DNA of 64,000 nt from Limisphaerales bacterium (lineage in GTDB: Bacteria; Verrucomicrobiota; Verrucomicrobiia; Limisphaerales; UBA1100): contig JACNJL010000015.1 of the NCBI GenBank assembly GCA_014382585.1, positions 1 to 64,000 on the forward strand, in the 5' to 3' direction. This document shows, piece after piece, positions 1 to 64,000 of the stretch. Every line of letters starts with the position of its first letter. Within the stretch, counting starts at the first letter, position 1. Below the pieces are notes generated by a model. It was not told where the DNA came from. It made no database searches and saw nothing but the letters and a program-made list of their open reading frames with translations. The position numbers and the translations under genes were made by a program.

Positions 1-45
1 TTCGCAATGCGAAGGTCTGGAGTTCGACTCTCCATGGCTCCACCA
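1..45 (+). tRNA. tRNA-Ala(CGC), 3' part only
   Basis: The window opens inside a tRNA. Bases 1-7 (TTCGCAA) form the anticodon loop with anticodon CGC, 8-12 (TGCGA) are the 3' side of the anticodon stem, 13-17 the variable loop, 18-34 a perfect T arm (TGGAG/CTCCA around TTCGACT), 35-41 the acceptor strand, then A73 and an encoded CCA ending at 45. The U at tRNA position 70 (base 39) is what the alanine identity pair G3:U70 needs, in agreement with the anticodon. The 5' half lies outside the window. Confidence 0.9.
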
Positions 46-81
46 TTTTCATTTCCTAATTCTTGCCGATGGAAAGGCCGT

Positions 82-999
82 TCACCTCACTCCTTCCACC
101 GGGGGAAGGGGGCGATAGGTTTTGGCATCGGGATCAAGGAGGAGCACTTTGAATGCCCAGTCTTTGCCGGGCTCAAGGATTTGGGTGTAGGCAGAGACAT
201 TCGCATTGGGGATGACCTGGCCAGTGGCATCAAGCAGAGCGAAGTTAACTTTCACGGCGAGGTATCGGTATTGGGAAATATTTTTGATGGTTCCGGTGAT
301 GTATTGAGCTCCGTTATTTTTATCGGTTGTGAGGCGATGACTTTTAAGGAGGAGATCGGGGTCTTTCAGTTTGGCGGCAGCAGGCGCATTGGTGCCTGAT
401 TGCGCGGCGGCCGCTTCGGCAGGGGTCAGCTCTTTGCGCAGCCCGACTTTGACGAGGACTGCATGGCGGGTACGCTCGCGCAGCCCAAAAGGTTTGCCAG
501 TGGTAGTCCATTGCAAAATGATGACGAGTAGTTCGCAGGCAATAATGATGCCGGCCACGAGTCGGAATATGGCGGAGCCGTCCCAGTTGCTGACGGTGGG
601 TCGACGGTGGCCGCATTCAACGCAGACCTTCTCATCTTCGTTAAGCCGGGTGCCGCAATTGACGCAGGCATTGGGATCTTCCGGTTCGGCAGCGGGAATA
701 GGGTCGATGGGTCCGGCGGATTGGGATGTGAGCTGTGTATCTACGGGTGCGGCGGCGGCAAAGGGATCGGGCTCCGCGCGGCCACGAACTGGCGGGGAAA
801 CGCTGCCACGGCCACCACTGGATTTCATAGGAGGCGGGGCTTGGGGGGAGGCAGGTTTGGGCTGGTGCAGCTCGGTGCCTTGGCCGCAATGAGGGCACGC
901 CACGGTGGTCCCCTCATAATCGGTAGGGTATTCCAGATGCTCACCGCAGGATTGGCAGGAGCATTTATACATGCCGGGGGCACTCATTTGCCCGGCCAT
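82..999 (-). CDS. Zinc-ribbon membrane protein with C-terminal FxLYD-like domain
   Basis: About 305 aa. Seen in order: an N-terminal zinc-ribbon-like segment (CxxC near residue 15, CPHCG near 37), a Pro/Ala-rich linker, a second zinc ribbon (CVNCG...CVECG, roughly 112-130), one hydrophobic helix (about 145-170) and a C-terminal beta-rich segment (GTIKNIS...VKVNFALLD...LEPGKDW) like FxLYD/DUF3426-type extracytoplasmic domains. The open frame runs upstream to 1179 but crosses tRNA-Ser, so the start must be internal. ATGs at 999, 987 and 972 are all possible and none has a clear Shine-Dalgarno; 999 is the longest plausible. The fold suggests a membrane-anchored protein with cytoplasmic zinc ribbons; substrate and role are unknown. 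The protein at 11865-12485 has a similar ribbon. Confidence 0.7.
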   Translation of the reverse strand: MAGQMSAPGMYKCSCQSCGEHLEYPTDYEGTTVACPHCGQGTELHQPKPASPQAPPPMKSSGGRGSVSPPVRGRAEPDPFAAAAPVDTQLTSQSAGPIDPIPAAEPEDPNACVNCGTRLNEDEKVCVECGHRRPTVSNWDGSAIFRLVAGIIIACELLVIILQWTTTGKPFGLRERTRHAVLVKVGLRKELTPAEAAAAQSGTNAPAAAKLKDPDLLLKSHRLTTDKNNGAQYITGTIKNISQYRYLAVKVNFALLDATGQVIPNANVSAYTQILEPGKDWAFKVLLLDPDAKTYRPLPPVEGVR

Positions 1000-1085
1000 T
1001 GAAACGTGCTGCGGGGAGGCGAAGCAAGGCCGAATCGCCAGAAAATCTTGCCGTGCGCCCGCACCTCCGCCACAGTGCGCGTCCC

Positions 1086-1175
1086 GGAGGGGTGGCTGAG
1101 TGGTCGAAGGCACACGCTTGGAAAGCGTGCGTAGGTTTACCCCTACCGCGGGTTCGAATCCCGCCCCCTCCGCCA
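1086..1175 (+). tRNA. tRNA-Ser(GGA)
   Basis: A 90-nt class II tRNA with encoded CCA. The acceptor stem GGAGGGG (1086-1092) pairs with CCCCTCC (1165-1171), followed by discriminator G and CCA. The anticodon loop reads CTTGGAAA with anticodon GGA, decoding UCC/UCU. The long variable arm (GTAGG...CCTAC) is typical of tRNA-Ser, and the T arm contains GGTTCGAAT. Confidence 0.96.
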
Positions 1176-1279
1176 CCATTTACAATTCCTTTTCAACCAC
1201 ACCGGTTTGGGCAATGTCAACAACCCGTGAAGAGCCGGTGCATACGAAATAATAACTCCAGCTTGGCTGAGGGAGAATT

Positions 1280-1288
1280 TGTGATAAT
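1280..1288 (+). promoter_or_regulatory. Extended -10 promoter candidate for the structured RNA
   Basis: TGT followed by GATAAT (1280-1288) matches an extended -10 element (TGnTATAAT). It would start transcription near 1295, just before the first UUCG hairpin. A possible -35 (TTGGCT, 1263-1268) is only 14 nt away, so the extended -10 would have to do most of the work. This is inference from sequence only. Confidence 0.35.
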
Positions 1289-1294
1289 TTCTTC

Positions 1295-1541
1295 TGCGTT
1301 GAGCGGCTCTTCGGAGCCCCTCGGTCAGCCAGTTGACCACTTCAGAAGAAAGCAGTCCTTCGGGGCAGTGGGAATCTGAAAACCTGAAAGTCAGGCCTTC
1401 GGGCCAGTCAGGAAGGGGTCAGCCGGCAGGTGCCCTACCAAGGGCATTGACCTTCGAGTGAAAGCCCGCAAGGGACGGATCGAAAAGGATTGGTAGCCGC
1501 CCGGCGATTGAACTTCGGTTGAATCCAAGGGCGGCTTTTTT
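1295..1541 (+). ncRNA. Structured noncoding RNA candidate, family not recognised
   Basis: About 250 nt lacking a credible plus-strand ORF but dense in compensating stems. The stems are GGCTC-TTCG-GAGCC (1305-1318); GGTCA/TGACC (1323-1338); TTCAGA/TCTGAA (1341-1346 with 1375-1380) enclosing a GTCC-TTCG-GGGC hairpin; CCTGA/TCAGG (1383-1387 with 1408-1412) enclosing GGCC-TTCG-GGCC; and GGTCA/TGACC (1417-1421 with 1448-1452) enclosing GTGCCCT/AGGGCAT. It ends in a terminator whose own apex is also a TTCG loop. Four or more UUCG tetraloops plus an intrinsic terminator are strong signs of a stable, independently transcribed RNA. I do not see the conserved cores of RNase P RNA, tmRNA, SRP RNA or a common riboswitch. 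The next gene (1574-1903) is on the opposite strand, so a cis-regulatory leader is unlikely. The rest of the 1176-1573 gap holds nothing else recognisable. Confidence 0.6.
1496..1541 (+). terminator. Intrinsic terminator of the structured RNA
   Basis: GCCGCCC (1496-1502) pairs with GGGCGGC (1529-1535). Inside, GATTGAAC-TTCG-GTTGAATC forms an apical stem with a UUCG loop. Six T residues follow (1536-1541). Confidence 0.85.
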
Positions 1542-1573
1542 GTGCCGTTTTTTTGTGCCGCTTTCTTGAAAAA

Positions 1574-1903
1574 TTAATTCTGCCAAACCGCGTACCCTTC
1601 CGCCCGCAATTCCTCTGCCAGCGAAATCTCTTTTGCCGCTGCCGTCTCGTAGCTCATCGGGTTATAGCATTCATAAAGCTCCGGCAACAAATGCAGCCCG
1701 TATTTTTTCACGTACCCGCTGGCTTTGTAACCGCGTTTGTGATTTTCAAACCGCACCTCCGGATCCAACCCCGTCATCCCCACGTAAAAGCAGGACAGGT
1801 AAGGATCAAAATTCGGATTCGCAGCGCAAAATTTTTTCTCCTTCAAGACCGCCTCATCCAGCTCAACCACGTAAACGCTATGATGTTTCTTGGCCATTGG
1901 CAT
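1574..1903 (-). CDS. GIY-YIG nuclease-like domain protein
   Basis: 109 aa. It shows the two short strands of a GIY-YIG fold: VYVVEL (about 10-15) and FYVGMT (about 39-44), then an arginine (R51, VRFENHKRG) in the position of the catalytic helix. The spacing between the two strands is longer than in UvrC or single-domain GIY-YIG proteins (an insert of about 20 residues), as in a family of small uncharacterised members. A glutamate in KEISLAEEL may complete the site. Start at 1903 (MPMAKK); 1897 (MAKK) is equally plausible. It is probably a standalone nuclease-like protein; the substrate is unknown. It converges on the structured RNA at 1295-1541. Confidence 0.7.
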   Translation of the reverse strand: MPMAKKHHSVYVVELDEAVLKEKKFCAANPNFDPYLSCFYVGMTGLDPEVRFENHKRGYKASGYVKKYGLHLLPELYECYNPMSYETAAAKEISLAEELRAEGYAVWQN

Positions 1904-2066
1904 TTAGCAAAAAATTTTCAGCAATGTGTACAGGTTCACTGAAAAACTCATTCGCGCAACTATACCGCCGCAGACGATGGGCACGAAGATAATCCGTGAT
2001 CGACAGCATCCCCGCCACCAATGACTTTTCTTTGACAGAGACCATGGGGTGGCGTTTGGTTTCTGC

Positions 2067-3284
2067 ATGAAATGCATTCGGATTTTGTTGACCGGTTTTA
2101 TTTTTTCAACCGCCGCAATAGCGCAGCCGTTTGAGCGGACGTTTTCATTTGATTCGGGTTATTTTCGGAAACTCAATTCGGATCGCGCGTGGGAGCATTT
2201 CGGGCGGGAGTGGGTGGACTTGAATGCGTACGCGCTTGAACAGCTGGATATGACCGGGCGTTGGGGAGTTTCACGTGAAGGCGAGTTTTTGATCGGCAGC
2301 ACGCTGGGCCTTTACACGATGAATGTGTACAAGGTCAGCCATCACGAGTTCGGCCACGGCTCGCGCTTGGAGGCGTTGGGGTATCGCACCAAATATCGCA
2401 GCGGCGCGACCGGCAGCACCACGCGATCGCCGTGGCAATTTTTTGGGCGGCGTTTTCTCGATCCCTTCAACGATGCGTACGCGGTGTACAGCACGAGTGA
2501 TCGCGAGTTCACCTCGCCCGTGCGGCGCTTTGTGAATGCCGATGGCACGCTGACCAATGACGGCAAAATCCTCATCACCACCGGCGGCCTCAATAACTCG
2601 ATGGCGTTTGCCGGCAGCCTTGGCGAGCGCCTGCGCGAACGCGGCGCGGCGCATTACAGCGAGTGGCTGCCGTACACAATGGCGCGATTGGACGCCACAT
2701 TTTACGGACGCGGCAGTGGCGACCTCAGCGATCTCGAAACGTATTACTCCAACAAAGGCGTCAGCATTTCAAAAACCGATATGCGCGCGGCCAATCTCGT
2801 GGGCTTCGCGCTTAGCGCATCCACGTGGAGCTATTTGATCGGCGCGGGCGAATACGCCGAGGGCGGCGATGCGTGGGTGAAAAGTTACTCGTACAACGGC
2901 TTCGCGCTGCCGGACGTTGAAAATTATCTCACCACGCGCGGCATGTCGTGGAAGCTCAGCAGCGGGTATCGATGGGATGCCAACACGTATTTCCCATTCG
3001 CCGCCGAAGCCGTCCTCACCGGCGCGGGCCAGCAGGAATACACGATGGGCGTGCGACATCGCAACGGGTTGTCGGATGATTCATCGGTAGACGCCAGCTT
3101 GCGGCTCGGGCGCGGCGTGGGGCTTGGGCTGGGCTTCACTCAACGCATTTCCGAGCAGTGGTCGCTCTCCCTCGGCTGGGATCATTTCAACGGACGCAAT
3201 CTGCACGGCGAACGCAATGCGGTGAGTTTTGAGGACGGCGAAACTTCAGATGAAATCTGGGCACGCTTGTCGTTTATTTTTTGA
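2067..3284 (+). CDS. Exported HExxH-motif protein with barrel-like C-terminus
   Basis: 405 aa from the ATG at 2067. An in-frame GTG at 2049 would add six residues before a clean signal peptide (MKCIRILLTG...AIA-Q), so 2067 is preferred. Residues 93-97 read HEFGH, preceded by another H, in a hydrophobic-then-polar helix context that fits a zincin active site (HExxH). The last ~110 residues alternate polar and aromatic residues with glycine turns (LRLGRGVGLGLGFTQ..., WSLSLGWDHF...) and end in ...RLSFIF with a terminal Phe, typical of an outer-membrane beta-barrel. No family recognised. Best reading: outer-membrane or periplasmic protein that may be a metalloprotease; no third zinc ligand was pinned down. 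Confidence 0.65.
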   Translation: MKCIRILLTGFIFSTAAIAQPFERTFSFDSGYFRKLNSDRAWEHFGREWVDLNAYALEQLDMTGRWGVSREGEFLIGSTLGLYTMNVYKVSHHEFGHGSRLEALGYRTKYRSGATGSTTRSPWQFFGRRFLDPFNDAYAVYSTSDREFTSPVRRFVNADGTLTNDGKILITTGGLNNSMAFAGSLGERLRERGAAHYSEWLPYTMARLDATFYGRGSGDLSDLETYYSNKGVSISKTDMRAANLVGFALSASTWSYLIGAGEYAEGGDAWVKSYSYNGFALPDVENYLTTRGMSWKLSSGYRWDANTYFPFAAEAVLTGAGQQEYTMGVRHRNGLSDDSSVDASLRLGRGVGLGLGFTQRISEQWSLSLGWDHFNGRNLHGERNAVSFEDGETSDEIWARLSFIF

Positions 3285-3336
3285 AGTCCTTTATATTTTA
3301 ATTCACAAATACCAGAGCAAGGCGTATCCTGCGCCG

Positions 3337-4857
3337 ATGCTCTCCAAGGTTTATGCGGCTGCGTTGCGTGGTGTGGAAGCGGTGCCGGTAGAGGTGGAAG
3401 TGAGCGTGGGGCCGGGCGAACAAAAAGTCGTGGTCGTCGGTTTGCCGGATGCGGCGGTGCGGGAATCGGTGGAGCGCGTTTCTGCGGCGCTCACCAGCTC
3501 GGGCTTTCATTTGCCGCCGGGCAAAACGACCATCAATCTCGCCCCCGCTGATCTGCGCAAGGAAGGGCCGAGTTTTGATTTGGCAATCGGGATCGCATGG
3601 CTGATGGCGAGCGAGCAATCGAGCATCGGCGACGCGGCAGACTACGCGATCATCGGCGAGCTGGCGCTCACCGGAAAAGTGCGGCGCGTGAAAGGCGTGT
3701 TGCCCGTGGCACTCAGCGCGCGGGCGGAAGGCCGGCGCGGTTTGTTGGTGCCGCCGGATAACGCGGCCGAGGCGGCGGTCGTTGAAGGGCTCGAAGTCAT
3801 CCCCGTGAATAATCTGCGCGAGGCGGCGAGCTTCATCGCCGGCACCGCGCCCATCACGCCAACGCACGTGGACACGCAGGCATTGTTCGAACATCAAGCC
3901 AATGGCGAGTACGACCTCAGTGAAGTGAAGGGGCAGGAAACCGTGAAGCGCGCGCTGGAAATCGCTGCCGCGGGCGGGCACAATTTGATTCTCATCGGCC
4001 CGCCGGGCACGGGCAAAAGCATGATCGCCAAGCGGCTCGGCACCATCCTGCCGCCGCTCACTTTGGACGAAGCGCTCGAGACCACGCGCATCCACAGCGT
4101 CGCCGGATTGCTGGAGGCCAAGCAGGCGCTCGTCACGCAGCGGCCTTTCCGCGCGCCGCATCACACCGCGAGCGATGCGGGATTGCTCGGCGGCAACATC
4201 AACCCATCGCCCGGCGAAATTTCGTTGGCCCATCACGGCGTTTTGTTTTTGGACGAACTGCCGGAATTCCGCCGCAGCGTTTTGGAGACGATGCGGCAGC
4301 CATTGGAGGACGGCCACGTCACCATCAGCCGCGCCGCGGGCACGATGACGTTTCCCTCCGAATTTATGCTCGTCGCCGCGATGAACCCCACACCCGACGG
4401 CAAGATGCCCGCCGAAAGCCGCAGCAGCCCGCGCGAGATACAAAATTATCTCGGCCGCATTTCAGGCCCGCTGCTCGATCGCATTGATTTGCACGTGGAA
4501 GTGCCACCGGTGAAGTTTCGCGAAATGGATTCGCAATCCGGTGGCGAATCCAGCGCGACCATCCGCGAGCGCGTGCTCGAAGCCCGCCGCGCCCAATACC
4601 GCCGCTGGCGCGGCAAACCCAACTGCAACGCCCGGATGCAACCGCGCGACCTCCAAACACACTGCGCGCTCGACGATCCCACCCGCGATCTCCTCCGCGC
4701 CGCAATGGAAGAGCTCGACCTCAGCGCCCGCGCCTACGACCGCATCCTAAAAGTCGCACGCACGCTCGCCGACCTCGCCGGCACGAAGACGATCGGCGCT
4801 GAGCACGTTTCCGAAGCGATCCAATATCGCAGCCTCGACCGCCAAATTTGGACGTGA
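3337..4857 (+). CDS. comM: YifB/ComM-family Mg-chelatase-like AAA+ ATPase
   Basis: 506 aa, the usual length for YifB/ComM. The N-terminal ChlI-like/Lon S5 region (MLSKVYAAALRGVEAVPVEV... VVGLPDAAVRESVERV) is followed by a Walker A (GPPGTGKS, about 222), the HHTASDAGLLGG signature, a Walker B-type LFLDELPEF and the C-terminal Mg-chelatase helical domain. In studied naturally transformable bacteria ComM acts as a branch-migration helicase during integration of transformed DNA; elsewhere the role is less clear. Start at 3337 (MLSKVY) is chosen because the family begins there; upstream in-frame codons overlap the previous gene. It stands alone, with no other competence gene nearby. Confidence 0.93.
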   Translation: MLSKVYAAALRGVEAVPVEVEVSVGPGEQKVVVVGLPDAAVRESVERVSAALTSSGFHLPPGKTTINLAPADLRKEGPSFDLAIGIAWLMASEQSSIGDAADYAIIGELALTGKVRRVKGVLPVALSARAEGRRGLLVPPDNAAEAAVVEGLEVIPVNNLREAASFIAGTAPITPTHVDTQALFEHQANGEYDLSEVKGQETVKRALEIAAAGGHNLILIGPPGTGKSMIAKRLGTILPPLTLDEALETTRIHSVAGLLEAKQALVTQRPFRAPHHTASDAGLLGGNINPSPGEISLAHHGVLFLDELPEFRRSVLETMRQPLEDGHVTISRAAGTMTFPSEFMLVAAMNPTPDGKMPAESRSSPREIQNYLGRISGPLLDRIDLHVEVPPVKFREMDSQSGGESSATIRERVLEARRAQYRRWRGKPNCNARMQPRDLQTHCALDDPTRDLLRAAMEELDLSARAYDRILKVARTLADLAGTKTIGAEHVSEAIQYRSLDRQIWT

Positions 4858-4860
4858 AAT

Positions 4861-4887
4861 GGAGCCGGGGCCGGTGGCCCGGGCTAC
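4861..4887. repeat. Short GC-rich palindromic repeat (GGGCTAC type), copy 1
   Basis: A GC-rich stretch ending CCCGGGCTAC directly after comM. It resembles 5644-5672 and 29294-29317, which share the pattern GTAGC-CCGG-n-CCCGnGCTAC. All three sit at gene ends or starts. Confidence 0.4.
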
Positions 4888-4961
4888 ATTGACTCAGTCG
4901 ATGGTCGGCCTCTTCGTTTCAATTAACGCTTTTGGTGGCGCGGTGTTACCTTTTCCACACA

Positions 4962-5594
4962 ATGAATCTCGCAAACGTCCTCGGAACCATCGCGTTGGCC
5001 GCCGGCCTTTCGGGCTGTACGGGTCTTCAGCAATCGCAAACTTATTCGCCGCGCGAGGGCGATTTGGTTTTTCAGGCGCTGTCGTTGGAGGTGGATTTGG
5101 TGGTGGCCATCGAAGGGGTCACGGAATCGAATTACTCGCACGTGGGTGTGCTGCACAAACGCGCCGGGGCATGGACGGTGATCGAGGCCACGGGCGCGGG
5201 GGTGATTTATTCGCCGTTTGAAAAATGGAAATCGGTGAGCCGCGAGGGGCGGTGGGCGGTGTATCGCCTGAAGGCGACACATCAAAAGCATTTGCCAAAT
5301 TTTTTGGCGAACCTCCATCCGCACGCGGGGAAGCCGTACGATTTTAAATACGAATTGGGGCAGGGAAATCTTTATTGCTCGGAACTGGTTTTTCACGCGT
5401 GGGAAAAAACGACCGGGCAAAAAATAGGCAAGCTGATCGCGCTGGGAGATTTGAATTGGAAACCTTATTTGGCGACCATTGAAAAATACAACGGCGGGCC
5501 AATGCCGCCGAATCAGAAAATAATCAGCCCAATCGAGCTTTCACGGGCAACGCAACTGGAGCGTGTTTACAATCACGGGCTCGACGATGAATGA
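4962..5594 (+). CDS. YiiX-like permuted NlpC/P60 (papain-like) lipoprotein
   Basis: 210 aa from the ATG at 4962. The frame extends to a TTG at 4932, but 4962 gives a proper lipoprotein signal with lipobox LSGC (Cys19). The core matches the YiiX/YebB permuted papain-like amidase family: REGDLVFQ strand, NYSHVGVL with catalytic His (H60), and NLYCSELVFHAW with Cys (C139) after the His, which is the permuted order. Such proteins are predicted envelope hydrolases or acyl-transferring enzymes; the substrate cannot be told. Transcribed away from comM with a 104-nt gap; no partner gene evident. Confidence 0.85.
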   Translation: MNLANVLGTIALAAGLSGCTGLQQSQTYSPREGDLVFQALSLEVDLVVAIEGVTESNYSHVGVLHKRAGAWTVIEATGAGVIYSPFEKWKSVSREGRWAVYRLKATHQKHLPNFLANLHPHAGKPYDFKYELGQGNLYCSELVFHAWEKTTGQKIGKLIALGDLNWKPYLATIEKYNGGPMPPNQKIISPIELSRATQLERVYNHGLDDE

Positions 5595-5643
5595 CTCCTC
5601 TGAAAACCGACCGGACGGGCGATCCTTGGTTGGTGGCCGTTCA

Positions 5644-5672
5644 GTAGCACCCGGCCCGTTGGCCCGAGCTAC
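5644..5672. repeat. Short palindromic repeat (GTAGC...GCTAC), copy 2
   Basis: GTAGCACCCGG at the left and CCCGAGCTAC at the right form an imperfect palindrome between two convergent genes; it overlaps the stop of ald. Related to 4861-4887 and 29294-29317. Confidence 0.4.
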
Positions 5673-6769
5673 AACACCACTTCGGCGCACTCCATCCCGT
5701 GCGCTTCGGCGACGGCGGGGCAGGTGACTCGGCCGTTCATCACGTTGATGCCGCCGGGCAATTCGGGACGGGCGACGGCGGCTTCGGCAAGGCCTCGAGT
5801 AGCGATGAGATCCACATAGGGAAAGGTGACGTTGGTGAGCGCTTGCGTGGCGGTGCGGGCGTATGCGCCGGGCATATTCGCAACGCAATAATGGATGACA
5901 CCTTCTTCGGTGTACACGGGGTCGTTGTGGGTGGTGGGCCGGCTGCTCTCGGCGCAGCCGCCCTGATCAATGGCGATATCGACCACCACACTGCCCGGCC
6001 GCATTGCGCGGAGCATTTCGCGCGTGATGAGCTTGGGCGCCTTGGCGCCGGGCACGAGCACGGCGCCGATAAGCAGATCCACGTGGGGAAGCAGTTCCAT
6101 CAAATGCGCGTGGTCGGAATAAAGCGTATGGGCGGTATGCAACGTGATGTCCAGAAAACGCATCCGCTCGACGTCCACCTCGAGGATCGTGACATCCGCG
6201 CCAAGGCCGGTGGCCATTCGGGCGGCGTTGACGCCGCTGACGCCACCACCGAGCACCACTACTTTGCCCGGCAACACGCCCGGCACACCGCCGAGCAATG
6301 TGCCGCTGCCGGTAAAATGTTTGGCAAGATAATAGCCGCCGACGATGACGGACATGCGCCCGGCGATTTCGCTCATCGGCTCGAGCAACGGCAGGCGGCC
6401 ATTGACTTCGATGGTTTCGTAGGCGATGGCGGTGCACTTGCTCGCGACAAGCGCCTGAGTCAGTTCCGGCACAGGGGCGAGGTGGAGATAGGTGAACAGG
6501 ATTTGATCTTCGCGCAGCAGCCGGGTTTCCTCGGGCTGCGGTTCTTTGACTTTTACAATCAAATCCGCTTCGGCGTAGACGGCTTCGTGCGTGTCGCAAA
6601 TTTCCGCGCCGGCCTGCGCGTAGTCGGAATCGGGATATCCGCTGCCCGCTCCCGCGCCGGATTCGACTACCACGCGATGGCCGCGTTGGGTGAGTTGGTA
6701 CGCAGCAGAAGGCAGCAACCCGACACGGTGCTCTTCAGCCTTCACTTCACGGGGGACGCCGATAATCAT
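5669..6769 (-). CDS. ald: Alanine dehydrogenase
   Basis: 366 aa, close to the usual ~370. It catalyses NAD-dependent reversible deamination of L-alanine to pyruvate and ammonium in the cytoplasm. The N-terminus MIIGVPREVKAEEHRVGLLP carries the family substrate-binding Arg (R15), followed by GYPDSDYAQAGAEI, the VKVKEPQ lysine region, the Rossmann loop VVLGGGVSGVNAARMA and the C-terminal GGINVMNGRVTCPAVAEAHG. The start ATG at 6769 matches the family N-terminus. It is followed 48 nt upstream by the end of the PAP2 gene on the same strand, so co-transcription is possible but not required. Confidence 0.95.
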   Translation of the reverse strand: MIIGVPREVKAEEHRVGLLPSAAYQLTQRGHRVVVESGAGAGSGYPDSDYAQAGAEICDTHEAVYAEADLIVKVKEPQPEETRLLREDQILFTYLHLAPVPELTQALVASKCTAIAYETIEVNGRLPLLEPMSEIAGRMSVIVGGYYLAKHFTGSGTLLGGVPGVLPGKVVVLGGGVSGVNAARMATGLGADVTILEVDVERMRFLDITLHTAHTLYSDHAHLMELLPHVDLLIGAVLVPGAKAPKLITREMLRAMRPGSVVVDIAIDQGGCAESSRPTTHNDPVYTEEGVIHYCVANMPGAYARTATQALTNVTFPYVDLIATRGLAEAAVARPELPGGINVMNGRVTCPAVAEAHGMECAEVVL

Positions 6770-6817
6770 TGGCGTAAGCTAACGGCAAAACGCACGGTGT
6801 CCAATGACGAATGTGTC

Positions 6818-7822
6818 CTAAAGTGATTCCTGTGAATCGTGCGAATCTGATGATGCGGTCGCGATCACAGTCCGTTTGCCGTGCGCGGCGCATTCGGCTT
6901 CCACATCGGCGCAGAGTTGGCTTTGGGAATACCACCGCGTCAGCCACAGACAACCGAGCGCCAGCGCGATGCCAGCCACCAAATCGATGCCGTAATGGTA
7001 GCGCAGAAACACCGTGGAAATCCACAACCCAACCACCGGCGCGAGCACCCACCAAAAATGGTTGCGCCGATGTTCCCAATCAAAGAGCAGCAAATACAGC
7101 GAAGCCGCCATATGAATGCTCGGAAAAACATCCACTCCATTCGTCCGCTGCGCGATGACGCTGCCGCCCACGTTGGTGAGCCAGCCGCCGGTGCGCGCGC
7201 CCATTTCCGCCACCGGCCCCGCCGCCGGCAGCAGCATATAGCCCACATAACCCAGCGCGTACAACGTGCAAAAGCCCACGAGACACACGCGGAATTTGTT
7301 CAGATTGGTGATAAAATAAAACAGCAACCCGCCCACGAGGTAGTAAAAGAAAAACAGGTAACATCCCATAAACAAATCCGTCACCCACGCCGCCGGCTGG
7401 GACGCCATCAGCGCACGCGGCAAGTCACCGAACAGCGCCACATCCCATTGACTCAACACGGCATCTTGATGCCAGGCAAGGTCGAGCCCGTGCGGGTTGT
7501 GCATCAACGGCACGGCGGTGGTCAGAGAAAAATATGAAAACGCGCTGACCGTCAAGGTGAACAGCATCCGCACGCGCCATCGATAAGGCGAAGGCCGCGC
7601 TTGGGTCCACGCCACAACCATCACCAACGAGAGAAGGTAGAACCCGTAGATGAATGTGCTGGAATGGGTGAAGCCAACTACTGCGCCGAGGCGCAACCAC
7701 GCCGCACCAAGGAACAGTGCGAACACCACCTCGTGCGGCAGCACGTGCCAACGGTTTGGCAGTTTGACCGACCATTGCTGCGAGCCCACCCACTCGTTTT
7801 GTTTGTCGTGTGACGTAGCCAT
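6818..7822 (-). CDS. PAP2-superfamily integral membrane phosphatase/transferase (Aur1-like)
   Basis: 334 aa with about six hydrophobic segments. The phosphatase signature is split as in the family: FPSIHMAASLYL and RYHYGIDLVAG, which hold the catalytic His residues. The arrangement resembles the inositol-phosphorylceramide-synthase-type (Aur1-like) PAP2 subgroup. It probably acts on a lipid phosphate or transfers a head group at the membrane; the substrate is not determinable. The N-terminal 40 residues are hydrophilic. Start at 7822. Confidence 0.8.
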   Translation of the reverse strand: MATSHDKQNEWVGSQQWSVKLPNRWHVLPHEVVFALFLGAAWLRLGAVVGFTHSSTFIYGFYLLSLVMVVAWTQARPSPYRWRVRMLFTLTVSAFSYFSLTTAVPLMHNPHGLDLAWHQDAVLSQWDVALFGDLPRALMASQPAAWVTDLFMGCYLFFFYYLVGGLLFYFITNLNKFRVCLVGFCTLYALGYVGYMLLPAAGPVAEMGARTGGWLTNVGGSVIAQRTNGVDVFPSIHMAASLYLLLFDWEHRRNHFWWVLAPVVGLWISTVFLRYHYGIDLVAGIALALGCLWLTRWYSQSQLCADVEAECAAHGKRTVIATASSDSHDSQESL

Positions 7823-7924
7823 AGCACCACCGAAATTGGAACGGCTGGTTCGCCATCAATAGACCACAACTACACTCGAACCTCAAGCGAAACTTTCGCA
7901 AGCCAAACTTTATTCAAACGGGGG

Positions 7925-8638
7925 TTATCGGATTCCAGCCAGTCGTTCGGTCCAAATTTCATACAGCCGCGTGGTGGCCACCACGTCGCGCACGCAATAT
8001 TCGGCAATGTCGCGGTAGCGGCCTTCGGCCATCAGATCGTTGACGTCCATCCCCGTGACGCCTTCGGCTTTGGGTGAATCGATACCGAATGCTTTGCAGT
8101 AAAAATCGAGGTTGAAGCGCCGCGCCGCACCCGTCCAGCCGCTCACATTGTAAAAGGTAAATTGCTCGGCGAGATCGCAATGCGGTTCCACTTGGAAACG
8201 GTAGCCCAGCCAATCCTTGCGCGAGATGGGCACGTTGAGCACGGCGGAGCGGAGGTAAAGAAAAGGCACATCAAAGGAGCGGCCGTTGAAGGTGCAAATC
8301 TTGTCATACTTGGCGGCGAGTTTCCAAAATTGATCGAGCAACTCTGATTCATCCATACACGCCACGTACTCCACCGGTCCTTCGCTCGGCTCCTCGAAGT
8401 CATCGGAAAGGTAAAGCACCTTGCCCCGGCCACTGTCCGCGTTCATCAGGCAAATGCAAACGCACTGAGCAGTGAAAGGCCAAAGATTGAATTGCTGGCC
8501 GATTTCCTCACGTTTTAGGGCTTTTTCGGCCTCATCACGCAGGCGTTCGGCGGGGCGAAAGAGATATTCAAGGCGGCCCTCATCCAATTCTTCGCGAGGC
8601 AGGGCAGAGGTTTCGATATCAAAAACAAGGCAGGACAT
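7925..8638 (-). CDS. PolB-type 3'-5' exonuclease-like RNase H-fold protein
   Basis: 237 aa from MSCLVFDIETS at 8638. DnaQ/RNase H-like exonuclease motifs: DxE in VFDIET (D7, E9), a central FNGRSFDVPFLYLR with Asp, and EYCVRDVVATTRLYE carrying the last acidic residue. It fits the 'predicted 3'-5' exonuclease related to PolB' family. The open frame continues upstream to 9046, but that part is only the histone-like gene read in another frame, so the internal ATG is taken. Role: probably DNA or RNA 3' trimming. Confidence 0.85.
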   Translation of the reverse strand: MSCLVFDIETSALPREELDEGRLEYLFRPAERLRDEAEKALKREEIGQQFNLWPFTAQCVCICLMNADSGRGKVLYLSDDFEEPSEGPVEYVACMDESELLDQFWKLAAKYDKICTFNGRSFDVPFLYLRSAVLNVPISRKDWLGYRFQVEPHCDLAEQFTFYNVSGWTGAARRFNLDFYCKAFGIDSPKAEGVTGMDVNDLMAEGRYRDIAEYCVRDVVATTRLYEIWTERLAGIR

Positions 8639-8678
8639 ACGGACAAGGTGAGACAGCCCCGCTGATTTGGCAATGCAC

Positions 8679-8710
8679 AAAAAAAGATGGCGGACTCGCG
8701 TCCGCCATCG
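8679..8710 (-). terminator. Intrinsic terminator of the histone-like gene
   Basis: On the minus strand, GATGGCGGAC (8700-8709) pairs perfectly with GTCCGCCATC (8686-8695) around a 4-nt loop, followed by a run of seven T (8685-8679). It lies just past the stop of the lysine-rich gene at 8739. Confidence 0.9.
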
Positions 8711-8738
8711 TGTGGAAATAGTTCTCGGTCGAAGGAGA

Positions 8739-9089
8739 CTACTTCTTTTTAGCTTTTTTCTTAGCCGCCTTTTTCTTCGCTGGCTTTTTCTTAGCCGCCT
8801 TCTTCTTGGCCGGTTTTTTCTTAGCGGCCTTCTTCGCTGGCTTTTTCTTAGCCGCCTTCTTCTTGGCCGGTTTTTTCTTAGCGGCCTTCTTCGCTGGCTT
8901 TTTCTTAGCCGCCTTCTTCTTGGCCGGTTTTTTCTTAGCGGCCTTCTTCGCTGGCTTTTTCTTAGCCGCTTTTTTCTTAGCTGGCTTTTTCTTTTTGGCA
9001 GCTTTCTTCTTCGCCGGCTTCTTCTTTGCTGCCTTGTTCTTGGCAACTGTTTTCTTCACTGCTTTTTTCTTAGCTTTTTTCTTGGCCAT
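8739..9089 (-). CDS. Lysine/alanine/proline-rich histone H1-like protein
   Basis: 116 aa made almost only of Lys, Ala and Pro, with repeated KKPAKKAAKKKPAKKKAAK-type units, no acidic residues and no globular domain. Resembles the C-terminal tails of eukaryotic H1 and bacterial Hc1/AlgP-like proteins and would bind DNA non-specifically and compact it. A perfect Shine-Dalgarno (AAGGAGGT) lies 7 nt before the start and a strong terminator follows, so it is a monocistronic, probably well-expressed gene. The repeat copies are nearly identical at DNA level, so length is expected to vary between strains. Confidence 0.88.
   Translation of the reverse strand: MAKKKAKKKAVKKTVAKNKAAKKKPAKKKAAKKKKPAKKKAAKKKPAKKAAKKKPAKKKAAKKKPAKKAAKKKPAKKKAAKKKPAKKAAKKKPAKKKAAKKKPAKKKAAKKKAKKK
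8794..8964 (-). repeat. Three tandem 57-bp repeats inside the histone-like gene
   Basis: Units begin at 8794, 8851 and 8908, each starting GCCGCCTTCTTCTTGGCC on the plus strand and 57 bp long, encoding 19 residues. The units are essentially identical, pointing to recent expansion by slippage or unequal recombination. Confidence 0.9.
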
Positions 9090-9096
9090 GAAGTTT

Positions 9097-9104
9097 ACCT
9101 CCTT
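9097..9104 (-). promoter_or_regulatory. Consensus ribosome binding site of the histone-like gene
   Basis: Read on the minus strand this is AAGGAGGT, a full anti-SD match, 7 nt before the ATG at 9089. It is exceptional here, since many genes in the window lack a visible SD; it suggests strong translation of the histone-like protein. Confidence 0.85.
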
Positions 9105-9278
9105 CAGTGGTTATTGTAGGGAACCGCAAGCGATTCGGCTTTTCGTATACAATAGTTTCACCCTATTTGCATAGCATTTTTTTCAACAGATTGGAAAAAG
9201 TATTCACACGTTACGCACTGCACGCGCGCTAAAAAATTTCCCTTCGCCTATTTTTTTTTTTCAGTTAGCGTCAACGCG

Positions 9279-11828
9279 ATGGCCGCGAAAACAAAACAGA
9301 CGCCAATGATGGCGCAATACCATCGCTTGAAAAGCGATCTGCCTGAAGGCGCGGTGTTGTTGTTTCGGCTTGGAGATTTTTATGAAATGTTTTTCGACGA
9401 CGCGAAAGTGTGCGCGGAAATTTTAAATATCACGCTCACCCAACGCGGCGCCACGCCGATGTGCGGCATCCCTCATCACGCGGCAGATAATTACATCGGC
9501 AAACTCCTCGCCGCCGGTCGCAAAGTGGCGATGTGCGAACAGACGGAAGAGGCGGTTCCCGGCAAGTTGGTGAACCGCGAGGTGACACAAATTCTTAGCC
9601 CCGGAACGCACTTCGACGAGAAGATGCTCACGGCCGGGCGAAACAACTTTCTTGCCGCGCTCAGTCGTGAAGGCAAAGCCTTCGGGTTAGCGGTCATCGA
9701 CCTGACCACCGGCGATTTTAAGGCCACGGAAATGGCCGGCACCGCCGCAGTTCAAGCAGAGCTGGAACGCCTGAAACCCTCGGAAATCGTGCATCCAGCG
9801 GGCGATTCGAGCCTCGCTGCCGCCATCGCCGTCAGCCGCGCGGTGGTGAATGAACACGAGGGTTGGGTCTTCGCCAGCGACTCGGCGGAGTACACGTTGC
9901 GCGATCATTTTGGCGTGCAATCGCTCGACGGATTTGGCCTCAAAAATCGCCCCGCCGCCACGGGTGCGGCCGGGGGCGCGTTGCATTATTTAGTGAACAC
10001 GCTGCGCCGCGATGTGGCGCATTTGCGGCAGTTGAATTTTTATGAGGACCACGACTTTCTCACGCTCGATGCCACCACGCTTCGCAACCTGGAAATTCTC
10101 GAACCGCTCACACGCGATGCGCCAAGTGTCGCGTGTCTTTATCACGCCATCAACCAAACCGTAACGCCGATGGGTGCGCGGCGTTTGCGCGATTGGCTGA
10201 CACAACCGCTCGCCAATGCAGACGCCATCCACGCGCGACAGCTCGCGGTGCAAACGTGGGTGGAAGACGGCCCGCGCTTGGAGCAACTCCGCAACCGACT
10301 GCGCGAAGTGCGCGACTTGGAACGCACGCTCACTCGGTTGTCGGTCGGCACCGGCAATGGCCGCGATTTATTGAACCTGCGTTTTGCGATCGAACAATTT
10401 CCCGGCTTACGTTCGCTCATTGATGAAGCGCACGGCGAAGCGGCCGAACTGGAATTGCACGATGCGGAGGATGTCCCGTTGCTCACGCAACTGGCCGCGC
10501 AGTTGACGGAGCTGCCGGAAGTGGTGGCGCTGATCGCAGGCGCGATTGTGGATGAGCCGCCGCTGGCTTTACGCGAAGGCGGCATCATTCGGGAAAAGTT
10601 CAGTGCGGAGTTGGACGAACTGCGCGGCGGCGCCAGCGAAGGCAAGGCATGGATCGCACAGTTGCAACAACGCGAATTGGAAAGCACCCGCATCCCTTCG
10701 TTGAAGGTGCGGTTCAATAATGTGTTTGGCTACTTCATTGAAGTCACCAAAACGCATCTCGACAAAGTGCCTGCGCATTACGTCCGCAAACAAACCGTCG
10801 CCAACGCCGAGCGGTACATCACCGATGAGCTCAAGCAGATGGAGGATAAAGTGCTCGGCGCGCAGGAACGCAGCGAGAAGCTGGAGTACGAGCTGTACCT
10901 CCAAGTGCGCGAGGCGGTGCTGGAGCATTTGCGCGCCATCCAAACCGCCGCTGCCGCGCTGGCGCAGCTCGATGTGCTGGCGGGTTTTGCCGAAACCGCC
11001 CGTTTACACGGCTATTGCCGGCCGCACGTCGGCAGCGAGGGCACGCTGGAAATCCGCGAAGGGCGGCATCCGGTGCTGGAGCAAACGCTGCTGGACGAGC
11101 GGTTTGTGCCGAATCGAACGGAATTGGGCGGGCATAGTGGGGAAAAACAGGTTGCGCTCATCACCGGCCCCAATATGGCGGGCAAGAGTACTTATATAAG
11201 GCAGGTAGCGTTGATCGCGTTGATCGCGCATACGGGCAGCTTCGTGCCGGCGGCGGAAGCGCGAGTGGATTTGCTGGACCGCATCTTTACACGCATCGGC
11301 GCCAGCGACAATCTCGCGCGCGGGCAATCGACATTTATGGTGGAAATGAGCGAGACGGCCAACATTCTGCATCACGCCACCGATCGCAGCCTTGTGATCC
11401 TCGACGAAATTGGGCGCGGAACAAGCACCTTCGATGGGCTTAGCCTAGCGTGGTCCATCGTCGAGCACCTCCATCAACAACTCGGCGCGAAGACGCTTTT
11501 TGCCACGCACTATCACGAACTCACCGAACTATCGCAACGCCTGCCGCGCGTGTTCAACCTCAACGTGGCGGTGAAAGAGTACAACGAACAAGTCGTTTTC
11601 CTGCGGCAGATTATCGACGGCGCGGCGGATCAAAGCTACGGCATTCAAGTCGCGCGCCTCGCCGGCGTGCCGCAACCGGTGCTTACGCGCGCCAAAGAAA
11701 TCCTCGCCAACCTTGAAGAAACCGACCTCACCGCCGCGGGCGGCACCCAGGGAACGACCAATCCCAAAGCCGAACGCAAAAAACTCCGCGACCTCACGCC
11801 ATCACCGCAATTGGATTTGTTTGAATAG
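9279..11828 (+). CDS. mutS: DNA mismatch repair ATPase MutS
   Basis: 849 aa, normal for MutS. The N-terminal mismatch-recognition domain contains LLFRLGDFYEMFFDDA with the Phe-x-Glu intercalation motif. Connector, lever and clamp domains follow, then the ATPase with Walker A GPNMAGKST (about residue 630), the ST-motif region ASDNLARGQSTFMVEMSE, Walker B LVILDEIGRGTSTFDG and the FATHYHEL switch. It recognises mismatches and recruits MutL. ATG at 9279 fits the family start. No mutL in the window. Confidence 0.97.
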   Translation: MAAKTKQTPMMAQYHRLKSDLPEGAVLLFRLGDFYEMFFDDAKVCAEILNITLTQRGATPMCGIPHHAADNYIGKLLAAGRKVAMCEQTEEAVPGKLVNREVTQILSPGTHFDEKMLTAGRNNFLAALSREGKAFGLAVIDLTTGDFKATEMAGTAAVQAELERLKPSEIVHPAGDSSLAAAIAVSRAVVNEHEGWVFASDSAEYTLRDHFGVQSLDGFGLKNRPAATGAAGGALHYLVNTLRRDVAHLRQLNFYEDHDFLTLDATTLRNLEILEPLTRDAPSVACLYHAINQTVTPMGARRLRDWLTQPLANADAIHARQLAVQTWVEDGPRLEQLRNRLREVRDLERTLTRLSVGTGNGRDLLNLRFAIEQFPGLRSLIDEAHGEAAELELHDAEDVPLLTQLAAQLTELPEVVALIAGAIVDEPPLALREGGIIREKFSAELDELRGGASEGKAWIAQLQQRELESTRIPSLKVRFNNVFGYFIEVTKTHLDKVPAHYVRKQTVANAERYITDELKQMEDKVLGAQERSEKLEYELYLQVREAVLEHLRAIQTAAAALAQLDVLAGFAETARLHGYCRPHVGSEGTLEIREGRHPVLEQTLLDERFVPNRTELGGHSGEKQVALITGPNMAGKSTYIRQVALIALIAHTGSFVPAAEARVDLLDRIFTRIGASDNLARGQSTFMVEMSETANILHHATDRSLVILDEIGRGTSTFDGLSLAWSIVEHLHQQLGAKTLFATHYHELTELSQRLPRVFNLNVAVKEYNEQVVFLRQIIDGAADQSYGIQVARLAGVPQPVLTRAKEILANLEETDLTAAGGTQGTTNPKAERKKLRDLTPSPQLDLFE

Positions 11829-11864
11829 CGTGATGGGAGAACAAAGCTCCCGGGCTCTTGCTAT

Positions 11865-12485
11865 TTATTCCTCCGGCGTGGTTCGGTACACCACCAACAC
11901 GCCAAAATCCGAGCCCTTCTTTTCATCGGCCACAGCCACATACTGCACGGGATGCACGCCGATGAGGTTGTCTTCCTCGAGGGAACTGAGAAATTTTGAA
12001 ACCGTTTCGTCGAAGTTATCTTTTTTACCCTTCACACAATCACCGTGCAAAATGGTTTTCACGCACAACCGATGGGCGGACATCGCCTCGCGTTCGAGCG
12101 ATGCCATTTTGCTGCCGTGAAACCCCATCACAATTTCCTGCGGCGCAACCTTTGGCGACGGTGGCGCAGCGGGAGATGCAGCAGCTCCGGAGGGCGGCGC
12201 GGCAGTTGGCGTAGCAGCGGGGTTGCCTTGCGGCGGCGGCGCGGGTGCGGCACCTCCCACAGGCGGCGCGGCGAGCGCGGCAGCGGTGGCCTGCAAAGCC
12301 TCGGCTTCTTCAGCCGTGGGAAATAAAATGACCTGACCACAATTCTCAAGTGGGCAAGGGTATTCGCCTGCGTAACCGGTGTTCACCTGTGAAAGTTGTT
12401 CGGCGTCGATTTCAATCTCGCCCTTGCAGTGGGGGCAGTTGAACTTGAACATCCCGTTGGCGAAGCTGGGGTTTTCGTGTTTCAT
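11865..12485 (-). CDS. Zinc-ribbon protein with Pro/Ala linker, function unknown
   Basis: 206 aa. The N-terminus has a zinc-ribbon-like pair (FNCPHCKGEIEIDAEQ... and YPCPLENCGQVILFP), followed by a long Ala/Pro-rich disordered linker (about residues 60-115) and a C-terminal ~90-residue domain (QEIVMGFHGSKMASLEREAM...FGVLVVYRTTPEE) I do not recognise. No signal peptide or membrane helix. It lies 61 nt downstream of murA on the same strand and may share its transcript. The ribbon resembles the one at 82-999, suggesting a lineage-specific family. Confidence 0.65.
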   Translation of the reverse strand: MKHENPSFANGMFKFNCPHCKGEIEIDAEQLSQVNTGYAGEYPCPLENCGQVILFPTAEEAEALQATAAALAAPPVGGAAPAPPPQGNPAATPTAAPPSGAAASPAAPPSPKVAPQEIVMGFHGSKMASLEREAMSAHRLCVKTILHGDCVKGKKDNFDETVSKFLSSLEEDNLIGVHPVQYVAVADEKKGSDFGVLVVYRTTPEE

Positions 12486-12546
12486 AGTCGGCCAATCACT
12501 TCGCCCACGCTAAATCACGCATCCGCTGGAGGCCAGCTTTTATGTC

Positions 12547-13803
12547 CTACTTCACGCGCCGGACTTTGGCGCCGAGTTTTTTCAGCTTGGCGTCCATGCG
12601 CTCGTAGCCGCGGTCGAGATGGTAAATGCGGTTGATGCGTGTGGTGCCTTTGGCCACCATCCCGGCAATGACGAGCGCGGCGCTCGCACGCAAATCGCTG
12701 GCCATTAGTTCCGCGCCGGAAAGCTTTTGCACGCCGTGCACAATGGCGCTCGGGCCTTCGATGGAAATCTCCGCGCCAAGCCGTTCCAATTCCTGCACGT
12801 GCGTGAAGCGGCTTTCGAAAATGCGTTCGGTGATAATGCTGATGCCGGGGGTTTGCGTCATAAACGCCATCATCTGCGCCTGCACATCGGTCGGAAAACC
12901 GGGGTGGGGCAGGGTGGTAATGTGAACACTGTGCAGGCCGCGCCCGCGTTTGAAGGTGAGTTTTCCTTTGGATTGCTCAACCTTCACTCCGCTCTCGCGG
13001 AGTTTTTCAATGACGGCTTTCATATGCTCGGGCCGCGCGCCTTTGAGAGTCACTTCGCCTTTCGTCGCCACGCCGGCGATGGCGTACGTGGCGGCCTCGA
13101 TACGGTCGGGGATGACTTCGTGCTCCGCACCACCCAGTTCTTTAACGCCTGTGATGGTAAGTGTGGGCGAACCGAGCCCCTGGATTTGCGCGCCGATGCT
13201 GTTGAGAAACTTGCCGAGGTCGACCACCTCCGGCTCGCACGCGGCGTGTTCGATGACCGTGATGCCTTCAGCCAAAGTGGCGGCCATCATTGCGTTGGCC
13301 GTGCCAAGCACCGTGGGCCCCGCGCGACCGCCGAGGAACATTTCGCCGCCAACAAGCTTGCGTGCTTTGGCGATGATGTAGCCGTTTTCGATTTCCACTT
13401 TGGCGCCGAGCGCTTCCATCGCCTTGCGGTGAAGATCCACGGGGCGCGTGCCGATGAGGCAACCGCCCGGCAACGACACGGTGGCTTTTTTCAAACGCGC
13501 CAGCAACGGCCCGAGCACGCAAAGCGAACCGCGCATTTTACGCACCAAATCGTAATCGACGAAGTCGCGCACTTTTTCGGCGCGCACGGTGACGGTGTCT
13601 CCATCGATTTTAGTTTTTGCGCCGAGGCTTTCCAAAATCTGGCACATCGTTTTCACGTCGGCCAAATCCGGCACGCGGCGAAGAACGCACGTCTCGCGCG
13701 TCAGCAGCGTGGCGGCAAGGATCGGCAACACGGCGTTTTTTGCGCCACTGATTTCCACCTCGCCGTGCAGCGGGGCGCCTCCTTTGATTTCTAAACTATC
13801 CAT
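12547..13803 (-). CDS. murA: UDP-N-acetylglucosamine 1-carboxyvinyltransferase
   Basis: 418 aa. First committed step of peptidoglycan synthesis: transfer of enolpyruvate from PEP to UDP-GlcNAc in the cytoplasm. N-terminal KNAVLPILAATLL motif with the conserved Lys22/Asn23. The active-site loop LPGGCLIGTRPVDLH puts the catalytic cysteine at C115, the same number as in E. coli, so it should be fosfomycin-sensitive in principle. The C-terminal half holds the RIFE and DLRAS/ALVIAGMVAKG motifs. It lies 28 nt after prmC on the same strand and is likely co-transcribed with it. Confidence 0.96.
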   Translation of the reverse strand: MDSLEIKGGAPLHGEVEISGAKNAVLPILAATLLTRETCVLRRVPDLADVKTMCQILESLGAKTKIDGDTVTVRAEKVRDFVDYDLVRKMRGSLCVLGPLLARLKKATVSLPGGCLIGTRPVDLHRKAMEALGAKVEIENGYIIAKARKLVGGEMFLGGRAGPTVLGTANAMMAATLAEGITVIEHAACEPEVVDLGKFLNSIGAQIQGLGSPTLTITGVKELGGAEHEVIPDRIEAATYAIAGVATKGEVTLKGARPEHMKAVIEKLRESGVKVEQSKGKLTFKRGRGLHSVHITTLPHPGFPTDVQAQMMAFMTQTPGISIITERIFESRFTHVQELERLGAEISIEGPSAIVHGVQKLSGAELMASDLRASAALVIAGMVAKGTTRINRIYHLDRGYERMDAKLKKLGAKVRRVK

Positions 13804-13831
13804 TCAGGGGGAAACTCCTCGCCCGCATTGT

Positions 13832-14686
13832 TCACGGATTAGCGGGAGAGGCAATCACCATCCGCAAAACGTTATTCAGGTCGGGCAACAAATCGCATTC
13901 GCCCCAGCCGGCTTCGGCGAGCAACGCGGCCACCGGCTCGGCCTGGCCATCGCCCACCTCAAGCATCAATCGGCCGGCCGGCTTCAGGCGCGGCAGGACT
14001 AGCTTTGCCAGCACACGGTAAAATTCCAGCCCATCCGCGCCGCCATCCAGCGCCAGCGCGGGGTCGTGCTCTCGCACTTCCGTTTGCAACGAGGGTAAAT
14101 CGCCGGTGGGAATGTACGGCGGATTAGACAGCACCAAATCAAACGCCTCATCGCCGGGTAATCCCTCGCGGCCATCGCCTTCGTGAAACTCAATGTGCCC
14201 TGCCACGCCGTGGCGCTCCGCATTCGCGCGAGCCACCGCCAGCGCTGATGGGGAAACATCCAGCGCCATCACCCGCGCATCCGGGCAATGCGCGGCCACC
14301 ACAATGGCGAGGCAACCGCTGCCCGTGCCGAAATCCAAAACCACGGGAGCAGGCAATCCGCTGGCAAATCCCCACGCTTGTTCGGCCAGTAATTCCGTTT
14401 CCGGACGCGGCACGAGCACTCGCCCGTTCACCTCCATTTCCAATCCACAAAAAACCGCCGTGCCCAACAGATGCTGCAACGGAATGCGCTCGCCGCGTTG
14501 GACGATCAACAAATCCCATTCGACCTGCTGAGCATCGGTCAATAATTTCGAATGACCTAATGCCAGCTCCGCCCGCGGGCAGTCCAAAATATGCGCCAGC
14601 AGCCACTCGGCATCCACGCGCGGCGAGTCCACACCTGCGGCGGCCAGTGTAACAGTAGCGGTTTGCAATGCCTCAGCGACGGTCAT
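13832..14686 (-). CDS. prmC: Peptide chain release factor N5-glutamine methyltransferase
   Basis: 284 aa from MTVAEALQTA at 14686; the longer open frame upstream has no family similarity. It methylates the Gln of the GGQ motif in release factors RF1/RF2 with SAM. N-terminal helical domain, RVLVPRPETE linker, SAM-binding motif LDFGTGSGCLAI, and the catalytic NPPY (SNPPYIP, about residue 190). The first gene of a probable prmC-murA unit on the minus strand; the release factor gene is not nearby. Divergent from the LysM gene with about 100 nt between. Confidence 0.93.
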   Translation of the reverse strand: MTVAEALQTATVTLAAAGVDSPRVDAEWLLAHILDCPRAELALGHSKLLTDAQQVEWDLLIVQRGERIPLQHLLGTAVFCGLEMEVNGRVLVPRPETELLAEQAWGFASGLPAPVVLDFGTGSGCLAIVVAAHCPDARVMALDVSPSALAVARANAERHGVAGHIEFHEGDGREGLPGDEAFDLVLSNPPYIPTGDLPSLQTEVREHDPALALDGGADGLEFYRVLAKLVLPRLKPAGRLMLEVGDGQAEPVAALLAEAGWGECDLLPDLNNVLRMVIASPANP

Positions 14687-14785
14687 GGCGTATGCTTGAA
14701 AAATCACTGAAGCGGCGCAAGCCCAAAACCGTCCAATCCTTGCTTGGGGCTTGAATAATCGGCCTTGAGCGGTTACCTTGCCGCC

Positions 14786-15499
14786 ATGAGGAGTGATACA
14801 CGTTTTTCCATTTTGATGCTGAGCGCCGTAACCGTTATTGCGTTTGCCCAAGATCCGCCCAAGCCAACGCCGGTCCCCGTTCCGGTGGAGCCCGCCAAAT
14901 CGCCGGCACCAGCGGTCAACCCTACCCCTGCGGCCACCCCCGCTGCGCCCACCGGTGCGCAATCGCGATATTATGCCGAACAATTTCGGCGGTTGCGCGG
15001 CGAGATTGAAGAGCTGAAGGGTGCCCACGCGTTGCAACAGCAACAGACCGATAAATTAAAAATTCAAATCAGGAATCTGAAGAACGAAAATCAAATGCTC
15101 ACCCGCAAACTCGCCGGTAATTTTGCCACAGCTGACGAGGTGAAGGCGCTTCAGTCTGCGTTAAAAGAATTGGATGCCAATCGGCTTCAGGATCGCGCCA
15201 TCGTTCAAAAAGCCCTCGCCGACCTTGGTAAACTCATTGCGAAAGTCGCCGAGCAAAAAGTCGCGCCCGTGGAGCCGAATCCGCGCGTCGTGGCAAAGAA
15301 TTTTAAGTTCAACACGCACAAGGTGGAGACGGGTGAATTTCTCAGCAACATCATTGTCGCTTACAATACGGCATACAAAGAAGAGGGCCTCGGCACTGTG
15401 ACTCAAAGCCAAGTGCTCAAGGCCAACCCCGGCCTCGATCCCAACCGATTGCTGGTCGGCCAAAAAATCAAGATCCCGCTTCCCGGGGAAATTAAATAG
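14786..15499 (+). CDS. Exported coiled-coil protein with C-terminal LysM domain
   Basis: 237 aa from the ATG at 14786, chosen because it gives a direct signal peptide (MRSDTRFSILMLSAVTVIAFA). Then a Pro-rich linker, a coiled coil (about residues 60-160, rich in Gln/Lys/Leu heptads) and a LysM domain near the C-terminus (HKVETGEFLSNI...VLKANPGLDPNRLLVGQKI). LysM binds GlcNAc-containing glycans, so it is a probable peptidoglycan-attached envelope protein. The following gene begins on the base after its stop codon, pointing to a two-gene operon. Confidence 0.85.
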   Translation: MRSDTRFSILMLSAVTVIAFAQDPPKPTPVPVPVEPAKSPAPAVNPTPAATPAAPTGAQSRYYAEQFRRLRGEIEELKGAHALQQQQTDKLKIQIRNLKNENQMLTRKLAGNFATADEVKALQSALKELDANRLQDRAIVQKALADLGKLIAKVAEQKVAPVEPNPRVVAKNFKFNTHKVETGEFLSNIIVAYNTAYKEEGLGTVTQSQVLKANPGLDPNRLLVGQKIKIPLPGEIK

Positions 15500-16084
15500 G
15501 TGAAGCTCATCCGCCGCATTCACCTGTTTCTCGGCTGTTTTTTCACGCCGCTGTTGTTGCTGTATTTGCTGTCGGGTTTTTATTTTATACTGAAGCCCGC
15601 GCGACAAAAAGATGACGGTGAGGCGCAGACGTTTCTGCAAAAAATCTGGTGGGTGCACACCGCGCAGGAATACCCGCGCACCACCGCACCGCTGGATCTC
15701 GAAGCTGAAAACCAGCCGCGCACGATCACCGATTGGGAAGCGGACACGCGGGCGTTCAAAATTCTGGTTTACATTATGGTCATCGGTGCCGTGGCCACGA
15801 TGGCGCTGGGCATCGTGCTGGCCATCCGCAGCAGCAAAGACAAACGACCCATTTACATTTCGCTGGCGTTGGGGGTGCTATTGCCCGTTGTCATTTTGTG
15901 GGTCAGCCAGAAAATGGTCTCCAAGCCTAATCCGTTTCATCCGGACACCCCGCTGGATTCGCCCGTGCCGGGTATCCCAAGCGAGAGCGAAACCAACTCA
16001 ATGTTCCCGCCCAACGGGATTGAGGGAGAAGGTGGTGGTGGCATCGGCGGCTCCATTGCGCCGCCTGCAAAAAAAGAAGATTAG
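15500..16084 (+). CDS. Small membrane protein, PepSY-TM-like N-terminus
   Basis: 194 aa, starting with GTG at 15500 directly after the LysM gene stop (TAG-GTG). The N-terminal helix RRIHLFLGCFFTPLLLLYLLSGFYF resembles the first helix of PepSY-associated TM proteins. Two further membrane helices lie about 88-110 and 118-138, followed by a Pro/Gly-rich hydrophilic tail (GEGGGGIGGS). No enzyme motif. Likely acts in the envelope with its LysM partner; function unknown. Confidence 0.7.
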   Translation: MKLIRRIHLFLGCFFTPLLLLYLLSGFYFILKPARQKDDGEAQTFLQKIWWVHTAQEYPRTTAPLDLEAENQPRTITDWEADTRAFKILVYIMVIGAVATMALGIVLAIRSSKDKRPIYISLALGVLLPVVILWVSQKMVSKPNPFHPDTPLDSPVPGIPSESETNSMFPPNGIEGEGGGGIGGSIAPPAKKED

Positions 16085-16098
16085 CCGAAAGCCGCGGA

Positions 16099-17220
16099 TC
16101 AATGGTCGCGTGAAAAATTGGCCGCCACTTCGGCAACGCCTTTGGCCAAATCTTGCCAATCATCCGCCGTCGTTTCCCAGCCGCTACTGAAACGCACCAC
16201 GCGATCGGTGTCCGCTGCCGCCAATCCCATCGCCGTGAGCACGTGGCTCGGGGCTTCCTTGCCGCTGGCGCAGGCGCTGCCGGTGGACACTGCAAAGCCC
16301 GCCTTGTCCAGCTTCACCACCCAGCGCGCCCGGCAATCGCCCGGCAATAGCGCGGATACCGTGTTCCAAAGACGCCCTTCACCCGCGCCTAAAACCCGAG
16401 CATCGCCAAGGCTCGCCACAAATGCATTCCGCCAAGCTTCCCTCTCAATAATCGTGTCCTCCGCCAAAGCAGTTTCGCGCTCGGTCAGCGCCGCCATCAT
16501 CGAGAGCACGCCGGCGACATTCTCCGTGCCCGCACGCCGCCCTTCCTCCTGCGGCCCGCCGACCAATTGCGGCCGCACCGCACCCGCCGACGGGCACTTC
16601 AAAAAACCCACACCCATCGGGCCGCCGAACTTGTGCGCGCACCCACTCACAAAATCGCATTCACCCAAACCCGCCGATGGCAATTTGCCAATCCATTGCG
16701 CCGCATCGCAAAAAAACGGAATGCCGTATTCCGCGCAAAGCTCCCGCGCTTCACGCCATGGCTGCAGCACGCCGGTTTCATTATTCGCCGCCATCATCGC
16801 GATGAGCCCGGGCCGCTGCTTCACCAATCGTTCGCGCAACGCTTCCAAATCCAAAACGCCGGATTCTGTCACCGACAGCGTTTTCAACCGGCCGTCAAAT
16901 TGTAATTTCGCGGCCTCCAACACACACGGATGCTCAATTGCTGAAACCCAAACCTCAGCCTCCACCCCCAGCGTTTCCGCAAAATGATGCATCACCAAAT
17001 TGGCGGATTCCGTTGCGCCCGAAGTCCAAACAAGATCCATCGCCCTACACCCCAAAAAATTCGCCAACGCCTCCCGCGCATCCGCCAACGCTTTCTCCGC
17101 CCGCGCCCCCAACCGATGCGGGCTGGAAGGGTTCCCGATAAACCGCCTACTCGCCTCCAGCCACGCCTCACGCGCGGCCGCGCTCAGTGGCGTAGTAGCA
17201 TTATGGTCGAAGATAATCAT
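16099..17220 (-). CDS. Cysteine desulfurase (NifS/IscS class V aminotransferase family)
   Basis: 373 aa. A PLP enzyme that takes sulfur from cysteine for Fe-S clusters and thiolated cofactors. N-terminal IFDHNATTPL, PLP-contact SGATESAN and NNETG, Schiff-base lysine in GCAHKFGGP (K197), and a C-terminal TGSACASG with the persulfide-carrying cysteine. The NifS/IscS split cannot be settled from sequence alone. It is divergently transcribed from the Fe-S/lipoyl cluster starting at 17310, with only 89 nt between, which suggests a functional and perhaps regulatory link. No iscU/sufBCD in the window. Confidence 0.9.
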   Translation of the reverse strand: MIIFDHNATTPLSAAAREAWLEASRRFIGNPSSPHRLGARAEKALADAREALANFLGCRAMDLVWTSGATESANLVMHHFAETLGVEAEVWVSAIEHPCVLEAAKLQFDGRLKTLSVTESGVLDLEALRERLVKQRPGLIAMMAANNETGVLQPWREARELCAEYGIPFFCDAAQWIGKLPSAGLGECDFVSGCAHKFGGPMGVGFLKCPSAGAVRPQLVGGPQEEGRRAGTENVAGVLSMMAALTERETALAEDTIIEREAWRNAFVASLGDARVLGAGEGRLWNTVSALLPGDCRARWVVKLDKAGFAVSTGSACASGKEAPSHVLTAMGLAAADTDRVVRFSSGWETTADDWQDLAKGVAEVAANFSRDH

Positions 17221-17309
17221 ACGGACGGACAGGATACGTACCGACTGTTGGCATTCGAGCCTTTTGTGGCTTGCCTCGACCGTTGGTTTCGGAAACCTTC
17301 ACGGCACCG

Positions 17310-17774
17310 ATGGCTCCGGAAAACAAAACTCTGCTGTTCAAGCGCGTCCATTTTGCAACGCGTTTGCCGGTGGACTGTGTTTACAGCCCATCGCATTTCT
17401 GGGCGCGGGAAACGGGTGAGGGCGTGTGGCGCGTGGGATTTACAAAATTTGCCACGCGGATGCTCGGTGAAATGGTGGACCACGGTTTCGAGGTGAAGGC
17501 CGGTGCGCCGATTGAGCCGGGGCAAATTCTTGGATGGGTCGAGGGCTTCAAGGCGATCTCGGATGTGTATGGATTTTGCGCGGGGGAATTGATTGGCACC
17601 AACCCCGCGCTGCAAACCAACATCGCGCTCATTAACAAAAAGCCTTACGCCAACGGCTGGCTTTATGAGGCACGCGGCACGCTCGATAACAAATGCGTGG
17701 ACGCCGAGGGCTACGCCGCTATCCTCAACCAAACCATCGACAAAATGCTCGAGCAACAAAAGGCAGGCGAATGA
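17310..17774 (+). CDS. GcvH-like lipoyl carrier protein
   Basis: 154 aa from the ATG at 17310; an upstream TTG at 17271 is less likely. Lipoyl-domain core: GEGVWRVGFTKFATRMLGEM, then GWVEGFKAISDVYGFCAGEL, where K81 occupies the lipoylated-lysine position, then PYANGWLYEA. Longer than a standard GcvH (~130 aa). No gcvT, gcvP or lipoate ligase is nearby; instead it heads a cluster with Fe-S and prenyl genes, like the GcvH-like lipoate-binding proteins that serve Hdr-like systems instead of glycine cleavage. Its stop overlaps the start of the next gene (ATGA). Confidence 0.82.
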   Translation: MAPENKTLLFKRVHFATRLPVDCVYSPSHFWARETGEGVWRVGFTKFATRMLGEMVDHGFEVKAGAPIEPGQILGWVEGFKAISDVYGFCAGELIGTNPALQTNIALINKKPYANGWLYEARGTLDNKCVDAEGYAAILNQTIDKMLEQQKAGE

Positions 17775-18889
17775 GCCGCGCGCGCTACATTATGATTGGC
17801 GGATTCCTCGGTGCGGGGAAAACCACCAGCGTGGCTGCGCTGGCGCAGCATTTAACTGACGCCAGCCGCACCGTCGGCCTCATCACCAATGACCAAGGCC
17901 GCGAGCTGGTCGATACCGCGATGCTGCGTGCGAAGGGGTTTGCGACAGAGGAAATTCCCGGCGGCTGTTTTTGTTGCCGGTTCAATTCACTCGTCGATGC
18001 CGCCGCCAAACTCACCGAAAGCACCCGGCCGGATGTATTCATCGCCGAACCCGTCGGCAGTTGCACCGATTTAGTGGCCACGGTCACTTATCCGTTGAGC
18101 CGAATTTATGGTGATGAATTCAGCATCGCGCCGTTGAGCGTTTTGGTGGACCCCATCCGCGCCTCGCGTATTTTCGGCCTCAATCGTTTCAAAGAAGGTG
18201 GCCAGTTTTCTGAAAAGGTCATTTACATTTACCGCAAACAACTCGAGGAAGCCGACCTCATCGTCATCAACAAAACCGATCTGCTCGAGCCGGACACACT
18301 CGTTGCGCTCACCAAAAAACTCACCGAAGAATTCCCCAACGCCGAAGTCCTTCACATCTCCGCCCGCACTGGCGAGGGCTTGGAGGAATGGTTCGCCCGC
18401 ATCACCGACGCCGAGCAAATTGCCCGCGCCGTGATGGAAGTGGACTACGAACGCTACGCCGAAGGCGAAGCTCTGCTCGGCTGGCTCAACGCCACCGTGC
18501 AGCTCCGCGCGACCGACTCCTTCGAAGCCCAGTCCGTGCTGCAACAATTCGCGGCGGACATCCAAAGGCAACTCAGCAAAGCCTCAGCCGAAATCGCCCA
18601 CCTCAAAATGACCCTCAGCCCCGATGCGAGCCTCGATGGCCAAGTCGCCATCATCAACCTCGTCCGCAATGATTTCGTCCCCGAACTCTCCGCTGACCTC
18701 GATGCCCCCATCGACAGCGCCCAACTCATCATCAACCTCCGCGCCGAAGCCGACCCCAACACACTAAAAGCCGCTGTCGAAACCGCCCTCACCAACGCCC
18801 CAAAAACCCTCACCGCCACCCTCGACCATCTCGAACACTTCCGCCCCGGCAAACCCGAACCCACGCATCGCATCACCGACCTCACCTGA
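17771..18889 (+). CDS. CobW/COG0523-family metallochaperone GTPase
   Basis: 372 aa. G3E GTPase: Walker A GGFLGAGKTT (about 9-19), the metal-binding GGCFCC motif (CxCC, about 59-63), and NKTD for guanine recognition. The C-terminal region is longer than in ZnuA-linked members and has no His-rich stretch. It is expected to deliver a metal or help mature a metalloenzyme using GTP. The ATG overlaps the GcvH-like stop, so translation is probably coupled; its role should serve this cluster. Confidence 0.88.
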   Translation: MSRARYIMIGGFLGAGKTTSVAALAQHLTDASRTVGLITNDQGRELVDTAMLRAKGFATEEIPGGCFCCRFNSLVDAAAKLTESTRPDVFIAEPVGSCTDLVATVTYPLSRIYGDEFSIAPLSVLVDPIRASRIFGLNRFKEGGQFSEKVIYIYRKQLEEADLIVINKTDLLEPDTLVALTKKLTEEFPNAEVLHISARTGEGLEEWFARITDAEQIARAVMEVDYERYAEGEALLGWLNATVQLRATDSFEAQSVLQQFAADIQRQLSKASAEIAHLKMTLSPDASLDGQVAIINLVRNDFVPELSADLDAPIDSAQLIINLRAEADPNTLKAAVETALTNAPKTLTATLDHLEHFRPGKPEPTHRITDLT

Positions 18890-18936
18890 CTTCCGCATTG
18901 GCAAAACCGCGACACCCCCGTACCCTCCCCGCATTC

Positions 18937-19332
18937 ATGGCTGACAAACCGCGTATTCTTTTCTGCCATTGCAACTACGCTCAAGTGGTGCCGGATGAGG
19001 TGAAAACCGGAGTACTGCAGTCGCTTTGCAAATCGGGGCAAGCCTTCGAGGCGGTGGCGGATTTGTGCGAGATGGCGGCGCGGCGTGATCCCGCGCTAAA
19101 GCGATTGGCGGCCGGGGATGAGCCGGTGAAAATTGCAGCGTGTTATCCGCGCGCCGTGAAATGGCTTTTCGGCGGTTGCCAGGCACCCCTGAATGCCGGA
19201 CGCACGGAGGTGGTAAATATGCGCGAACTGTCCGTCGAAGACGCAGCGGCCGCGATGCTCGATGAAACGGTGACGCCGAATTTGCCTGAAGATGGCTCGG
19301 TGGCGGCGGTGGAAGGTGAGAAAAAAATTTAA
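18937..19332 (+). CDS. Small cysteine-rich protein resembling the HdrA N-terminal domain
   Basis: 131 aa from ATG 18937. Six cysteines (10, 12, 31, 44, 69, 81). The start ILFCHCN and the later KIAACYPRAVKWLF...EVVNMREL parallel the HdrA N-terminal pattern (V.VCHCG ... VVAACSPR ... ANIRE), but the FAD-binding and ferredoxin parts of HdrA are absent. That resemblance is my reading by eye. It probably carries an Fe-S cluster or reactive thiols. The stop is 2 nt before the ferredoxin start, so the two are certainly one operon. Confidence 0.62.
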   Translation: MADKPRILFCHCNYAQVVPDEVKTGVLQSLCKSGQAFEAVADLCEMAARRDPALKRLAAGDEPVKIAACYPRAVKWLFGGCQAPLNAGRTEVVNMRELSVEDAAAAMLDETVTPNLPEDGSVAAVEGEKKI

Positions 19333-19334
19333 CG

Positions 19335-20195
19335 ATGGCGATTGCTGACGAAACCACTTTGCGCATCGTCCTTTATGAGGGCGAGGGTGCGGCGACTTTG
19401 GATGCGGCGGAACGTGGCTCGACATTGACGGCGTTGTTAGGGAAGGGCTATGCGGTCACTTGCGCGGGCGAGGGCGCGGTGGCGCCGGCGGATGACAGCG
19501 CGCTGTTGGTGCTCGGGCGTTTTGAAAATGGCCAGGCACCGGAGGCGGAGGATGCCAACGGTAATGTTGCGATCCGGTTTCGCGATATTGATGGGCTCGA
19601 CTCGGAAGGCATCACGGCGTTGGTGGAGACGGAACGCGCGTCCTCCAATGCCGCGCAGCACGGCGAGTGGAAGCCTTGGTTTCCGGTCATCGATTACGAC
19701 CGCTGCACCAACTGCATGCAGTGTCTTTCGTTTTGTTTGTTCGATGTGTACGGCGTGGATGATGAGCAGGAAATCCAGGTACAGAACAACGACAACTGCA
19801 AAACCAACTGCCCCGCCTGCAGCCGCGTGTGCCCCGAGGCGGCCATCATGTTTCCGAAATACAAAAGCGGCCCCATCAATGGCGATGTGGTGAGCGATGG
19901 CGAACTCAATCGCGAGAAGATGAAAATCGACATCTCGGCGCTGCTTGGCGGGGATGTGTATCAAATGCTCCGCGACCGAAGCCAACGCTCGCGCAGTCGC
20001 TTCTCAAAGGAACGCAGCTCGGACAAAGCGCTCGGTGAACGCACCAAATGCCTCACCAAACTCGCCGCCGAAGCCGACATCGACATCCCGCTCGAAGTTT
20101 TGCAAAGCCTCCCCAGTGCCGATGAGATCGCCCAGAAATCCGCCGCCGCCAATGCTAAGGCGCAAGCGGTGCTTGATGCGCGGGAGTCTGGTTAA
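19335..20195 (+). CDS. 2[4Fe-4S] ferredoxin-domain protein
   Basis: 286 aa. The N-terminal ~100 residues form an unrecognised alpha/beta-like domain. Two cluster motifs follow: CTNCMQCLSFC (Cys 124, 127, 130, 134) and CKTNCPACSRVCP (155, 159, 162, 166); the second has an atypical first spacing. The C-terminus is charged and helical, with RSRSR and repeated Ala. No signal peptide, so a cytoplasmic electron carrier. It follows the HdrA-like gene by 2 nt, which suggests the two proteins pass electrons to each other. Confidence 0.85.
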   Translation: MAIADETTLRIVLYEGEGAATLDAAERGSTLTALLGKGYAVTCAGEGAVAPADDSALLVLGRFENGQAPEAEDANGNVAIRFRDIDGLDSEGITALVETERASSNAAQHGEWKPWFPVIDYDRCTNCMQCLSFCLFDVYGVDDEQEIQVQNNDNCKTNCPACSRVCPEAAIMFPKYKSGPINGDVVSDGELNREKMKIDISALLGGDVYQMLRDRSQRSRSRFSKERSSDKALGERTKCLTKLAAEADIDIPLEVLQSLPSADEIAQKSAAANAKAQAVLDARESG

Positions 20196-20285
20196 CTTCC
20201 TTGAAACATTCCGCTCGCATTGGCGTCTCACATTCGCGAAACTGCAGCACGCACAACGCCGCCGGTTTCGCCGGCATTTATTTGC

Positions 20286-22040
20286 ATGACCACCGCCAGC
20301 GCGCCATTGAAAATTCCTCGAGTCGTTCCGCAGCGAAAGCCGCGGACGCCGCGCGAGAATATCCCCCAAACCCGCGAGGAACGCGAAACCATCCTGCGCG
20401 AGGTGCGGCATTATGTGGCCGAGCAAACCCTCGTGCCACCGGTGCCGATGAACGACCTCAAAGTGCACGCGGACGAATTGGTCGCCGCGCTCGGCACCAA
20501 GGAAATTTACCGCGACTACATCGGCATCCTCATCAACAACGAACTCTGGCGCGAAACGCTCGCCGCCGTGCCCTTCGAACGCCGCCTGTTGATGGTTCCC
20601 AAATGCCTCCGCGTGGAAGCCAAGTGCCCCGCGCCTTTTGATGAGTTTGGGTTGCTTTGCAAAAGCTGCGGACTGTGCAGCATTCAGGATTTGGAATACG
20701 AGGCGGAGAAGCTCGGCTACGCGGCGCTCGTCGCCGAGGGCAGCGCAATCGTGATGAGCCTCATTCAAACCGGCAAGATTGACGCCATCGTCGGCGTGGC
20801 GTGCATCCCCGTGCTCGAGCGCGCGTTCCCGTACATGGAAGCGGCGGCCGTGCCGGGCGTGGCCATTCCGTTGCTGCAGGATGATTGCATCGACACCGCA
20901 GTCGATGAGGATTGGATTTGGGATTACATTTACCTCACCAGCGACGACCAAACGCGCCGGTTGGATTTGAGCGGGCTGCACGACGAAGTGGAAACGTGGT
21001 TCACACCCGAATCGCTCGCCGCCATTATGGGCGAGAGCGAAGGCGAAACCGAAGCCATCGGCCGCGCTTGGCTCGCGCGCGCCGGCAAACGCTGGCGGCC
21101 TTTCCTCAGCGTGGCGGCGTATCAAGCACTGCGCGATGATGCCACGGAATCCGTTTCCGATGACCTCAAAAAAATCGCCATTGCCGTCGAGTGTTTCCAC
21201 AAAGCCTCGCTCATCCACGACGACATCGAGGATGAAGACGCCGAACGTTACGGCGAAAAAACATTGCACGAAGAATACGGCCTCGCCGTGGCGCTCAACG
21301 TCGGCGATTTACTCATCGGCGAAGGCTACCGCCTCATCGGTGAAACGAAACTTTCCGCCGAACAACGCGCCGCGATGCTGCAAGTAGCCGCCAACGGCCA
21401 GCGCCATCTCTGCCGCGGCCAAGGCGCCGAACTGGTTTGGCAGCGCAATCCCGAGCCGCTCAAGTCCGTGCAGGTGCTCGAAATTTTCCGCCAAAAAACT
21501 GCGCCCGCATTTGAGGTTGCCCTCCGGCTCGGCTCCATTGCCGCCGACCTCGGCAAGTACGGGGAAGTTTCCGAAGTGCTCGGCGAGTACAGCAAAAACC
21601 TCGGCATCGCCTATCAAATCCGTGACGACCTCTCCGACCTCGGCGAGTCCGGCGACACCAACGACCTCGCCAGCCTGCGCCCCACACTGCTGCTCGCCGT
21701 CGCGCACGAAAAAGCCAAGGGCGAGCAAAAGGCGCAGCTCGCTGAAGTGTGGCGGCGGCAGTTGCCCGAGGGCGTCACCTTCGCGCAAATCGAGCAATGG
21801 TACCTCGACCTCAAAGCCGTGAAACGCGCCGAGGATTTGCAGCTCACTTACAAAGAACTGGCCATCCGTTCACTGACCGATCTGGAAAACGCCAACCTCA
21901 AAGGCCTTCTCCGCCGAGTGATCGGCAAAATTTTCAACGACACCGTCGTCAAAGGCTGGTGCAGCGAAGTCCAGGAAATCAGCGAACTGGAAAAAGTCCG
22001 CGCCCAAAACAGCAATGGCACGGCGACTGTGAGTCCCTGA
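20286..22040 (+). CDS. DUF116-polyprenyl synthase fusion protein
   Basis: 584 aa from ATG 20286 (frame open to TTG 20220). Residues ~40-215 look like DUF116: LLMVPKCLR (C107), C114, CKSCGLC (125/128/131), EGSAIVMSL and AIVGVACIPVLERA (C173). Residues ~255-560 are a trans-isoprenyl diphosphate synthase: GKRWRP for IPP binding, first Asp-rich motif DDIED (312-316) and second motif DDLSD (447-451). The enzyme half should build a prenyl diphosphate from IPP and an allylic primer. The cysteine-rich half suggests metal or Fe-S binding. The two halves in one chain, next to ferredoxin and HdrA-like genes, suggest redox-linked prenyl chemistry. Confidence 0.82.
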   Translation: MTTASAPLKIPRVVPQRKPRTPRENIPQTREERETILREVRHYVAEQTLVPPVPMNDLKVHADELVAALGTKEIYRDYIGILINNELWRETLAAVPFERRLLMVPKCLRVEAKCPAPFDEFGLLCKSCGLCSIQDLEYEAEKLGYAALVAEGSAIVMSLIQTGKIDAIVGVACIPVLERAFPYMEAAAVPGVAIPLLQDDCIDTAVDEDWIWDYIYLTSDDQTRRLDLSGLHDEVETWFTPESLAAIMGESEGETEAIGRAWLARAGKRWRPFLSVAAYQALRDDATESVSDDLKKIAIAVECFHKASLIHDDIEDEDAERYGEKTLHEEYGLAVALNVGDLLIGEGYRLIGETKLSAEQRAAMLQVAANGQRHLCRGQGAELVWQRNPEPLKSVQVLEIFRQKTAPAFEVALRLGSIAADLGKYGEVSEVLGEYSKNLGIAYQIRDDLSDLGESGDTNDLASLRPTLLLAVAHEKAKGEQKAQLAEVWRRQLPEGVTFAQIEQWYLDLKAVKRAEDLQLTYKELAIRSLTDLENANLKGLLRRVIGKIFNDTVVKGWCSEVQEISELEKVRAQNSNGTATVSP

Positions 22041-22080
22041 GGGGCTTGCCAAAATCCCCGGATTGCTTTACATTTTCAAT

Positions 22081-22209
22081 ATGAAGGCAGACCCCGTTGA
22101 AACCCCTTCCAAACCGGGGCCAGCAAAAATCGATAAAGCCAATGTGTGTACGGCGAAGAAGAAGGTCTTCGGCGAGCACGCCGACCTCATAAAGAAGCTC
22201 GCCAAGTAA
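22081..22209 (+). CDS. 42-aa small protein with a single cysteine
   Basis: ATG at 22081 to TAA at 22207-22209. The peptide starts MKADPVETPSKPGPAKI and ends HADLIKKLAK. It is Lys/Pro-rich, has one cysteine (C23, in NVCTAKKK) and no signal peptide or membrane helix. It sits 40 nt after the DUF116-prenyl synthase gene and 43 nt before the prenyltransferase-like gene, same strand. No clear SD. Reality is inferred from position and codon use similar to neighbours. It could be a substrate or small partner of the flanking enzymes, or a chance ORF. Confidence 0.5.
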   Translation: MKADPVETPSKPGPAKIDKANVCTAKKKVFGEHADLIKKLAK

Positions 22210-22252
22210 TGGACGAAGCTGAATCGGCGGAGACCTTGCGTAAACTTTTTGC

Positions 22253-23146
22253 ATGAGCCTCCGCCTCGAAATGCTGCAAGTGGCGCGTGTGGCGCCCAAG
22301 GTGCTCGGCGACGCCGCCGAACTCGTCCGCACCTTTCTCGCTTCCCAACAAAATCCGGATGGCGGGTTTCGTGATCGCGATGGCGAAAGCGATCTCTACT
22401 ACACCGTGTTCGGCCTGGACGCTCTGGCGGTGTTTCAGGCCGAGCCGAACATGGCCGCTGTCGAACAATTCCTCCTCACCCACGGCGAAGGCGATGGCCT
22501 TGATCTGGTGCACCTCAGTTGCCTCACGCGCTGTTGGGGCTCACTTGGAAAAGACCGCATGCCGAAAGGCTTGCGCGCGGCACTACTCAAACGACTCGAA
22601 GCCTTCCGCAAACCGTGTGGCGGTTGGGACAATAATCTGAAACGCGAATACGGCACCGCGTACGGTTCCTTTCTTGCCCTCGGGGCGTATCAGGACATGG
22701 GCAAGCTGCCGCCCAAGCCGCTGCGCATTTTGCAGAGCCTCAAAAAACTGGAGACGCCCGATCAAGCCTGGAACAATCATCCCAACCTCCCGGTCGGCTC
22801 CACCAACCCCACCGCCGGCGCCGTCGTACTGCTGAACAATTTGCACCTGCCCATCAACGCCGAGGTCGGCCAATGGCTGCGCGCGCGACTGCATCCGCAA
22901 GGCGGCTTCGTTGCCGTGCCCGGTGCTCCCATGCCTGACCTCCTCTCCACCGCTACCGCCCTCCACGCGCTGGCCGCGTTAGACGTGCGCCTCACCGAAG
23001 ACGAAACCGAACGCTGCTTGGATTTTGTGGACACCCTCTGGAATGCCACCGGCGGTTTCCACGGCCATTGGTCGGATGACTTTCTCGATTGCGAATATAC
23101 CTTCTACGGATTGCTCGCGCTGGGGCATTTGAAAATGAACGGGTGA
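22253..23146 (+). CDS. Prenyltransferase beta-subunit-like alpha/alpha-toroid protein
   Basis: 297 aa made of prenyltransferase/squalene-oxidase repeats: NPDGGFRDRDGESDLYYTVFGLDAL, CGGWDNN..EYGTAYGSFLALGAY, NPTAGAVVLLNNL, PQGGFVAVPGAPMPDLLSTATALHAL and a last unit ATGGFHGHW..DFLDCEYTFYGLLALG. It has the Gly-Gly-Phe/Trp turns and inner-helix pattern of protein farnesyl/geranylgeranyl transferase beta subunits, with candidate zinc ligands (Asp/Cys in LDCEYT; His nearby). No alpha subunit in the window. Closing gene of the cluster that contains the prenyl synthase, so it plausibly uses that product as substrate. It could instead be a terpene cyclase-like enzyme. Confidence 0.78.
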   Translation: MSLRLEMLQVARVAPKVLGDAAELVRTFLASQQNPDGGFRDRDGESDLYYTVFGLDALAVFQAEPNMAAVEQFLLTHGEGDGLDLVHLSCLTRCWGSLGKDRMPKGLRAALLKRLEAFRKPCGGWDNNLKREYGTAYGSFLALGAYQDMGKLPPKPLRILQSLKKLETPDQAWNNHPNLPVGSTNPTAGAVVLLNNLHLPINAEVGQWLRARLHPQGGFVAVPGAPMPDLLSTATALHALAALDVRLTEDETERCLDFVDTLWNATGGFHGHWSDDFLDCEYTFYGLLALGHLKMNG

Positions 23147-23227
23147 ACTGGATTCGATGTTCATTTTCCCACGGAGACACAGAGGCCACAGGGATTGATT
23201 TGATCTGTGCTCCCCGTGTTTCTGGGT

Positions 23228-24694
23228 TTATTTATTTTGGACTGCTCGGGCCAACAGCGCCACTCCGATGGTGATCCCGCAGCCAATCACCGTGTACCAC
23301 GGCCAATGGATGGCGTCTTTCAATCCGTACTTGATGGCGATCATCGCGATTAACGAAACGGCCATTCCGAGAATGACAGGCGTGCCGTTGCCTTTCTTAA
23401 TAGTGAGTGCCAGCAGCACACCGCCGAGCAGACCGCCGCTGGCGAGGCCGACGAGGCTGAAGGCGGCGTCCATTACCGATTCCACTTCTCGGCTGGCGAA
23501 GGCCACCACAATGAGCATTGCCCCCCAAAACAGCGTGGTCCAACGGCTAAGTTTCAGTTTATGCCCGTCGCTGCTTTCTTTTTTGGCGAAGCCAAGATCC
23601 ATCACGGTGACCGATGACAAGGCGCTCAGCGCCGAGCTCACTGACGACATTGCGGCGGCTAAGATGCCGACGAGCAGGAGTCCTTTCACGCCCACCGGCG
23701 CTTGGGCGAGCATAAAGATGGGAAACACAAAATCGGTTTGTTTTTTGCCAAATGAATTTTCCGGGATGTCAATGGGAATGGGCGTTTGCTGATAGAGCAC
23801 CCAAAGCAACACGCCGACCATCAGGAAAAGCAGCATCATCGGCAGAATCACCACGGCACAAAACACCAGCGCCTTGCGGCCATCGGCGATGGAACGGCAC
23901 GCGAGCACGCGCTGTGCCACAAGTTGATCCACGCCGTGCGTGAACAGCACAAACACGCCCGCGCCGAGAACCCCCATCCAAAGATTAAACGGCGCAGCGA
24001 GCGCGAATTGCGTGTTGAGCCACTCCAGTTTGCCTTCGGCACGCGCGGTTACAATCGCACTACCCCAACCACCGTCAATGAGCGTTGGAATATAAAACAG
24101 CGCGAACAATCCGCCGGCCACAAACAAAATAAACTGCGCCGCATCGGTCCACACCACGGCTTTTAATCCACCCACAAACGTGTACACGAGCGACAAGCCG
24201 ACAAAGAGCAGGATGGCCGGCAGCACCGGCCAATCGAGCATCAGCTGCAAGGGGATGCACGTGACAAACACGCGCACGCCCGCGGCGAGCGTGCCGACAA
24301 TGAGAAACATAACCGCCGCCGTCTTGTGCGCGCCGCTGCCGAAGGCGTTGCCGATGAGCGCGTAAGGCGAATAAATTTCTTTTTTGAAATACAACGGCAC
24401 CATCACCACCGCCAACACGATGCGGCCGATCACGTAGCCGATCACGATTTGGATGAACATCAAATTGCCGCCATACGCCATCGCAGGCACACCGATGAAT
24501 GTCAGTGCGCTCGTCTCGGTGGCCACAATGGAAAATGCCACGGCCCACCAAGGCAGCTCGCGTCCGCCGAGGAAATAGTCGCGCGTGGTTTTCTGCCCGC
24601 GCCCCAACCAAATGCCCAGCACAATGATGCCGATGAGATAAACAAAAATGACCGCCCAATCGATTGATGAAATCTGCGACGCGCCGGCTAACAT
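23228..24694 (-). CDS. Sodium:solute symporter (SSS family)
   Basis: 488 aa with about 13 transmembrane helices, the SSS/SLC5 plan. N-terminal IDWAVIFVYLIGIIVLGIWLGR, then RDYFLGGRELPWWAVAFSIVATETSALTFIG typical of helix TM1-TM2, GGLKAVVWTDAAQFILF, and AAAMSSVSSALSALSSV in the Na2-site helix. Substrate (sugar, amino acid, sialic acid or other) cannot be told. It converges on the prenyltransferase-like gene and diverges from the Gfo/Idh/MocA gene, a common pairing for sugar uptake and oxidation in PVC bacteria. Confidence 0.9.
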   Translation of the reverse strand: MLAGASQISSIDWAVIFVYLIGIIVLGIWLGRGQKTTRDYFLGGRELPWWAVAFSIVATETSALTFIGVPAMAYGGNLMFIQIVIGYVIGRIVLAVVMVPLYFKKEIYSPYALIGNAFGSGAHKTAAVMFLIVGTLAAGVRVFVTCIPLQLMLDWPVLPAILLFVGLSLVYTFVGGLKAVVWTDAAQFILFVAGGLFALFYIPTLIDGGWGSAIVTARAEGKLEWLNTQFALAAPFNLWMGVLGAGVFVLFTHGVDQLVAQRVLACRSIADGRKALVFCAVVILPMMLLFLMVGVLLWVLYQQTPIPIDIPENSFGKKQTDFVFPIFMLAQAPVGVKGLLLVGILAAAMSSVSSALSALSSVTVMDLGFAKKESSDGHKLKLSRWTTLFWGAMLIVVAFASREVESVMDAAFSLVGLASGGLLGGVLLALTIKKGNGTPVILGMAVSLIAMIAIKYGLKDAIHWPWYTVIGCGITIGVALLARAVQNK

Positions 24695-24769
24695 CGGGGC
24701 ATTGTCCGGAGGCAGCGGGCTAGGGCAACCAAATCCAATTCACAGGTTGCAAAACGATAAGATTCAGGG

Positions 24770-24797
24770 TTGACGCTTGGCCGCTTGGGGCTATCCT
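24770..24797 (+). promoter_or_regulatory. Sigma-70-like promoter for the Gfo/Idh/MocA gene
   Basis: -35 TTGACG (24770-24775), 16-nt spacer, -10 TATCCT (24792-24797). Transcription would start near 24804 with a ~33-nt leader to the ATG at 24837. It lies in the 142-nt gap between two divergent genes. Confidence 0.45.
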
Positions 24798-24836
24798 TCG
24801 AAACACCAATTGGGCAACACAAACAAAAGGTATTTT

Positions 24837-26252
24837 ATGAGTAACAAAAATCTATCCCCCAAGGTCGGCGAAACCCGGCGCAAATTCCTCAAAACGACCG
24901 GCACAGTGGCCGCCGCGGCCGCCGCGTTAAAGGTGCCGGTGTACGCGGGCAACAAAGCGCCCTCAGCCAATGTCAAGGGCGCGAATGAAAAAATCGTGGT
25001 TGGCTATGTCGGCGTCGGCGGGCGCGGGTTCGGTGCACACGTGCGCCAAATGCGCCAACACGCCGAGGGCAACAATATCGCACAAGCGGCGATGTGCGAC
25101 GTGTCCAAGCACCGCGCCAATGCGGCGAAGGATTTTGTCACCAAAAGTTCCAAAGACACTGTGGAAGCATACACCGATTACCGCAAAGTGATCGAGCGCA
25201 AGGACATCGACGCGGTAGTGTGCGCCACGGTGGATCACTGGCACACGCGCATTTGCATCGAGGCGATGGAGAGCGGCAAAGATATTTATGTTGAGAAACC
25301 AATGACGCGTTATCTCGGCGAAGCGTTTAAATTGTACGACGCCGTGAAGCGCACCAAACGCAAGGTGCAAGTCGGCTCGCAGATCACCAGTTGCGGCAAC
25401 TTCGCCAAAGCCGCCGAGCTCATTGCCCAGGGTAAGATGGGCCCGCTCGTGCTCGCGCAAGGGTCGTACATGCGCAACAACCCCAAGGGCGAATGGAACT
25501 ACCGCCTGCAACCGTGGGCCACCAAGGGCGACATCCAATGGACCACCGAGAAAGGCAAGATCGGCTGGCTGCGTGAAGACATGAAACAAATCGGGTTCAA
25601 CGCCGACCATTATTTCCGCTGGCGCAAATACCTTCCGTACTGCGCCGGATTATTGGGTGATCTCATTCCGCATCGCCTCTTCCCGCTGATGCGCGCCACC
25701 GGCAAACCGGAATTCCCGAGCCGCGTCGTCTGCCTCGGCACCCGCAAGATCACGCCGGACCGCGACGTGAGCGACAACACGCAAGTGCTCGCCGAGTTCC
25801 CGAACGGAATGACGCTGATCGTCACCAGCTCGTCGGTCAATGAACAGGGCCTCAATGAAACCATCCGCGGCCAATACGGCACGATGTATCTCAGCACCAA
25901 CGGCAGCAGCCTCGAGTACAAACCCGAGCGCCCCTTTGCTGAGGAGTTTGATCCCGAAAGCTTCACCAACCTCGCCCCCAGCGGCAACACCACCCCGCAG
26001 CACCACAAAAACTGGCTCGACTGCATCCGCAACGGCGGCGAACCGGTGGCTGGAATCGACCTCGCCATCAAAGTGCAAACCGTGATTTCCCTCGCGGAAA
26101 TCGCCGATCGACGCGGCACGATGGCGCATTTCGATCCCAAAACCCGCAAGATCACCGACGGCACCGGCCGCGAGATCAAAGCCTACGATTACGCCGAGGA
26201 AGCCAAGCTCGACCAAGGTCCGTACGGCCCCATCAAAGAAATCGGCGGCTGA
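24837..26252 (+). CDS. Tat-exported Gfo/Idh/MocA family oxidoreductase
   Basis: 471 aa from ATG 24837. A twin-arginine signal (TRRKFLKTTGTVAAAAAALKV, RR at 14-15) sends it folded to the periplasm. NAD(P)-binding motif VGYVGVGGRGFG, then the EKP (VEKPMTRYLGEAFKL) that carries the catalytic-region lysine, and a C-terminal alpha/beta substrate domain. Exported members of this family are abundant in Planctomycetes and Verrucomicrobia and act on sugars or inositols. Followed by a strong intrinsic terminator, so monocistronic. Confidence 0.9.
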   Translation: MSNKNLSPKVGETRRKFLKTTGTVAAAAAALKVPVYAGNKAPSANVKGANEKIVVGYVGVGGRGFGAHVRQMRQHAEGNNIAQAAMCDVSKHRANAAKDFVTKSSKDTVEAYTDYRKVIERKDIDAVVCATVDHWHTRICIEAMESGKDIYVEKPMTRYLGEAFKLYDAVKRTKRKVQVGSQITSCGNFAKAAELIAQGKMGPLVLAQGSYMRNNPKGEWNYRLQPWATKGDIQWTTEKGKIGWLREDMKQIGFNADHYFRWRKYLPYCAGLLGDLIPHRLFPLMRATGKPEFPSRVVCLGTRKITPDRDVSDNTQVLAEFPNGMTLIVTSSSVNEQGLNETIRGQYGTMYLSTNGSSLEYKPERPFAEEFDPESFTNLAPSGNTTPQHHKNWLDCIRNGGEPVAGIDLAIKVQTVISLAEIADRRGTMAHFDPKTRKITDGTGREIKAYDYAEEAKLDQGPYGPIKEIGG

Positions 26253-26270
26253 GGCCATTGAAAATTCACG

Positions 26271-26301
26271 GGCTCCGCGGGCGACCGCGGAGCCTTTTTT
26301 T
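26271..26301 (+). terminator. Intrinsic terminator after the Gfo/Idh/MocA gene
   Basis: GGCTCCGCGG (26271-26280) and CCGCGGAGCC (26285-26294) form a perfect 10-bp stem around GCGA, followed by seven T. Confidence 0.93.
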
Positions 26302-26356
26302 ATGAACCGCCAAAACACAAAGACGCCAAGTTTTTGAGAGGGGCGCCGACAGTGCG

Positions 26357-27226
26357 ATGACTCCAAACGAAACCATCACCGTTGCCGCCGAGGCGATGGC
26401 CACTCGCTTTGAGGTCGCCTTGCACGGTGCGCCCGAAGCCACATTGCGCGCGGCGGCAGAAGAAGCTCTGGCGGAAATCACACGGCTCGAGGCGATGCTC
26501 AGCCTCTACCGGCCCACCAGCGAAATCGCCCACCTCAATCAACGTGCCGCGTACGAGCCGGTGCGTGTGTCCGCCGAAGTCTTCGCATTGCTCGAACGCT
26601 GCGTGGAATTAAACCAACAAACCCAAGGCGCATTCGACATCACCCTCGCGCCATTGATGCGGTGCTGGCGGTTTATGAATGACACCGGCGCGGTGCCCAC
26701 CGACGATGCGATCGCCGAGGCGCTCGCTTGCACTGGAATGCAACGCCTCCAACTCAACCCCGATGACACCACCGTGCAATTTACGTGCGAAGGCGTGATG
26801 CTCGACTTGGGCTCCATCGGCAAAGGCTACGCGCTCGAACAAGCCGCCGCGTGGTTGCGTGAAAATGAATTTGAAAATTTTCTCATTCACGGCGGCACCA
26901 GCACCGTATGCGCACGCGGTGCCCAAGCCGATGACAGCCCGTGGCGTGTGGCGGTGGAAAACCCCGACGATAATCAACCTCCGCTGCACATCGTTGATTT
27001 GAAAAATGAATCGCTGTCCGTTTCTGGTATCGGCGGCAAATCATTCATCGATGCCGAAGGCATCGAGCAAGGCCACGTCATCAATCCCCGCACCGGCCGC
27101 CCCTCCCAAGCCGCACGCGTGGCCGCGGTGGTGTGCGAACCCGCCACCGAAAGCGACGCGTGGGCAACTGCGTTTTTGGTGGACCCGAAGTTGGAAGTGC
27201 CGGAGGGGATGCGGGTTTTGAGGTAG
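26357..27226 (+). CDS. apbE: ApbE-family FAD:protein FMN transferase
   Basis: 289 aa. It attaches FMN covalently to Thr/Ser of target flavoproteins (such as NqrB/C or RnfG) using FAD and Mg. Seen: AMATRFEVALHG, TLAPLMRCWRF, LDLGSIGKGYALEQAA, GGTSTVCARG, and the GHVINPRTGRPS motif. The usual lipoprotein signal is absent: the protein starts directly at MTPNETITV, so it may be cytoplasmic. Start at 26357; the C-terminus overlaps the start of a dispersed repeat. No NQR/RNF operon in the window. Confidence 0.9.
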   Translation: MTPNETITVAAEAMATRFEVALHGAPEATLRAAAEEALAEITRLEAMLSLYRPTSEIAHLNQRAAYEPVRVSAEVFALLERCVELNQQTQGAFDITLAPLMRCWRFMNDTGAVPTDDAIAEALACTGMQRLQLNPDDTTVQFTCEGVMLDLGSIGKGYALEQAAAWLRENEFENFLIHGGTSTVCARGAQADDSPWRVAVENPDDNQPPLHIVDLKNESLSVSGIGGKSFIDAEGIEQGHVINPRTGRPSQAARVAAVVCEPATESDAWATAFLVDPKLEVPEGMRVLR

Positions 27227-27275
27227 AGCGGTTTCTCCAAAACCGCCTTGGCGCGCTCGGAGAGCACGCCCTGCC
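27223..27275. repeat. Dispersed 52-bp double-hairpin repeat, copy 1
   Basis: Sequence of the form TAGAGCGGTTTCTCCAAAACCGC followed by GCGCGCTCGGAGAGCACGCC. Its reverse complement matches the copy at 31857-31908. It comprises two hairpins, each a stem with a short loop. It overlaps the last codons of apbE. Confidence 0.75.
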
Positions 27276-27287
27276 TGTGAACGATCT

Positions 27288-29309
27288 TTAAAACGCCCCC
27301 TGTTGATAGGGGTCGAACGATCCAATCTTCCATTCGTCGATTAATTCATCGGGCAATTCCTTGAGGAAACGTGATGGGAGCTGGATCATATCCTCGCTGC
27401 TGCCGGCGGCGACGGTGCGGATGAGTGGATGGCACAGGTACAGCTCATCCTTTGCGCGGGTGATGGCGACGTAAAAGAGGCGGCGCTCTTCCTCCTCGCC
27501 GTCCAGAGAATCGAGCGAGCGATTGCTCGGGAACATTCCGTCGCACAGCATAATGACAAACACCACTTTGAACTCCAGCCCTTTGGCTTGGTGGATGGTG
27601 GTGAGGCGGAGCTTTTCGTCGTCCTCATTTTCAGAACGCTCCTGTTCGGCCTCCACGTTGGTGAGCAGTGCCAGCTCAGCCAGAAAATTTTCCAGCGATT
27701 CGTATTGGCGCGCAAACACACTGAGTTGCTCGATATCATCTCTTCGTTGCGGCGCTTTATCGTAATTCGCCTCCAGATAATCCGAATAGCCCGCCTCCAA
27801 AATCAATGAAATCATTTCGCCCGCATCACCGGCCACCGGTGGAGCTTCCAGCTGGGCGACCGTTGCGGAAAATTGTGCCCACGGCACTTTGGCTTTTTTG
27901 GGCACACCGGCGCAGAGCTGCACCGCCTCCGCCAACGGTCGGCTGCCCGCGTGTGTGGCCAGAAATTGGCCCCACAACTTCAGCGCCGTTTTGCCGCCCA
28001 CGCCGGGCAGCATCAGCACGAGCCGCTTGAAGGCCTGTTCGTCGCGCGGATTGGCCAGCCATTTGAGGTAGGACGTCACGTCCTTGATGTGCGCTTGTTC
28101 AAAAAACCGCACGCCGCTGGTGATCGAAAATGGAATGTTGCGCCGCGTTAATTCCAGTTGCAATTCCAGCGCGTGAAAATGCGAACGATACAGCACTGCC
28201 ATTTCATCGAGCTCGATGCCCTCCTCGCGCAGCTCCAGCGCGCGTTGGGCGATGAAGGCCGCTTGTTCGTCGGCGGCGCTGCACACCACTTTCGCGGGCT
28301 TCTCGCCCGAGTCACGACACGCGGCCAGTTCCTTGGCAAACTGCCGGGTGTTGGCGGCGATGGCCGCATTGGCGAGGTTCAGGATTTCCGGGGTGCTGCG
28401 GTAGTTCGTTTCGATTTTGTAGACTGCAGCGCCGGGATAACGCTTGGGGAATTCCATTATATTTGCGTAATTCGCACCGCGCCACGAGTAGATGCTTTGC
28501 GAATCATCGCCCACCACCATCACGTTTTTGTAACGCGCGCCGAGCAAGTCGATCAGCTCCGCCTGCAGCAAATTCGTGTCCTGATACTCATCCACGAGCA
28601 CAAACTGAAACCGTTGCTGATACATGGTGCGCACGTCCTCGTGTTCCTTCATCAAGCGCAGCCACAGCACCAGCAAATCATCAAAATCCATCAATCCATT
28701 GGCGAGCTTTCGCTCGGTGTAACGGCCGAGCACATCAGTGATTTGCTCCGTCAACGGCTCGAACCACGGGTAGCGGTCCTCAATAATTTCGCTCACCGGC
28801 ACTTGCTTGTTAATCGCCAGCGAGCCGATGTCGCCCACCACATCCGGCTTGGGAAAGCGCGTGGCCTTCACGTCGATCTCCGCCTCCACGATGCACGCGG
28901 TGACGAGCCCCTTGGCGTCCTCGCGATCTTGGATGGTAAACGACCGCGTGAACCCCAGCGCCTCCGCGTGCCGCCGCAACACGCGATGGCCGATGGAATG
29001 GAAGGTGCCGCCCCACAGCTCGCTCATATCGCGCCCAATCAAATCCGTCACGCGCCCCATCATTTCTTTGGCGGCTTTATTGGTGAACGTCAGCAGCAAA
29101 ATGCGATCCGCCGGCACGCCTTGTTCCAGCAAATACGCCACGCGATAAGTGAGCGTGCGCGTCTTGCCTGAGCCCGCGCCGGCAATCACCAACGCCGGCC
29201 CCGGCAGGGCGGTCACCGCCGCGCGCTGCGATTCGTTCAGCTCCGCCTCGTAGTCGATGTGTAAATCAACCGAGTCGCGATAAGGCTGCAAAGTGTACTC
29301 CCGTGGCAC
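27288..29309 (-). CDS. UvrD/PcrA/Rep-type superfamily 1 DNA helicase
   Basis: 673 aa. SF1A motifs in order: Q-motif LNESQRAAV, Walker A GAGSGKT (44-50), TFTNKAAKEM, DEYQDTN (motif II), GDDSQSIYSWRGA (III), ETNYRS (IV), and TTIHQAKGLEFKVVF (V) with VAITRAKDELYL (VI). A 3'-5' helicase for repair or replication restart. Slightly shorter than PcrA (~720); the C-terminal accessory region is short, so it may be closer to Rep. Start at 29309 (MPREYTLQPY). Confidence 0.93.
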   Translation of the reverse strand: MPREYTLQPYRDSVDLHIDYEAELNESQRAAVTALPGPALVIAGAGSGKTRTLTYRVAYLLEQGVPADRILLLTFTNKAAKEMMGRVTDLIGRDMSELWGGTFHSIGHRVLRRHAEALGFTRSFTIQDREDAKGLVTACIVEAEIDVKATRFPKPDVVGDIGSLAINKQVPVSEIIEDRYPWFEPLTEQITDVLGRYTERKLANGLMDFDDLLVLWLRLMKEHEDVRTMYQQRFQFVLVDEYQDTNLLQAELIDLLGARYKNVMVVGDDSQSIYSWRGANYANIMEFPKRYPGAAVYKIETNYRSTPEILNLANAAIAANTRQFAKELAACRDSGEKPAKVVCSAADEQAAFIAQRALELREEGIELDEMAVLYRSHFHALELQLELTRRNIPFSITSGVRFFEQAHIKDVTSYLKWLANPRDEQAFKRLVLMLPGVGGKTALKLWGQFLATHAGSRPLAEAVQLCAGVPKKAKVPWAQFSATVAQLEAPPVAGDAGEMISLILEAGYSDYLEANYDKAPQRRDDIEQLSVFARQYESLENFLAELALLTNVEAEQERSENEDDEKLRLTTIHQAKGLEFKVVFVIMLCDGMFPSNRSLDSLDGEEEERRLFYVAITRAKDELYLCHPLIRTVAAGSSEDMIQLPSRFLKELPDELIDEWKIGSFDPYQQGAF

Positions 29310-29317
29310 GCGGGCTA
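29294..29317. repeat. Short palindromic repeat (GTAC...GGGCTAC), copy 3
   Basis: GTACTCCCGTGG..CGCGGGCTAC spans the helicase start codon region, so either the helicase start is slightly downstream or the element was captured into the 5' end of the gene. Related to 4861-4887 and 5644-5672. Confidence 0.35.
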
Positions 29318-29360
29318 CGGTAAGGGCGGAAAGGCACTAGGGCGAGGGAAGAAGTTTTTA

Positions 29361-29503
29361 GTGAGTGGGGAATTGGGAGTAGAGTGCGGTTGGCGAGAAT
29401 CGCAGGCCGCGCAATCGTCCCAGCGGGACGAATGAAAATAGCCCTCCGGGTCACAACCCACTAATCCCTACTCCCAATTCCCTACACCCAATTCCCCACT
29501 CAC
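29361..29503. repeat. Inverted-repeat element with an internal double-hairpin unit
   Basis: GTGAGTGGGGAATTGGG (29361-29377) is exactly complementary to CCCAATTCCCCACTCAC (29487-29503), and GGGAGTAG pairs with a CTACTCCC near 29468. The inside holds CGTCCCAGCGGGACG (29416-29430), a spacer ending ATAGCCC, and a second weak hairpin CTCCGGGTCACAACCCA (29444-29460). It fills most of the 29310-29579 gap, which holds no gene. The inner unit has the same plan as 56985-57031. Confidence 0.65.
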
Positions 29504-29568
29504 CCCTAATTTCCCTCTCGCGAATAACTTATCATCGCGCCGCCCCGTTCACTCACTATTCTTCGTGC

Positions 29569-29578
29569 AGGAGGAGGT
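29569..29578 (+). promoter_or_regulatory. Strong SD deciding the start of the YwqK-like gene
   Basis: GGAGGAGG ends a few bases before the ATG at 29580 and sits after the alternative GTG at 29565, so the ATG is the real start. Confidence 0.7.
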
Positions 29579-29579
29579 T

Positions 29580-29927
29580 ATGCCGGATTCGGGACATCAC
29601 ACATTCACACCGCGCTGCGTGCGTTTGGTTCGCTTTGCGGATTTGGAACTGCGCGATGCCGGCGGTGCCGTACAGGATTTGCCCACATCACGGGACTTTT
29701 TCGACTGCCTTTCCTATTTCCAAAACGAACGCACCGCCTACACCGGCCGCGCGCAGGCGGTGGATTTGCGCGGGCGCGTGACGGCCGAAGGCTACTTTCA
29801 CGAAGGCCGCCCTGAGGGCCATTGGACGCGTTGGTACAATAACGGCCAAAAGCGCGAAGAATTTTTCATCACCAACGGCGAGTGCGCCCAAGCCCAACAT
29901 TGGGATAAAGACGGCGTGCCGATTTGA
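29580..29927 (+). CDS. Small MORN/YwqK-like repeat protein
   Basis: 115 aa from ATG 29580. The second half has one clear and one partial MORN/YwqK-type unit (VTAEGYFHEGRPEGHWTRWYNNGQKREEFFI and NGECAQAQHWDKDG), of the G.w..w..nGq...e pattern. The N-terminal ~60 residues are unrecognised. No signal peptide. The family is often annotated as a toxin-antitoxin 'antitoxin component YwqK', but no toxin is adjacent, so I would not infer that role. It may be co-transcribed with the ABC exporter 60 nt downstream. Confidence 0.7.
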   Translation: MPDSGHHTFTPRCVRLVRFADLELRDAGGAVQDLPTSRDFFDCLSYFQNERTAYTGRAQAVDLRGRVTAEGYFHEGRPEGHWTRWYNNGQKREEFFITNGECAQAQHWDKDGVPI

Positions 29928-29986
29928 TCTCCCTTCGTTTCAAATAAACCTTGGCGTCTTGGCGTCTTGGCGGTTCCATTCCCGCG

Positions 29987-31819
29987 ATGTCCAGTCACAG
30001 CCACGCAGATCACTCCGCCCCGGCGGGCGATCCCACCTTCACCGCGCGCAAACGTTCCACGATGGAAGTCCTCGGGCGCGTGTGGAAATATCTGCTGCCC
30101 TACAAAGGCCTCGCGATGGCGACGGTCGGCTGCGCGGTGCTGTCGCTCCTTTGCGCGCTCACCTATCCGAAGCTCACCCAATACATCATCGACGGCATCA
30201 TTGAAAATGACGGCGGCACCCAACGCCTCAAATGGGCGGTACTCGCAATGGGCGGCGCGTTTCTGCTGCGTGATTTGTTCAACAGCCTGCGCATTCGCAT
30301 CAACAATCATTTTGAGCAAAACGTCATCTACGATATGCGGCGTGACGTGTTCGGCAAACTGCAGCGGTTACCGGTCAATTATTTCGACAAACGCGCCAGC
30401 GGCGACCTGATGACGCGGGTCGTCGAAGACATCAACAACGTCGAGCGCGTGCTCATCGATGGCACTGAACAAGGCACCGTTGCCGTCCTTTGCATCGGCG
30501 GCATCAGCGGCATTTTGTTTTATACCAATCCATTTCTGGCCGCCATCGCCCTCTCGCCCCTGCCGCTGCTGGCCGCGGGCGCGTTGTGGTACACGCTCAC
30601 CGCGCACCGCCGTTACCGCCGCCAACGCGAAGCCGCCAGCGCAATGAACGCGCTCTTAATGGACGACCTGCAGGGCATCCGGCAAATCAAGGCGTACGGC
30701 CGGCAGGACCACGAGGACGCGCGCTTCGCCGATCGCTCCGACGCGCTCCGCCAAGGCAACCTCGGCATTATGCGCGCCTGGGCGAATTACAATCCGGCGA
30801 TGAATTTTTTCGCGGCGCTGGGCACCGTGCTCGTGCTGTGGTTTGGTGGACAGGAAGTGATGGCCGGCGAAATGACCACCGGCGAATTAGTCGGGTTTCT
30901 TTTTTATCTGATGCTTTTTTATGAACCCGTCGCGCGGTTGCACGGGCTAAACCAAATGCTCCAAAGCGCCCGCGCCGCAGGCGAGCGCGTGTTCGATATT
31001 CTCGACCACGACACCGAACGCGACGAGACCAGCAAAACCCAATTGCCCGAACCCGTGCGTGGCGAGGTGGTTTATGAAGACGTCGGTTTTGAATACGAAT
31101 CCGACCGGCCCATTTTGAAACACATTTCGCTGCACGCCAAGCCCGGCGAGATGATCGCACTCGTCGGCCCCACCGGCGCGGGCAAGAGCACGCTCGTGAA
31201 TTTGTTGCCGGCGTTTTACGAAATCAGTTCCGGCCGCGTTACTATTGATGGCCAAAGCGTGGCCGACACCTCGCTCGCTTCGCTGCGCCAACACATCGCC
31301 ATTGTCAGTCAGGAACCCTTTCTCTTCAACGGCACCATCCGCGAGAATATCCAATACGGCAAACTCGATGCCACCGAAGACGAACTCATCGCCGCCGCCA
31401 AAGCCGCCAACTGCCACGAATTTATCACCGCACTTCCCGAAAGTTACGACGCCCGCGTGGGCGAACGCGGCGTGAAACTCAGCGTCGGCGAAAAGCAACG
31501 CGTCAGCGTCGCGCGCGCATTGCTCGCCGACGCCCCGCTGCTCATCCTCGATGAAGCCACCGCCAGTGTAGACACCGCCACCGAGCGTTTAATTCAGGAA
31601 GCCCTCGAACACCTCATGGAAGGCCGCACCAGTTTTGTCATCGCCCATCGCCTCAGCACCATCCGCAAAGCCACCCAAATCTTAGTTCTAAAAAACGGCG
31701 AAATCATCGAACGCGGCACACACGAAACCCTCCTCGACCAAAACGGCCTCTACGCCAAGCTCGCCCGCATCCAAAACACCACCTTCATCGAAGAAAGCTT
31801 CGAGAAATTGGAAGGGTGA
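29987..31819 (+). CDS. ABC exporter, fused membrane and ATPase domains (MsbA-like)
   Basis: 610 aa from ATG 29987. Six-helix type I ABC membrane domain (about 45-340), then the ATPase: Walker A GPTGAGKST, Q-loop VSQEPFLFNGT, signature LSVGEKQRVSVARAL, Walker B LLILDEATASVD, and H-loop IAHRLSTI. It functions as a homodimer exporting lipids or drugs. The signature is LSVGE, a variant of LSGGQ. The substrate is unknown; the acyl-lipid enzyme next door (convergent) allows a lipid guess only. Confidence 0.93.
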   Translation: MSSHSHADHSAPAGDPTFTARKRSTMEVLGRVWKYLLPYKGLAMATVGCAVLSLLCALTYPKLTQYIIDGIIENDGGTQRLKWAVLAMGGAFLLRDLFNSLRIRINNHFEQNVIYDMRRDVFGKLQRLPVNYFDKRASGDLMTRVVEDINNVERVLIDGTEQGTVAVLCIGGISGILFYTNPFLAAIALSPLPLLAAGALWYTLTAHRRYRRQREAASAMNALLMDDLQGIRQIKAYGRQDHEDARFADRSDALRQGNLGIMRAWANYNPAMNFFAALGTVLVLWFGGQEVMAGEMTTGELVGFLFYLMLFYEPVARLHGLNQMLQSARAAGERVFDILDHDTERDETSKTQLPEPVRGEVVYEDVGFEYESDRPILKHISLHAKPGEMIALVGPTGAGKSTLVNLLPAFYEISSGRVTIDGQSVADTSLASLRQHIAIVSQEPFLFNGTIRENIQYGKLDATEDELIAAAKAANCHEFITALPESYDARVGERGVKLSVGEKQRVSVARALLADAPLLILDEATASVDTATERLIQEALEHLMEGRTSFVIAHRLSTIRKATQILVLKNGEIIERGTHETLLDQNGLYAKLARIQNTTFIEESFEKLEG

Positions 31820-31856
31820 TTTTCCCACCACAGAAGTACAGGGAACACAAAAGCGG

Positions 31857-31908
31857 GTAGGGCGTGCTCCCCGAGCGCGCCACGGCGGTTTCGGAGAAAC
31901 CGCCCTAC
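31857..31908. repeat. Dispersed 52-bp double-hairpin repeat, copy 2 (inverted)
   Basis: GTAGGGCGTGCTCCCCGAGCGCGCC then GGCGGTTTCGGAGAAACCGCC, ending CCCTAC. The second hairpin has a perfect 9-bp stem. It is the reverse complement of 27223-27275 and lies between two convergent genes. Confidence 0.8.
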
Positions 31909-31909
31909 C

Positions 31910-34057
31910 TTAATCCACCACCAGTTTATTCAATTCAGGATAATTCGTTTTACCGGAACCGAGCACTGGGATTTCTTCGAGCACTTTGATTTCGCGCGGC
32001 GCGGCGAGGTTTGGCAATCCGGCGGCGGTGATGGCTTCACGGATTTCGGTTAGCTCGAGCGCGGCTTTGTTGGTGGCGGCGATGAGTTGCTCGCCTTTGT
32101 CGGCATCGGGACGGGCCACGACGGCAATGGCGCAATCTTCGCCGTGTTGGGGGAAGGCTCCGGCGAGGGCGTTTTCCACGGCGGTGAGGCTCACCATTTC
32201 GCCACTGATTTTCGCAAAGCGCTTGGCGCGGCCTTTGATGGTGATGTAGCGATCGGCATCCACGGTGACGATGTCGCCGGTGTCGTACCAGCCGCCGAGT
32301 TTTTGAAATTCCGCGTTGGGCTCAGGGTTGAGGTAGCCCTTCATGATGTTCGGGCCTTTGACCAATAACTTGCCGCCATCGTCCACGCCATCGATTTTCT
32401 CCAGCCGATAGTCCACGCCGGGGAACAAACGACCCACCGCGCCTTCGCGGCTTTCGAGGATGGTGCTGGTGCTGAGCACGGGGCCGGTTTCGGTGGCGCC
32501 GTAGCCTTCCATGAGGCTCACGCCAAACTTCCGCGCCCACGTGTCGCGCGTGGCTTCCTGAATTTTTTCCGCGCCACAAATCACGTAGCGCAGTTCGGCA
32601 AAATCCGATGGTTGGCCAAAGCGCGCGTAGCCATTGAGAAATGTATTGGTGGCCAGCATCACCGTGCAGTCGCGATCGTAAAACACCGCCGGGATTTGCC
32701 GGTACATCAACGGTGATGGAAATAGATAAACAAAATTGCCGCGCAACAGCGGCAGCAACAAACCCGCCGTGAGCCCGAAGCTGTGGAAGAGCGGCAGGCA
32801 AGTGAAGAAGCGATCGGATTCTTTGAGGTCAATCACCGAGGCGCATTGGCGCGCGTTGGCGAGCAGATTGCGATGCGTCAACTCCACGCCCTTGGGCACC
32901 CCCTCCGAGCCGCTGGTGAAGAGGACCACCGCCGTGTCGGTGAACGGCGTGTAATGTCCCGCGAGTGGGTTGAGCTTATGATTCAACAACGCGCCCAGTT
33001 TACTGAGTCCGGAAATATTTTCGCGCACGTCCTCCAGATAAATCAACTCCACGCCCGCTGCCTCGAAGGGTTCCGCTTCCAGCTTGGCTTTTTCGAGAAA
33101 CGCCTTGGACGTAATGATTTGTTTGATGCCCGCCAGCTCCGTGCACTGCAGCATCGTGGCCGCGCCGGCGGTGTAATTCAAAACCGCCGGCACCTTACCC
33201 GCGGCCCACAGGCTGGTGAGCGTGGCCACCTTACTATTCACATTCGGCAGCAGCACTCCCACGCGCTCGGCTTGTTTGTCCAGCAACCGTTCCCACTGCG
33301 CCGCCAATAAATCAGTACCAACGAGCAGCCTCCGATAGGTCAGCGTTTGAAACGTCGTATCCTCCAGCGCGATTTTGTGTGGGATGTGTTTGGCCAATGC
33401 CGCCAGCGCGGTAATGATCGTTTGTGCGCCGTGCTCCATCTCCGTTTCGAACTGCTGCCGCACCATCCGATCTCGCAGCCATTGATTGAGCTTCGCCCGT
33501 TGCTCGGCCGGTTTGCCTTCATACTCCGGCGGCTCGATGGGATCGCTGAAATGCGCTGTCACTTTCGGGAACCACTTTGTCCAGCCGCCGTGCGGGCTGC
33601 CCAACACCCGGCTGGCCCCGCGCAGATAACAGGTGATCACCTTCGCCTGCGTTTTTTGGATGAGAAATCCCGTGCCATCAAAGAGCCGCTGCAAACTGCC
33701 CGTGCGGCTCATCCGTCCTTCGGCGAAAAGCAGCAACTTGCCCCCGCCCTCGAGATGCGTTGCCATTTTTTTTAACGCCGGCGCCGGATCCACGCCAATG
33801 GAAATGATGCGCGGATTATTGAGAATCCACGCGTGCAGCTTGCTCGTGCGCGCTGGCATCTCGGACGCCGCAAACTTCCAGTCCGGCTCCAAACACAGCC
33901 CCACGAACAACCAATCGATCCACGAAAGATGATTTGGGATCAGCAGCATCGGCCCTTTACCGCACGTGACCTCCTCATTGATCGCACGAAAACGAAACCA
34001 CACCCGCAGCCCGCAACGCATTAGTTTCAAAAAAAATCGGTTCGCCCAAATATTCAT
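31910..34057 (-). CDS. Aas-like fusion: 1-acyl-glycerophospholipid acyltransferase + acyl-ACP synthetase
   Basis: 715 aa from MNIWANRFF at 34057, near E. coli Aas (719). N-terminal PlsC-type domain with the NHLSWID motif (HX4D: H43, D48) and FAEGRMSRTG. From about residue 230 an AMP-binding/adenylation domain follows with TSGSEGVPKG (about 382), GYGATETGP, and the C-terminal GRAKRFAKISGE hinge. It would recapture lyso-phospholipids or activate fatty acids for reacylation at the inner membrane. The 45 residues upstream in frame are unlike the family and are left out. No lplT-like transporter beside it. Confidence 0.88.
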   Translation of the reverse strand: MNIWANRFFLKLMRCGLRVWFRFRAINEEVTCGKGPMLLIPNHLSWIDWLFVGLCLEPDWKFAASEMPARTSKLHAWILNNPRIISIGVDPAPALKKMATHLEGGGKLLLFAEGRMSRTGSLQRLFDGTGFLIQKTQAKVITCYLRGASRVLGSPHGGWTKWFPKVTAHFSDPIEPPEYEGKPAEQRAKLNQWLRDRMVRQQFETEMEHGAQTIITALAALAKHIPHKIALEDTTFQTLTYRRLLVGTDLLAAQWERLLDKQAERVGVLLPNVNSKVATLTSLWAAGKVPAVLNYTAGAATMLQCTELAGIKQIITSKAFLEKAKLEAEPFEAAGVELIYLEDVRENISGLSKLGALLNHKLNPLAGHYTPFTDTAVVLFTSGSEGVPKGVELTHRNLLANARQCASVIDLKESDRFFTCLPLFHSFGLTAGLLLPLLRGNFVYLFPSPLMYRQIPAVFYDRDCTVMLATNTFLNGYARFGQPSDFAELRYVICGAEKIQEATRDTWARKFGVSLMEGYGATETGPVLSTSTILESREGAVGRLFPGVDYRLEKIDGVDDGGKLLVKGPNIMKGYLNPEPNAEFQKLGGWYDTGDIVTVDADRYITIKGRAKRFAKISGEMVSLTAVENALAGAFPQHGEDCAIAVVARPDADKGEQLIAATNKAALELTEIREAITAAGLPNLAAPREIKVLEEIPVLGSGKTNYPELNKLVVD

Positions 34058-34219
34058 CGGTCCGGCGGACTCTACCGGAAGAACCCCACGAGTGGAAATC
34101 GATAAAATCGATGACAATTCTGCCAGTCTCAATGGCAGGCACATCAAGGTTGCGCGTTCTCCTGGATTGGGCGATACTGCGCACACCAACGCAGCGATCC
34201 AAACTGAAAGGCATTTATC

Positions 34220-35386
34220 ATGGGATGGTTATCCGGACAATTCATAGACATTATCGAGTGGCTCGATGACGGGCAGGACACGATGGTGTACCGCTTCGAG
34301 CGGCATAATAACGAAATCAAAAACGGCGCCAAGCTGGTGGTGCGGCCCGGGCAGGCGGCGGTATTTGTCAACGAAGGCAGCACGAGCGTGGCCGATGTGT
34401 TCGAGCCGGGCACGCACGAGTTGACGACGGCGAACTTGCCGATTCTTTCCACGTTGATGGGCTGGAAGCACGGCTTTGAAAGTCCGTTCAAGGCGGAGGT
34501 TTATTTTTTTAAGACCACCAAAATCACCGACCTCAAGTGGGGCACGCGCGCACCGGTGACGGTCGAGTGTGCGGGGTACGGGATGTTCGACCTGCGTGCC
34601 AATGGTAGTTATGTGATCCAAATTGCTAATCCGGCAAAATTTTTGACCGAGAAGGTGGGCACGGACGGCAACTTTGAGGTCGACGAAATCTCCAACGATC
34701 TGCGCGAGGAAATCCTGATGAACGTCAGCGATCGCCTCGGCGAGATGGAGCTGGATCCCGCGAAGCTCACGGGCAAAATGAAGGATATCTCCGAGGAACT
34801 GCAGGCGCCCTTGCAGGAATATTTCGGCACGCTCGGCCTTGAGATTACGCGCTTCCGCGTGGGCAGCATTTCCATGCCGGACGATGTCCGCAAAGAGCTG
34901 ATGGAGATGAGCCGCCTCAGCGCGGGCAAGCTCGCCAATGCCGATCCGAATGCGATGCAAAATCTCACCGCCCTCCGCGCCAGCCGCGCGATGGGCGACC
35001 TCGCCAACAACCCCGGCGCCGGAGGCGTTGCCGGTGCAGGTATGGGAATGGGGATGGGGATGATGATGGGCAACCAAATGGGCGCCGCTGCAGTTGGAGC
35101 GGCACAACCGGCGGCCGCTCCCCAAGCAGCCCCGCCGCTCCCCGGCGCGGCCGCCGCTGCAGGCACGGAATATACCGTGGCGATCAATAACGAAAAGTAC
35201 GGCCCGTACAATTTAGCTCATCTCCAAAAGATGGCCGATGACGGCAGCTTCAAAACCGATATGCTCGTTTGGGCCAAAGGGATGGGCGCTTGGACAAAGG
35301 CCGGCGAAGTGGCGGAATTGTCCGGCCTCTTTGGCCCGCCGCCATTGCCTGCCGCAGCGGATGATGGCCCGCCGCCACTGCCATAA
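34220..35386 (+). CDS. SPFH-domain protein with C-terminal GYF_2 domain
   Basis: 388 aa. Residues ~20-250 form an SPFH-type domain like B. subtilis YdjI and the 'virion core protein' family (IIEWLDDGQDTMVYRF, GQAAVFVNEG..., ITRFRVGSISMP). Then a Gly/Met-rich and Pro/Ala-rich linker (around 270-315), and a GYF_2 domain (EKYGPYNLAHLQKM...LVWAKGMGAWTKAGEV, about 320-370), ending in PPPLP. The GYF domain should bind Pro-rich ligands, possibly its own tail. No signal peptide. 7 nt before the next gene. Confidence 0.85.
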   Translation: MGWLSGQFIDIIEWLDDGQDTMVYRFERHNNEIKNGAKLVVRPGQAAVFVNEGSTSVADVFEPGTHELTTANLPILSTLMGWKHGFESPFKAEVYFFKTTKITDLKWGTRAPVTVECAGYGMFDLRANGSYVIQIANPAKFLTEKVGTDGNFEVDEISNDLREEILMNVSDRLGEMELDPAKLTGKMKDISEELQAPLQEYFGTLGLEITRFRVGSISMPDDVRKELMEMSRLSAGKLANADPNAMQNLTALRASRAMGDLANNPGAGGVAGAGMGMGMGMMMGNQMGAAAVGAAQPAAAPQAAPPLPGAAAAAGTEYTVAINNEKYGPYNLAHLQKMADDGSFKTDMLVWAKGMGAWTKAGEVAELSGLFGPPPLPAAADDGPPPLP

Positions 35387-35393
35387 AAGCACG

Positions 35394-36668
35394 ATGCAAA
35401 TCACCATCAACCGCGGCGGTGAAAATCACGGCCCTTATTCCATCGAGCAAACCCGCGAACTGCTCGCCAACGGCACGTTGCAGGAAAACGATCTGGCCCA
35501 TTACGAGGGCGCGGCGGATTGGTTGCCGCTGAAGGATGTGCCCGGGCTCAATGAAAATGCCGCGCCCGATTCGACTGCGGCGGCGACTGAAAAGAAATCC
35601 GGCCCGTCCACGTTTCCTTGCACCGGTTGCGGCGGCGATTTGGTTTTCAAGCCCGGCGCAGCCAAAATGGAATGTCCGTACTGCGGCGCGGAGGTAGATT
35701 GCCCCGCCCCCACAGGCGAAGTGTTGGAGCACGATTTCGAAAGCCAACTCGCCGCGCTGGAATCCGGTGCCACCACCACCACTGTGGCTGAAGTTAACTG
35801 TGAAGCGTGCGGCGCACAAAACCAACTCGAGGCCAATCAAACTTCCGGCGAATGCGCCTTCTGCGGCACGCCGTTTGTGCAACAACCCCAAACCGCCAAC
35901 GTGCTGCGACCACAGGCGGTGCTGCCCTTTGCCGTCACGCGCGACGAAGGCCTCGGCCATTTTCGCGAGTGGATCAATGGCCTGTGGTTTGCGCCCAACA
36001 AGCTGAAGCAATTCGCGCGCGACATCAGCAAACTCAAGGGCCTGTACATTCCGCACTGGACGTACGACAGCAGTACCACCACCGATTATATGGGCCAACG
36101 GGGTGAGGCCTACTACGTGACCGTGTCCTACACCGACAGCGAGGGAAGATCGCAGACCCGTCAAGAACGGCGCATCCGCTGGTACCCCGCCAGCGGTCGG
36201 GTGTGGGTGACCTTTGATGATATCCTTGTGCCCGCCAGCGACACGTTGCCGCGCGAATACGTGGATGAACTCGAGCCGTGGGATCTCCCGCAGCTCACGC
36301 CGTACGACGACGCGTACCTCAGCGGATTCCAAAGCGAAAGTTACACCACCGATCTGCGCGCTGGGTTCAACATTGCCAAGGAAAAAATGGTGCCGGAAAT
36401 CGACGAAAAAATCCGTTGGGACATCGGCGGCGATGAACAACGCATCCTCAGCAAATCCACGTATTACTCCGACATCACCTTCAAGTACATCCTGCTGCCC
36501 GTGTGGATCAGCGCGTATCGATTCAAGGATCGTAATTTTCAATTCCTCGTCAACGCCCGCACCGGCGAAGTGCAGGGCGAGCGTCCGTACAGTTGGATCA
36601 AGATCACCCTCGCCGTGTTGTTGGGCATTGCCATCATCGGCACCATCGTCTATTTCGCCAACCCGTAG
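35394..36668 (+). CDS. GYF_2/zinc-ribbon membrane protein, partner of the SPFH protein
   Basis: 424 aa from ATG 35394. N-terminal GYF_2 domain (GGENHGPYSIEQTRELLANG...), then two zinc ribbons (FPCTGCGGDL...CPYCGAE and NCEACGAQNQ...CAFCGTPF), a large central domain with WTYDSSTTTDYMGQRGEAYY, and a C-terminal membrane helix (ITLAVLLGIAIIGTIVYF). The zinc ribbon-TM design matches YdjG of B. subtilis, which acts with YdjI and a PspA-type protein in membrane stress. The pair here is adjacent to the SPFH gene, and the next gene begins with TAGTG overlap. Confidence 0.82.
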   Translation: MQITINRGGENHGPYSIEQTRELLANGTLQENDLAHYEGAADWLPLKDVPGLNENAAPDSTAAATEKKSGPSTFPCTGCGGDLVFKPGAAKMECPYCGAEVDCPAPTGEVLEHDFESQLAALESGATTTTVAEVNCEACGAQNQLEANQTSGECAFCGTPFVQQPQTANVLRPQAVLPFAVTRDEGLGHFREWINGLWFAPNKLKQFARDISKLKGLYIPHWTYDSSTTTDYMGQRGEAYYVTVSYTDSEGRSQTRQERRIRWYPASGRVWVTFDDILVPASDTLPREYVDELEPWDLPQLTPYDDAYLSGFQSESYTTDLRAGFNIAKEKMVPEIDEKIRWDIGGDEQRILSKSTYYSDITFKYILLPVWISAYRFKDRNFQFLVNARTGEVQGERPYSWIKITLAVLLGIAIIGTIVYFANP

Positions 36669-37999
36669 TGAGCGAAAAAAATCCTGACCGTCCGCTGGGC
36701 TTTTGGTCCGCCACCGGAGCCGTCATCGCCACGATGATCGGCGCGGGTATCTTTGGCGCCACCGGCGGCTTCGCCCATGAGCTGGGTACGGACACCAACG
36801 TGCTGCTCGTCTGGCTTTTCTGCGGCGGGCTCGCCTTGACCGGCGCACTGTCCCTCGGCGAACTCGGCGCGATGATGCCCCGCAGCGGCGGTTGCTACAC
36901 TTACAATCGGCATTTGTACGGAGACACCGCCGGTTACCTGAGCGGCGTGCTCAGCTTCCTGCTCGCCTTCGTGGGTGCGGCGGCGTTCATCACGCTGTTG
37001 CTCGGCGTGTACGTGCAGGAAATTATTCCCGGCATCCCGCCCGCCGCCACGGCCACGGCGGTGATTTTGGTTTTCACGCTCATCCACTGCATCGGCTTGC
37101 GCGAAGGCAATTGCGTAAACAATTTTTTTACGATTTTCAAAGTGGGCGTCATCCTTGCCTTCATCGTGGCGGGGTTTCAGGCAAATGTGGAATCGCAAGT
37201 CAATCCCGCTGCCACAAACCCTGGCGTTTTTTCCGCGCCCTTCGCCAGCGCGATGTTGACGGCGAGCTTCGCGTATCTCGGCTGGGAAACGTCCTCGTGG
37301 ATTGCCGGTGACATCCGCGATCCCAAACGTAACCTGCCGCGTTCGCTCATCGCCGGCACAGTGTTTGTCACGATCCTGTACCTTTTGCTCAACTCAGTTT
37401 TTTTGCGCGCGCAATCCGCCTCCACGATGACCGGTGAAATCGAAAGCATCGGCCTGCACGCCACCAAAATTTTATTCGGCGCCGGCGGCGGACAATGGTT
37501 CAACTGGATGGTGGTTGTTTTGCTCATCTCCACCACCAGCACGATTCTAATGGTAGGCTCCCGCATCATGGCCGCTATGGCAAAGGACGATCAATTGCCC
37601 GCGGCTCTGGGCGAACCCAGCCCCACGCGCGCCCCGCAAAACGCACTTATCCTGCAAGCCGCACTCACCCTTATTTTCATTTTCGCCGCCAACTCTGTGG
37701 GCAGCGTGGGCACAGTTCTCAATTACATCGGCCTGCCGCTCACGCTCATCATGGGTGCGACGGTGGCCGGCGTATTTGTGCTGCGCCACCGCGAACCGAA
37801 AACCGAGCGGCCATTTCGCGTGCCGCTTTATCCAATCACACCACTGATTTTCATTAGCCTTTCCATTTGGATGGCCCTCTCCGCGATCACGCAAAATTGG
37901 AAAACCGCCGCCGCTTCTGCCGCAACCGTTCTCATCGTGTGGGCACTAAAACCGATTTTAGCTGGGCGAACACGCCGTCAGCACACGGAAAAAAACTGA
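36668..37999 (+). CDS. APC-superfamily amino acid permease
   Basis: 443 aa starting at GTG 36668, which overlaps the last base of the previous stop (TAGTG). About 12 transmembrane helices. N-terminal GFWSATGAVIATMIGAGIFGATGGFA holds the unwound TM1 glycine motif of the APC family, and EPKTERPFRVPLYP is the conserved loop before the last helices. Proton- or exchange-driven amino acid uptake is likely; the substrate is not clear. The tight overlap suggests coupled expression with the GYF/SPFH pair, which is not an obvious functional match. Confidence 0.9.
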   Translation: MSEKNPDRPLGFWSATGAVIATMIGAGIFGATGGFAHELGTDTNVLLVWLFCGGLALTGALSLGELGAMMPRSGGCYTYNRHLYGDTAGYLSGVLSFLLAFVGAAAFITLLLGVYVQEIIPGIPPAATATAVILVFTLIHCIGLREGNCVNNFFTIFKVGVILAFIVAGFQANVESQVNPAATNPGVFSAPFASAMLTASFAYLGWETSSWIAGDIRDPKRNLPRSLIAGTVFVTILYLLLNSVFLRAQSASTMTGEIESIGLHATKILFGAGGGQWFNWMVVVLLISTTSTILMVGSRIMAAMAKDDQLPAALGEPSPTRAPQNALILQAALTLIFIFAANSVGSVGTVLNYIGLPLTLIMGATVAGVFVLRHREPKTERPFRVPLYPITPLIFISLSIWMALSAITQNWKTAAASAATVLIVWALKPILAGRTRRQHTEKN

Positions 38000-38030
38000 C
38001 AAACAGCCCTCCGCATTGCACATTTCCTAC

Positions 38031-40406
38031 ATGCGCGTATGGATTGCCATTTTGTTTTCAGGCCTTTTGTTTTCTGCTGATGCCGACGATTTCAAAAAAG
38101 ACATCCAGCCGTTGCTTAAAAACAAATGTTCACGCTGCCACTCAGGGCATCAGGCGAAAGGTGGGTTTTCCATCAACACACGCAAGACGCTGCTCGAGGG
38201 GGCGAAGGCGGGGGACAGTGCGGCGAGCGAGATTTTCAAGCGCATCACTTCAGCCGATCCCGATGAGCGGATGCCCTCGAAGGGCAAACCATTGGCGGCG
38301 AAGGAAATCGCGCTCATCAAGGCGTGGATCGACGACGGCATCGCGTGGCCCGAGGGCTACAACTTCGCCGAATGGCACCGAGCCCCGCTCGGGCCCCGGG
38401 AGGTGAAGCTGGCTCCGGGGAAGGGGAATCCGGTGGATCAGTTGTTGGCGCCGTACTTGGCGGCGAACAAGGTGGATGGGTCCAAGCTCATTGATGATCG
38501 CGTGTTTGCGCGGCGGGTTTGGCTGGACCTCGTGGGGTTGCTGCCGCCGGTGGATGAGCTGAAAAAGTTTGTGCGCGACAAGGCGCCGGACAAGCGGGCG
38601 AAATTGGTGGGCCGATTGCTCGCGGACAATCGAAAGTATGCCGACCACTGGATGACGTTTTGGAACGACCACTTGCGCAATGCGTACTTTGGGCCGGGCT
38701 TCATCGATGGCGGGCGCAAGCAAATCACCGGCTGGCTGTTCGAGTCGCTGTTCACGAACAAGCCGTATGACCAGTTTGTGCACGAGCTGGTGGCGGGCGC
38801 CCCAGGCGCGGAGGGGTTTCTCTCGGGCATCAAGTGGCGCGGCGCGGTGAACGCCAGCCAGCGGCGCGAAATGCAGGCGGCGCAAAATCTCGCGCAGGTG
38901 TTCATGGGCACGAACCTCAAGTGCGCCTCGTGCCACAATAGTTTTGTGAATTACTGGACGCTCGAGGACAGCTATTCGCTCGCGGCGATTTTTGCCAACG
39001 GCAATCTCGAGCTGCATCGCTGCGACCTGCCGACCGGCAAGACCGCCACGCCGCGGTTTATTTTCCCCGAACTGGGCAGCATCAACGCCAAGGCGCCGCG
39101 CGCGGCTCGCCTCAATCAGCTGGCCGGCCTCGTGACCAGCCCCAAAAACGGGCGGCTGCGGCGCGTCATCGTCAATCGCCTCTGGTCGCGGCTGATGGGG
39201 CGCGGGCTCGTGGAACCGCTCGATGACCTCGACCAGCCGGCATGGCATCCGGACCTCCTCGATTGGCTCGCCAACGACCTCGCCGCGAACAAGCACGACC
39301 TGAAGCACACCCTCCGACTCATTTGCACCAGCCGCGCCTATCAGCTGCCATCCGTCGCGCCGACCAACGAAAAGCAATTCGTCTTTCGCGGTCCGTCAAT
39401 CAAGCGGCTGCAGGCGGAGCAGTTCATTGATGCACTCTCCACGCTCGGCGGCGATTGGCAGCCGAACGGTTTCCAGCGACCGGATGGACGCAAGCAAGGC
39501 GGTCAAGTCGGCGCGGTCGGCAAAGTGCTCGCCGCCCAGCAGCCACCCGCCAAGCCGCTCAAGGTTCCGTTGCCGGCTTGGATTTGGGACCAAAAAAACG
39601 CCGCCCAATCCGCGCCGCTCGAGACGATTTATCTGCGCAAGACTTTCACGCTCACGAAACCGCCCAAGTCCGCACCCGCCGTCGCCACGTGCGACAATGA
39701 GTATGTGTTGTTCGTGAACGGTCAACGCGCCGACGCGAGCAAAAATTGGAGTGCGCCCGCGCGGTTCAACCTCGCCCAGCACCTGCGCCCCGGCGCCAAC
39801 ACCATCGCCGTCCAAGCCACCAACATCGCTCCCGGCCCCGCTGGATTCATTTTCCGCGTGCAACTGGGCGACACATTTCTGCTGACTGACAACACGTGGC
39901 TCGTCACGAAGCAAAAGCACAACGGCTGGGAAAAGCCCGGCTTCAAGACCCAAGGCTGGAAACACGCCGCCGTGCTCGGCAACGCCGGTCTTGGCCCGTG
40001 GAAACTCGCCGGCAGTTTCGGTGGCAATGCCCCCGTGGGAACGGTCGAAGACATTCGCGCCGTGCTCGCCCGGCTGGACCCGCTGCAACTCGCGCTCGGC
40101 AGACCCAATCGCGACCAAGTCGTGACCGCGCGCGACACCCTCCCCACACTCTTGCAGGCGCTGGAGATGACCAACGGCAACACGCTCGACGCCTGTCTAA
40201 AGCGGGCCGCCGCGCAGTGGCTGCGCGATGAGCCGCATCCCATCGCGATGGCCAACGTGATGTACGAGACCGCCCTCGGCAGGCTGCCCACTCGCGCCGA
40301 GCTCGCCATCGCCCGAGACATCCTAGGCGAAAAACCCTCGCTCGAGACCGCCGCCGATCTTTTGTGGATTGTCGTGATGTTACCTGAATTTCAACTCATC
40401 TATTAA
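38031..40406 (+). CDS. Planctomycete-type cytochrome c / DUF1549 / DUF1553 exported protein
   Basis: 791 aa from ATG 38031 with a signal peptide (MRVWIAILFSGLLFSADA). Haem motif CSRCH (C33-C36-H37) in a PSCyt1 domain, then DUF1549 (VFARRVWLDLVGLLPPV...) with a second CASCH near residue 298, and DUF1553 (LVNRLWSRLMGRGLVEPLDD...). Between about residues 515 and 665 there is an inserted beta-sandwich resembling galactose-binding/rhamnosidase N-terminal domains (IYLRKTFTL...YVLFVNGQ...), unusual for the family. Its DUF1501 partner starts 6 nt later. The biochemical role of this pair is not known. Confidence 0.85.
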   Translation: MRVWIAILFSGLLFSADADDFKKDIQPLLKNKCSRCHSGHQAKGGFSINTRKTLLEGAKAGDSAASEIFKRITSADPDERMPSKGKPLAAKEIALIKAWIDDGIAWPEGYNFAEWHRAPLGPREVKLAPGKGNPVDQLLAPYLAANKVDGSKLIDDRVFARRVWLDLVGLLPPVDELKKFVRDKAPDKRAKLVGRLLADNRKYADHWMTFWNDHLRNAYFGPGFIDGGRKQITGWLFESLFTNKPYDQFVHELVAGAPGAEGFLSGIKWRGAVNASQRREMQAAQNLAQVFMGTNLKCASCHNSFVNYWTLEDSYSLAAIFANGNLELHRCDLPTGKTATPRFIFPELGSINAKAPRAARLNQLAGLVTSPKNGRLRRVIVNRLWSRLMGRGLVEPLDDLDQPAWHPDLLDWLANDLAANKHDLKHTLRLICTSRAYQLPSVAPTNEKQFVFRGPSIKRLQAEQFIDALSTLGGDWQPNGFQRPDGRKQGGQVGAVGKVLAAQQPPAKPLKVPLPAWIWDQKNAAQSAPLETIYLRKTFTLTKPPKSAPAVATCDNEYVLFVNGQRADASKNWSAPARFNLAQHLRPGANTIAVQATNIAPGPAGFIFRVQLGDTFLLTDNTWLVTKQKHNGWEKPGFKTQGWKHAAVLGNAGLGPWKLAGSFGGNAPVGTVEDIRAVLARLDPLQLALGRPNRDQVVTARDTLPTLLQALEMTNGNTLDACLKRAAAQWLRDEPHPIAMANVMYETALGRLPTRAELAIARDILGEKPSLETAADLLWIVVMLPEFQLIY

Positions 40407-40412
40407 AATCAA

Positions 40413-41807
40413 ATGAACATGAATCGTCGTAAATTTTTAGGAGGAAGCGCCGCCGCACTGGGAGCCAGCGCGTTGCCCGCGTTAACCGCGCCGAACGCAA
40501 AACCGAAAGCGACGGCGGACACGGTGATTCTTTGCTGGATGGCCGGCGGGATGGCGTCGACGGAGACGTTTGACCCGAAGCGGTACACGCCGTTCAAGCG
40601 CGGACTGAAGAGCGACCAGGTGCTGAGCACGTTTCCCGCCATCGACACGATGGTGGATGACATCAAGGTTTGCCAGGGCTTCGAGCACGTGGCGCAGGTG
40701 ATGAATCGCGGCACGCTCATCCGCACGCAGGTGGGCGCAGACCTCGGCCACATTTTGCACTCACGTCATCAGTATCATTGGCACACCGGCTACGAGCCGC
40801 CGCTCACGGTGGCGGCACCCCATCTTGGCGCATGGATTGCCCATGCGCGCGGACGCAATCATCCCGCGCTACCGGCGTTCATCGACATCGGCCAAACCCC
40901 CAACGGCGAGAGCGAGGAAATCAGAGCCTTCCAAACCGGCGGCTGTCTCGGCACCGAGCACGGCCCGTTTACCATCGATGACCCCGCCAACGCCATCAAA
41001 GCCGTGCGCCCGCCTGCGGGGATGAGCCCGGTGAGGTTTAAAGCGCGTTACCAAAATTACCTGCGCCTGCTCAAGGCCAGCCCGGATTTTCAAAAGGGCG
41101 ATTCGCCCAAACGCGAAGCGTTGATGAAATCAATGGACGAAGCGTTCACACTGCTCAGCAGTCCCGCCGCAAAAGCATTCGACCTTTCGCTGGAACCGGA
41201 AAAAAATTCGGCTCCGTACGGCAACGGGAAATTCGGCCGGGGCTGCCTGCTCGCCCGCCGCTTGTGCGAAGTCGGCGCACGCTTCATCGAGGTCACCAGC
41301 GACTATGGGCCCTTCCTCCGATGGGACACCCACGAAAACGGCCACACGCGATTGCGGAAATTGAAAAAACAAATTGACCAACCGTTCGCCCAACTCGTGC
41401 GCGACCTCGAACAACGCGGTCTGCTCAAACGCACGCTCATTGTACTGGCCAGCGAGTTCAGTCGCGACATGCTGGTGGAAGGTAAGCCAGACAAAACCGT
41501 GCGCGGCCAAGTCGCCCAACCGAACGTTATTAACGAATTAAAATTTTACGGCATGCACCGCCACTTTACCGCGGCCGGCAGCGTGCTGATGTTTGGCGGC
41601 GGCGTACAACGCGGCCATCTTTTTGGCAAAACCGCCGATGAACGCCCCTGCACAACCATCGAAAACCCCGCCACCATCACCGACCTGCACGCCACCATTT
41701 TTCACGCTATGGGCATTCCGCCCACGCACCATGTCACCGTCGAGCAGCGGCCATTTTTCGCCACCAAGGATGGCAAGGGCAAACCGTTGCATGGTGTTTT
41801 GGCGTAA
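40413..41807 (+). CDS. DUF1501 family Tat-exported protein
   Basis: 464 aa. N-terminal MNRRKFLGGSAAALGASALPAL is a twin-arginine signal; the start may be 40413 or the second ATG (40419). DUF1501 core: VILCWMAGGMASTETFDPK, LVRDLEQRGLLKRTLIVLASEFSRD, and C-terminal HHVTVEQRPFF. DUF1501 belongs to the alkaline-phosphatase/sulfatase-like superfamily, but this copy is more diverged than those at 52-63 kb. Partner of the DUF1549/1553 gene immediately upstream; encoded as a two-gene operon. Confidence 0.88.
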   Translation: MNMNRRKFLGGSAAALGASALPALTAPNAKPKATADTVILCWMAGGMASTETFDPKRYTPFKRGLKSDQVLSTFPAIDTMVDDIKVCQGFEHVAQVMNRGTLIRTQVGADLGHILHSRHQYHWHTGYEPPLTVAAPHLGAWIAHARGRNHPALPAFIDIGQTPNGESEEIRAFQTGGCLGTEHGPFTIDDPANAIKAVRPPAGMSPVRFKARYQNYLRLLKASPDFQKGDSPKREALMKSMDEAFTLLSSPAAKAFDLSLEPEKNSAPYGNGKFGRGCLLARRLCEVGARFIEVTSDYGPFLRWDTHENGHTRLRKLKKQIDQPFAQLVRDLEQRGLLKRTLIVLASEFSRDMLVEGKPDKTVRGQVAQPNVINELKFYGMHRHFTAAGSVLMFGGGVQRGHLFGKTADERPCTTIENPATITDLHATIFHAMGIPPTHHVTVEQRPFFATKDGKGKPLHGVLA

Positions 41808-41846
41808 ACGCTTGAACTGATAAGCCGCTGCCCCCATCATCTGCGC

Positions 41847-43013
41847 ATGGAATTTATCAACGCACGGCTGATTTTGCCGGATGAAATTCAACGAGGCTCG
41901 TTGAGCGTGCGCGACGGGAAAATCCATAAAATTTCCAACGACGCCAAGCCCGCAAGTAAAGGCGGAGACAATGTTTTCGACCTGCGTGGCGGTTTTCTTG
42001 CGCCGGGGTTTATTGATCTCCACATCCACGGCGCGCTCGGGCGCGACACGATGGAGGCGCGGCTCGATGCCTTTAAGGAAATTACTGATTTCCATATCAA
42101 AGGCGGCACCACTTCGTTGACACTCACCACGCTATCCGCCGCGCAAAGTGAAATCGAAAAAGCCCTTGATGCCATCGCTCCCATTCATAACCGTTCCCTC
42201 GGCGGCTCGCGCATCGTTGGCGTTCACGTGGAAGGGCCGTTCATTAATCAAGTACGCGCGGGCGCGCAGAACCCCGAATACTGCCGCGCACCCACCGCCA
42301 AGGAATGGCAACCCATCCTTAAACACGGCAAGCTCATCACGCAAATGACCCTCGCGCCCGAGCTCCCCCGCGCCCTGAATCTCATCAAAGCCCTGCGCAA
42401 AAACGGCACCATCGCCAGCGCCGGCCACACCGATGCCACCGAAAAAGAACTATTTCCCGCGGTCAAAGCCGGCCTAAACCAGGTCACCCACACATTCAAT
42501 GCCATGAGCGGCCTCACCAAAAAAGGCCCCTACCGCATTGCGGGTATGCTGGAGTTTGGGTTGGCGGTGGACGATTTGGTTTGCGAAATCATCAGCGACG
42601 GGCAACACGTGCCACCGGTGTTAATGCGCATGCTCTTCAATGCCAAACCACGTGAACAAGTGGTCATCATCACCGACGCGACCAAAGGCGCCGGCCTCAA
42701 GCCCGGCACAAAATTTGAGCTCTGCGGCATCAAAGCCAAAGTCACCCCCACCACCGCCGAGGTATTTGATGGCCGAGGCCTGGCTGGCAGCACGCTCACG
42801 ATGATCCGCGCTGTGCAAACCGCCGTGGAACAAGCCAACGTCCCGCTGGTCGACGCCGTGCTCATGGCCACCCTCAACCCCGCCCGCCAACTCGGCCGCG
42901 ACAACGAATTCGGTTCACTCGAAACCGGCAAACGCGCCGACCTCATCTGGTTCGACAACCGCTACCAAGTCAAAGGCGTCTGGCTAGACGGCGAAATGCG
43001 ATTCTTGGCTTAG
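41847..43013 (+). CDS. nagA: N-acetylglucosamine-6-phosphate deacetylase
   Basis: 388 aa. Hydrolyses GlcNAc-6-P to GlcN-6-P and acetate in amino sugar recycling. Amidohydrolase fold: metal-binding FIDLHIHGA, HVEGPFIN with the metal Glu, GHTDAT and THTFNAM His ligands, and the catalytic Asp in IITDATKGAG. C-terminal small beta domain GSLETGKRADLIWFD. Starts 39 nt after the DUF1501 gene, but no functional link is evident. No nagB nearby. Confidence 0.94.
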   Translation: MEFINARLILPDEIQRGSLSVRDGKIHKISNDAKPASKGGDNVFDLRGGFLAPGFIDLHIHGALGRDTMEARLDAFKEITDFHIKGGTTSLTLTTLSAAQSEIEKALDAIAPIHNRSLGGSRIVGVHVEGPFINQVRAGAQNPEYCRAPTAKEWQPILKHGKLITQMTLAPELPRALNLIKALRKNGTIASAGHTDATEKELFPAVKAGLNQVTHTFNAMSGLTKKGPYRIAGMLEFGLAVDDLVCEIISDGQHVPPVLMRMLFNAKPREQVVIITDATKGAGLKPGTKFELCGIKAKVTPTTAEVFDGRGLAGSTLTMIRAVQTAVEQANVPLVDAVLMATLNPARQLGRDNEFGSLETGKRADLIWFDNRYQVKGVWLDGEMRFLA

Positions 43014-43030
43014 CCTCCCACCTAAAACAT

Positions 43031-43107
43031 TGGCACTCCCGGAAGGATTCGAACCTTCGACCTAAGGTTTAGGAAACCCTCGCTCTATCCAGCTGAGCTA
43101 CGGGAGC
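43031..43107 (-). tRNA. tRNA-Arg(CCT)
   Basis: 77 nt on the minus strand with encoded CCA. Acceptor GCTCCCG pairs with CGGGAGT, D arm GCTCAGCTGGATAGAGC, anticodon loop TTCCTAA with anticodon CCT (codon AGG), T arm GAAGGTTCGAATCCTTC. Confidence 0.95.
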
Positions 43108-43145
43108 ACGAAGGCATCCTGCCGCAGGGCGGGGCATTTTTCAAT

Positions 43146-44345
43146 CTACTTGCGGACGTCGACACACACAAGTGTGCCGGCGGCGTTGCGGGCGTAAATG
43201 CGGCCATTGGCATAAACCGGCACGGTCCAGCAACGGCCCTGAAGAATTTGAGCTTCGGCGGTGGGGGTGAAGCCTTTGGGTGAGGCGGAGCCAATGGCGA
43301 GTTTTCCTTTTTCACCGAGGATGAGCAATCGGTTTTGCACCGCCATCAATGAGCCGCAGAGGTATCCCTGCTTACGCCATTGCACAGCGCCATCGGCGAG
43401 GCGCATGCAAACGATTTGCTTTGGGGTTCTGCCGTGTGTGTTGCCGTCAAAGCCATACACAAAATCACCGAGTACTACGGAGTTGTTCATGTGATTGCTG
43501 AGATTTTTGTTGGTGTAGATTTGTTTCAATCCGGTGCCGGTGAATTCAAATAGGGCGCAGCCGCGTTGGTAGCCGGTGGAGATAAAAATTTTATTGCCGA
43601 GAATGATGGGCGTGGTGGAGTTGGTACGGAAGGAAGTCCGCCAATCCTGAAAGGCGATGGTCTTGCCGGTTTGGGCATCGAGGATAACAAGACCGTCTGT
43701 CTTGAGCGTGGCGAGATATAATCGACCCTTGAATTGAAACGCGGCAGGCGTGCCATAAGCGGGTTTGTACTCTTTGCTGCGCCAGATTTCTTTGCCGGTA
43801 GTTTTGTCCAATGCGCAAGTGAAGGTGGCTTCGACGATGAGCCTATTGCCGAGCACCAACGGCGAAGCGGCGAAGCCCCATTCGGGCGGCTTGGGCAATC
43901 CGGCCTTGGCCATCAATTCAACGGTCCATTGTATTTTGCCATCTGCAACATCGTAGCAAGCTAGCCGACCGGATTTGCTAAGGCCAAATACACGTTTGCC
44001 ATCCACCGTAGGCGAAGCACACGGACCGCCTTCATGCAAATAATCAACAAGCGCCGCAGGATACGAATCGCTCCAGATTTTTTTGCCGGTCACAGCATCG
44101 AGGCAGGTGAACGTTTCGAGATTACCGCGACGCTGGCCGGTGCAGCCCAGCGCAAACACGCGCCCATCGGCCACGGCCATACTGGAAAAACCCACGCCAA
44201 TTTTCGCGCGCCACGCGATGTTGCTAAAGTCTCCTTTGGGCACCGCCTCACGCGAGATACCATCGTGCCTCGGCCCCCGCCAGTTCGGCCAATCTTCCCC
44301 TAAAATGCTGTTTGCCCAAATCAGGAGGATTAACAAATACCGCAT
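43146..44345 (-). CDS. Exported PQQ-like beta-propeller (BamB-type fold) protein
   Basis: 399 aa with a signal peptide (MRYLLILLIWANSILG). DWPNWRGPRHDGIS opens a family common in PVC bacteria. About seven propeller blades follow, each with the A-W/Y-DG pattern (LDAVTGKKIW, YDVADGKIQW, LDKTTGKEIW, LDAQTGKTI). Despite the PQQ annotation, no PQQ-binding active-site residues are obvious, so it is more likely a structural or binding propeller in the periplasm. It follows tRNA-Arg on the same strand and has no clear partner. Confidence 0.85.
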   Translation of the reverse strand: MRYLLILLIWANSILGEDWPNWRGPRHDGISREAVPKGDFSNIAWRAKIGVGFSSMAVADGRVFALGCTGQRRGNLETFTCLDAVTGKKIWSDSYPAALVDYLHEGGPCASPTVDGKRVFGLSKSGRLACYDVADGKIQWTVELMAKAGLPKPPEWGFAASPLVLGNRLIVEATFTCALDKTTGKEIWRSKEYKPAYGTPAAFQFKGRLYLATLKTDGLVILDAQTGKTIAFQDWRTSFRTNSTTPIILGNKIFISTGYQRGCALFEFTGTGLKQIYTNKNLSNHMNNSVVLGDFVYGFDGNTHGRTPKQIVCMRLADGAVQWRKQGYLCGSLMAVQNRLLILGEKGKLAIGSASPKGFTPTAEAQILQGRCWTVPVYANGRIYARNAAGTLVCVDVRK

Positions 44346-44627
44346 AGGGGAAGCCTAATGGATGGAGGAAAACAGGGAAAGCTCCCATTTTTCTTTTTTA
44401 TATGTGGATAATGTGCGGATAAATCGCAGGCAGAAATGCTGAGAAACATTTTAGGCCTGTTTTTGCGTGGTTATAGCTCAAACCTACCTGTTTTTTTATG
44501 GGAATAAAATCTGCACAATTGCTGAACAAATGGCGTTTTTGGCCGGTTTTGATGAACAGAGGCGGTTTCATTTTCCTGATAATCTGGTATATTGTAGTAA
44601 GAACAAACCCACACGGAAGGCTCTAAG

Positions 44628-44759
44628 ATGACCTTGAAAAATCTCGAAAAAAACTTGGACCGGTGCAATCACCTGATGGAATTACTGCGGACGTGCCTGG
44701 CCTTGTGCACACTGATTTTGCAAATCATCATCCTGTTGAAGTTATTTAAAGTGGTTTAA
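44628..44759 (+). CDS. 43-aa membrane micro-protein
   Basis: ATG 44628 to TAA 44757-44759. The first half is polar and amphipathic (MTLKNLEKNLDRCNHLMELL), the second a single hydrophobic helix (LCTLILQIIILLKLF) with three cysteines. GGAAGG lies 7 nt before the ATG as a plausible SD. The upstream 44346-44627 gap (282 nt) is AT-rich and has no other gene. Its stop overlaps by 3 nt the stop of the convergent 89-aa gene. Small single-TM protein of unknown role. Confidence 0.55.
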   Translation: MTLKNLEKNLDRCNHLMELLRTCLALCTLILQIIILLKLFKVV

Positions 44760-45025
44760 CCGCCAGACTTAGCTTGGGACTTGATCTCCTTTTTCGCACG
44801 CTTTACTTCTACCTTAAAGATTTTTTTTTGTTGCTTCATGTCAAAATCAGCGCCGAGTTCCGCTGGTTTCCCCGTCACGATAGCGGACATAACTTTTGGA
44901 TCCGTATTATCTTTAGAAAATAGGCCGAGAAATTTCAGTGTCAACGACTTGCCGAACTGGCCAATTACGCCCGCCGCAAAAATCGCCGCCACCCACCAAA
45001 CCCAATCTGGAATTTCATCAAACAT
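44756..45025 (-). CDS. Small single-TM protein with lysine-rich cytoplasmic tail
   Basis: 89 aa. Hydrophobic N-terminus (WVWWVAAIFAAGVIGQFG), then a middle segment, and a C-terminal Lys-rich helix (KKIFKVEVKRAKKEI). No signal cleavage site, so likely anchored in the inner membrane. No homologue recognised. It converges with the 43-aa gene with a 3-nt overlap at the stops. The 45026-45253 gap beyond it shows nothing but the terminator that follows. Confidence 0.6.
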   Translation of the reverse strand: MFDEIPDWVWWVAAIFAAGVIGQFGKSLTLKFLGLFSKDNTDPKVMSAIVTGKPAELGADFDMKQQKKIFKVEVKRAKKEIKSQAKSGG

Positions 45026-45253
45026 TTTTTAATCTCGTGATAAAATCAAGCTACATCAAATTGATCTACGCGTCAATTCTTCACGCGCAAATACAGCCAA
45101 GCTGTGAATCCCTGCAGCCTCTTCCACCGCGCTTAACAACACGCGCCTCACCGCAAAACATTACAATTATTGATCCAAGCTTGCGGAAAATGCCCGCCAG
45201 GCAAATCTCTCTGCACCGCAGCTTCCAGCCCGCTGTGCTTTTATGTTCCGCAC

Positions 45254-45278
45254 AAAAAAACCCGCCTTAAAGGCGGGC
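45254..45278 (-). terminator. Intrinsic terminator of the WD40 operon
   Basis: Minus strand: CCCGCC and GGCGGG form the stem around TTTAA, followed by seven T (45260-45254). It lies about 25 nt past the WD40 gene stop, ending the four-gene operon. Confidence 0.88.
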
Positions 45279-45300
45279 CTAGAAATGCTGTGTTATGGCA

Positions 45301-48300
45301 TCATTTTTTCTCTTCCACTTCCGGTGGCTTAGGCGCCTCGAAGGTGGCTAAAGATTGGCCGTTGGTTAGATTCCAAATGCGGAGGGTACTGTCTTGGCCG
45401 CCGGCGAGGATGACTGTGCCGTCGGGAGTGGCGGCGCTGGCGTACATATAGTCAGTCCCTCCACTAAAGCTGCGGGCGTCGTTGAGATTGCTACTGTTGA
45501 TGAGGCGCACCGTCTTGTCGCCGGAGGTGATAACCGCCTGTTCACTGAGGCCGACGTAGTGGATGGAGGTGACTTCTTTGCCAAAATTGGTGCGCTGACG
45601 AATGCGTTCGCCGGCTTCGAAATTCCAGTGGCGAATGCTCTTGTCGGCACCGACGCTGACGAGTTGGCGGCCGTGCGGCAGCCAGCTGACGCCGAGCGCG
45701 TGATGGGTATGGCCTTCAAAGCTGTGGACAATTTTGCCGGTGGCGAGGTCGGTGACTTTTACGAACTTGTCGGCGCTGGCGCTGGCAATGTATTTGCCGT
45801 CCTTGGAAAACTCGAGGCCGAGCACGCTGTCGCTGTGGACCTCGGCGAAGTTTTTCGCAAGTTTGCCATCGGCGATGTTCCAGAGTTGCACCTCGCCGCC
45901 GCGACTGGGTTCACCGCTGCCGGTGGCAATTTGTTTGCCGTCGGGGCTGAAGTCGATGGTGTTCACGCGGTCGGTGAGCGGTGAGTTGTTGTCGCCGGTG
46001 CCGAGAGTGCGCTCGAGTTTCCACTCGATACCGGGGCTCCAGACGCGCGCAGTTTTGTCGGCGCTGGCGGAGATGAATTTCTCGCCATTAAAAACCAGCG
46101 CCATCACCGCGCCTGTGTGGCCCGTGAAGGATTCGAGGGGCTGGCCGGTGATGGCGGACCACGTGTGGACTTTCATGTCGTCCCCGCCGGTGAACACCAT
46201 TTGGCTGTCGGCAGAAAATGCAATCGCGCGGATAGGTTTTTCAGCTTGGGTGACAGTCCCTTTGCTGGTGGCGACGGCGGTTTCGAGTGCCTTGGAATTG
46301 GTGTCGGCAGCCTTTTTACCAACGTCAGCCTTGGCGACCTCGGTGTCGGATTTTGCCTTGGCCTTGGTGGCGAGGTTAAACTCGTTGACCGCTTGCACGC
46401 GTGGCTCCTCCAGTTTTTTGTACTCAGTCTCGGCGGTGGTGACCTTTTTGGTGGAATCGTCGAACGCCTTCTTGGCCGCGGCTTGATCCTTGTTTAACTG
46501 GTCGCGCTTGGTCTTGGAATCATTGGCAATCTTCCGCTTGTCGGTGGCTACCTTCTCGGCGGCGGCTTGGGCGGCCTTTACCTTGTCGGCGATGGGCTTG
46601 GCGGCGACGGCGGCCTGGGCGGCGTCGCTGCTGGCCTTCTCGGCGGTGGTGTGGGCCTTTTGCGCGTTGGCGACGTTGGTTTTGGCGGTGGCCAGTGCGG
46701 TCTCGGCGGTCTTTTGCGCCGCCTGCGCCTGCGTCAGCTTGGTGGCCGCAGTGGTCACGGCTGTTTGCGCGGTTTTCTCCTTGGCCTGTTCCTGCGTCAG
46801 TTTTGTTTTCGCAGTATTGGCGAGATTGCGTTTGCCCGTGGCGGCCTTGGCGGCGGCTTGTTTCTCTTCGGGCTTCTTGTTGGCGTCGCCGGCGATTTTC
46901 TTGGAATTGTCTTCGGCTGCCTTGGCCGCGGTGTCAGCGGCGGTGAATGCCTTTTGCGCGGCGGCGGCGGCTGCCTTGGTGGTGGTCAACGCCTTATCTG
47001 CGTTGGCCTTGGCCGTGGTGGCATCGGTAACGACCTTCTTCGCGGCGGTCAACTTGGTCTCGGCCGGTTTCTGCTGCTGGGCAATGGTGTCATCCGCCTT
47101 TTTCTTGGCGGCAGCCGCGGCCGTCTTCTTGGCGGTGGCGTCCTTTTCCTTGGCGGCGAGGTCGGCGATGGGCTTGGTTGCATCGGTCTTGGCCTTGGCG
47201 GCTGCGGCTTCGGCGGTCTTGGCGGCGGCATCGGCGTCTGTAAACGTTTTCACCTCCGTGTCGTAATCGGCCTTGAGCTTGTTGAACTTGTCCTCGTTGG
47301 TTTTCTTTTCCGCATTGGCGGTATCGAGAATCTTCTTCTTCTCGGCGATTGGCATGGCTTCAGCCTTTTTCTTGGCTTCATCGGCTTTCTTGAGACGGTC
47401 ATCGGCCTTTTTCTGCTCGTCGGTCTTGGCCTTGAGATTATTGGTGTGGTAGGTGACCTCGCGCTTGGCGAAAGCAAGTTCGCGCTCTTTCTTGGCCTGA
47501 TCGAGCTTGAGGTCGCGTTGGCCGCGCAGCTCGGCGATTTGCTGGCCGTTGGCGGCATTCCAAATCTTGGCGGTGTTGTTCTCGCTAGCGGAGGCAAACT
47601 TGGTGGCGTCCGGGCTGATTGACACGGCAAAGACCGGCCCGCCGTGGGACATGCTGCGGACGGCCTGCGCGGTGTTGGCGTCCCAATGGCGCACGGTGCC
47701 GTCGTGGCTGCCGGAGAGAATTTGAGTCGGATGATTCGGCAGTCGCGTGAGGGCGAGGATGGGCTGGCTGTGGCCCTTCAATTCCTTGTGCGGCTTGAGG
47801 CCGGCCTTGGCGGCGGCTTCCTCGGCGATCTTGGCCTTGTCGGATTCCACCTTGGCGGCGTCGGCGATTTTCTTGGTATCGACAATCGCCTTGGCGGCGG
47901 CGATGGCGTCGGCCTTGGCCTTGGTGTCGGCGGTCTGGGCGGTGGTGAGGGCCTTGGCCTTGTCGGCGGCGGTCTTCACGGCTGCGGCCTCGGTGGCTTG
48001 GGCCTTGGTTAAGGCTGCCTTGGCCGTTTCGGCGAGCTTGCGCTTGTCAGCGGCAGCCTTGGCGGCGGCGTCTTTCTCGGGCTTTTGCTTGTTGGCGTCA
48101 CCAGCAATATTCTTGGCGTTGGCTTCAGCAGCCTTGGCGGCGTTGTCGGCAGCGGTGAAGGCGGCTTGCGCCTTGGTGGTGGCGGCCTTGGCGGTGGTGA
48201 CAGCCGTGGCGGCATCGGTGTTGGCCTTGGTGGCGGCGGTCAACGCCGTGGCGGCCTTGGTGGCGTTGGCCTTGGCGGTGGCGTCCTTGGTGATGGCGTT

Positions 48301-49482
48301 CTTGGCGGCCTGATCGGCGTCGGTGAAGAGTTTCAATTTGTCGGCAGCGGCTTTCTTGGCATCGGCCAGCGCCTTGGCAATGGTGGCGTTGATGGCCTGC
48401 GCGGTGGCGAGATCCCAGGAGCGGATGACGTTGTCTTCATGGGCGGTGACGAGGAGCTTGCCGTCCGTGGTCCAGGTCACGGCGGTGATTTTGCTGGGCT
48501 TCTCCAGCTCGAGCTTGGGAGCGGTGAATTTGCCGTCGGCAAGGGTCCAAATGTGGTAGGTGCCATCGGCGGCGCCGGAGAGGAGTTGCTGGTTGTCCGG
48601 CGAGAAGGCGACGTAGCTGACGGGCATCTTGTGGCCGGTGAGGGTCTTGATGGCGGCGCCGGTGTTGGGGTTGATGAGACGGATGTTGTTGCCCTCGGCG
48701 ACGGCGAGCGATTGGCCATCGGGGCTGAGCGCGATGATCGCGGCAGCGGTGTTGAGCGGAATATTGCGGAGAGCTTTGACGGGTTGACGGCGCCAAAATT
48801 TTACTTCGCGGTAACCGCCGCTGGCAAGGAGGTCGCCGGTTTGGTTGAAGGTAAGCGAGTGAACAAGGTCACGATGGCTGACCCCGTTTTTATATTTGTT
48901 GTCTTTTAACAACGTGGGGTCTGTGAGGCGCGTGATGAGTTTTTTGCTCGGAACGTGGTAAAGGAAAATCTGGTTAGCACGGCCGGCGGCGGCGTACTGG
49001 CCGTCGGGTGTGATGGCGACGGAATATATTGGATTGAGCCCCTCGGGTAACGGTTGCCAGTTGACGGTGCGAGCCGCCTTCACGACACCTTTCGCGCCCT
49101 GGGCTATCCATAGCTTAAGCAGGCCGAGTTGCTGAGGGGTGAGGTTTTTGGCGGAAGCTTTGTTCTCCGGCGGCGGCATGGGGGGGTCATCCAGGTGCGC
49201 GGCAAGTTGGAAGAGAATGCTTTCGTTTGGCTTCCCGGGGACGACGGCATCGGCCTCAAGGATGTCCTGCGGAGTTTCGAGGATAAGGTCTGCTTTGGCT
49301 TTGGTTTGGTTGTGGCAGGCGAGGCAATTGGCGCGGAGGAAGGGAAGAATCTCGTTTTGGAAATCGACGGGCTTGGCGCGACTGATTTCGGCGACGGGCA
49401 GGGGGCCCTGCTTGGCGGCATCAGCACTCTGGGCCAAGAGGGCCGTTGTGATGATCGCGAGCAGGGATTTGGTTTGTTGCAT
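45301..49482 (-). CDS. Exported cytochrome-type WD40 protein split by Ala/Lys helical insertions
   Basis: 1393 aa from ATG 49482 (TGAGGC SD 8 nt before); the ATG at 49497 would add five residues. Numbers count from 49497. Signal peptide; PSCyt1-like domain with CLACH (58-62); WD40 blades ~150-365; Ala/Thr/Lys helical segment ~366-565; two blades ~566-650; second helical segment ~655-1085 with charged KK/EE repeats; final blades ~1086-1390. The propeller is thus interrupted twice by long, low-complexity helices, which should stand out from it like rods. Part of a cytochrome/DUF1501/WD40 operon on the surface or in the periplasm; the last gene, with a terminator after it. Confidence 0.82.
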   Translation of the reverse strand: MQQTKSLLAIITTALLAQSADAAKQGPLPVAEISRAKPVDFQNEILPFLRANCLACHNQTKAKADLILETPQDILEADAVVPGKPNESILFQLAAHLDDPPMPPPENKASAKNLTPQQLGLLKLWIAQGAKGVVKAARTVNWQPLPEGLNPIYSVAITPDGQYAAAGRANQIFLYHVPSKKLITRLTDPTLLKDNKYKNGVSHRDLVHSLTFNQTGDLLASGGYREVKFWRRQPVKALRNIPLNTAAAIIALSPDGQSLAVAEGNNIRLINPNTGAAIKTLTGHKMPVSYVAFSPDNQQLLSGAADGTYHIWTLADGKFTAPKLELEKPSKITAVTWTTDGKLLVTAHEDNVIRSWDLATAQAINATIAKALADAKKAAADKLKLFTDADQAAKNAITKDATAKANATKAATALTAATKANTDAATAVTTAKAATTKAQAAFTAADNAAKAAEANAKNIAGDANKQKPEKDAAAKAAADKRKLAETAKAALTKAQATEAAAVKTAADKAKALTTAQTADTKAKADAIAAAKAIVDTKKIADAAKVESDKAKIAEEAAAKAGLKPHKELKGHSQPILALTRLPNHPTQILSGSHDGTVRHWDANTAQAVRSMSHGGPVFAVSISPDATKFASASENNTAKIWNAANGQQIAELRGQRDLKLDQAKKERELAFAKREVTYHTNNLKAKTDEQKKADDRLKKADEAKKKAEAMPIAEKKKILDTANAEKKTNEDKFNKLKADYDTEVKTFTDADAAAKTAEAAAAKAKTDATKPIADLAAKEKDATAKKTAAAAAKKKADDTIAQQQKPAETKLTAAKKVVTDATTAKANADKALTTTKAAAAAAQKAFTAADTAAKAAEDNSKKIAGDANKKPEEKQAAAKAATGKRNLANTAKTKLTQEQAKEKTAQTAVTTAATKLTQAQAAQKTAETALATAKTNVANAQKAHTTAEKASSDAAQAAVAAKPIADKVKAAQAAAEKVATDKRKIANDSKTKRDQLNKDQAAAKKAFDDSTKKVTTAETEYKKLEEPRVQAVNEFNLATKAKAKSDTEVAKADVGKKAADTNSKALETAVATSKGTVTQAEKPIRAIAFSADSQMVFTGGDDMKVHTWSAITGQPLESFTGHTGAVMALVFNGEKFISASADKTARVWSPGIEWKLERTLGTGDNNSPLTDRVNTIDFSPDGKQIATGSGEPSRGGEVQLWNIADGKLAKNFAEVHSDSVLGLEFSKDGKYIASASADKFVKVTDLATGKIVHSFEGHTHHALGVSWLPHGRQLVSVGADKSIRHWNFEAGERIRQRTNFGKEVTSIHYVGLSEQAVITSGDKTVRLINSSNLNDARSFSGGTDYMYASAATPDGTVILAGGQDSTLRIWNLTNGQSLATFEAPKPPEVEEKK
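46805..46950 (-). repeat. Shared Ala/Lys helical module, copy B (WD40 gene)
   Basis: Encodes FTAADTAAKAAEDNSKKIAG followed by DANKKPEEKQAAAKAATGKR and NLANTAK. Close to copy A (48020-48165) and copy C in the neighbouring gene (50130-50285) in protein and DNA. Confidence 0.75.
48020..48165 (-). repeat. Shared Ala/Lys helical module, copy A (WD40 gene)
   Basis: Encodes FTAADNAAKAAEANAKNIAG, then DANKQKPEKDAAAKAAADKR and KLAETAK. Same pattern as copies B and C. Confidence 0.75.
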
Positions 49483-49535
49483 TTTGTGGTGCCTCATTTT
49501 TAAATTTGTCTGGTTAAATTGTGACCGCAGAATCG

Positions 49536-52500
49536 CTATTTTTTATTTGCTTCTTTTTTTACCTCAATGACTTTGAGCTTGAACGGTTGGGTGACCTTGA
49601 TGGTTTGGTTTTGTAATTTCAGGGTGGCCTCTACATTCAGGGCAAGGTCGCCAACGGTTGCTTGGTCGGTGGCGGTGATGGTGAATTTGCCGGTGATTTG
49701 GTCTTTGGCAATGGTGAGTTTGCCGATGGTCAACCCTTTGGTGCCCTTGGGCAGCGCAACGCCGATGGTGACGGGGTCAGCGAAGGCATACTTACGCGTG
49801 AGGTTCACGGTGCACTCGAGCTTGGCACCCTGATTCAATTGACTGGCGGCTACGGGTTTGAGCTCGACGGGGGCCTCGGTGACGCGCACGGTGATCGGCT
49901 GGCTGAAAAACGTCGCGGTAATATCATTTGGCTTGGCGGCGGCGGTGAGGCTTTTCACCTTGGCAGCCGCGCCGGCCTTGGCGGTGTCGGTGGTTTTCTT
50001 TTTTGCGATCAGATCATCGTTTTTCTTTTGCGCAGCGTCCTGTTTCGTTTTGGTGTCAGCAGCGGCTTTGGTGGTGGCGGCGACTTTAGCCTCCGCGGCC
50101 TTGGTGGCGGCAACAGCCTTGTCGAGGGCGGCCTTGGCGGTAGTGGCCGCGTTGCGTTTATCGGTGGCAGCTTTGGCGGCAGCTTGTTTTTCGGCGGGCT
50201 TTTTATTGGTGTCATCCGCGATTTTTTTAGAATTTACCTCAGCAGCTTTGGCGGCCTTGTCGGCGTCGTCAAATGCCTTTTGTGCGTTGGTTTGGGTGGT
50301 CTTGGCGGTGGCCACTGCCTGATCGGCGGCGGTCTTGGCGGTGTTGGTTTGAGTCGCTGCGGCTTTGGCGGCGGTTAATTCGGTAGCAGCGGCCTTGGCG
50401 AGCTTGTCGGCAGCGGCGGCAGCCTCGTCTGCCTTTTTTTGGTCGGCTTTGGCAGCGTCAAGTTTGACTTTCGGGATTCGACTATATTTGCCTTTGACCT
50501 GCGACCGCAAATAGAGGACGTGATCCCCGACGGGGAGTTTGTAGGTGTTGAGGTTGAGGTCGAGCGTGCCATCGGTTTTATTTTTGGCGATGGTGAAATC
50601 CTTGAACTTGGACAGGGTGCTGTGTCCGAGGCATTTAACTTTTTTGTCGATGCCTTTGAAGCCATCGGAATGAACCACCGTCACTGGGATTTTCAACTGC
50701 CCGAAACGCGAGTGTTCATACACCTTGTTTTCCTTGAACGAAAGGGCGACGGGGATGGTATCCTCGGCGGTAACTTGGAGCTGCAAGGTGTTGGTCAAGC
50801 GCGCGCGGACTTTGCTGAGCTTGGTAGTGCTGTCATAAGCGATCGTGGATACGGCGGCGTTGCGCGCGGTCCGGATAACGGGTTTATCAGCGATCATGCT
50901 TTTGCCAGTGATGGTGATCTTGCCGACCCAGTTGGGAGCGTCAGCCTTTGCTTTGAGCATCAAATAAGCGTTGTTTTGGCCGGCGGGGATGACGGCTTTG
51001 CTGGCGGTAATGGTCGCAGGCAAACCGGCGATGGCGAGCTCGATCGGTTCGTTAAAATTATCGCGCTTGAATGCCATGACCTTGATGGGCAGTACCTGGC
51101 CGCGCCGTAGGAAGCCGGTGGGCATGGGCACGGGTTGGTTGGCGATGGCGAGCGCGCCCTCAGGCATCGCCACGATCCTAAAGTCGGGAGCCTCTTTGTG
51201 GATGGACAGCCGGTAAAGACTGTCGGCGCTGCCGCGGCTGTAAAGGTCGTAAAGGAGAATGCGGTAGGTGCCGTCGTCGGGCGCGACAAAACGGAAGGAG
51301 GGGTCGCTCGTTGTGGTATTGAAGGTCGCACCGCCGATGTTGACGGGGGTGTCCTGCACTTCCTTCACGGTGCTGACTTTCTCAACGCCCTTGTCATCCT
51401 TCGTCACGCGCTGAATGCGGAAGAACGGATTGGTCGGTGCGCCGAGGCGTTCACTGATGACTTCAACCCAATAGGTGTCGTCTTTCTTAGCGTCAAAGGT
51501 CACCCAGTCGCGGTCGCGCTGCGGGAAAAATTGGCCGACGTATTCGCACGGCACGGAAATCTTCTGCGCGGCCTCCGGTTTGTTGTTGTCCGTGGCGGCC
51601 TCAGCGATGACGGTGCTATCCGCGAAATGAATGCGGACGGGGTTCGACGCGCCAGCGGGACTAGGCAGGCGATAGTCGATGCCATCAAACCCCGCCGCCA
51701 CGGGGCCGACAGGCATGCTGCTGGAAATGTTCAGGCGCGCCGCTGCATCACCGGGCAGGGCGATGGTCACGGTTGTTTTCTGCAACGGCTTGCCCCCCAA
51801 CTCCATGCCGGCATCCTGACCCCCGGGGAGGTTACGGCCGTAAACGGTGTACTTGCCGTTGCTGCCGGGTTTGCCGACGGGCGGGATGATGAAATCAATG
51901 TGTGGACGCTGCGAGATGGTAAGGCGAAAAACGTGCTCTGCGCCGCCGCCGTAAGTGAAGTCGTGCATCGCGACGTAGAAATCGCCGTCGCTAGTCGGTG
52001 TGAAATCAAGCAACTCGCCGAAGCGATTGCGCTCCAATTCCAGTCCGCTGGCGTCCTTGAGGATGAGCACGGGGGCCATTTTTGAATCGAGCTCATTGGC
52101 TTGGCAATTGACCAACACCCGCTGGCCCTTTTTGAGCGCTACTTTAAAATAACTGTAATTACGCGCGCTGGCCTGACCATTGATGGTGGTGCCAAGTTTG
52201 ATTTCCATCGCCTTCTCTACCGAGCTGCCGCCGGTGGATTGTTCCTCCGGCAAATCGCCGACGGCAAAGGCACGCACGTTTGAGATCCCAAACAGGCCGC
52301 CGCCGACTTGCACATCAAAAATTCCCACGGGCACATCCTTGGCGATGGTGATGGTGTATTGGTTGGCCACCACGTTGCCTTTATCATCTTTTTTTTGCGC
52401 GGCAGTGATGCCCTTGTGCGAAAACAACAGGGCGTTAGAATCGTCGAGGTCGCCCCCCGTAATGGTGACATCGATGCGAGAGCCCTGTTGGCCGCCAGCG

Positions 52501-52604
52501 GGGAAGATGCTGTTCATGCGCGCGCGCGGAAGCTGCTGCGCTGAGGTGTCGAACGCGGCCACAAGCGCCGCGAACATGCCAAGGAGGGGGAGTACCTTTT
52601 TCAT
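49536..52604 (-). CDS. Exported PPC-type beta-sandwich protein with helical insertion
   Basis: 1022 aa with a signal peptide (MKKVLPLLGMFAALVAAFDTSA). Beta-rich domains: an IPT-like first domain (FPAGGQQGSRIDVTITG), PPC (pre-peptidase C-terminal)-like domains (YFKVALKKGQRVLVNCQ; DWVTFDAKKDDTYWVEVISER), and later Ig-like domains. At ~715-885 there is an Ala/Lys/Thr-rich helical segment, after which Ig-like beta domains resume. The helical part contains the module shared with the WD40 gene. Probably a secreted or surface protein. It lies 34 nt after DUF1501 and 53 nt before the WD40 start. Confidence 0.8.
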   Translation of the reverse strand: MKKVLPLLGMFAALVAAFDTSAQQLPRARMNSIFPAGGQQGSRIDVTITGGDLDDSNALLFSHKGITAAQKKDDKGNVVANQYTITIAKDVPVGIFDVQVGGGLFGISNVRAFAVGDLPEEQSTGGSSVEKAMEIKLGTTINGQASARNYSYFKVALKKGQRVLVNCQANELDSKMAPVLILKDASGLELERNRFGELLDFTPTSDGDFYVAMHDFTYGGGAEHVFRLTISQRPHIDFIIPPVGKPGSNGKYTVYGRNLPGGQDAGMELGGKPLQKTTVTIALPGDAAARLNISSSMPVGPVAAGFDGIDYRLPSPAGASNPVRIHFADSTVIAEAATDNNKPEAAQKISVPCEYVGQFFPQRDRDWVTFDAKKDDTYWVEVISERLGAPTNPFFRIQRVTKDDKGVEKVSTVKEVQDTPVNIGGATFNTTTSDPSFRFVAPDDGTYRILLYDLYSRGSADSLYRLSIHKEAPDFRIVAMPEGALAIANQPVPMPTGFLRRGQVLPIKVMAFKRDNFNEPIELAIAGLPATITASKAVIPAGQNNAYLMLKAKADAPNWVGKITITGKSMIADKPVIRTARNAAVSTIAYDSTTKLSKVRARLTNTLQLQVTAEDTIPVALSFKENKVYEHSRFGQLKIPVTVVHSDGFKGIDKKVKCLGHSTLSKFKDFTIAKNKTDGTLDLNLNTYKLPVGDHVLYLRSQVKGKYSRIPKVKLDAAKADQKKADEAAAAADKLAKAAATELTAAKAAATQTNTAKTAADQAVATAKTTQTNAQKAFDDADKAAKAAEVNSKKIADDTNKKPAEKQAAAKAATDKRNAATTAKAALDKAVAATKAAEAKVAATTKAAADTKTKQDAAQKKNDDLIAKKKTTDTAKAGAAAKVKSLTAAAKPNDITATFFSQPITVRVTEAPVELKPVAASQLNQGAKLECTVNLTRKYAFADPVTIGVALPKGTKGLTIGKLTIAKDQITGKFTITATDQATVGDLALNVEATLKLQNQTIKVTQPFKLKVIEVKKEANKK
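50130..50285 (-). repeat. Shared Ala/Lys helical module, copy C (PPC gene)
   Basis: Encodes FDDADKAAKAAEVNSKKIAD, then DTNKKPAEKQAAAKAATDKR and NAATTAK, matching copies A and B in the WD40 gene; the DNA shares long stretches such as the AAAGCTGC/GGCGGCCTTG region. Confidence 0.75.
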
Positions 52605-52638
52605 GTCTGTGCTATGATTATATTTGATTGTGGAGTGG

Positions 52639-54057
52639 TTAAAATAATTCTTCTATCGGTTCGCCAAACGGTAACACGGGATGCGGACGACCGGCGAAAT
52701 CTTTATATTGCTCAGCGGTGTCCACACCCAGATGACGGTACATCGTCGCAAGAACATCCTGCGGACGCACGGGCCGATCTTTCGGCAACGCGCCTTTGTC
52801 ATCGGACGAACCGACCACGGTGCCGCCGCGAATACCACCGCCGGATATCGCCGCGCTGAACACGCCGGGATAATGGTCTCGACCGCCGGTGGCGTTAACC
52901 TTAGGCGAGCGGCCAAACTCGCCCCAAGCAACGACCATCACGCTGTCCATAAGACCGCGTTGCTCGAGATCGGCCAATAACGCGGTGTACGCCTGATCCC
53001 AGCGCGGCAGAAAACCGTCCCGCATACTCTCGTAGCCTTTCACATGCGTGTCCCACCAACGAAGGTCCACGGTGACCAACCGCACGCCCGCTTCCACCAA
53101 ACGGCGGGCGAGCAAGATTCGCTGGCTCCATGCGGGCACGCCACAGCGATCGGGCGTGGGCGCGTTGTAACGCTCCATGAACCCATACCGCTCGCGGATA
53201 GCCATTGGTTCCGCATCAAGGTCGAAGGCGTCGCGCGCCTTCGGGCTGGTGACAATATCCAATGCCTGTTGTTGAAATTTATCGATGGCCTCTGCATTGC
53301 CGGAGTTGTCGATGTCACGACGAATCTTGTCAAACCCACTGAGCAGATTGCGGCGGGTGTCGAGCCGGTTGAAATCGAGGCCGTCGGTCAGTTCAAAATT
53401 CGGCACCTCAAATTTGCCGCCGTTCTTCGGCCACGTGCTGTCGTTGGCGGGGTCGGCCTGAGTGTAAAACGGTCCGTATTTTTTCCCAAGATACGCAGGC
53501 TCCACTCCCGGCAATGTGCGGGGAATCATCACGTAGGGCGGCAGCTCGGGACTCAAATGGCCAAGCTGCTTGGCGACGATCGAACCGCAGCTGGGATAAA
53601 TGTTTTCGTTCGGATTTTTTCCAGGCGGATAGCCGGTAAATAGAATCTGATCGCCTGCAGAGTGGCCGGCGTTCTGGTGATGGAGACTGCGGATGATGGC
53701 GAATTTATCGGTCATCTTCGCGCACTTGGGCAGCAAATCGCAGATGTGCGTGCCCGGCACCCTGGTCGGCATCGCGCCAAACGCACCGCGGTATTCCTTG
53801 GGGGCGTCGGGCTTGGGGTCCCATGTTTCGTGCTGGCTCGGGCCACCCCGTTTCCAGAGAATGATAACCGATTTGTCGCGCGAAACTTTTTTGCGGTCTT
53901 GGGCTGCCGCCTCGAGCTTCATCAAACCGGCGAGCGACAATCCCCCGAGTCCCAGCGCGCCGGCCTTAACGAAGCCGCGACGATCCATCGCATCCTTTGC
54001 GAGGTTGCGCCGGAACTCCGCGCACCCGACGCGGTCTGCTCGTTTGCCTTCGCTCAT
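52639..54057 (-). CDS. DUF1501 family exported protein (operon member)
   Basis: 472 aa. An N-terminal extension (MSEGKRADRVGCAEFRRNL) precedes MDRRGFVKAGALGLGGLSLAGL, a Tat-like RRxFVK signal. DUF1501 motifs: VIILWKRGGPSQHETWDPKP, RSLHHQNAGHSAGD, RRLVEAGVRLVTVDLRWWDTH, GEFGRSPKVNATGGRDHYP and a C-terminal HPVLPFGEPIEELF. It is in the alkaline phosphatase-like superfamily by known family assignment; no enzymatic role is established. 12 nt after the BIG2/DUF1549 gene, so co-translated. Confidence 0.9.
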   Translation of the reverse strand: MSEGKRADRVGCAEFRRNLAKDAMDRRGFVKAGALGLGGLSLAGLMKLEAAAQDRKKVSRDKSVIILWKRGGPSQHETWDPKPDAPKEYRGAFGAMPTRVPGTHICDLLPKCAKMTDKFAIIRSLHHQNAGHSAGDQILFTGYPPGKNPNENIYPSCGSIVAKQLGHLSPELPPYVMIPRTLPGVEPAYLGKKYGPFYTQADPANDSTWPKNGGKFEVPNFELTDGLDFNRLDTRRNLLSGFDKIRRDIDNSGNAEAIDKFQQQALDIVTSPKARDAFDLDAEPMAIRERYGFMERYNAPTPDRCGVPAWSQRILLARRLVEAGVRLVTVDLRWWDTHVKGYESMRDGFLPRWDQAYTALLADLEQRGLMDSVMVVAWGEFGRSPKVNATGGRDHYPGVFSAAISGGGIRGGTVVGSSDDKGALPKDRPVRPQDVLATMYRHLGVDTAEQYKDFAGRPHPVLPFGEPIEELF

Positions 54058-54069
54058 CGAGCCTCGGGG

Positions 54070-56769
54070 CTAATGGTTGAAGAGAAACTCCTTCGTGTTA
54101 AAGAGCGCCCAAATGATGTCTTCGTAGGAATTTTTCCGGACGGCCGGCGTTTCCTTGCCATCTTTGTCCTTGATGATGCGGTCCAGATGTGCGCGGGCGA
54201 GCAGCACCTCGCTGCCGCTGGGTTCACGGGAAAAAGCCAGCAGGAACAAGCTGCGGATTTTCTTTTCCTCTTCGGCCGACATCGCCACTTGCGCCTTTTC
54301 GAACGCAGCTTTCGCGGAGACGGCCTTGTCTTGCGCGGGTTTTTGCATATTGGCAATGAGGTCGACCAGCGCTTTCTTGGCCGCTTCAGTCTTAGCGGCG
54401 GCAGTGGCTTTCTCGATTTGGGTGTTTGCTGTCGTCAGCGCTTTGTCAGCGGCGTTTTTTTCATTTTGCGCCTTGGTGAACGCCTCGCTGACGGGCGTCT
54501 TGGCGTTGGCTAATGTTGCCGCACGGCCGTTGCCACTTGCGAGTTTGCCTTGGATGTCTTTCGAGTTAAGCAGATGCAAACTCTGCGCAAGACTCGCATC
54601 GCTGGAACGCTCACACTCGCAGGAGCTGGAGCTATCCGGCCGACCGAATACTGTCAGAAAATACGACTGGCTGTTGAACGAGTTATCCGGCAATTGCACC
54701 GCACGGGTGCCCACCGGCAACCCGCTAAAGTTCGCCTCCGAATCCGTCATCTCGTTGATCGCATCGTAGAGCACCTCGGCGTTCAGGCGCTTAGGATAGT
54801 AGCGGCTGAAATAAGTTTTGTCCTTCGCGTTGAAGTCGTTGGGGATCGAGCTGAGCTGATAGGTCCGCGACTGGCAAATGGTCCGGATGAGCTGTTTCAT
54901 GTCAAACCCGCTCTTAATGAAATGCTGCGCCAACGCCTCGAGCAATTCAGGGTTCACGGCAGGATTGGTTTCGCGCATATCATCTTCAGGCTCCACGAGG
55001 CCGCGGCTGAAGAAATGTTTCCAATAACGATTCACCAAAGTTTGTGCGAAGAAAGGATTCGTCGGCTTTGACAACCAATCCACCAGCGCGTGCCGGGGAT
55101 CATCATCCGCCGTGAGATCCAGCGGCTCGTCGCCGAGTCCGGTGGCTTTCACGGTGCCGCCGTCTTTTTTATTGGCAGTCTGCGCTACCTTGCGGGTGTG
55201 ATAAATGACCTCCTCGCCGGGGTTGCGGCCCGCTTTGCGGCCGACGGTTGAGAAGAATGCACTGAAGCTGTAATAATCCTTTTGGCTCCATTTCTCAAAG
55301 GGATGATGGTGGCACTGCGCACATTGCATTCGGGTGCCAAGGAAAAGTTGGGCGGTATCTTCCATTTGCGTTTGCATCGTTTTCACCTCGCGATACCAAA
55401 ACGCGCCGGGGTTCCGCGCCATATCGCCCGAGGCGGCGAGAACGTTGCGGGTGAACTCGTCGTAGCGCATATTCTTGTGGAGACTGTCGCGAATCCACCC
55501 GTGGAAGGCGTAGTTGCCGCGCAGCGCCGCAGTGCTGGAACGCTTGTTCCGCAACAACGCGCCCCATTTGTTGGCGAAATAATCAGCGTAATCGCTACTC
55601 GCCAGCAGGCGGTCAATAAGCTTGTCGCGCTTGGCAGGGTCGGTGCTTTTCAAAAATGCCTCAGCCTCCGCGTCGGTCGGTAGACGCCCCGCGATGTCGA
55701 TGCTCACGCGCCGGATAAACGTCGCGTCATCACAAACCGCTGAAGGCGGCATACCTACGCGCTTGAGCTTGTCGAACACGAGGTTGTCAATAAAGTTGCG
55801 AGGCTGCGGCACCTTCGCCACCGGCGCGCCCAACGGCACGCTCGCCTGATACACACTCACCTGCCCGAGATACCGAATCATCACCGACACATCACCCGGC
55901 TGCTCGAAAAACGTCACGCGGCCGGTCTGATCCACCTCGGCAATTTCTTTGTCGTTTGATTCATACGTCGCGATGTGCGAGGCGTCCTCCGTGTGACCGT
56001 CGCTGTAAATTGCCGTCACCGACAACTGCTGCGCGGCATTCGCACTGACCAATCGCTGTTTCGGGTACACCTCCAACCCAACCACCGTCGGATCTTCTTC
56101 GCTGCCGCGCGGCATGCCCTGTTTAATCCAGCGCACCATCAAATCCCAATCGTAACTCTTTGTATCCAGCCGCGCACCACCACCGTGCGGCAAAATCGCC
56201 GCACCTTTAAGCAGCAACAAACTGTTCTCCGGCGCCGCCGGGCTCAAACGCCGCCCTCGCGATTCTTTCACGAGATATTCGTAATCCTCCTGCGGCTCAA
56301 AGCCGAGCAGCGAAAGACGGAAGCCATTCTGGCCGCCGCTCTTGCCGTGGCAACCACCCGAGTTACAACCGGCCTTGGTGAAAATGGGCGAAATTTCGTT
56401 CGCAAAATTAATCGGCTGTGTGACACCAAACTCCGTGACCGTCACCGTCACCGTCGATTTCAACCCGCCCGCGAGCGTCGCCGTAATCGTTGCCACCCCG
56501 TCACCCAACGGCGTGACCATTCCATTGGCGTTGATCACTACCACATTGTTCGGCGTGGCGGAATATTTCACCACGCGGCTTACATCGCCCAGCTTGCCCG
56601 CGTCCGCCGCCGAAGCCACGAGCTGTTGTCGGCTATGCTTGCCCTTCAGTGAAAACGCTTTCGCTCCCTTGCCCACCTGCGCCGTTAAATCCAACGCGCT
56701 TGGCTTCGCGGCTACGGTTAGTGCACCAGCAATCAACGCCAACGCCATCAAAGTTCCAATTTTTTTCAT
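54070..56769 (-). CDS. BIG2 / cytochrome-like / DUF1549 / DUF1553 exported protein
   Basis: 899 aa with a signal peptide (MKKIGTLMALALIAGALTVAA). First BIG2 ~55-113, cytochrome-like domain ~117-220 with C-x4-CH (CNSGGCHG; C135, C140, H141; not a standard CxxCH), second BIG2 ~230-312, DUF1549 with CAQCHHHPFEKW, and DUF1553 to the end. An Ala/Lys helical insertion lies at about 756-835 (SEAFTKAQNEKNAADKALTT...), before the final DUF1553 part. First gene of the four-gene operon. The promoter is expected in 56770-56980. Confidence 0.86.
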   Translation of the reverse strand: MKKIGTLMALALIAGALTVAAKPSALDLTAQVGKGAKAFSLKGKHSRQQLVASAADAGKLGDVSRVVKYSATPNNVVVINANGMVTPLGDGVATITATLAGGLKSTVTVTVTEFGVTQPINFANEISPIFTKAGCNSGGCHGKSGGQNGFRLSLLGFEPQEDYEYLVKESRGRRLSPAAPENSLLLLKGAAILPHGGGARLDTKSYDWDLMVRWIKQGMPRGSEEDPTVVGLEVYPKQRLVSANAAQQLSVTAIYSDGHTEDASHIATYESNDKEIAEVDQTGRVTFFEQPGDVSVMIRYLGQVSVYQASVPLGAPVAKVPQPRNFIDNLVFDKLKRVGMPPSAVCDDATFIRRVSIDIAGRLPTDAEAEAFLKSTDPAKRDKLIDRLLASSDYADYFANKWGALLRNKRSSTAALRGNYAFHGWIRDSLHKNMRYDEFTRNVLAASGDMARNPGAFWYREVKTMQTQMEDTAQLFLGTRMQCAQCHHHPFEKWSQKDYYSFSAFFSTVGRKAGRNPGEEVIYHTRKVAQTANKKDGGTVKATGLGDEPLDLTADDDPRHALVDWLSKPTNPFFAQTLVNRYWKHFFSRGLVEPEDDMRETNPAVNPELLEALAQHFIKSGFDMKQLIRTICQSRTYQLSSIPNDFNAKDKTYFSRYYPKRLNAEVLYDAINEMTDSEANFSGLPVGTRAVQLPDNSFNSQSYFLTVFGRPDSSSSCECERSSDASLAQSLHLLNSKDIQGKLASGNGRAATLANAKTPVSEAFTKAQNEKNAADKALTTANTQIEKATAAAKTEAAKKALVDLIANMQKPAQDKAVSAKAAFEKAQVAMSAEEEKKIRSLFLLAFSREPSGSEVLLARAHLDRIIKDKDGKETPAVRKNSYEDIIWALFNTKEFLFNH

Positions 56770-56984
56770 AAGCTTGTGAGTTCTTCCGGTTTACACAAAT
56801 TCACGCCTCCGTGCAATTCTGCATCGAATGCCAATCTTGCCTGCCTTTCTTCGACGCGCCAGTACGGTAAAACCTTCAGGAATATTTCAGCCCGGCAGAC
56901 TTGCTGGCGCGCACCTCCACGCCTCGAATGAACCGGAGCATGATTGACTCAGCTTATCTTGACTTGACCTCGGCTGTGGTCGAA

Positions 56985-57031
56985 GCACCGAAGGTGCGGC
57001 CATATATATTTGCCCGGGGCAACGCCCCAGG
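56985..57031. repeat. REP-like double-hairpin unit
   Basis: GCACC-GAA-GGTGC (56985-56997), spacer with CATATATAT, then CCCGGGGC-AA-CGCCCCAGG. Same plan as the inner part of 29361-29503: a short C/G hairpin, an AT-rich spacer of about 15 nt with an -ATAGCCC/-TTTGCCC edge, and a second hairpin. It lies in the 56770-57398 gap. Confidence 0.55.
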
Positions 57032-57066
57032 AATAGACACACGAATACGGTAGAGCGCTGAATGCG

Positions 57067-57321
57067 CATAAGAATTTTAAATCACCTTTTCATGACTTTG
57101 AAAACGAATGGGAGCTTTGGTCTTACAATATGCCCATTCTGGCAATCAGCAGACTTGGCGCAATGGGGCCAAAAGCAATCAAGGCAATACCTCATATTAA
57201 AAAATTTACAACTATTCGTCATAGTACTTTAGTTTCTGGACGCGCGAAAATGGCGATTTTAAAAATCGAGAGTCAGGAAGGGGGCTCATCTGTGGGGCCA
57301 TCCGGTAATGCGAAAGGGTAG
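57067..57321 (+). pseudogene. Remnant of a HEAT-repeat protein
   Basis: The frame is open from 57067 through a first ATG at 57130 to 57321. The part MPILAISRLGAMGPKAIKAI then PHIKKF...ARAKMAILKIE-like has the classic HEAT pattern (LG-x-MGPKA-x-AIP-x-I; VR-like pairing later; A-x-x-I-L). Both ends of the domain are missing: no start in context, and it ends in a Gly/Ser tail. AT-richer than its neighbours. Reads as a fragment of a larger gene; the rest of 56770-57398 holds only the repeat unit above. Confidence 0.4.
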
Positions 57322-57398
57322 AATCCGTGGGTTTTTTGCGTTTGTCGTCAGGCCGCGAGGTAGCTTACTAGTCCGTGGTTGGGCAAAAATAGCGCCCC

Positions 57399-58757
57399 CT
57401 AAATCAACTCCTTCATCGGCTGCCAGCCGTCGACGAGGTATTGCGGGCGGCCGGTGAGGTCAGGCAATGTCGTCGCGTTCGGGTCAAGGCCCATGGCTTG
57501 ATACAGCGTGGCGTGGACTTCGCCCATGTGCACGGGGCGGTCGGCCGGTTCGGCGGCGTGTTTGTCGCTCGCGCCGATGACTTGCCCGTGGCGCAGGCCG
57601 CCGCCAGCCATGAACGCGCAGCTCACTTGCGGCCAATGATCGCGCCCGGCGTTCTTGTTGATGCGCGGCGTGCGGCCAAATTCGCCCCACGCAATCACGC
57701 TCACGTCCTTGTCCAAGCCGCGCGCGTGCAAATCCTCAATGAGCGCCGAGAGGCCCTGGTCAAAAATCGGCGCGTGTCCGTTGACACCGCTTTTCTGGTC
57801 GTAAATTTTGCTGTGAAAATCCCAGCGGCCGAAGTTCAACGTCACACAACGCGCGCCCGCCTCGACGAGACGGCGGGCCATCAGGAAATGTGTGTTGTCG
57901 CGCGGGGCGCCGTCGCCATAATTCTTCGCGTCGCCCTTGCCGTAACGCTCGCGGATTTTTGGGTCTTCCTTCTCGAGATTCATCGCGTCGGCGAGCTTGC
58001 TGCTGGTGAGCACGCCCATCGCCTGTTGCGTGAAGGCGTCCATGCCGCGTACCGCGCCGGAGCTGTCGGCCTCGCGCCGGAAGCTGTCGAAGCTCTCCAG
58101 CAAACTGCGCCGCGCGCCAAAGCGGCCGACGCTCACGTCGTTAAGCGTCATGTCGCCGCGGCTGTGGTTGGTGGGCTTGAACGGCCCGTGGCCCACGCCG
58201 AGGAAGCCCGGCTTGCCGCTCGCGCCGTAGGGCGGATGCCCCGCCTTGGGCGCCAGCCCGATAAAGGGCGGGATGCCCGGCACATTGGCCCCCTGCAATT
58301 TCGAAAGCGCCGCGCCAATGCTCGGCCAACCGCCGGGCGCTTGCCCGTTGGTGTTGAAGGTGGATCCTTTGCGTCCGCTGTAGCACATGAACGAATCGTG
58401 GCTGCCGTTGGGCGCGCCGACAATGGACCGGATGGCGGTCCACTTGTCCATGATGCGCGCGAGCCGCGGCAGCAGCTCGGTCACGTGGATGCCCGGCACA
58501 TTGGTGCGCAAGGGCGACAGGTCGCCCCGATATTCCTTGGGTGCGTTGGGCTTGGGGTCGACGAGGTCCTGATGCGGCGGCGCGCCGGCCATGTAAATCA
58601 TGATGAGCGCCTTGTGGCTTTTGCCGATGCCCGCGGCGGCCTCCGCCTGCAGCAGTTGCGGCAATGCCAACCCGCCAAACGCCCCAATCCGCAGGAAATC
58701 CCGCCGACCGAGCCCGTCACAAAAGCCACCTTGGGCCTGTCCTTCGATTTTCAGCAT
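57399..58757 (-). CDS. DUF1501 protein, tandem copy 4 of 4
   Basis: 452 aa. MLKIEGQAQGGFCDGLGRRDFL opens with a motif shared by all four tandem copies, (M-I/L-KI-x-G...CDG-x-x-RR-x-FL), followed by a Tat-type hydrophobic stretch (IGAFGGLALPQLLQAEA). Core: [58 protein letters not shown], and C-terminal GRPQYLVDGWQPMKELI. Exported to the periplasm by Tat, by inference. It is last in the array and is followed by a 600-nt gene-poor gap. No DUF1549/1553 partner adjacent. Confidence 0.9.
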   Translation of the reverse strand: MLKIEGQAQGGFCDGLGRRDFLRIGAFGGLALPQLLQAEAAAGIGKSHKALIMIYMAGAPPHQDLVDPKPNAPKEYRGDLSPLRTNVPGIHVTELLPRLARIMDKWTAIRSIVGAPNGSHDSFMCYSGRKGSTFNTNGQAPGGWPSIGAALSKLQGANVPGIPPFIGLAPKAGHPPYGASGKPGFLGVGHGPFKPTNHSRGDMTLNDVSVGRFGARRSLLESFDSFRREADSSGAVRGMDAFTQQAMGVLTSSKLADAMNLEKEDPKIRERYGKGDAKNYGDGAPRDNTHFLMARRLVEAGARCVTLNFGRWDFHSKIYDQKSGVNGHAPIFDQGLSALIEDLHARGLDKDVSVIAWGEFGRTPRINKNAGRDHWPQVSCAFMAGGGLRHGQVIGASDKHAAEPADRPVHMGEVHATLYQAMGLDPNATTLPDLTGRPQYLVDGWQPMKELI

Positions 58758-58845
58758 ACTATTATATAGTGCAACGGCCGGCGGAACGGTCCACCGGCCG
58801 AAATTTTCTGTTTTTTAGCCAAATATTGGCTTTTCCCAAGTTTGC

Positions 58846-58908
58846 GGACTCGCGGGCTCGTCCCTCCATTTTCTGGCGCGTCCCGTGGAGGGACGAGCCT
58901 GCGAGTCC
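58846..58908. repeat. Long inverted repeat/hairpin between DUF1501 genes
   Basis: GGACTCGCGGGCTCGTCCCTCCA (58846-58868) is the near-perfect complement of 58886-58908, with one or two mismatches in 23 bp and a 17-nt loop (TTTT...CCCG). It occupies most of the 176-nt gap between copies 3 and 4. No T run follows on either strand, so it is more likely a REP-like or attenuation element than a terminator. Confidence 0.8.
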
Positions 58909-58933
58909 GAGTCCCCGAGCCCGGCGTTTCCGT

Positions 58934-60244
58934 TTACACCAGCTCCGGCAGCGGGCCGCGGCCGGCGTCGGTGAGGAACTGCGGGCGGCCGTTGAGGTCG
59001 CTCAGCATTTCCTTCATCGGGTTGATGCCGACGTTGTGATAGAGCGTGGCCAAAATTTCCTGGATGTGCACGGGGCGCGAGCTGGCTTCACCGCCGGTGC
59101 GCCAGTCGGTTTCGCCGATGGCTTGGCCGTTGCGCATGCCGCCGCCGGCAAGGAAGGTGCCCATCACGCGCGGCCAATGGTCGCGCCCGGGTTGCTTGTT
59201 CTTGTTCACGCGCGGCGTGCGGCCAAACTCGCCCCACACACAAATGGTGGTGTCGTCCAGTCGCCCGGATTCCTTGAGGTCGCTGATGAGTGCGGCGAGT
59301 CCGATGTCCAGCGAGGGCAATTGCTTGCCGAGGGTGACAAAGTTGTTGCCGTGCGTGTCCCAGCTGCCCCAGCTGAGGGTGACAAAGCGCGCGCCGGCCT
59401 CGACCAGGCGGCGGGCGGTGCAGAAACTTTTCACATCGCGATAGCCCTTGGGCACGATGTACTTGGCGAGGCGTTTGGGGTCTTCCTTCTTGAGATCCAG
59501 CGCATCGACGAGCGTGCTGCTGGTGATGACGCCGAAGGCTTGCTGGTTGAACTTGTCGAGGCCCTCCATCTTGCGGCTGTTATCTACGTCGCGCCGGAAG
59601 GAATCGAAGCTGCCGAGGAGCGCCTTGCGGTCGTCCAGCCGACTGGTGTCGATGCCGTTGAGGGTGAGGTCCTGTTTGCCCTTGCCGTTGGGCGCGAAAT
59701 ATTTGTACGGCGCACCGAGGAAACCCGGCCCTTGCGCGCGGCTGTCGAACCCGACAAAGGGCGGCGTGCCGTTGGGGCCTTCGCCCTGCGTCTTGGCAAT
59801 GACCGAGCCAATGCTGGGCCAGCCGCCGGTGGGCTGCGGGCTGCGCCGCGTGCGGCCGGTCAAGCAGTGAAAGGAATTGTGGTCATTGGCCTGGCCGACG
59901 GTGGAGCGGATGGACGTGCAGTCCTGCCACATCTTGGCCAGTTGCGGGAAATGCTCGCACACGCGCACGCCGGGCACGCTGGTGGGGATGGAGGTGAACT
60001 CGCCGCGGTATTCCTTGGTGGCGCGGTCCTTGATGTCCCACATATCCGTGTGGCTCGGGCCGCCCGGCAGGTAAATCATGATGATGCTCTTCTGCTTTTG
60101 CGCCTTGGAGCCGAGTGCCTCCTCCGCGCGCAGCAACTCCGGCAACGCCATGCCGCCCATCGCGAGCGAGCCGATTTGCAGAAAATTGCGGCGCGACACT
60201 CCGTCGCAAAAACCGCCGCTTGATTCGCCTTGAATTTTAATCAT
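58934..60244 (-). CDS. DUF1501 protein, tandem copy 3 of 4
   Basis: 436 aa. [25 protein letters not shown] then Tat-like ALPELLRAEE. Core: [60 protein letters not shown], ending GRPQFLTDAGRGPLPELV. The signal part is nearly the same as in the next copy upstream, showing tandem duplication. Spacing to copy 2 is 31 nt. Confidence 0.9.
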   Translation of the reverse strand: MIKIQGESSGGFCDGVSRRNFLQIGSLAMGGMALPELLRAEEALGSKAQKQKSIIMIYLPGGPSHTDMWDIKDRATKEYRGEFTSIPTSVPGVRVCEHFPQLAKMWQDCTSIRSTVGQANDHNSFHCLTGRTRRSPQPTGGWPSIGSVIAKTQGEGPNGTPPFVGFDSRAQGPGFLGAPYKYFAPNGKGKQDLTLNGIDTSRLDDRKALLGSFDSFRRDVDNSRKMEGLDKFNQQAFGVITSSTLVDALDLKKEDPKRLAKYIVPKGYRDVKSFCTARRLVEAGARFVTLSWGSWDTHGNNFVTLGKQLPSLDIGLAALISDLKESGRLDDTTICVWGEFGRTPRVNKNKQPGRDHWPRVMGTFLAGGGMRNGQAIGETDWRTGGEASSRPVHIQEILATLYHNVGINPMKEMLSDLNGRPQFLTDAGRGPLPELV

Positions 60245-60275
60245 GTGTTTATCTTTCTAGCTGATAGTTGACAGT

Positions 60276-61550
60276 TTAAAACAGTTCTTTGATGGGTCGA
60301 CCGTTTTCCACAACGTAAGTGGGGCGGCCTTGGTGGTTGAGGAACTGTAGCTTGGGATCGAGGCCGAACATTTGTATCACGGTGGCGAGCATGTCCTGCG
60401 GGGTGATATGGCGCTCGGCGGGATCCTCCAGTTTGGGGGAAGATTTGCCGATGACCTGGCCCATATTCAGCCCACCGCCGGCGAGCATCAAGGTGCAGAG
60501 CCGGCCCCAGTGATCGCGGCCGGCGTTTTTGTTGACGCGCGGGGTGCGGCCGAATTCGCCGGTGACAACGAGCAGCGTGTTGTCGAGCTGGCCGCTGCCT
60601 TTGAGATCCTCAATGAGCGCGGAGAGGCCCTGATCCATTTGTGGTGAGCGGCTCTTCATCGCGTTCTGAATTTTGCCGTGCATATCCCAGCCGCCGTATT
60701 GAATGTTGACGAACCGGCTGCCGGCGGCAGTGAGGCGGCGGGCGAGCAGGAGTTGTTCGCCCAATCCCTTGCCGTAGCGCGCGCGGACTTTCGGGTCTTC
60801 CTTTTTAATATCAAACGCGTCCTTGGCGCTGCCAAGCACAAGCTCAAATGCCTGTTGCTCAAAACCGTCGAGGCCTTCCATTTGGCCAGTACGGTCAACC
60901 TTGCGGTTGATGACGTCGATGCTGTCGAGCAGCGCGTGGCGGCTCTCGAAACGACTGGCGTCGACGGCGAGTTCCATATTCTTGCGCGCCTGTCCGCTGG
61001 GGCTGAGCGCCTGATAACGCGTGCCCAGCCAGCCAGGGCCATCGCTGCCGATGCCGCCGATGCGTACGAAAGAGGGCAGCCCGGTCACGGGATGCGCGGT
61101 GCCCTTGGCCTTGGCGATGATGGAGCCCATCGAGGGGCGCATTTTGGTGCGGTCATTGTAGCCGGTCATCACCCACGTGGTCCCAGAGCCGTGACTGCTG
61201 TTGCCGTGGGCGAAGGAGCGCACGATGGCCATGTTTTTCATTTGCTGGGCGAGCTTCGGGTAGGTGCCGCCAATGCTGACGCCGGGGATGGTGGTTTTGC
61301 ATTCGCCGGTGGTGCTGCGGTACTCGCTCGGCGCATCCATTTTGGGATCAAAGGTTTCCACGTGGGTCGGCCCGCCGCCGAGCCAAACCCAAATGACGGA
61401 TTTGTTGTTCAACGCGGCGCCCGCTTCTTTGGCGCGCAAAAGGTTCGGGAGCGTGAGGCCGGCAATTCCAAGTGAGCCGACCTGTAAAAAGTTACGGCGC
61501 GACTGTCCGTCGCAAGTGATTCCGGATGAGGTTCCGTTGAACGTGATCAT
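60276..61550 (-). CDS. DUF1501 protein, tandem copy 2 of 4
   Basis: 424 aa. MITFNGTSSGITCDGQSRRNFLQVG then LTLPNLLRAKEA. The most diverged of the four in its N-terminus (GITCDG). Core: VWVWLGGGPTHVETFDPKM, RRLTAAGSRFVNIQYGGWDMHG, GEFGRTPRVNKNAGRDHWG, ending GRPTYVVENGRPIKELF. In the WD40 operon the DUF1501 follows the DUF1549 gene; here none is present, so the partner must be encoded elsewhere or not needed. 38 nt from copy 1. Confidence 0.9.
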   Translation of the reverse strand: MITFNGTSSGITCDGQSRRNFLQVGSLGIAGLTLPNLLRAKEAGAALNNKSVIWVWLGGGPTHVETFDPKMDAPSEYRSTTGECKTTIPGVSIGGTYPKLAQQMKNMAIVRSFAHGNSSHGSGTTWVMTGYNDRTKMRPSMGSIIAKAKGTAHPVTGLPSFVRIGGIGSDGPGWLGTRYQALSPSGQARKNMELAVDASRFESRHALLDSIDVINRKVDRTGQMEGLDGFEQQAFELVLGSAKDAFDIKKEDPKVRARYGKGLGEQLLLARRLTAAGSRFVNIQYGGWDMHGKIQNAMKSRSPQMDQGLSALIEDLKGSGQLDNTLLVVTGEFGRTPRVNKNAGRDHWGRLCTLMLAGGGLNMGQVIGKSSPKLEDPAERHITPQDMLATVIQMFGLDPKLQFLNHQGRPTYVVENGRPIKELF

Positions 61551-61588
61551 TTTTTGTCCCTTTGTTGGTTTTTACATTGTGTTAATTT

Positions 61589-62938
61589 TTAACTAATTAA
61601 TTCCTTCAACGGCTTGCGGCCGTGATCCACCAAGTACCGCGGGCGACCGGAGAGATCGGGCACGGTGGTGGTCTCGACGTTGATGCCCATCGAAGCGTAT
61701 AGCGTGGCGAACACATCGCCGAACCGTACCGGCCGATCGACGGCCTCGCCGGCGTGCTTGTCGCTGGCGCCGATGACCTGGCCGTGATTCATTTGGCCGC
61801 AGGCGAGCACAGCGGTGGACAGCTTCGGCCAGTGATCACGGCCGGCTTTGGTGTTGACCTTTGGCGTGCGTCCGAATTCGCCCCACACAACCACGCTGAC
61901 GTCTCTGTCCATACCGCGTTGATGCAAATCCTCGACCAACGCGGTGAGGCCCTGATCCAACATCGGCATATCCTGCCGCGCGCGATTGAAATTTCCGCTG
62001 TGCCAATCCCACCGGCTGAAGGCGAGGGTCACACAACGCGCGCCGGCCTCCACGAGGCGACGGGCCATCAGAAAATCATCGAGCAGTTTGTGCGAACCGT
62101 CGGCGGCTTTCTTGGTTGTGCCGCGCCCGTAACGGTCGCGCACTTTTGAATCTTCCTTCTCGAGATTCAGCGCCTCGCCCAGCCGACTGCTGGTGAGCAT
62201 CGAGAGTGCTTGTTGATTAAAAGCGTCGAGGCCTTCGATGGCGCGGGTGTTGTCCACGTCACGGCGGAGTGTATCAAAACTATCGAGCAACGTCTTGCGG
62301 TTCCCAAGGCGGTCGAGGGTTAACCCGTTCAGATTCATGTCCTCACGCGCGTTACCCGCCTTGTTGGGCAGGAACGGACTATGCGCCGGGCCGAGGAACC
62401 CCGGGGTGCCCGGATCGCCCCATGGCTTGTGGCCGGTGTTCGGCGCGAGGCCGACGAAGGACGGCACGCCCGGCTTCACCGTGCCGTGTAATTTCGAAAG
62501 CACCGCGCCCATGCTCGGCCAACCGCCTGCAGGTTGGTTAGCCTTCCGACCGCGACCGGTTTGGCATTGCCACGCATCGTGCCCACCTTCCGCGCCGACC
62601 ATCGAACGAATGACGGTAAACTTATCCATCATCTTCGCCATGCGCGGGAAGAGTTCGCCGATACGAATACCGGGGACATTTGTAGAAATTTCATTCAGCT
62701 CGCCGCGAATCTCCTTAGGCGCGTTGGGTTTCAAATCCCACATGTCCTGGTGCGACGGGCCGCCGGGCAGGAAGATGTTTATGATGGCTTTGTGCCCGCG
62801 CTTGATGCCTTGATTTTGCTCCGCCTGAAGAATTTGCGGCAACGAAAGGCCGCCCAAAGTGAGGCCGCCTATTTGCAAAAAACTGCGCCGCGAAACCCCA
62901 TCGCAGAACCGATATTCGTCTCCAAGTATTTTGATCAT
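61589..62938 (-). CDS. DUF1501 protein, tandem copy 1 of 4
   Basis: 449 aa from [21 protein letters not shown] at 62938; the in-frame residues up to 63016 precede the conserved family start and are excluded. Tat-like [21 protein letters not shown]. Core: [58 protein letters not shown], ending [18 protein letters not shown]. First gene of the probable four-gene array. Confidence 0.9.
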
Positions 62939-63088
62939 ATTCAAAAGCCCTTTCGGCTGGAAAATTCGACGTCGCGGACAGGGCGGCCATTCATACAGTT
63001 GCCGCCAAAATGTCATAAAAATTTGACCGTAAAACAGAGGGATTTTGGGGCTTTTCGAGAGCCCGAGCCGAGTTACATCAACGAGCGT

Positions 63089-64000
63089 TTACGAAGTGGA
63101 AACCGGCGCCTCCACCGATTCATTTTTTGAGGTCGGTTCGGGGCTTAGGCGATACACGGCTTGGAGGTCGCTGAAGCCTTTGATTTCCATGGGCGGCAAG
63201 GGCTCTGCAGTGCGCCCTTCGCGGGCGGCTTCGCAGGTGGCTTCATCGACCAAAATATCCATCGGACTGGCCACCGTGCAAAGTCGGCTGGCGAGATTGG
63301 CGCCTTGGCCGATGACTGTGAAGTTTAGCCGATCCTCCGAGCCCATAAAGCCCGCGAGCATTTCGCCCGTGGCGATGCCGATACCCACCTCAATCTCGTT
63401 ACCGCGCAGCATATTCAGCACTTTGCGCTCCTGCAACATGTGCCGCGCACACGCCACGGCGCGCTCAGGCGCGGTGGAGTCTTTGCCTGTGGCGCCGAAA
63501 ACGGCCATAATCATATCACCCACAAATTTGTCCACCATACCGCTGTGCTCGTGGATGACCCACGTCATCGCAGTCATATGCTCATTGAGCAGCGAAACAA
63601 CTTCCTCGGGTTGCATATGCTGGGTCAGCTCAGTGTATTTCCGAATATCACAAAAGAGCACCGTCATCCCGTGCGTTTCACCGCCAAGCGCCACATTGCC
63701 CTCCAGCAACCGATCGGCCACTTCCTTGTCCGCCACCTTTTCCAACAAATCCCGATATTTATTCTTTAACGATAACTCTTGCGCTGTTTCGTTGAATGCG
63801 TGGGATAATTTGCCAAATTCATCGTTATTTCTCACAGGAATCCGCACGTCATAATCGCCCTGGCGCAGGCGCATGGTGGCTTTGTAAAGGCGGCGCAGGG
63901 GCTTGAAGAGGCCGAGTGAAATGAGCCAGCTCAAGGCCATGGTGGCCAGGCCCATGAGGCCGCCGAGCAGCAGAATTTGATCGCGCAATTCCGCGCGCAT
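63089..64000 (-). CDS. Membrane class III adenylate/guanylate cyclase (5' end outside window)
   Basis: 303 aa visible. A hydrophobic segment (LLLGGLMGLATMALSWLISLGLF), a HAMP domain (KPLRRLYKATMRLRQGDYDVRI), a coiled linker (ELSLKNKYRDLLEKV), then a class III cyclase catalytic domain: VLFCDIRKYTELT with the first metal Asp, KFVGDMIMAVFG with the second, and NFTVIGQGANLASRL near the C-terminus. It makes cAMP or cGMP in response to a periplasmic or membrane sensor. The open frame still runs at base 64000, so the true start and sensor domain lie beyond the window even though a Met codon sits at the edge. Confidence 0.9.
   Translation of the reverse strand: MRAELRDQILLLGGLMGLATMALSWLISLGLFKPLRRLYKATMRLRQGDYDVRIPVRNNDEFGKLSHAFNETAQELSLKNKYRDLLEKVADKEVADRLLEGNVALGGETHGMTVLFCDIRKYTELTQHMQPEEVVSLLNEHMTAMTWVIHEHSGMVDKFVGDMIMAVFGATGKDSTAPERAVACARHMLQERKVLNMLRGNEIEVGIGIATGEMLAGFMGSEDRLNFTVIGQGANLASRLCTVASPMDILVDEATCEAAREGRTAEPLPPMEIKGFSDLQAVYRLSPEPTSKNESVEAPVSTS

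Follow-up and report, generated by a model that had tools for sequence, protein, structure and literature searches.

Hopanoid biosynthesis (HpnC/HpnD/HpnE, squalene-hopene cyclase (SHC), HpnH) resembles the gene set analyzed here in combining a DxDDT class II cyclase with a radical SAM protein. The drimenyl and copalyl diphosphate synthases (class II) are alike in another respect, as they pair a polyprenyl diphosphate synthase with a DxDD-type cyclase and have no need for squalene. The Bacillus sesquarterpene pathway (HepST, YtpB, SqhC) leads from a long regular prenyl diphosphate to a final SHC-family cyclase, an arrangement that the present set would likewise follow. A different kind of likeness is offered by the sulfur-oxidation system sHdr, in which a GcvH-like lipoyl carrier (LbpA) stands beside an HdrA-related protein; LbpA has two strictly conserved cysteines lacking in GcvH, and its neighbors are arranged as hdrC1B1A-hyp-hdrC2B2 (PMC6067878). 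For DUF116 (arCOG02078), which has conserved cysteines with a CxxCxxC motif, a role in Fe-S electron transfer has been proposed, and its fusion to a polyprenyl synthetase has been recorded for Pirellula staleyi Psta_0175 (PMC5898192). That work proposes no terpenoid pathway and leaves the partner genes unnamed.

Here, we describe a fixed terpenoid gene set, common to bacteria of at least seven phyla and apparently undescribed so far, which probably makes a ring-shaped membrane lipid from a long isoprenoid chain with the aid of iron-sulfur proteins; many of these bacteria would have to manage without the customary precursor, squalene. An earlier note on this DNA knew of no described system of such content, and the literature that we searched (that outside subscription journals and preprints) yielded none either, only the DUF116-synthase fusion without a function. 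Compared with hopanoid biosynthesis, the fusion, a ferredoxin, and a toroid protein are additional, squalene synthases are not obligatory, and an ordinary hopanoid cluster can coexist with the set. In contrast to the Bacillus pathway, the set includes Fe-S partners, and no YtpB-type gene was seen at its loci.

Gene content of the locus

All coordinates refer to the window, the whole stretch of 64,000 nt that was analyzed, from a Limisphaerales bacterium (GCA_014382585.1, contig JACNJL010000015.1). Seven genes lie on the plus strand between 17310 and 23146, and, as had been reported, a cysteine desulfurase diverges 89 nt away:

16099..17220, minus strand: cysteine desulfurase (NifS/IscS-like), divergent neighbor, add-on; PF00266; TIGR03402, 244 bits, under its cut-off
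17310..17774, plus strand: GcvH-like carrier (GcvHL), lineage-specific add-on; PF01597, 72 bits, above the Pfam cut-off
17771..18889, plus strand: CobW-type GTPase (COG0523-like metallochaperone, GCFCC motif), add-on; PF02492
18937..19332, plus strand: HdrA-N-terminus-like Fe-S domain, core; four invariant Cys
19335..20195, plus strand: 2[4Fe-4S] ferredoxin, core; Fer4 domains
20286..22040, plus strand: DUF116-polyprenyl diphosphate synthase fusion, core; PF01976 E 5e-34; PF00348 E 1e-42
about 20484-20927 and about 21066-21761, plus strand: DUF116 and synthase subregions, respectively, of the fusion gene
22081..22209, plus strand: 42-aa open reading frame (ORF), non-conserved insert outside the system; absent from relatives
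22253..23146, plus strand: alpha-alpha toroid protein, core; PF00432; predicted protein-prenyltransferase beta fold, zinc site incomplete

The GcvHL and CobW GTPase genes overlap by 4 nt, and 2 nt separate the HdrA-N-like gene from the ferredoxin gene. The genes and positions given in the earlier note were borne out; its inclusion of the 42-aa protein was not, and two core genes on other contigs of the same genome had been overlooked, namely those for a radical SAM protein (C10:14764-15951) and an SHC-like cyclase (C23:42482-44248). The window holds most of the gene set and the larger part of the proposed pathway, with the remainder on other contigs. The two proteins most telling for the chemistry lay outside the earlier reader's view, and the interpretation offered then is partly supported: the data favor its union of redox and prenyl genes and do not support an obligatory electron path through the lipoyl carrier.

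A five-part core and its distribution

The real unit consists of five parts: the HdrA-N-like domain with the 2[4Fe-4S] ferredoxin, the radical SAM protein, the DUF116-polyprenyl synthase fusion, the toroid protein, and the cyclase. In Bacteroidota, Riflebacteria, Acidobacteria, and KSB1, the genes follow one another in this order, and because an identical gene order recurs in other phyla, the cluster is more than a chance arrangement. Co-occurrence was assessed in 67 genomes with the fusion and 13 controls without it, the controls all being Verrucomicrobiota and the sampled genomes being related rather than independent. The ferredoxin was present in 66 of the 67 fusion-bearing genomes, the toroid and the SHC-like cyclase in 64 each, the HdrA-N-like domain, either as its own ORF or joined to the ferredoxin, in 59, and the radical SAM protein in 58, with none of these in any control (Fisher p 1e-9 to 1e-14, kinship among genomes being ignored). 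Many of the nine genomes lacking the radical SAM protein are fragmented drafts, and all five parts occur together in 55 genomes. Within a single family (f20), two genomes (G076 and G100) carry all core parts and a third (G025) carries none. GcvHL (44/67) and the CobW GTPase (49/67) were likewise missing from all 13 controls; together with the desulfurase, they are absent from Bacteroidota and Riflebacteria and are add-ons in PVC bacteria, Acidobacteria, and KSB1. No additional shared gene was recognized in the flanks of the core at four loci.

The order kept in other phyla, together with co-occurrence even where the genes are dispersed, supports the earlier proposal that redox and prenyl genes form one functional unit. 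Scatter in relatives, which had been named in advance as evidence against it, is indeed seen in many Verrucomicrobiales, yet the core genes co-occur there nonetheless. The other contrary pattern, a synthase and toroid placed among ordinary hopanoid or carotenoid genes, was not encountered, as not one of the 67 genomes had a squalene/phytoene synthase gene 6 kb or less from its toroid or cyclase gene.

Proposed pathway

With moderate confidence, we read the set as a squalene-independent, Fe-S-assisted pathway leading from a regular long-chain polyprenyl diphosphate to a polycyclic isoprenoid lipid, with its end product and the sequence of its reactions both inferred. First, the synthase half of the fusion would build a head-to-tail chain; its trans-polyprenyl diphosphate synthase motifs, DDIED and DDxxD (D310-D314 and D445-D449), are intact and invariant in 25 relatives. 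Five residues before the first Asp motif stands an invariant Ala, the same as in 3oyr, at a position held by Tyr or Phe in the FPP/GGPP synthases 1wy0, 5jfq, and 1rqj, which suggests a product longer than C20, one residue being a weak predictor of chain length.

Second, the HdrA-N-like/ferredoxin protein may serve two Fe-S enzymes, the radical SAM protein and the DUF116 half of the fusion, as a source of low-potential electrons. Eight Cys of the ferredoxin are invariant in 22 relatives, and C10, C12, C44, and C69 of the HdrA-N-like domain in 17. On its own, this domain reaches only E 0.016 against the HdrA model, and it matched no solved structure. Bacteroidota and Riflebacteria, as well as some other bacteria, encode it in one ORF with the ferredoxin, and the resulting fused proteins (about 235-300 aa) comprise the N-domain and ferredoxin only, without the intervening FAD-binding domain, which sets them apart from HdrA itself. 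The proposed electron acceptors, namely the DUF116 half (seven invariant Cys, 25 relatives) and the radical SAM protein (CX3CX2C motif at C72, C76, and C79, invariant in 16, plus three more invariant Cys), would reductively modify the chain, e.g., by diphosphate removal, saturation, or coupling. The DUF116 model (pLDDT 86.7) had no Foldseek match at E<=0.001 and reached a VIA-align Z of at most 5.5, against many unrelated Rossmann-like folds; therefore, no fold was assigned to it.

Third, the DADDT motif of the SHC-like cyclase, a DxDDT catalytic motif invariant in 15/15, would protonate the far chain end and thereby form the rings. In 39 genomes, no more than 6 kb separates the toroid from the cyclase, and the distance is mostly less than 60 nt. 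The toroid model (pLDDT 96.5) has a protein-prenyltransferase beta fold; it matches RabGGTase beta with a Z of 26, 265 residues aligning at an rmsd of 2.6. Because of this predicted fold and the adjacency to the cyclase, the toroid may bind or present the prenyl substrate. Fourth, in PVC bacteria, Acidobacteria, and KSB1, GcvHL, the CobW GTPase, and a cysteine desulfurase would join in, probably supplying sulfur or metal to the Fe-S enzymes or serving as a local dithiol electron carrier. C66, C68, and C69 of the GTPase are invariant, and a desulfurase of another subfamily adjoins GcvHL/CobWL at six loci (L087, L088, L095, L096, L097, and L107).

A class II cyclase tied to Fe-S/radical SAM chemistry, seemingly without squalene, would imply a wider range of polycyclic lipids that bacteria can form in the absence of oxygen, and DUF116 gains a concrete pathway context. 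Tricyclic terpanes are orphan biomarkers, fossil lipids whose precise source is not established (PMC9247107), with tricyclohexaprenol put forward as their bacterial precursor (PMC9247107, PMC10319793). They are one candidate product class here, which makes the set a gene-level candidate for their biological source. The full proposition, i.e., a squalene- and oxygen-independent route in which Fe-S and radical SAM proteins prepare a regular chain for the SHC-like enzyme to cyclize into a tricyclopolyprenol-type product, the source of tricyclic terpanes, is offered as speculation with a rather low chance of being right.

Alternative explanations

The pathway probably does not depend on squalene as an intermediate, since a PF00494 (squalene/phytoene synthase) enzyme is lacking in 17 of the 55 genomes that have the complete core. 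Labilibacter sediminis and Plebeiobacterium marinum are isolates that combine the complete core with the lack of a squalene synthase. Squalene-synthase-family genes are nevertheless found in most fusion-bearing Verrucomicrobia, and in 16 genomes GcvHL has an HpnD-like gene as its neighbor; squalene may therefore enter the pathway in that lineage. The source genome itself has an HpnD over the cut-off and a second gene of the family about 8 kb from the cyclase. Such genes would suit a hopanoid-like branch, in which squalene of the HpnD/HpnC type is converted by the SHC-like cyclase into an unusual triterpene that Fe-S proteins then tailor, and SHC is indeed closest to the cyclase (138 bits to the best-matching solved structure, an SHC, versus 67 for drimenyl cyclases and, among bacterial class II diterpene cyclases of the copalyl type, 45 for 6vpt and 39 for 5bp8). 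We nonetheless consider such a branch unlikely in view of the 17 genomes without the synthase family, the core's own polyprenyl synthase, its pocket predicted to suit long chains, and two Acidobacteria that carry an ordinary hopanoid cluster alongside the five-part set. In the L096 and L107 genomes, another contig carries an ordinary SHC as well as an HpnC/HpnD-like pair. The cyclase clade is distinct from ordinary hopanoid SHCs (support 100/100, long branch); on this result, the synthase-free genomes, and the coexisting cluster, an ordinary hopanoid cluster was rejected as the sole reading. The radical SAM protein, at 42-48 bits against HpnH TIGR03470 (cut-off 225), falls far outside HpnH.

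The lack of a squalene synthase and the presence of a ferredoxin would also be accounted for if the radical SAM protein and DUF116 took the place of that synthase, reductively joining two prenyl chains into a squalene-like hydrocarbon that is then cyclized. The radical SAM profile does weakly match GDGT-MAS, the enzyme that joins lipid tails in archaea (28 bits), but it scores higher against radical SAM enzymes that modify peptides or carry out decarboxylations, and the gene is kept in genomes that have squalene synthases, so that this route seems improbable.

In the scheme of the earlier note, the ferredoxin/HdrA-like pair passes electrons to the lipoyl carrier, which hands them on to a step acting on a prenyl product. 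The lipoyl-lysine position is kept, as the note had observed (K81 of the EGFKA motif does not vary among 13 relatives), and the carrier gene belongs to the cluster in several phyla. However, 23 of the 67 genomes with the fusion have no GcvHL, and some of these, in Bacteroidota and Riflebacteria, possess the complete five-part core; the carrier is therefore dispensable for the core chemistry, and we consider this scheme distinctly improbable. GcvHL scored 69 bits against the glycine cleavage H equivalog TIGR00527, below the cut-off of 115.9. The reported lack of glycine cleavage genes is true locally but not genome-wide, an ordinary GcvH being encoded on contig C28. The comparison with sulfur oxidation failed: the annotated clusters of the present set contain no HdrB or HdrC, and none of the columns of GcvHL that are invariant or nearly so is a Cys. 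Without the two LbpA cysteines, its membership of sHdr/LbpA was rejected.

Prenylation of a small Cys protein by the toroid, whether the product of the 42-aa ORF with its one Cys or another, agrees with the predicted beta fold but is highly improbable, given that the Cys240 zinc-ligand position holds an invariant Leu (L231), no alpha-subunit gene lies nearby, the usual partner of the toroid is the cyclase, and the ORF is not conserved. As to the other ligands, Asp is kept (D229) and the His position aligns by eye with an invariant Tyr; a zinc protein prenyltransferase was rejected on the lost Cys, although the fold fits. The 42-aa ORF, dismissed both as part of the pathway and as a target of prenylation, is absent even from relatives whose synthase is 93-97% identical. 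In close relatives, the gap between fusion and toroid is short, or it holds an antitoxin/Doc-like pair (L034, L035) or an antitoxin alone (L036).

Conserved gene order

All genes of the redox and prenyl cluster claimed in the earlier note were present in the window, together with the divergent desulfurase:

17310 to 23146, + strand: cluster, as reported
16099-17220, divergent from the cluster: cysteine desulfurase
22081-22209: 42-aa ORF, in the gap between the DUF116-polyprenyl diphosphate synthase fusion gene and the alpha-alpha toroid gene

Domain search of the window gave firm calls for GcvH, CobW, ferredoxin, DUF116, polyprenyl synthase, toroid, and desulfurase, and spacing within the cluster ranged from a 4-nt overlap up to 90 nt, with one 212-nt gap 5' of the toroid gene. 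The small protein described as HdrA-like (HdrAN) matched the HdrA profile weakly (E 0.016), but its four Cys were invariant in 17 relatives, which argues for the likeness. The toroid gene is followed after ~3 kb by an ApbE-like ORF (26357-27226), recognized by eye.

Loci of other phyla contained the window's genes plus two that had been missed, namely a radical SAM protein (rSAM; ~400 aa), usually between the ferredoxin (Fdx) and fusion genes, and a squalene-hopene-cyclase (SHC)-like enzyme (~600 aa) immediately 3' of the toroid gene. The window's genome encodes the rSAM on contig C10 (37% identity to a Lentisphaerales protein) and the cyclase on contig C23 (57% identity to an Acidobacteria protein). 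Conserved order, which the earlier note proposed to look for in PVC genomes, was seen for the same genes in Acidobacteria, KSB1, Planctomycetota, and Lentisphaerales (L-numbers denote loci in other genomes; GcvHL, GcvH-like carrier; CobWL, CobW-type GTPase):

desulfurase-GcvHL-CobWL-HdrAN-Fdx-rSAM-fusion-toroid-cyclase: L096, L107 (Acidobacteria), L087 (KSB1)
GcvHL-CobWL-desulfurase-rSAM-HdrAN-Fdx-fusion-toroid: L095 (Planctomycetota; cyclase next), L097 (Lentisphaerales; cyclase on another contig)
HdrAN-Fdx (fused), rSAM, fusion, toroid, cyclase: L110, L112, L113 (Bacteroidota), L111 (Riflebacteria), L108

These orders divide the genes into a core (HdrAN-Fdx, rSAM, fusion, toroid, and cyclase) and add-ons (GcvHL, CobWL, and desulfurase). 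The 42-aa member of the cluster proposed earlier is rejected, as the gap is short and empty in six of nine close relatives and holds antitoxin-type genes in L034 (11740-12345) and L035 (6420-6970), each with a Doc-like gene, and in L036 (11740-11990), without one. The antitoxin/Doc-like pair of close relatives carries a GNKRTG motif, and the tail of the 42-aa ORF resembles the antitoxin tail; the most plausible reading of the ORF is a remnant of such an insert, which is decayed or partial in L036 and perhaps also in the window.

Several loci differed in their surroundings. Downstream of the cyclase, L110-L113 encode beta-propeller proteins of the PQQ type, a ferredoxin with four clusters that carries a Tat-like leader, and a membrane protein resembling NapH/NosR. 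The ferredoxin and fusion genes lie ~5-7 kb apart in L040, L042, L043, and L044, with 804-aa and 831-aa ORFs between them. Akkermansiaceae-type genomes (L129, L130, L131) carry, in this order, lepA, a second gene of ~400 aa, an HpnD-like gene, and GcvHL, with CobWL also in L131.

Co-occurrence across genomes

Our family-profile search covered 80 genomes, many of them drafts. Among the 67 with the fusion, we found ferredoxin in 66, toroid in 64, cyclase in 64 (some copies cut by contig ends), HdrAN in 59, rSAM in 58, CobWL in 49, and GcvHL in 44; each was absent by these profiles from all 13 fusion-free controls (all Verrucomicrobiota), two of which contained ordinary SHCs (~75 bits). Fisher p values for four core parts (ferredoxin, toroid, cyclase, and rSAM) were 1e-9 to 1e-14, ignoring relatedness. 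Within one family (f20), two genomes (G076, G100) possessed the core and one (G025) had none of it. Scattering in relatives, which the earlier note regarded as contrary evidence, was seen in many Verrucomicrobiales, but toroid and cyclase mostly remained adjacent and HdrAN stayed with the ferredoxin. These genes very probably function jointly.

Fusion, toroid, and cyclase

Both Asp-rich motifs of the synthase half are invariant, and the DUF116 half retains seven Cys. Five positions before the first motif, the fusion and the long-chain-type 3oyr have Ala, whereas the FPP and GGPP synthases compared (1wy0, 5jfq, 1rqj) have Tyr or Phe; in this enzyme family, Ala here generally points to chains longer than C20, although a single residue is a poor predictor of chain length. 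DUF116 has been proposed to be a flavodoxin-like Fe-S electron-transfer domain, with mention of the polyprenyl synthetase fusion (PMC5898192). Its predicted structure was consistent with a Rossmann-like fold, and structure comparison of the model gave no confident relative.

The confident toroid model matched RabGGTase beta (Z 26), and an invariant Leu occupies the zinc Cys position. Because it is commonly encoded next to the cyclase, it more likely binds a prenyl compound or assists the cyclase than prenylates proteins.

The cyclase has an invariant PDADDT motif and, among solved structures, is most closely related to Alicyclobacillus SHC. A tree of 15 SHC-like cyclases and 11 ordinary SHCs separated the two groups with 100/100 support, with long branches flagged by the program, and the motif surroundings also differ (GWAWTDLPGGVPDADDT versus GW-FE--N--YPD-DDT in ordinary SHCs). 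In the Acidobacteria of L096 and L107, this set coexists with the ordinary hopanoid set, an ordinary SHC and an HpnC/HpnD-like pair on another contig. Deeply branching SHC-family proteins without DxDDT occur at L148, L149, and L150, in genomes that also carry the DADDT cyclase; one genome (G098) has two strong SHC-like cyclase copies (C90 and C61).

Squalene supply and candidate product

Of the 55 genomes that carry the complete five-part core, 17 gave no match to PF00494 (squalene, phytoene, HpnC, and HpnD enzymes), including those of two isolates, Labilibacter sediminis and Plebeiobacterium marinum; squalene by the known route is therefore not obligatory, and it is probably bypassed in at least some hosts. 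Since the window's genome has one HpnD (plus a second PF00494-family member) and GcvHL adjoins an HpnD-like gene in 16 genomes, squalene could enter in that lineage.

We favor a cyclised isoprenoid as the likely product; the order and nature of Fe-S steps in the pathway are speculative. Tricyclic terpanes may be considered a candidate product class, because their precise source has been described as unknown and tricyclohexaprenol, a regular C30 compound, has been proposed as their precursor (PMC9247107, PMC10319793).
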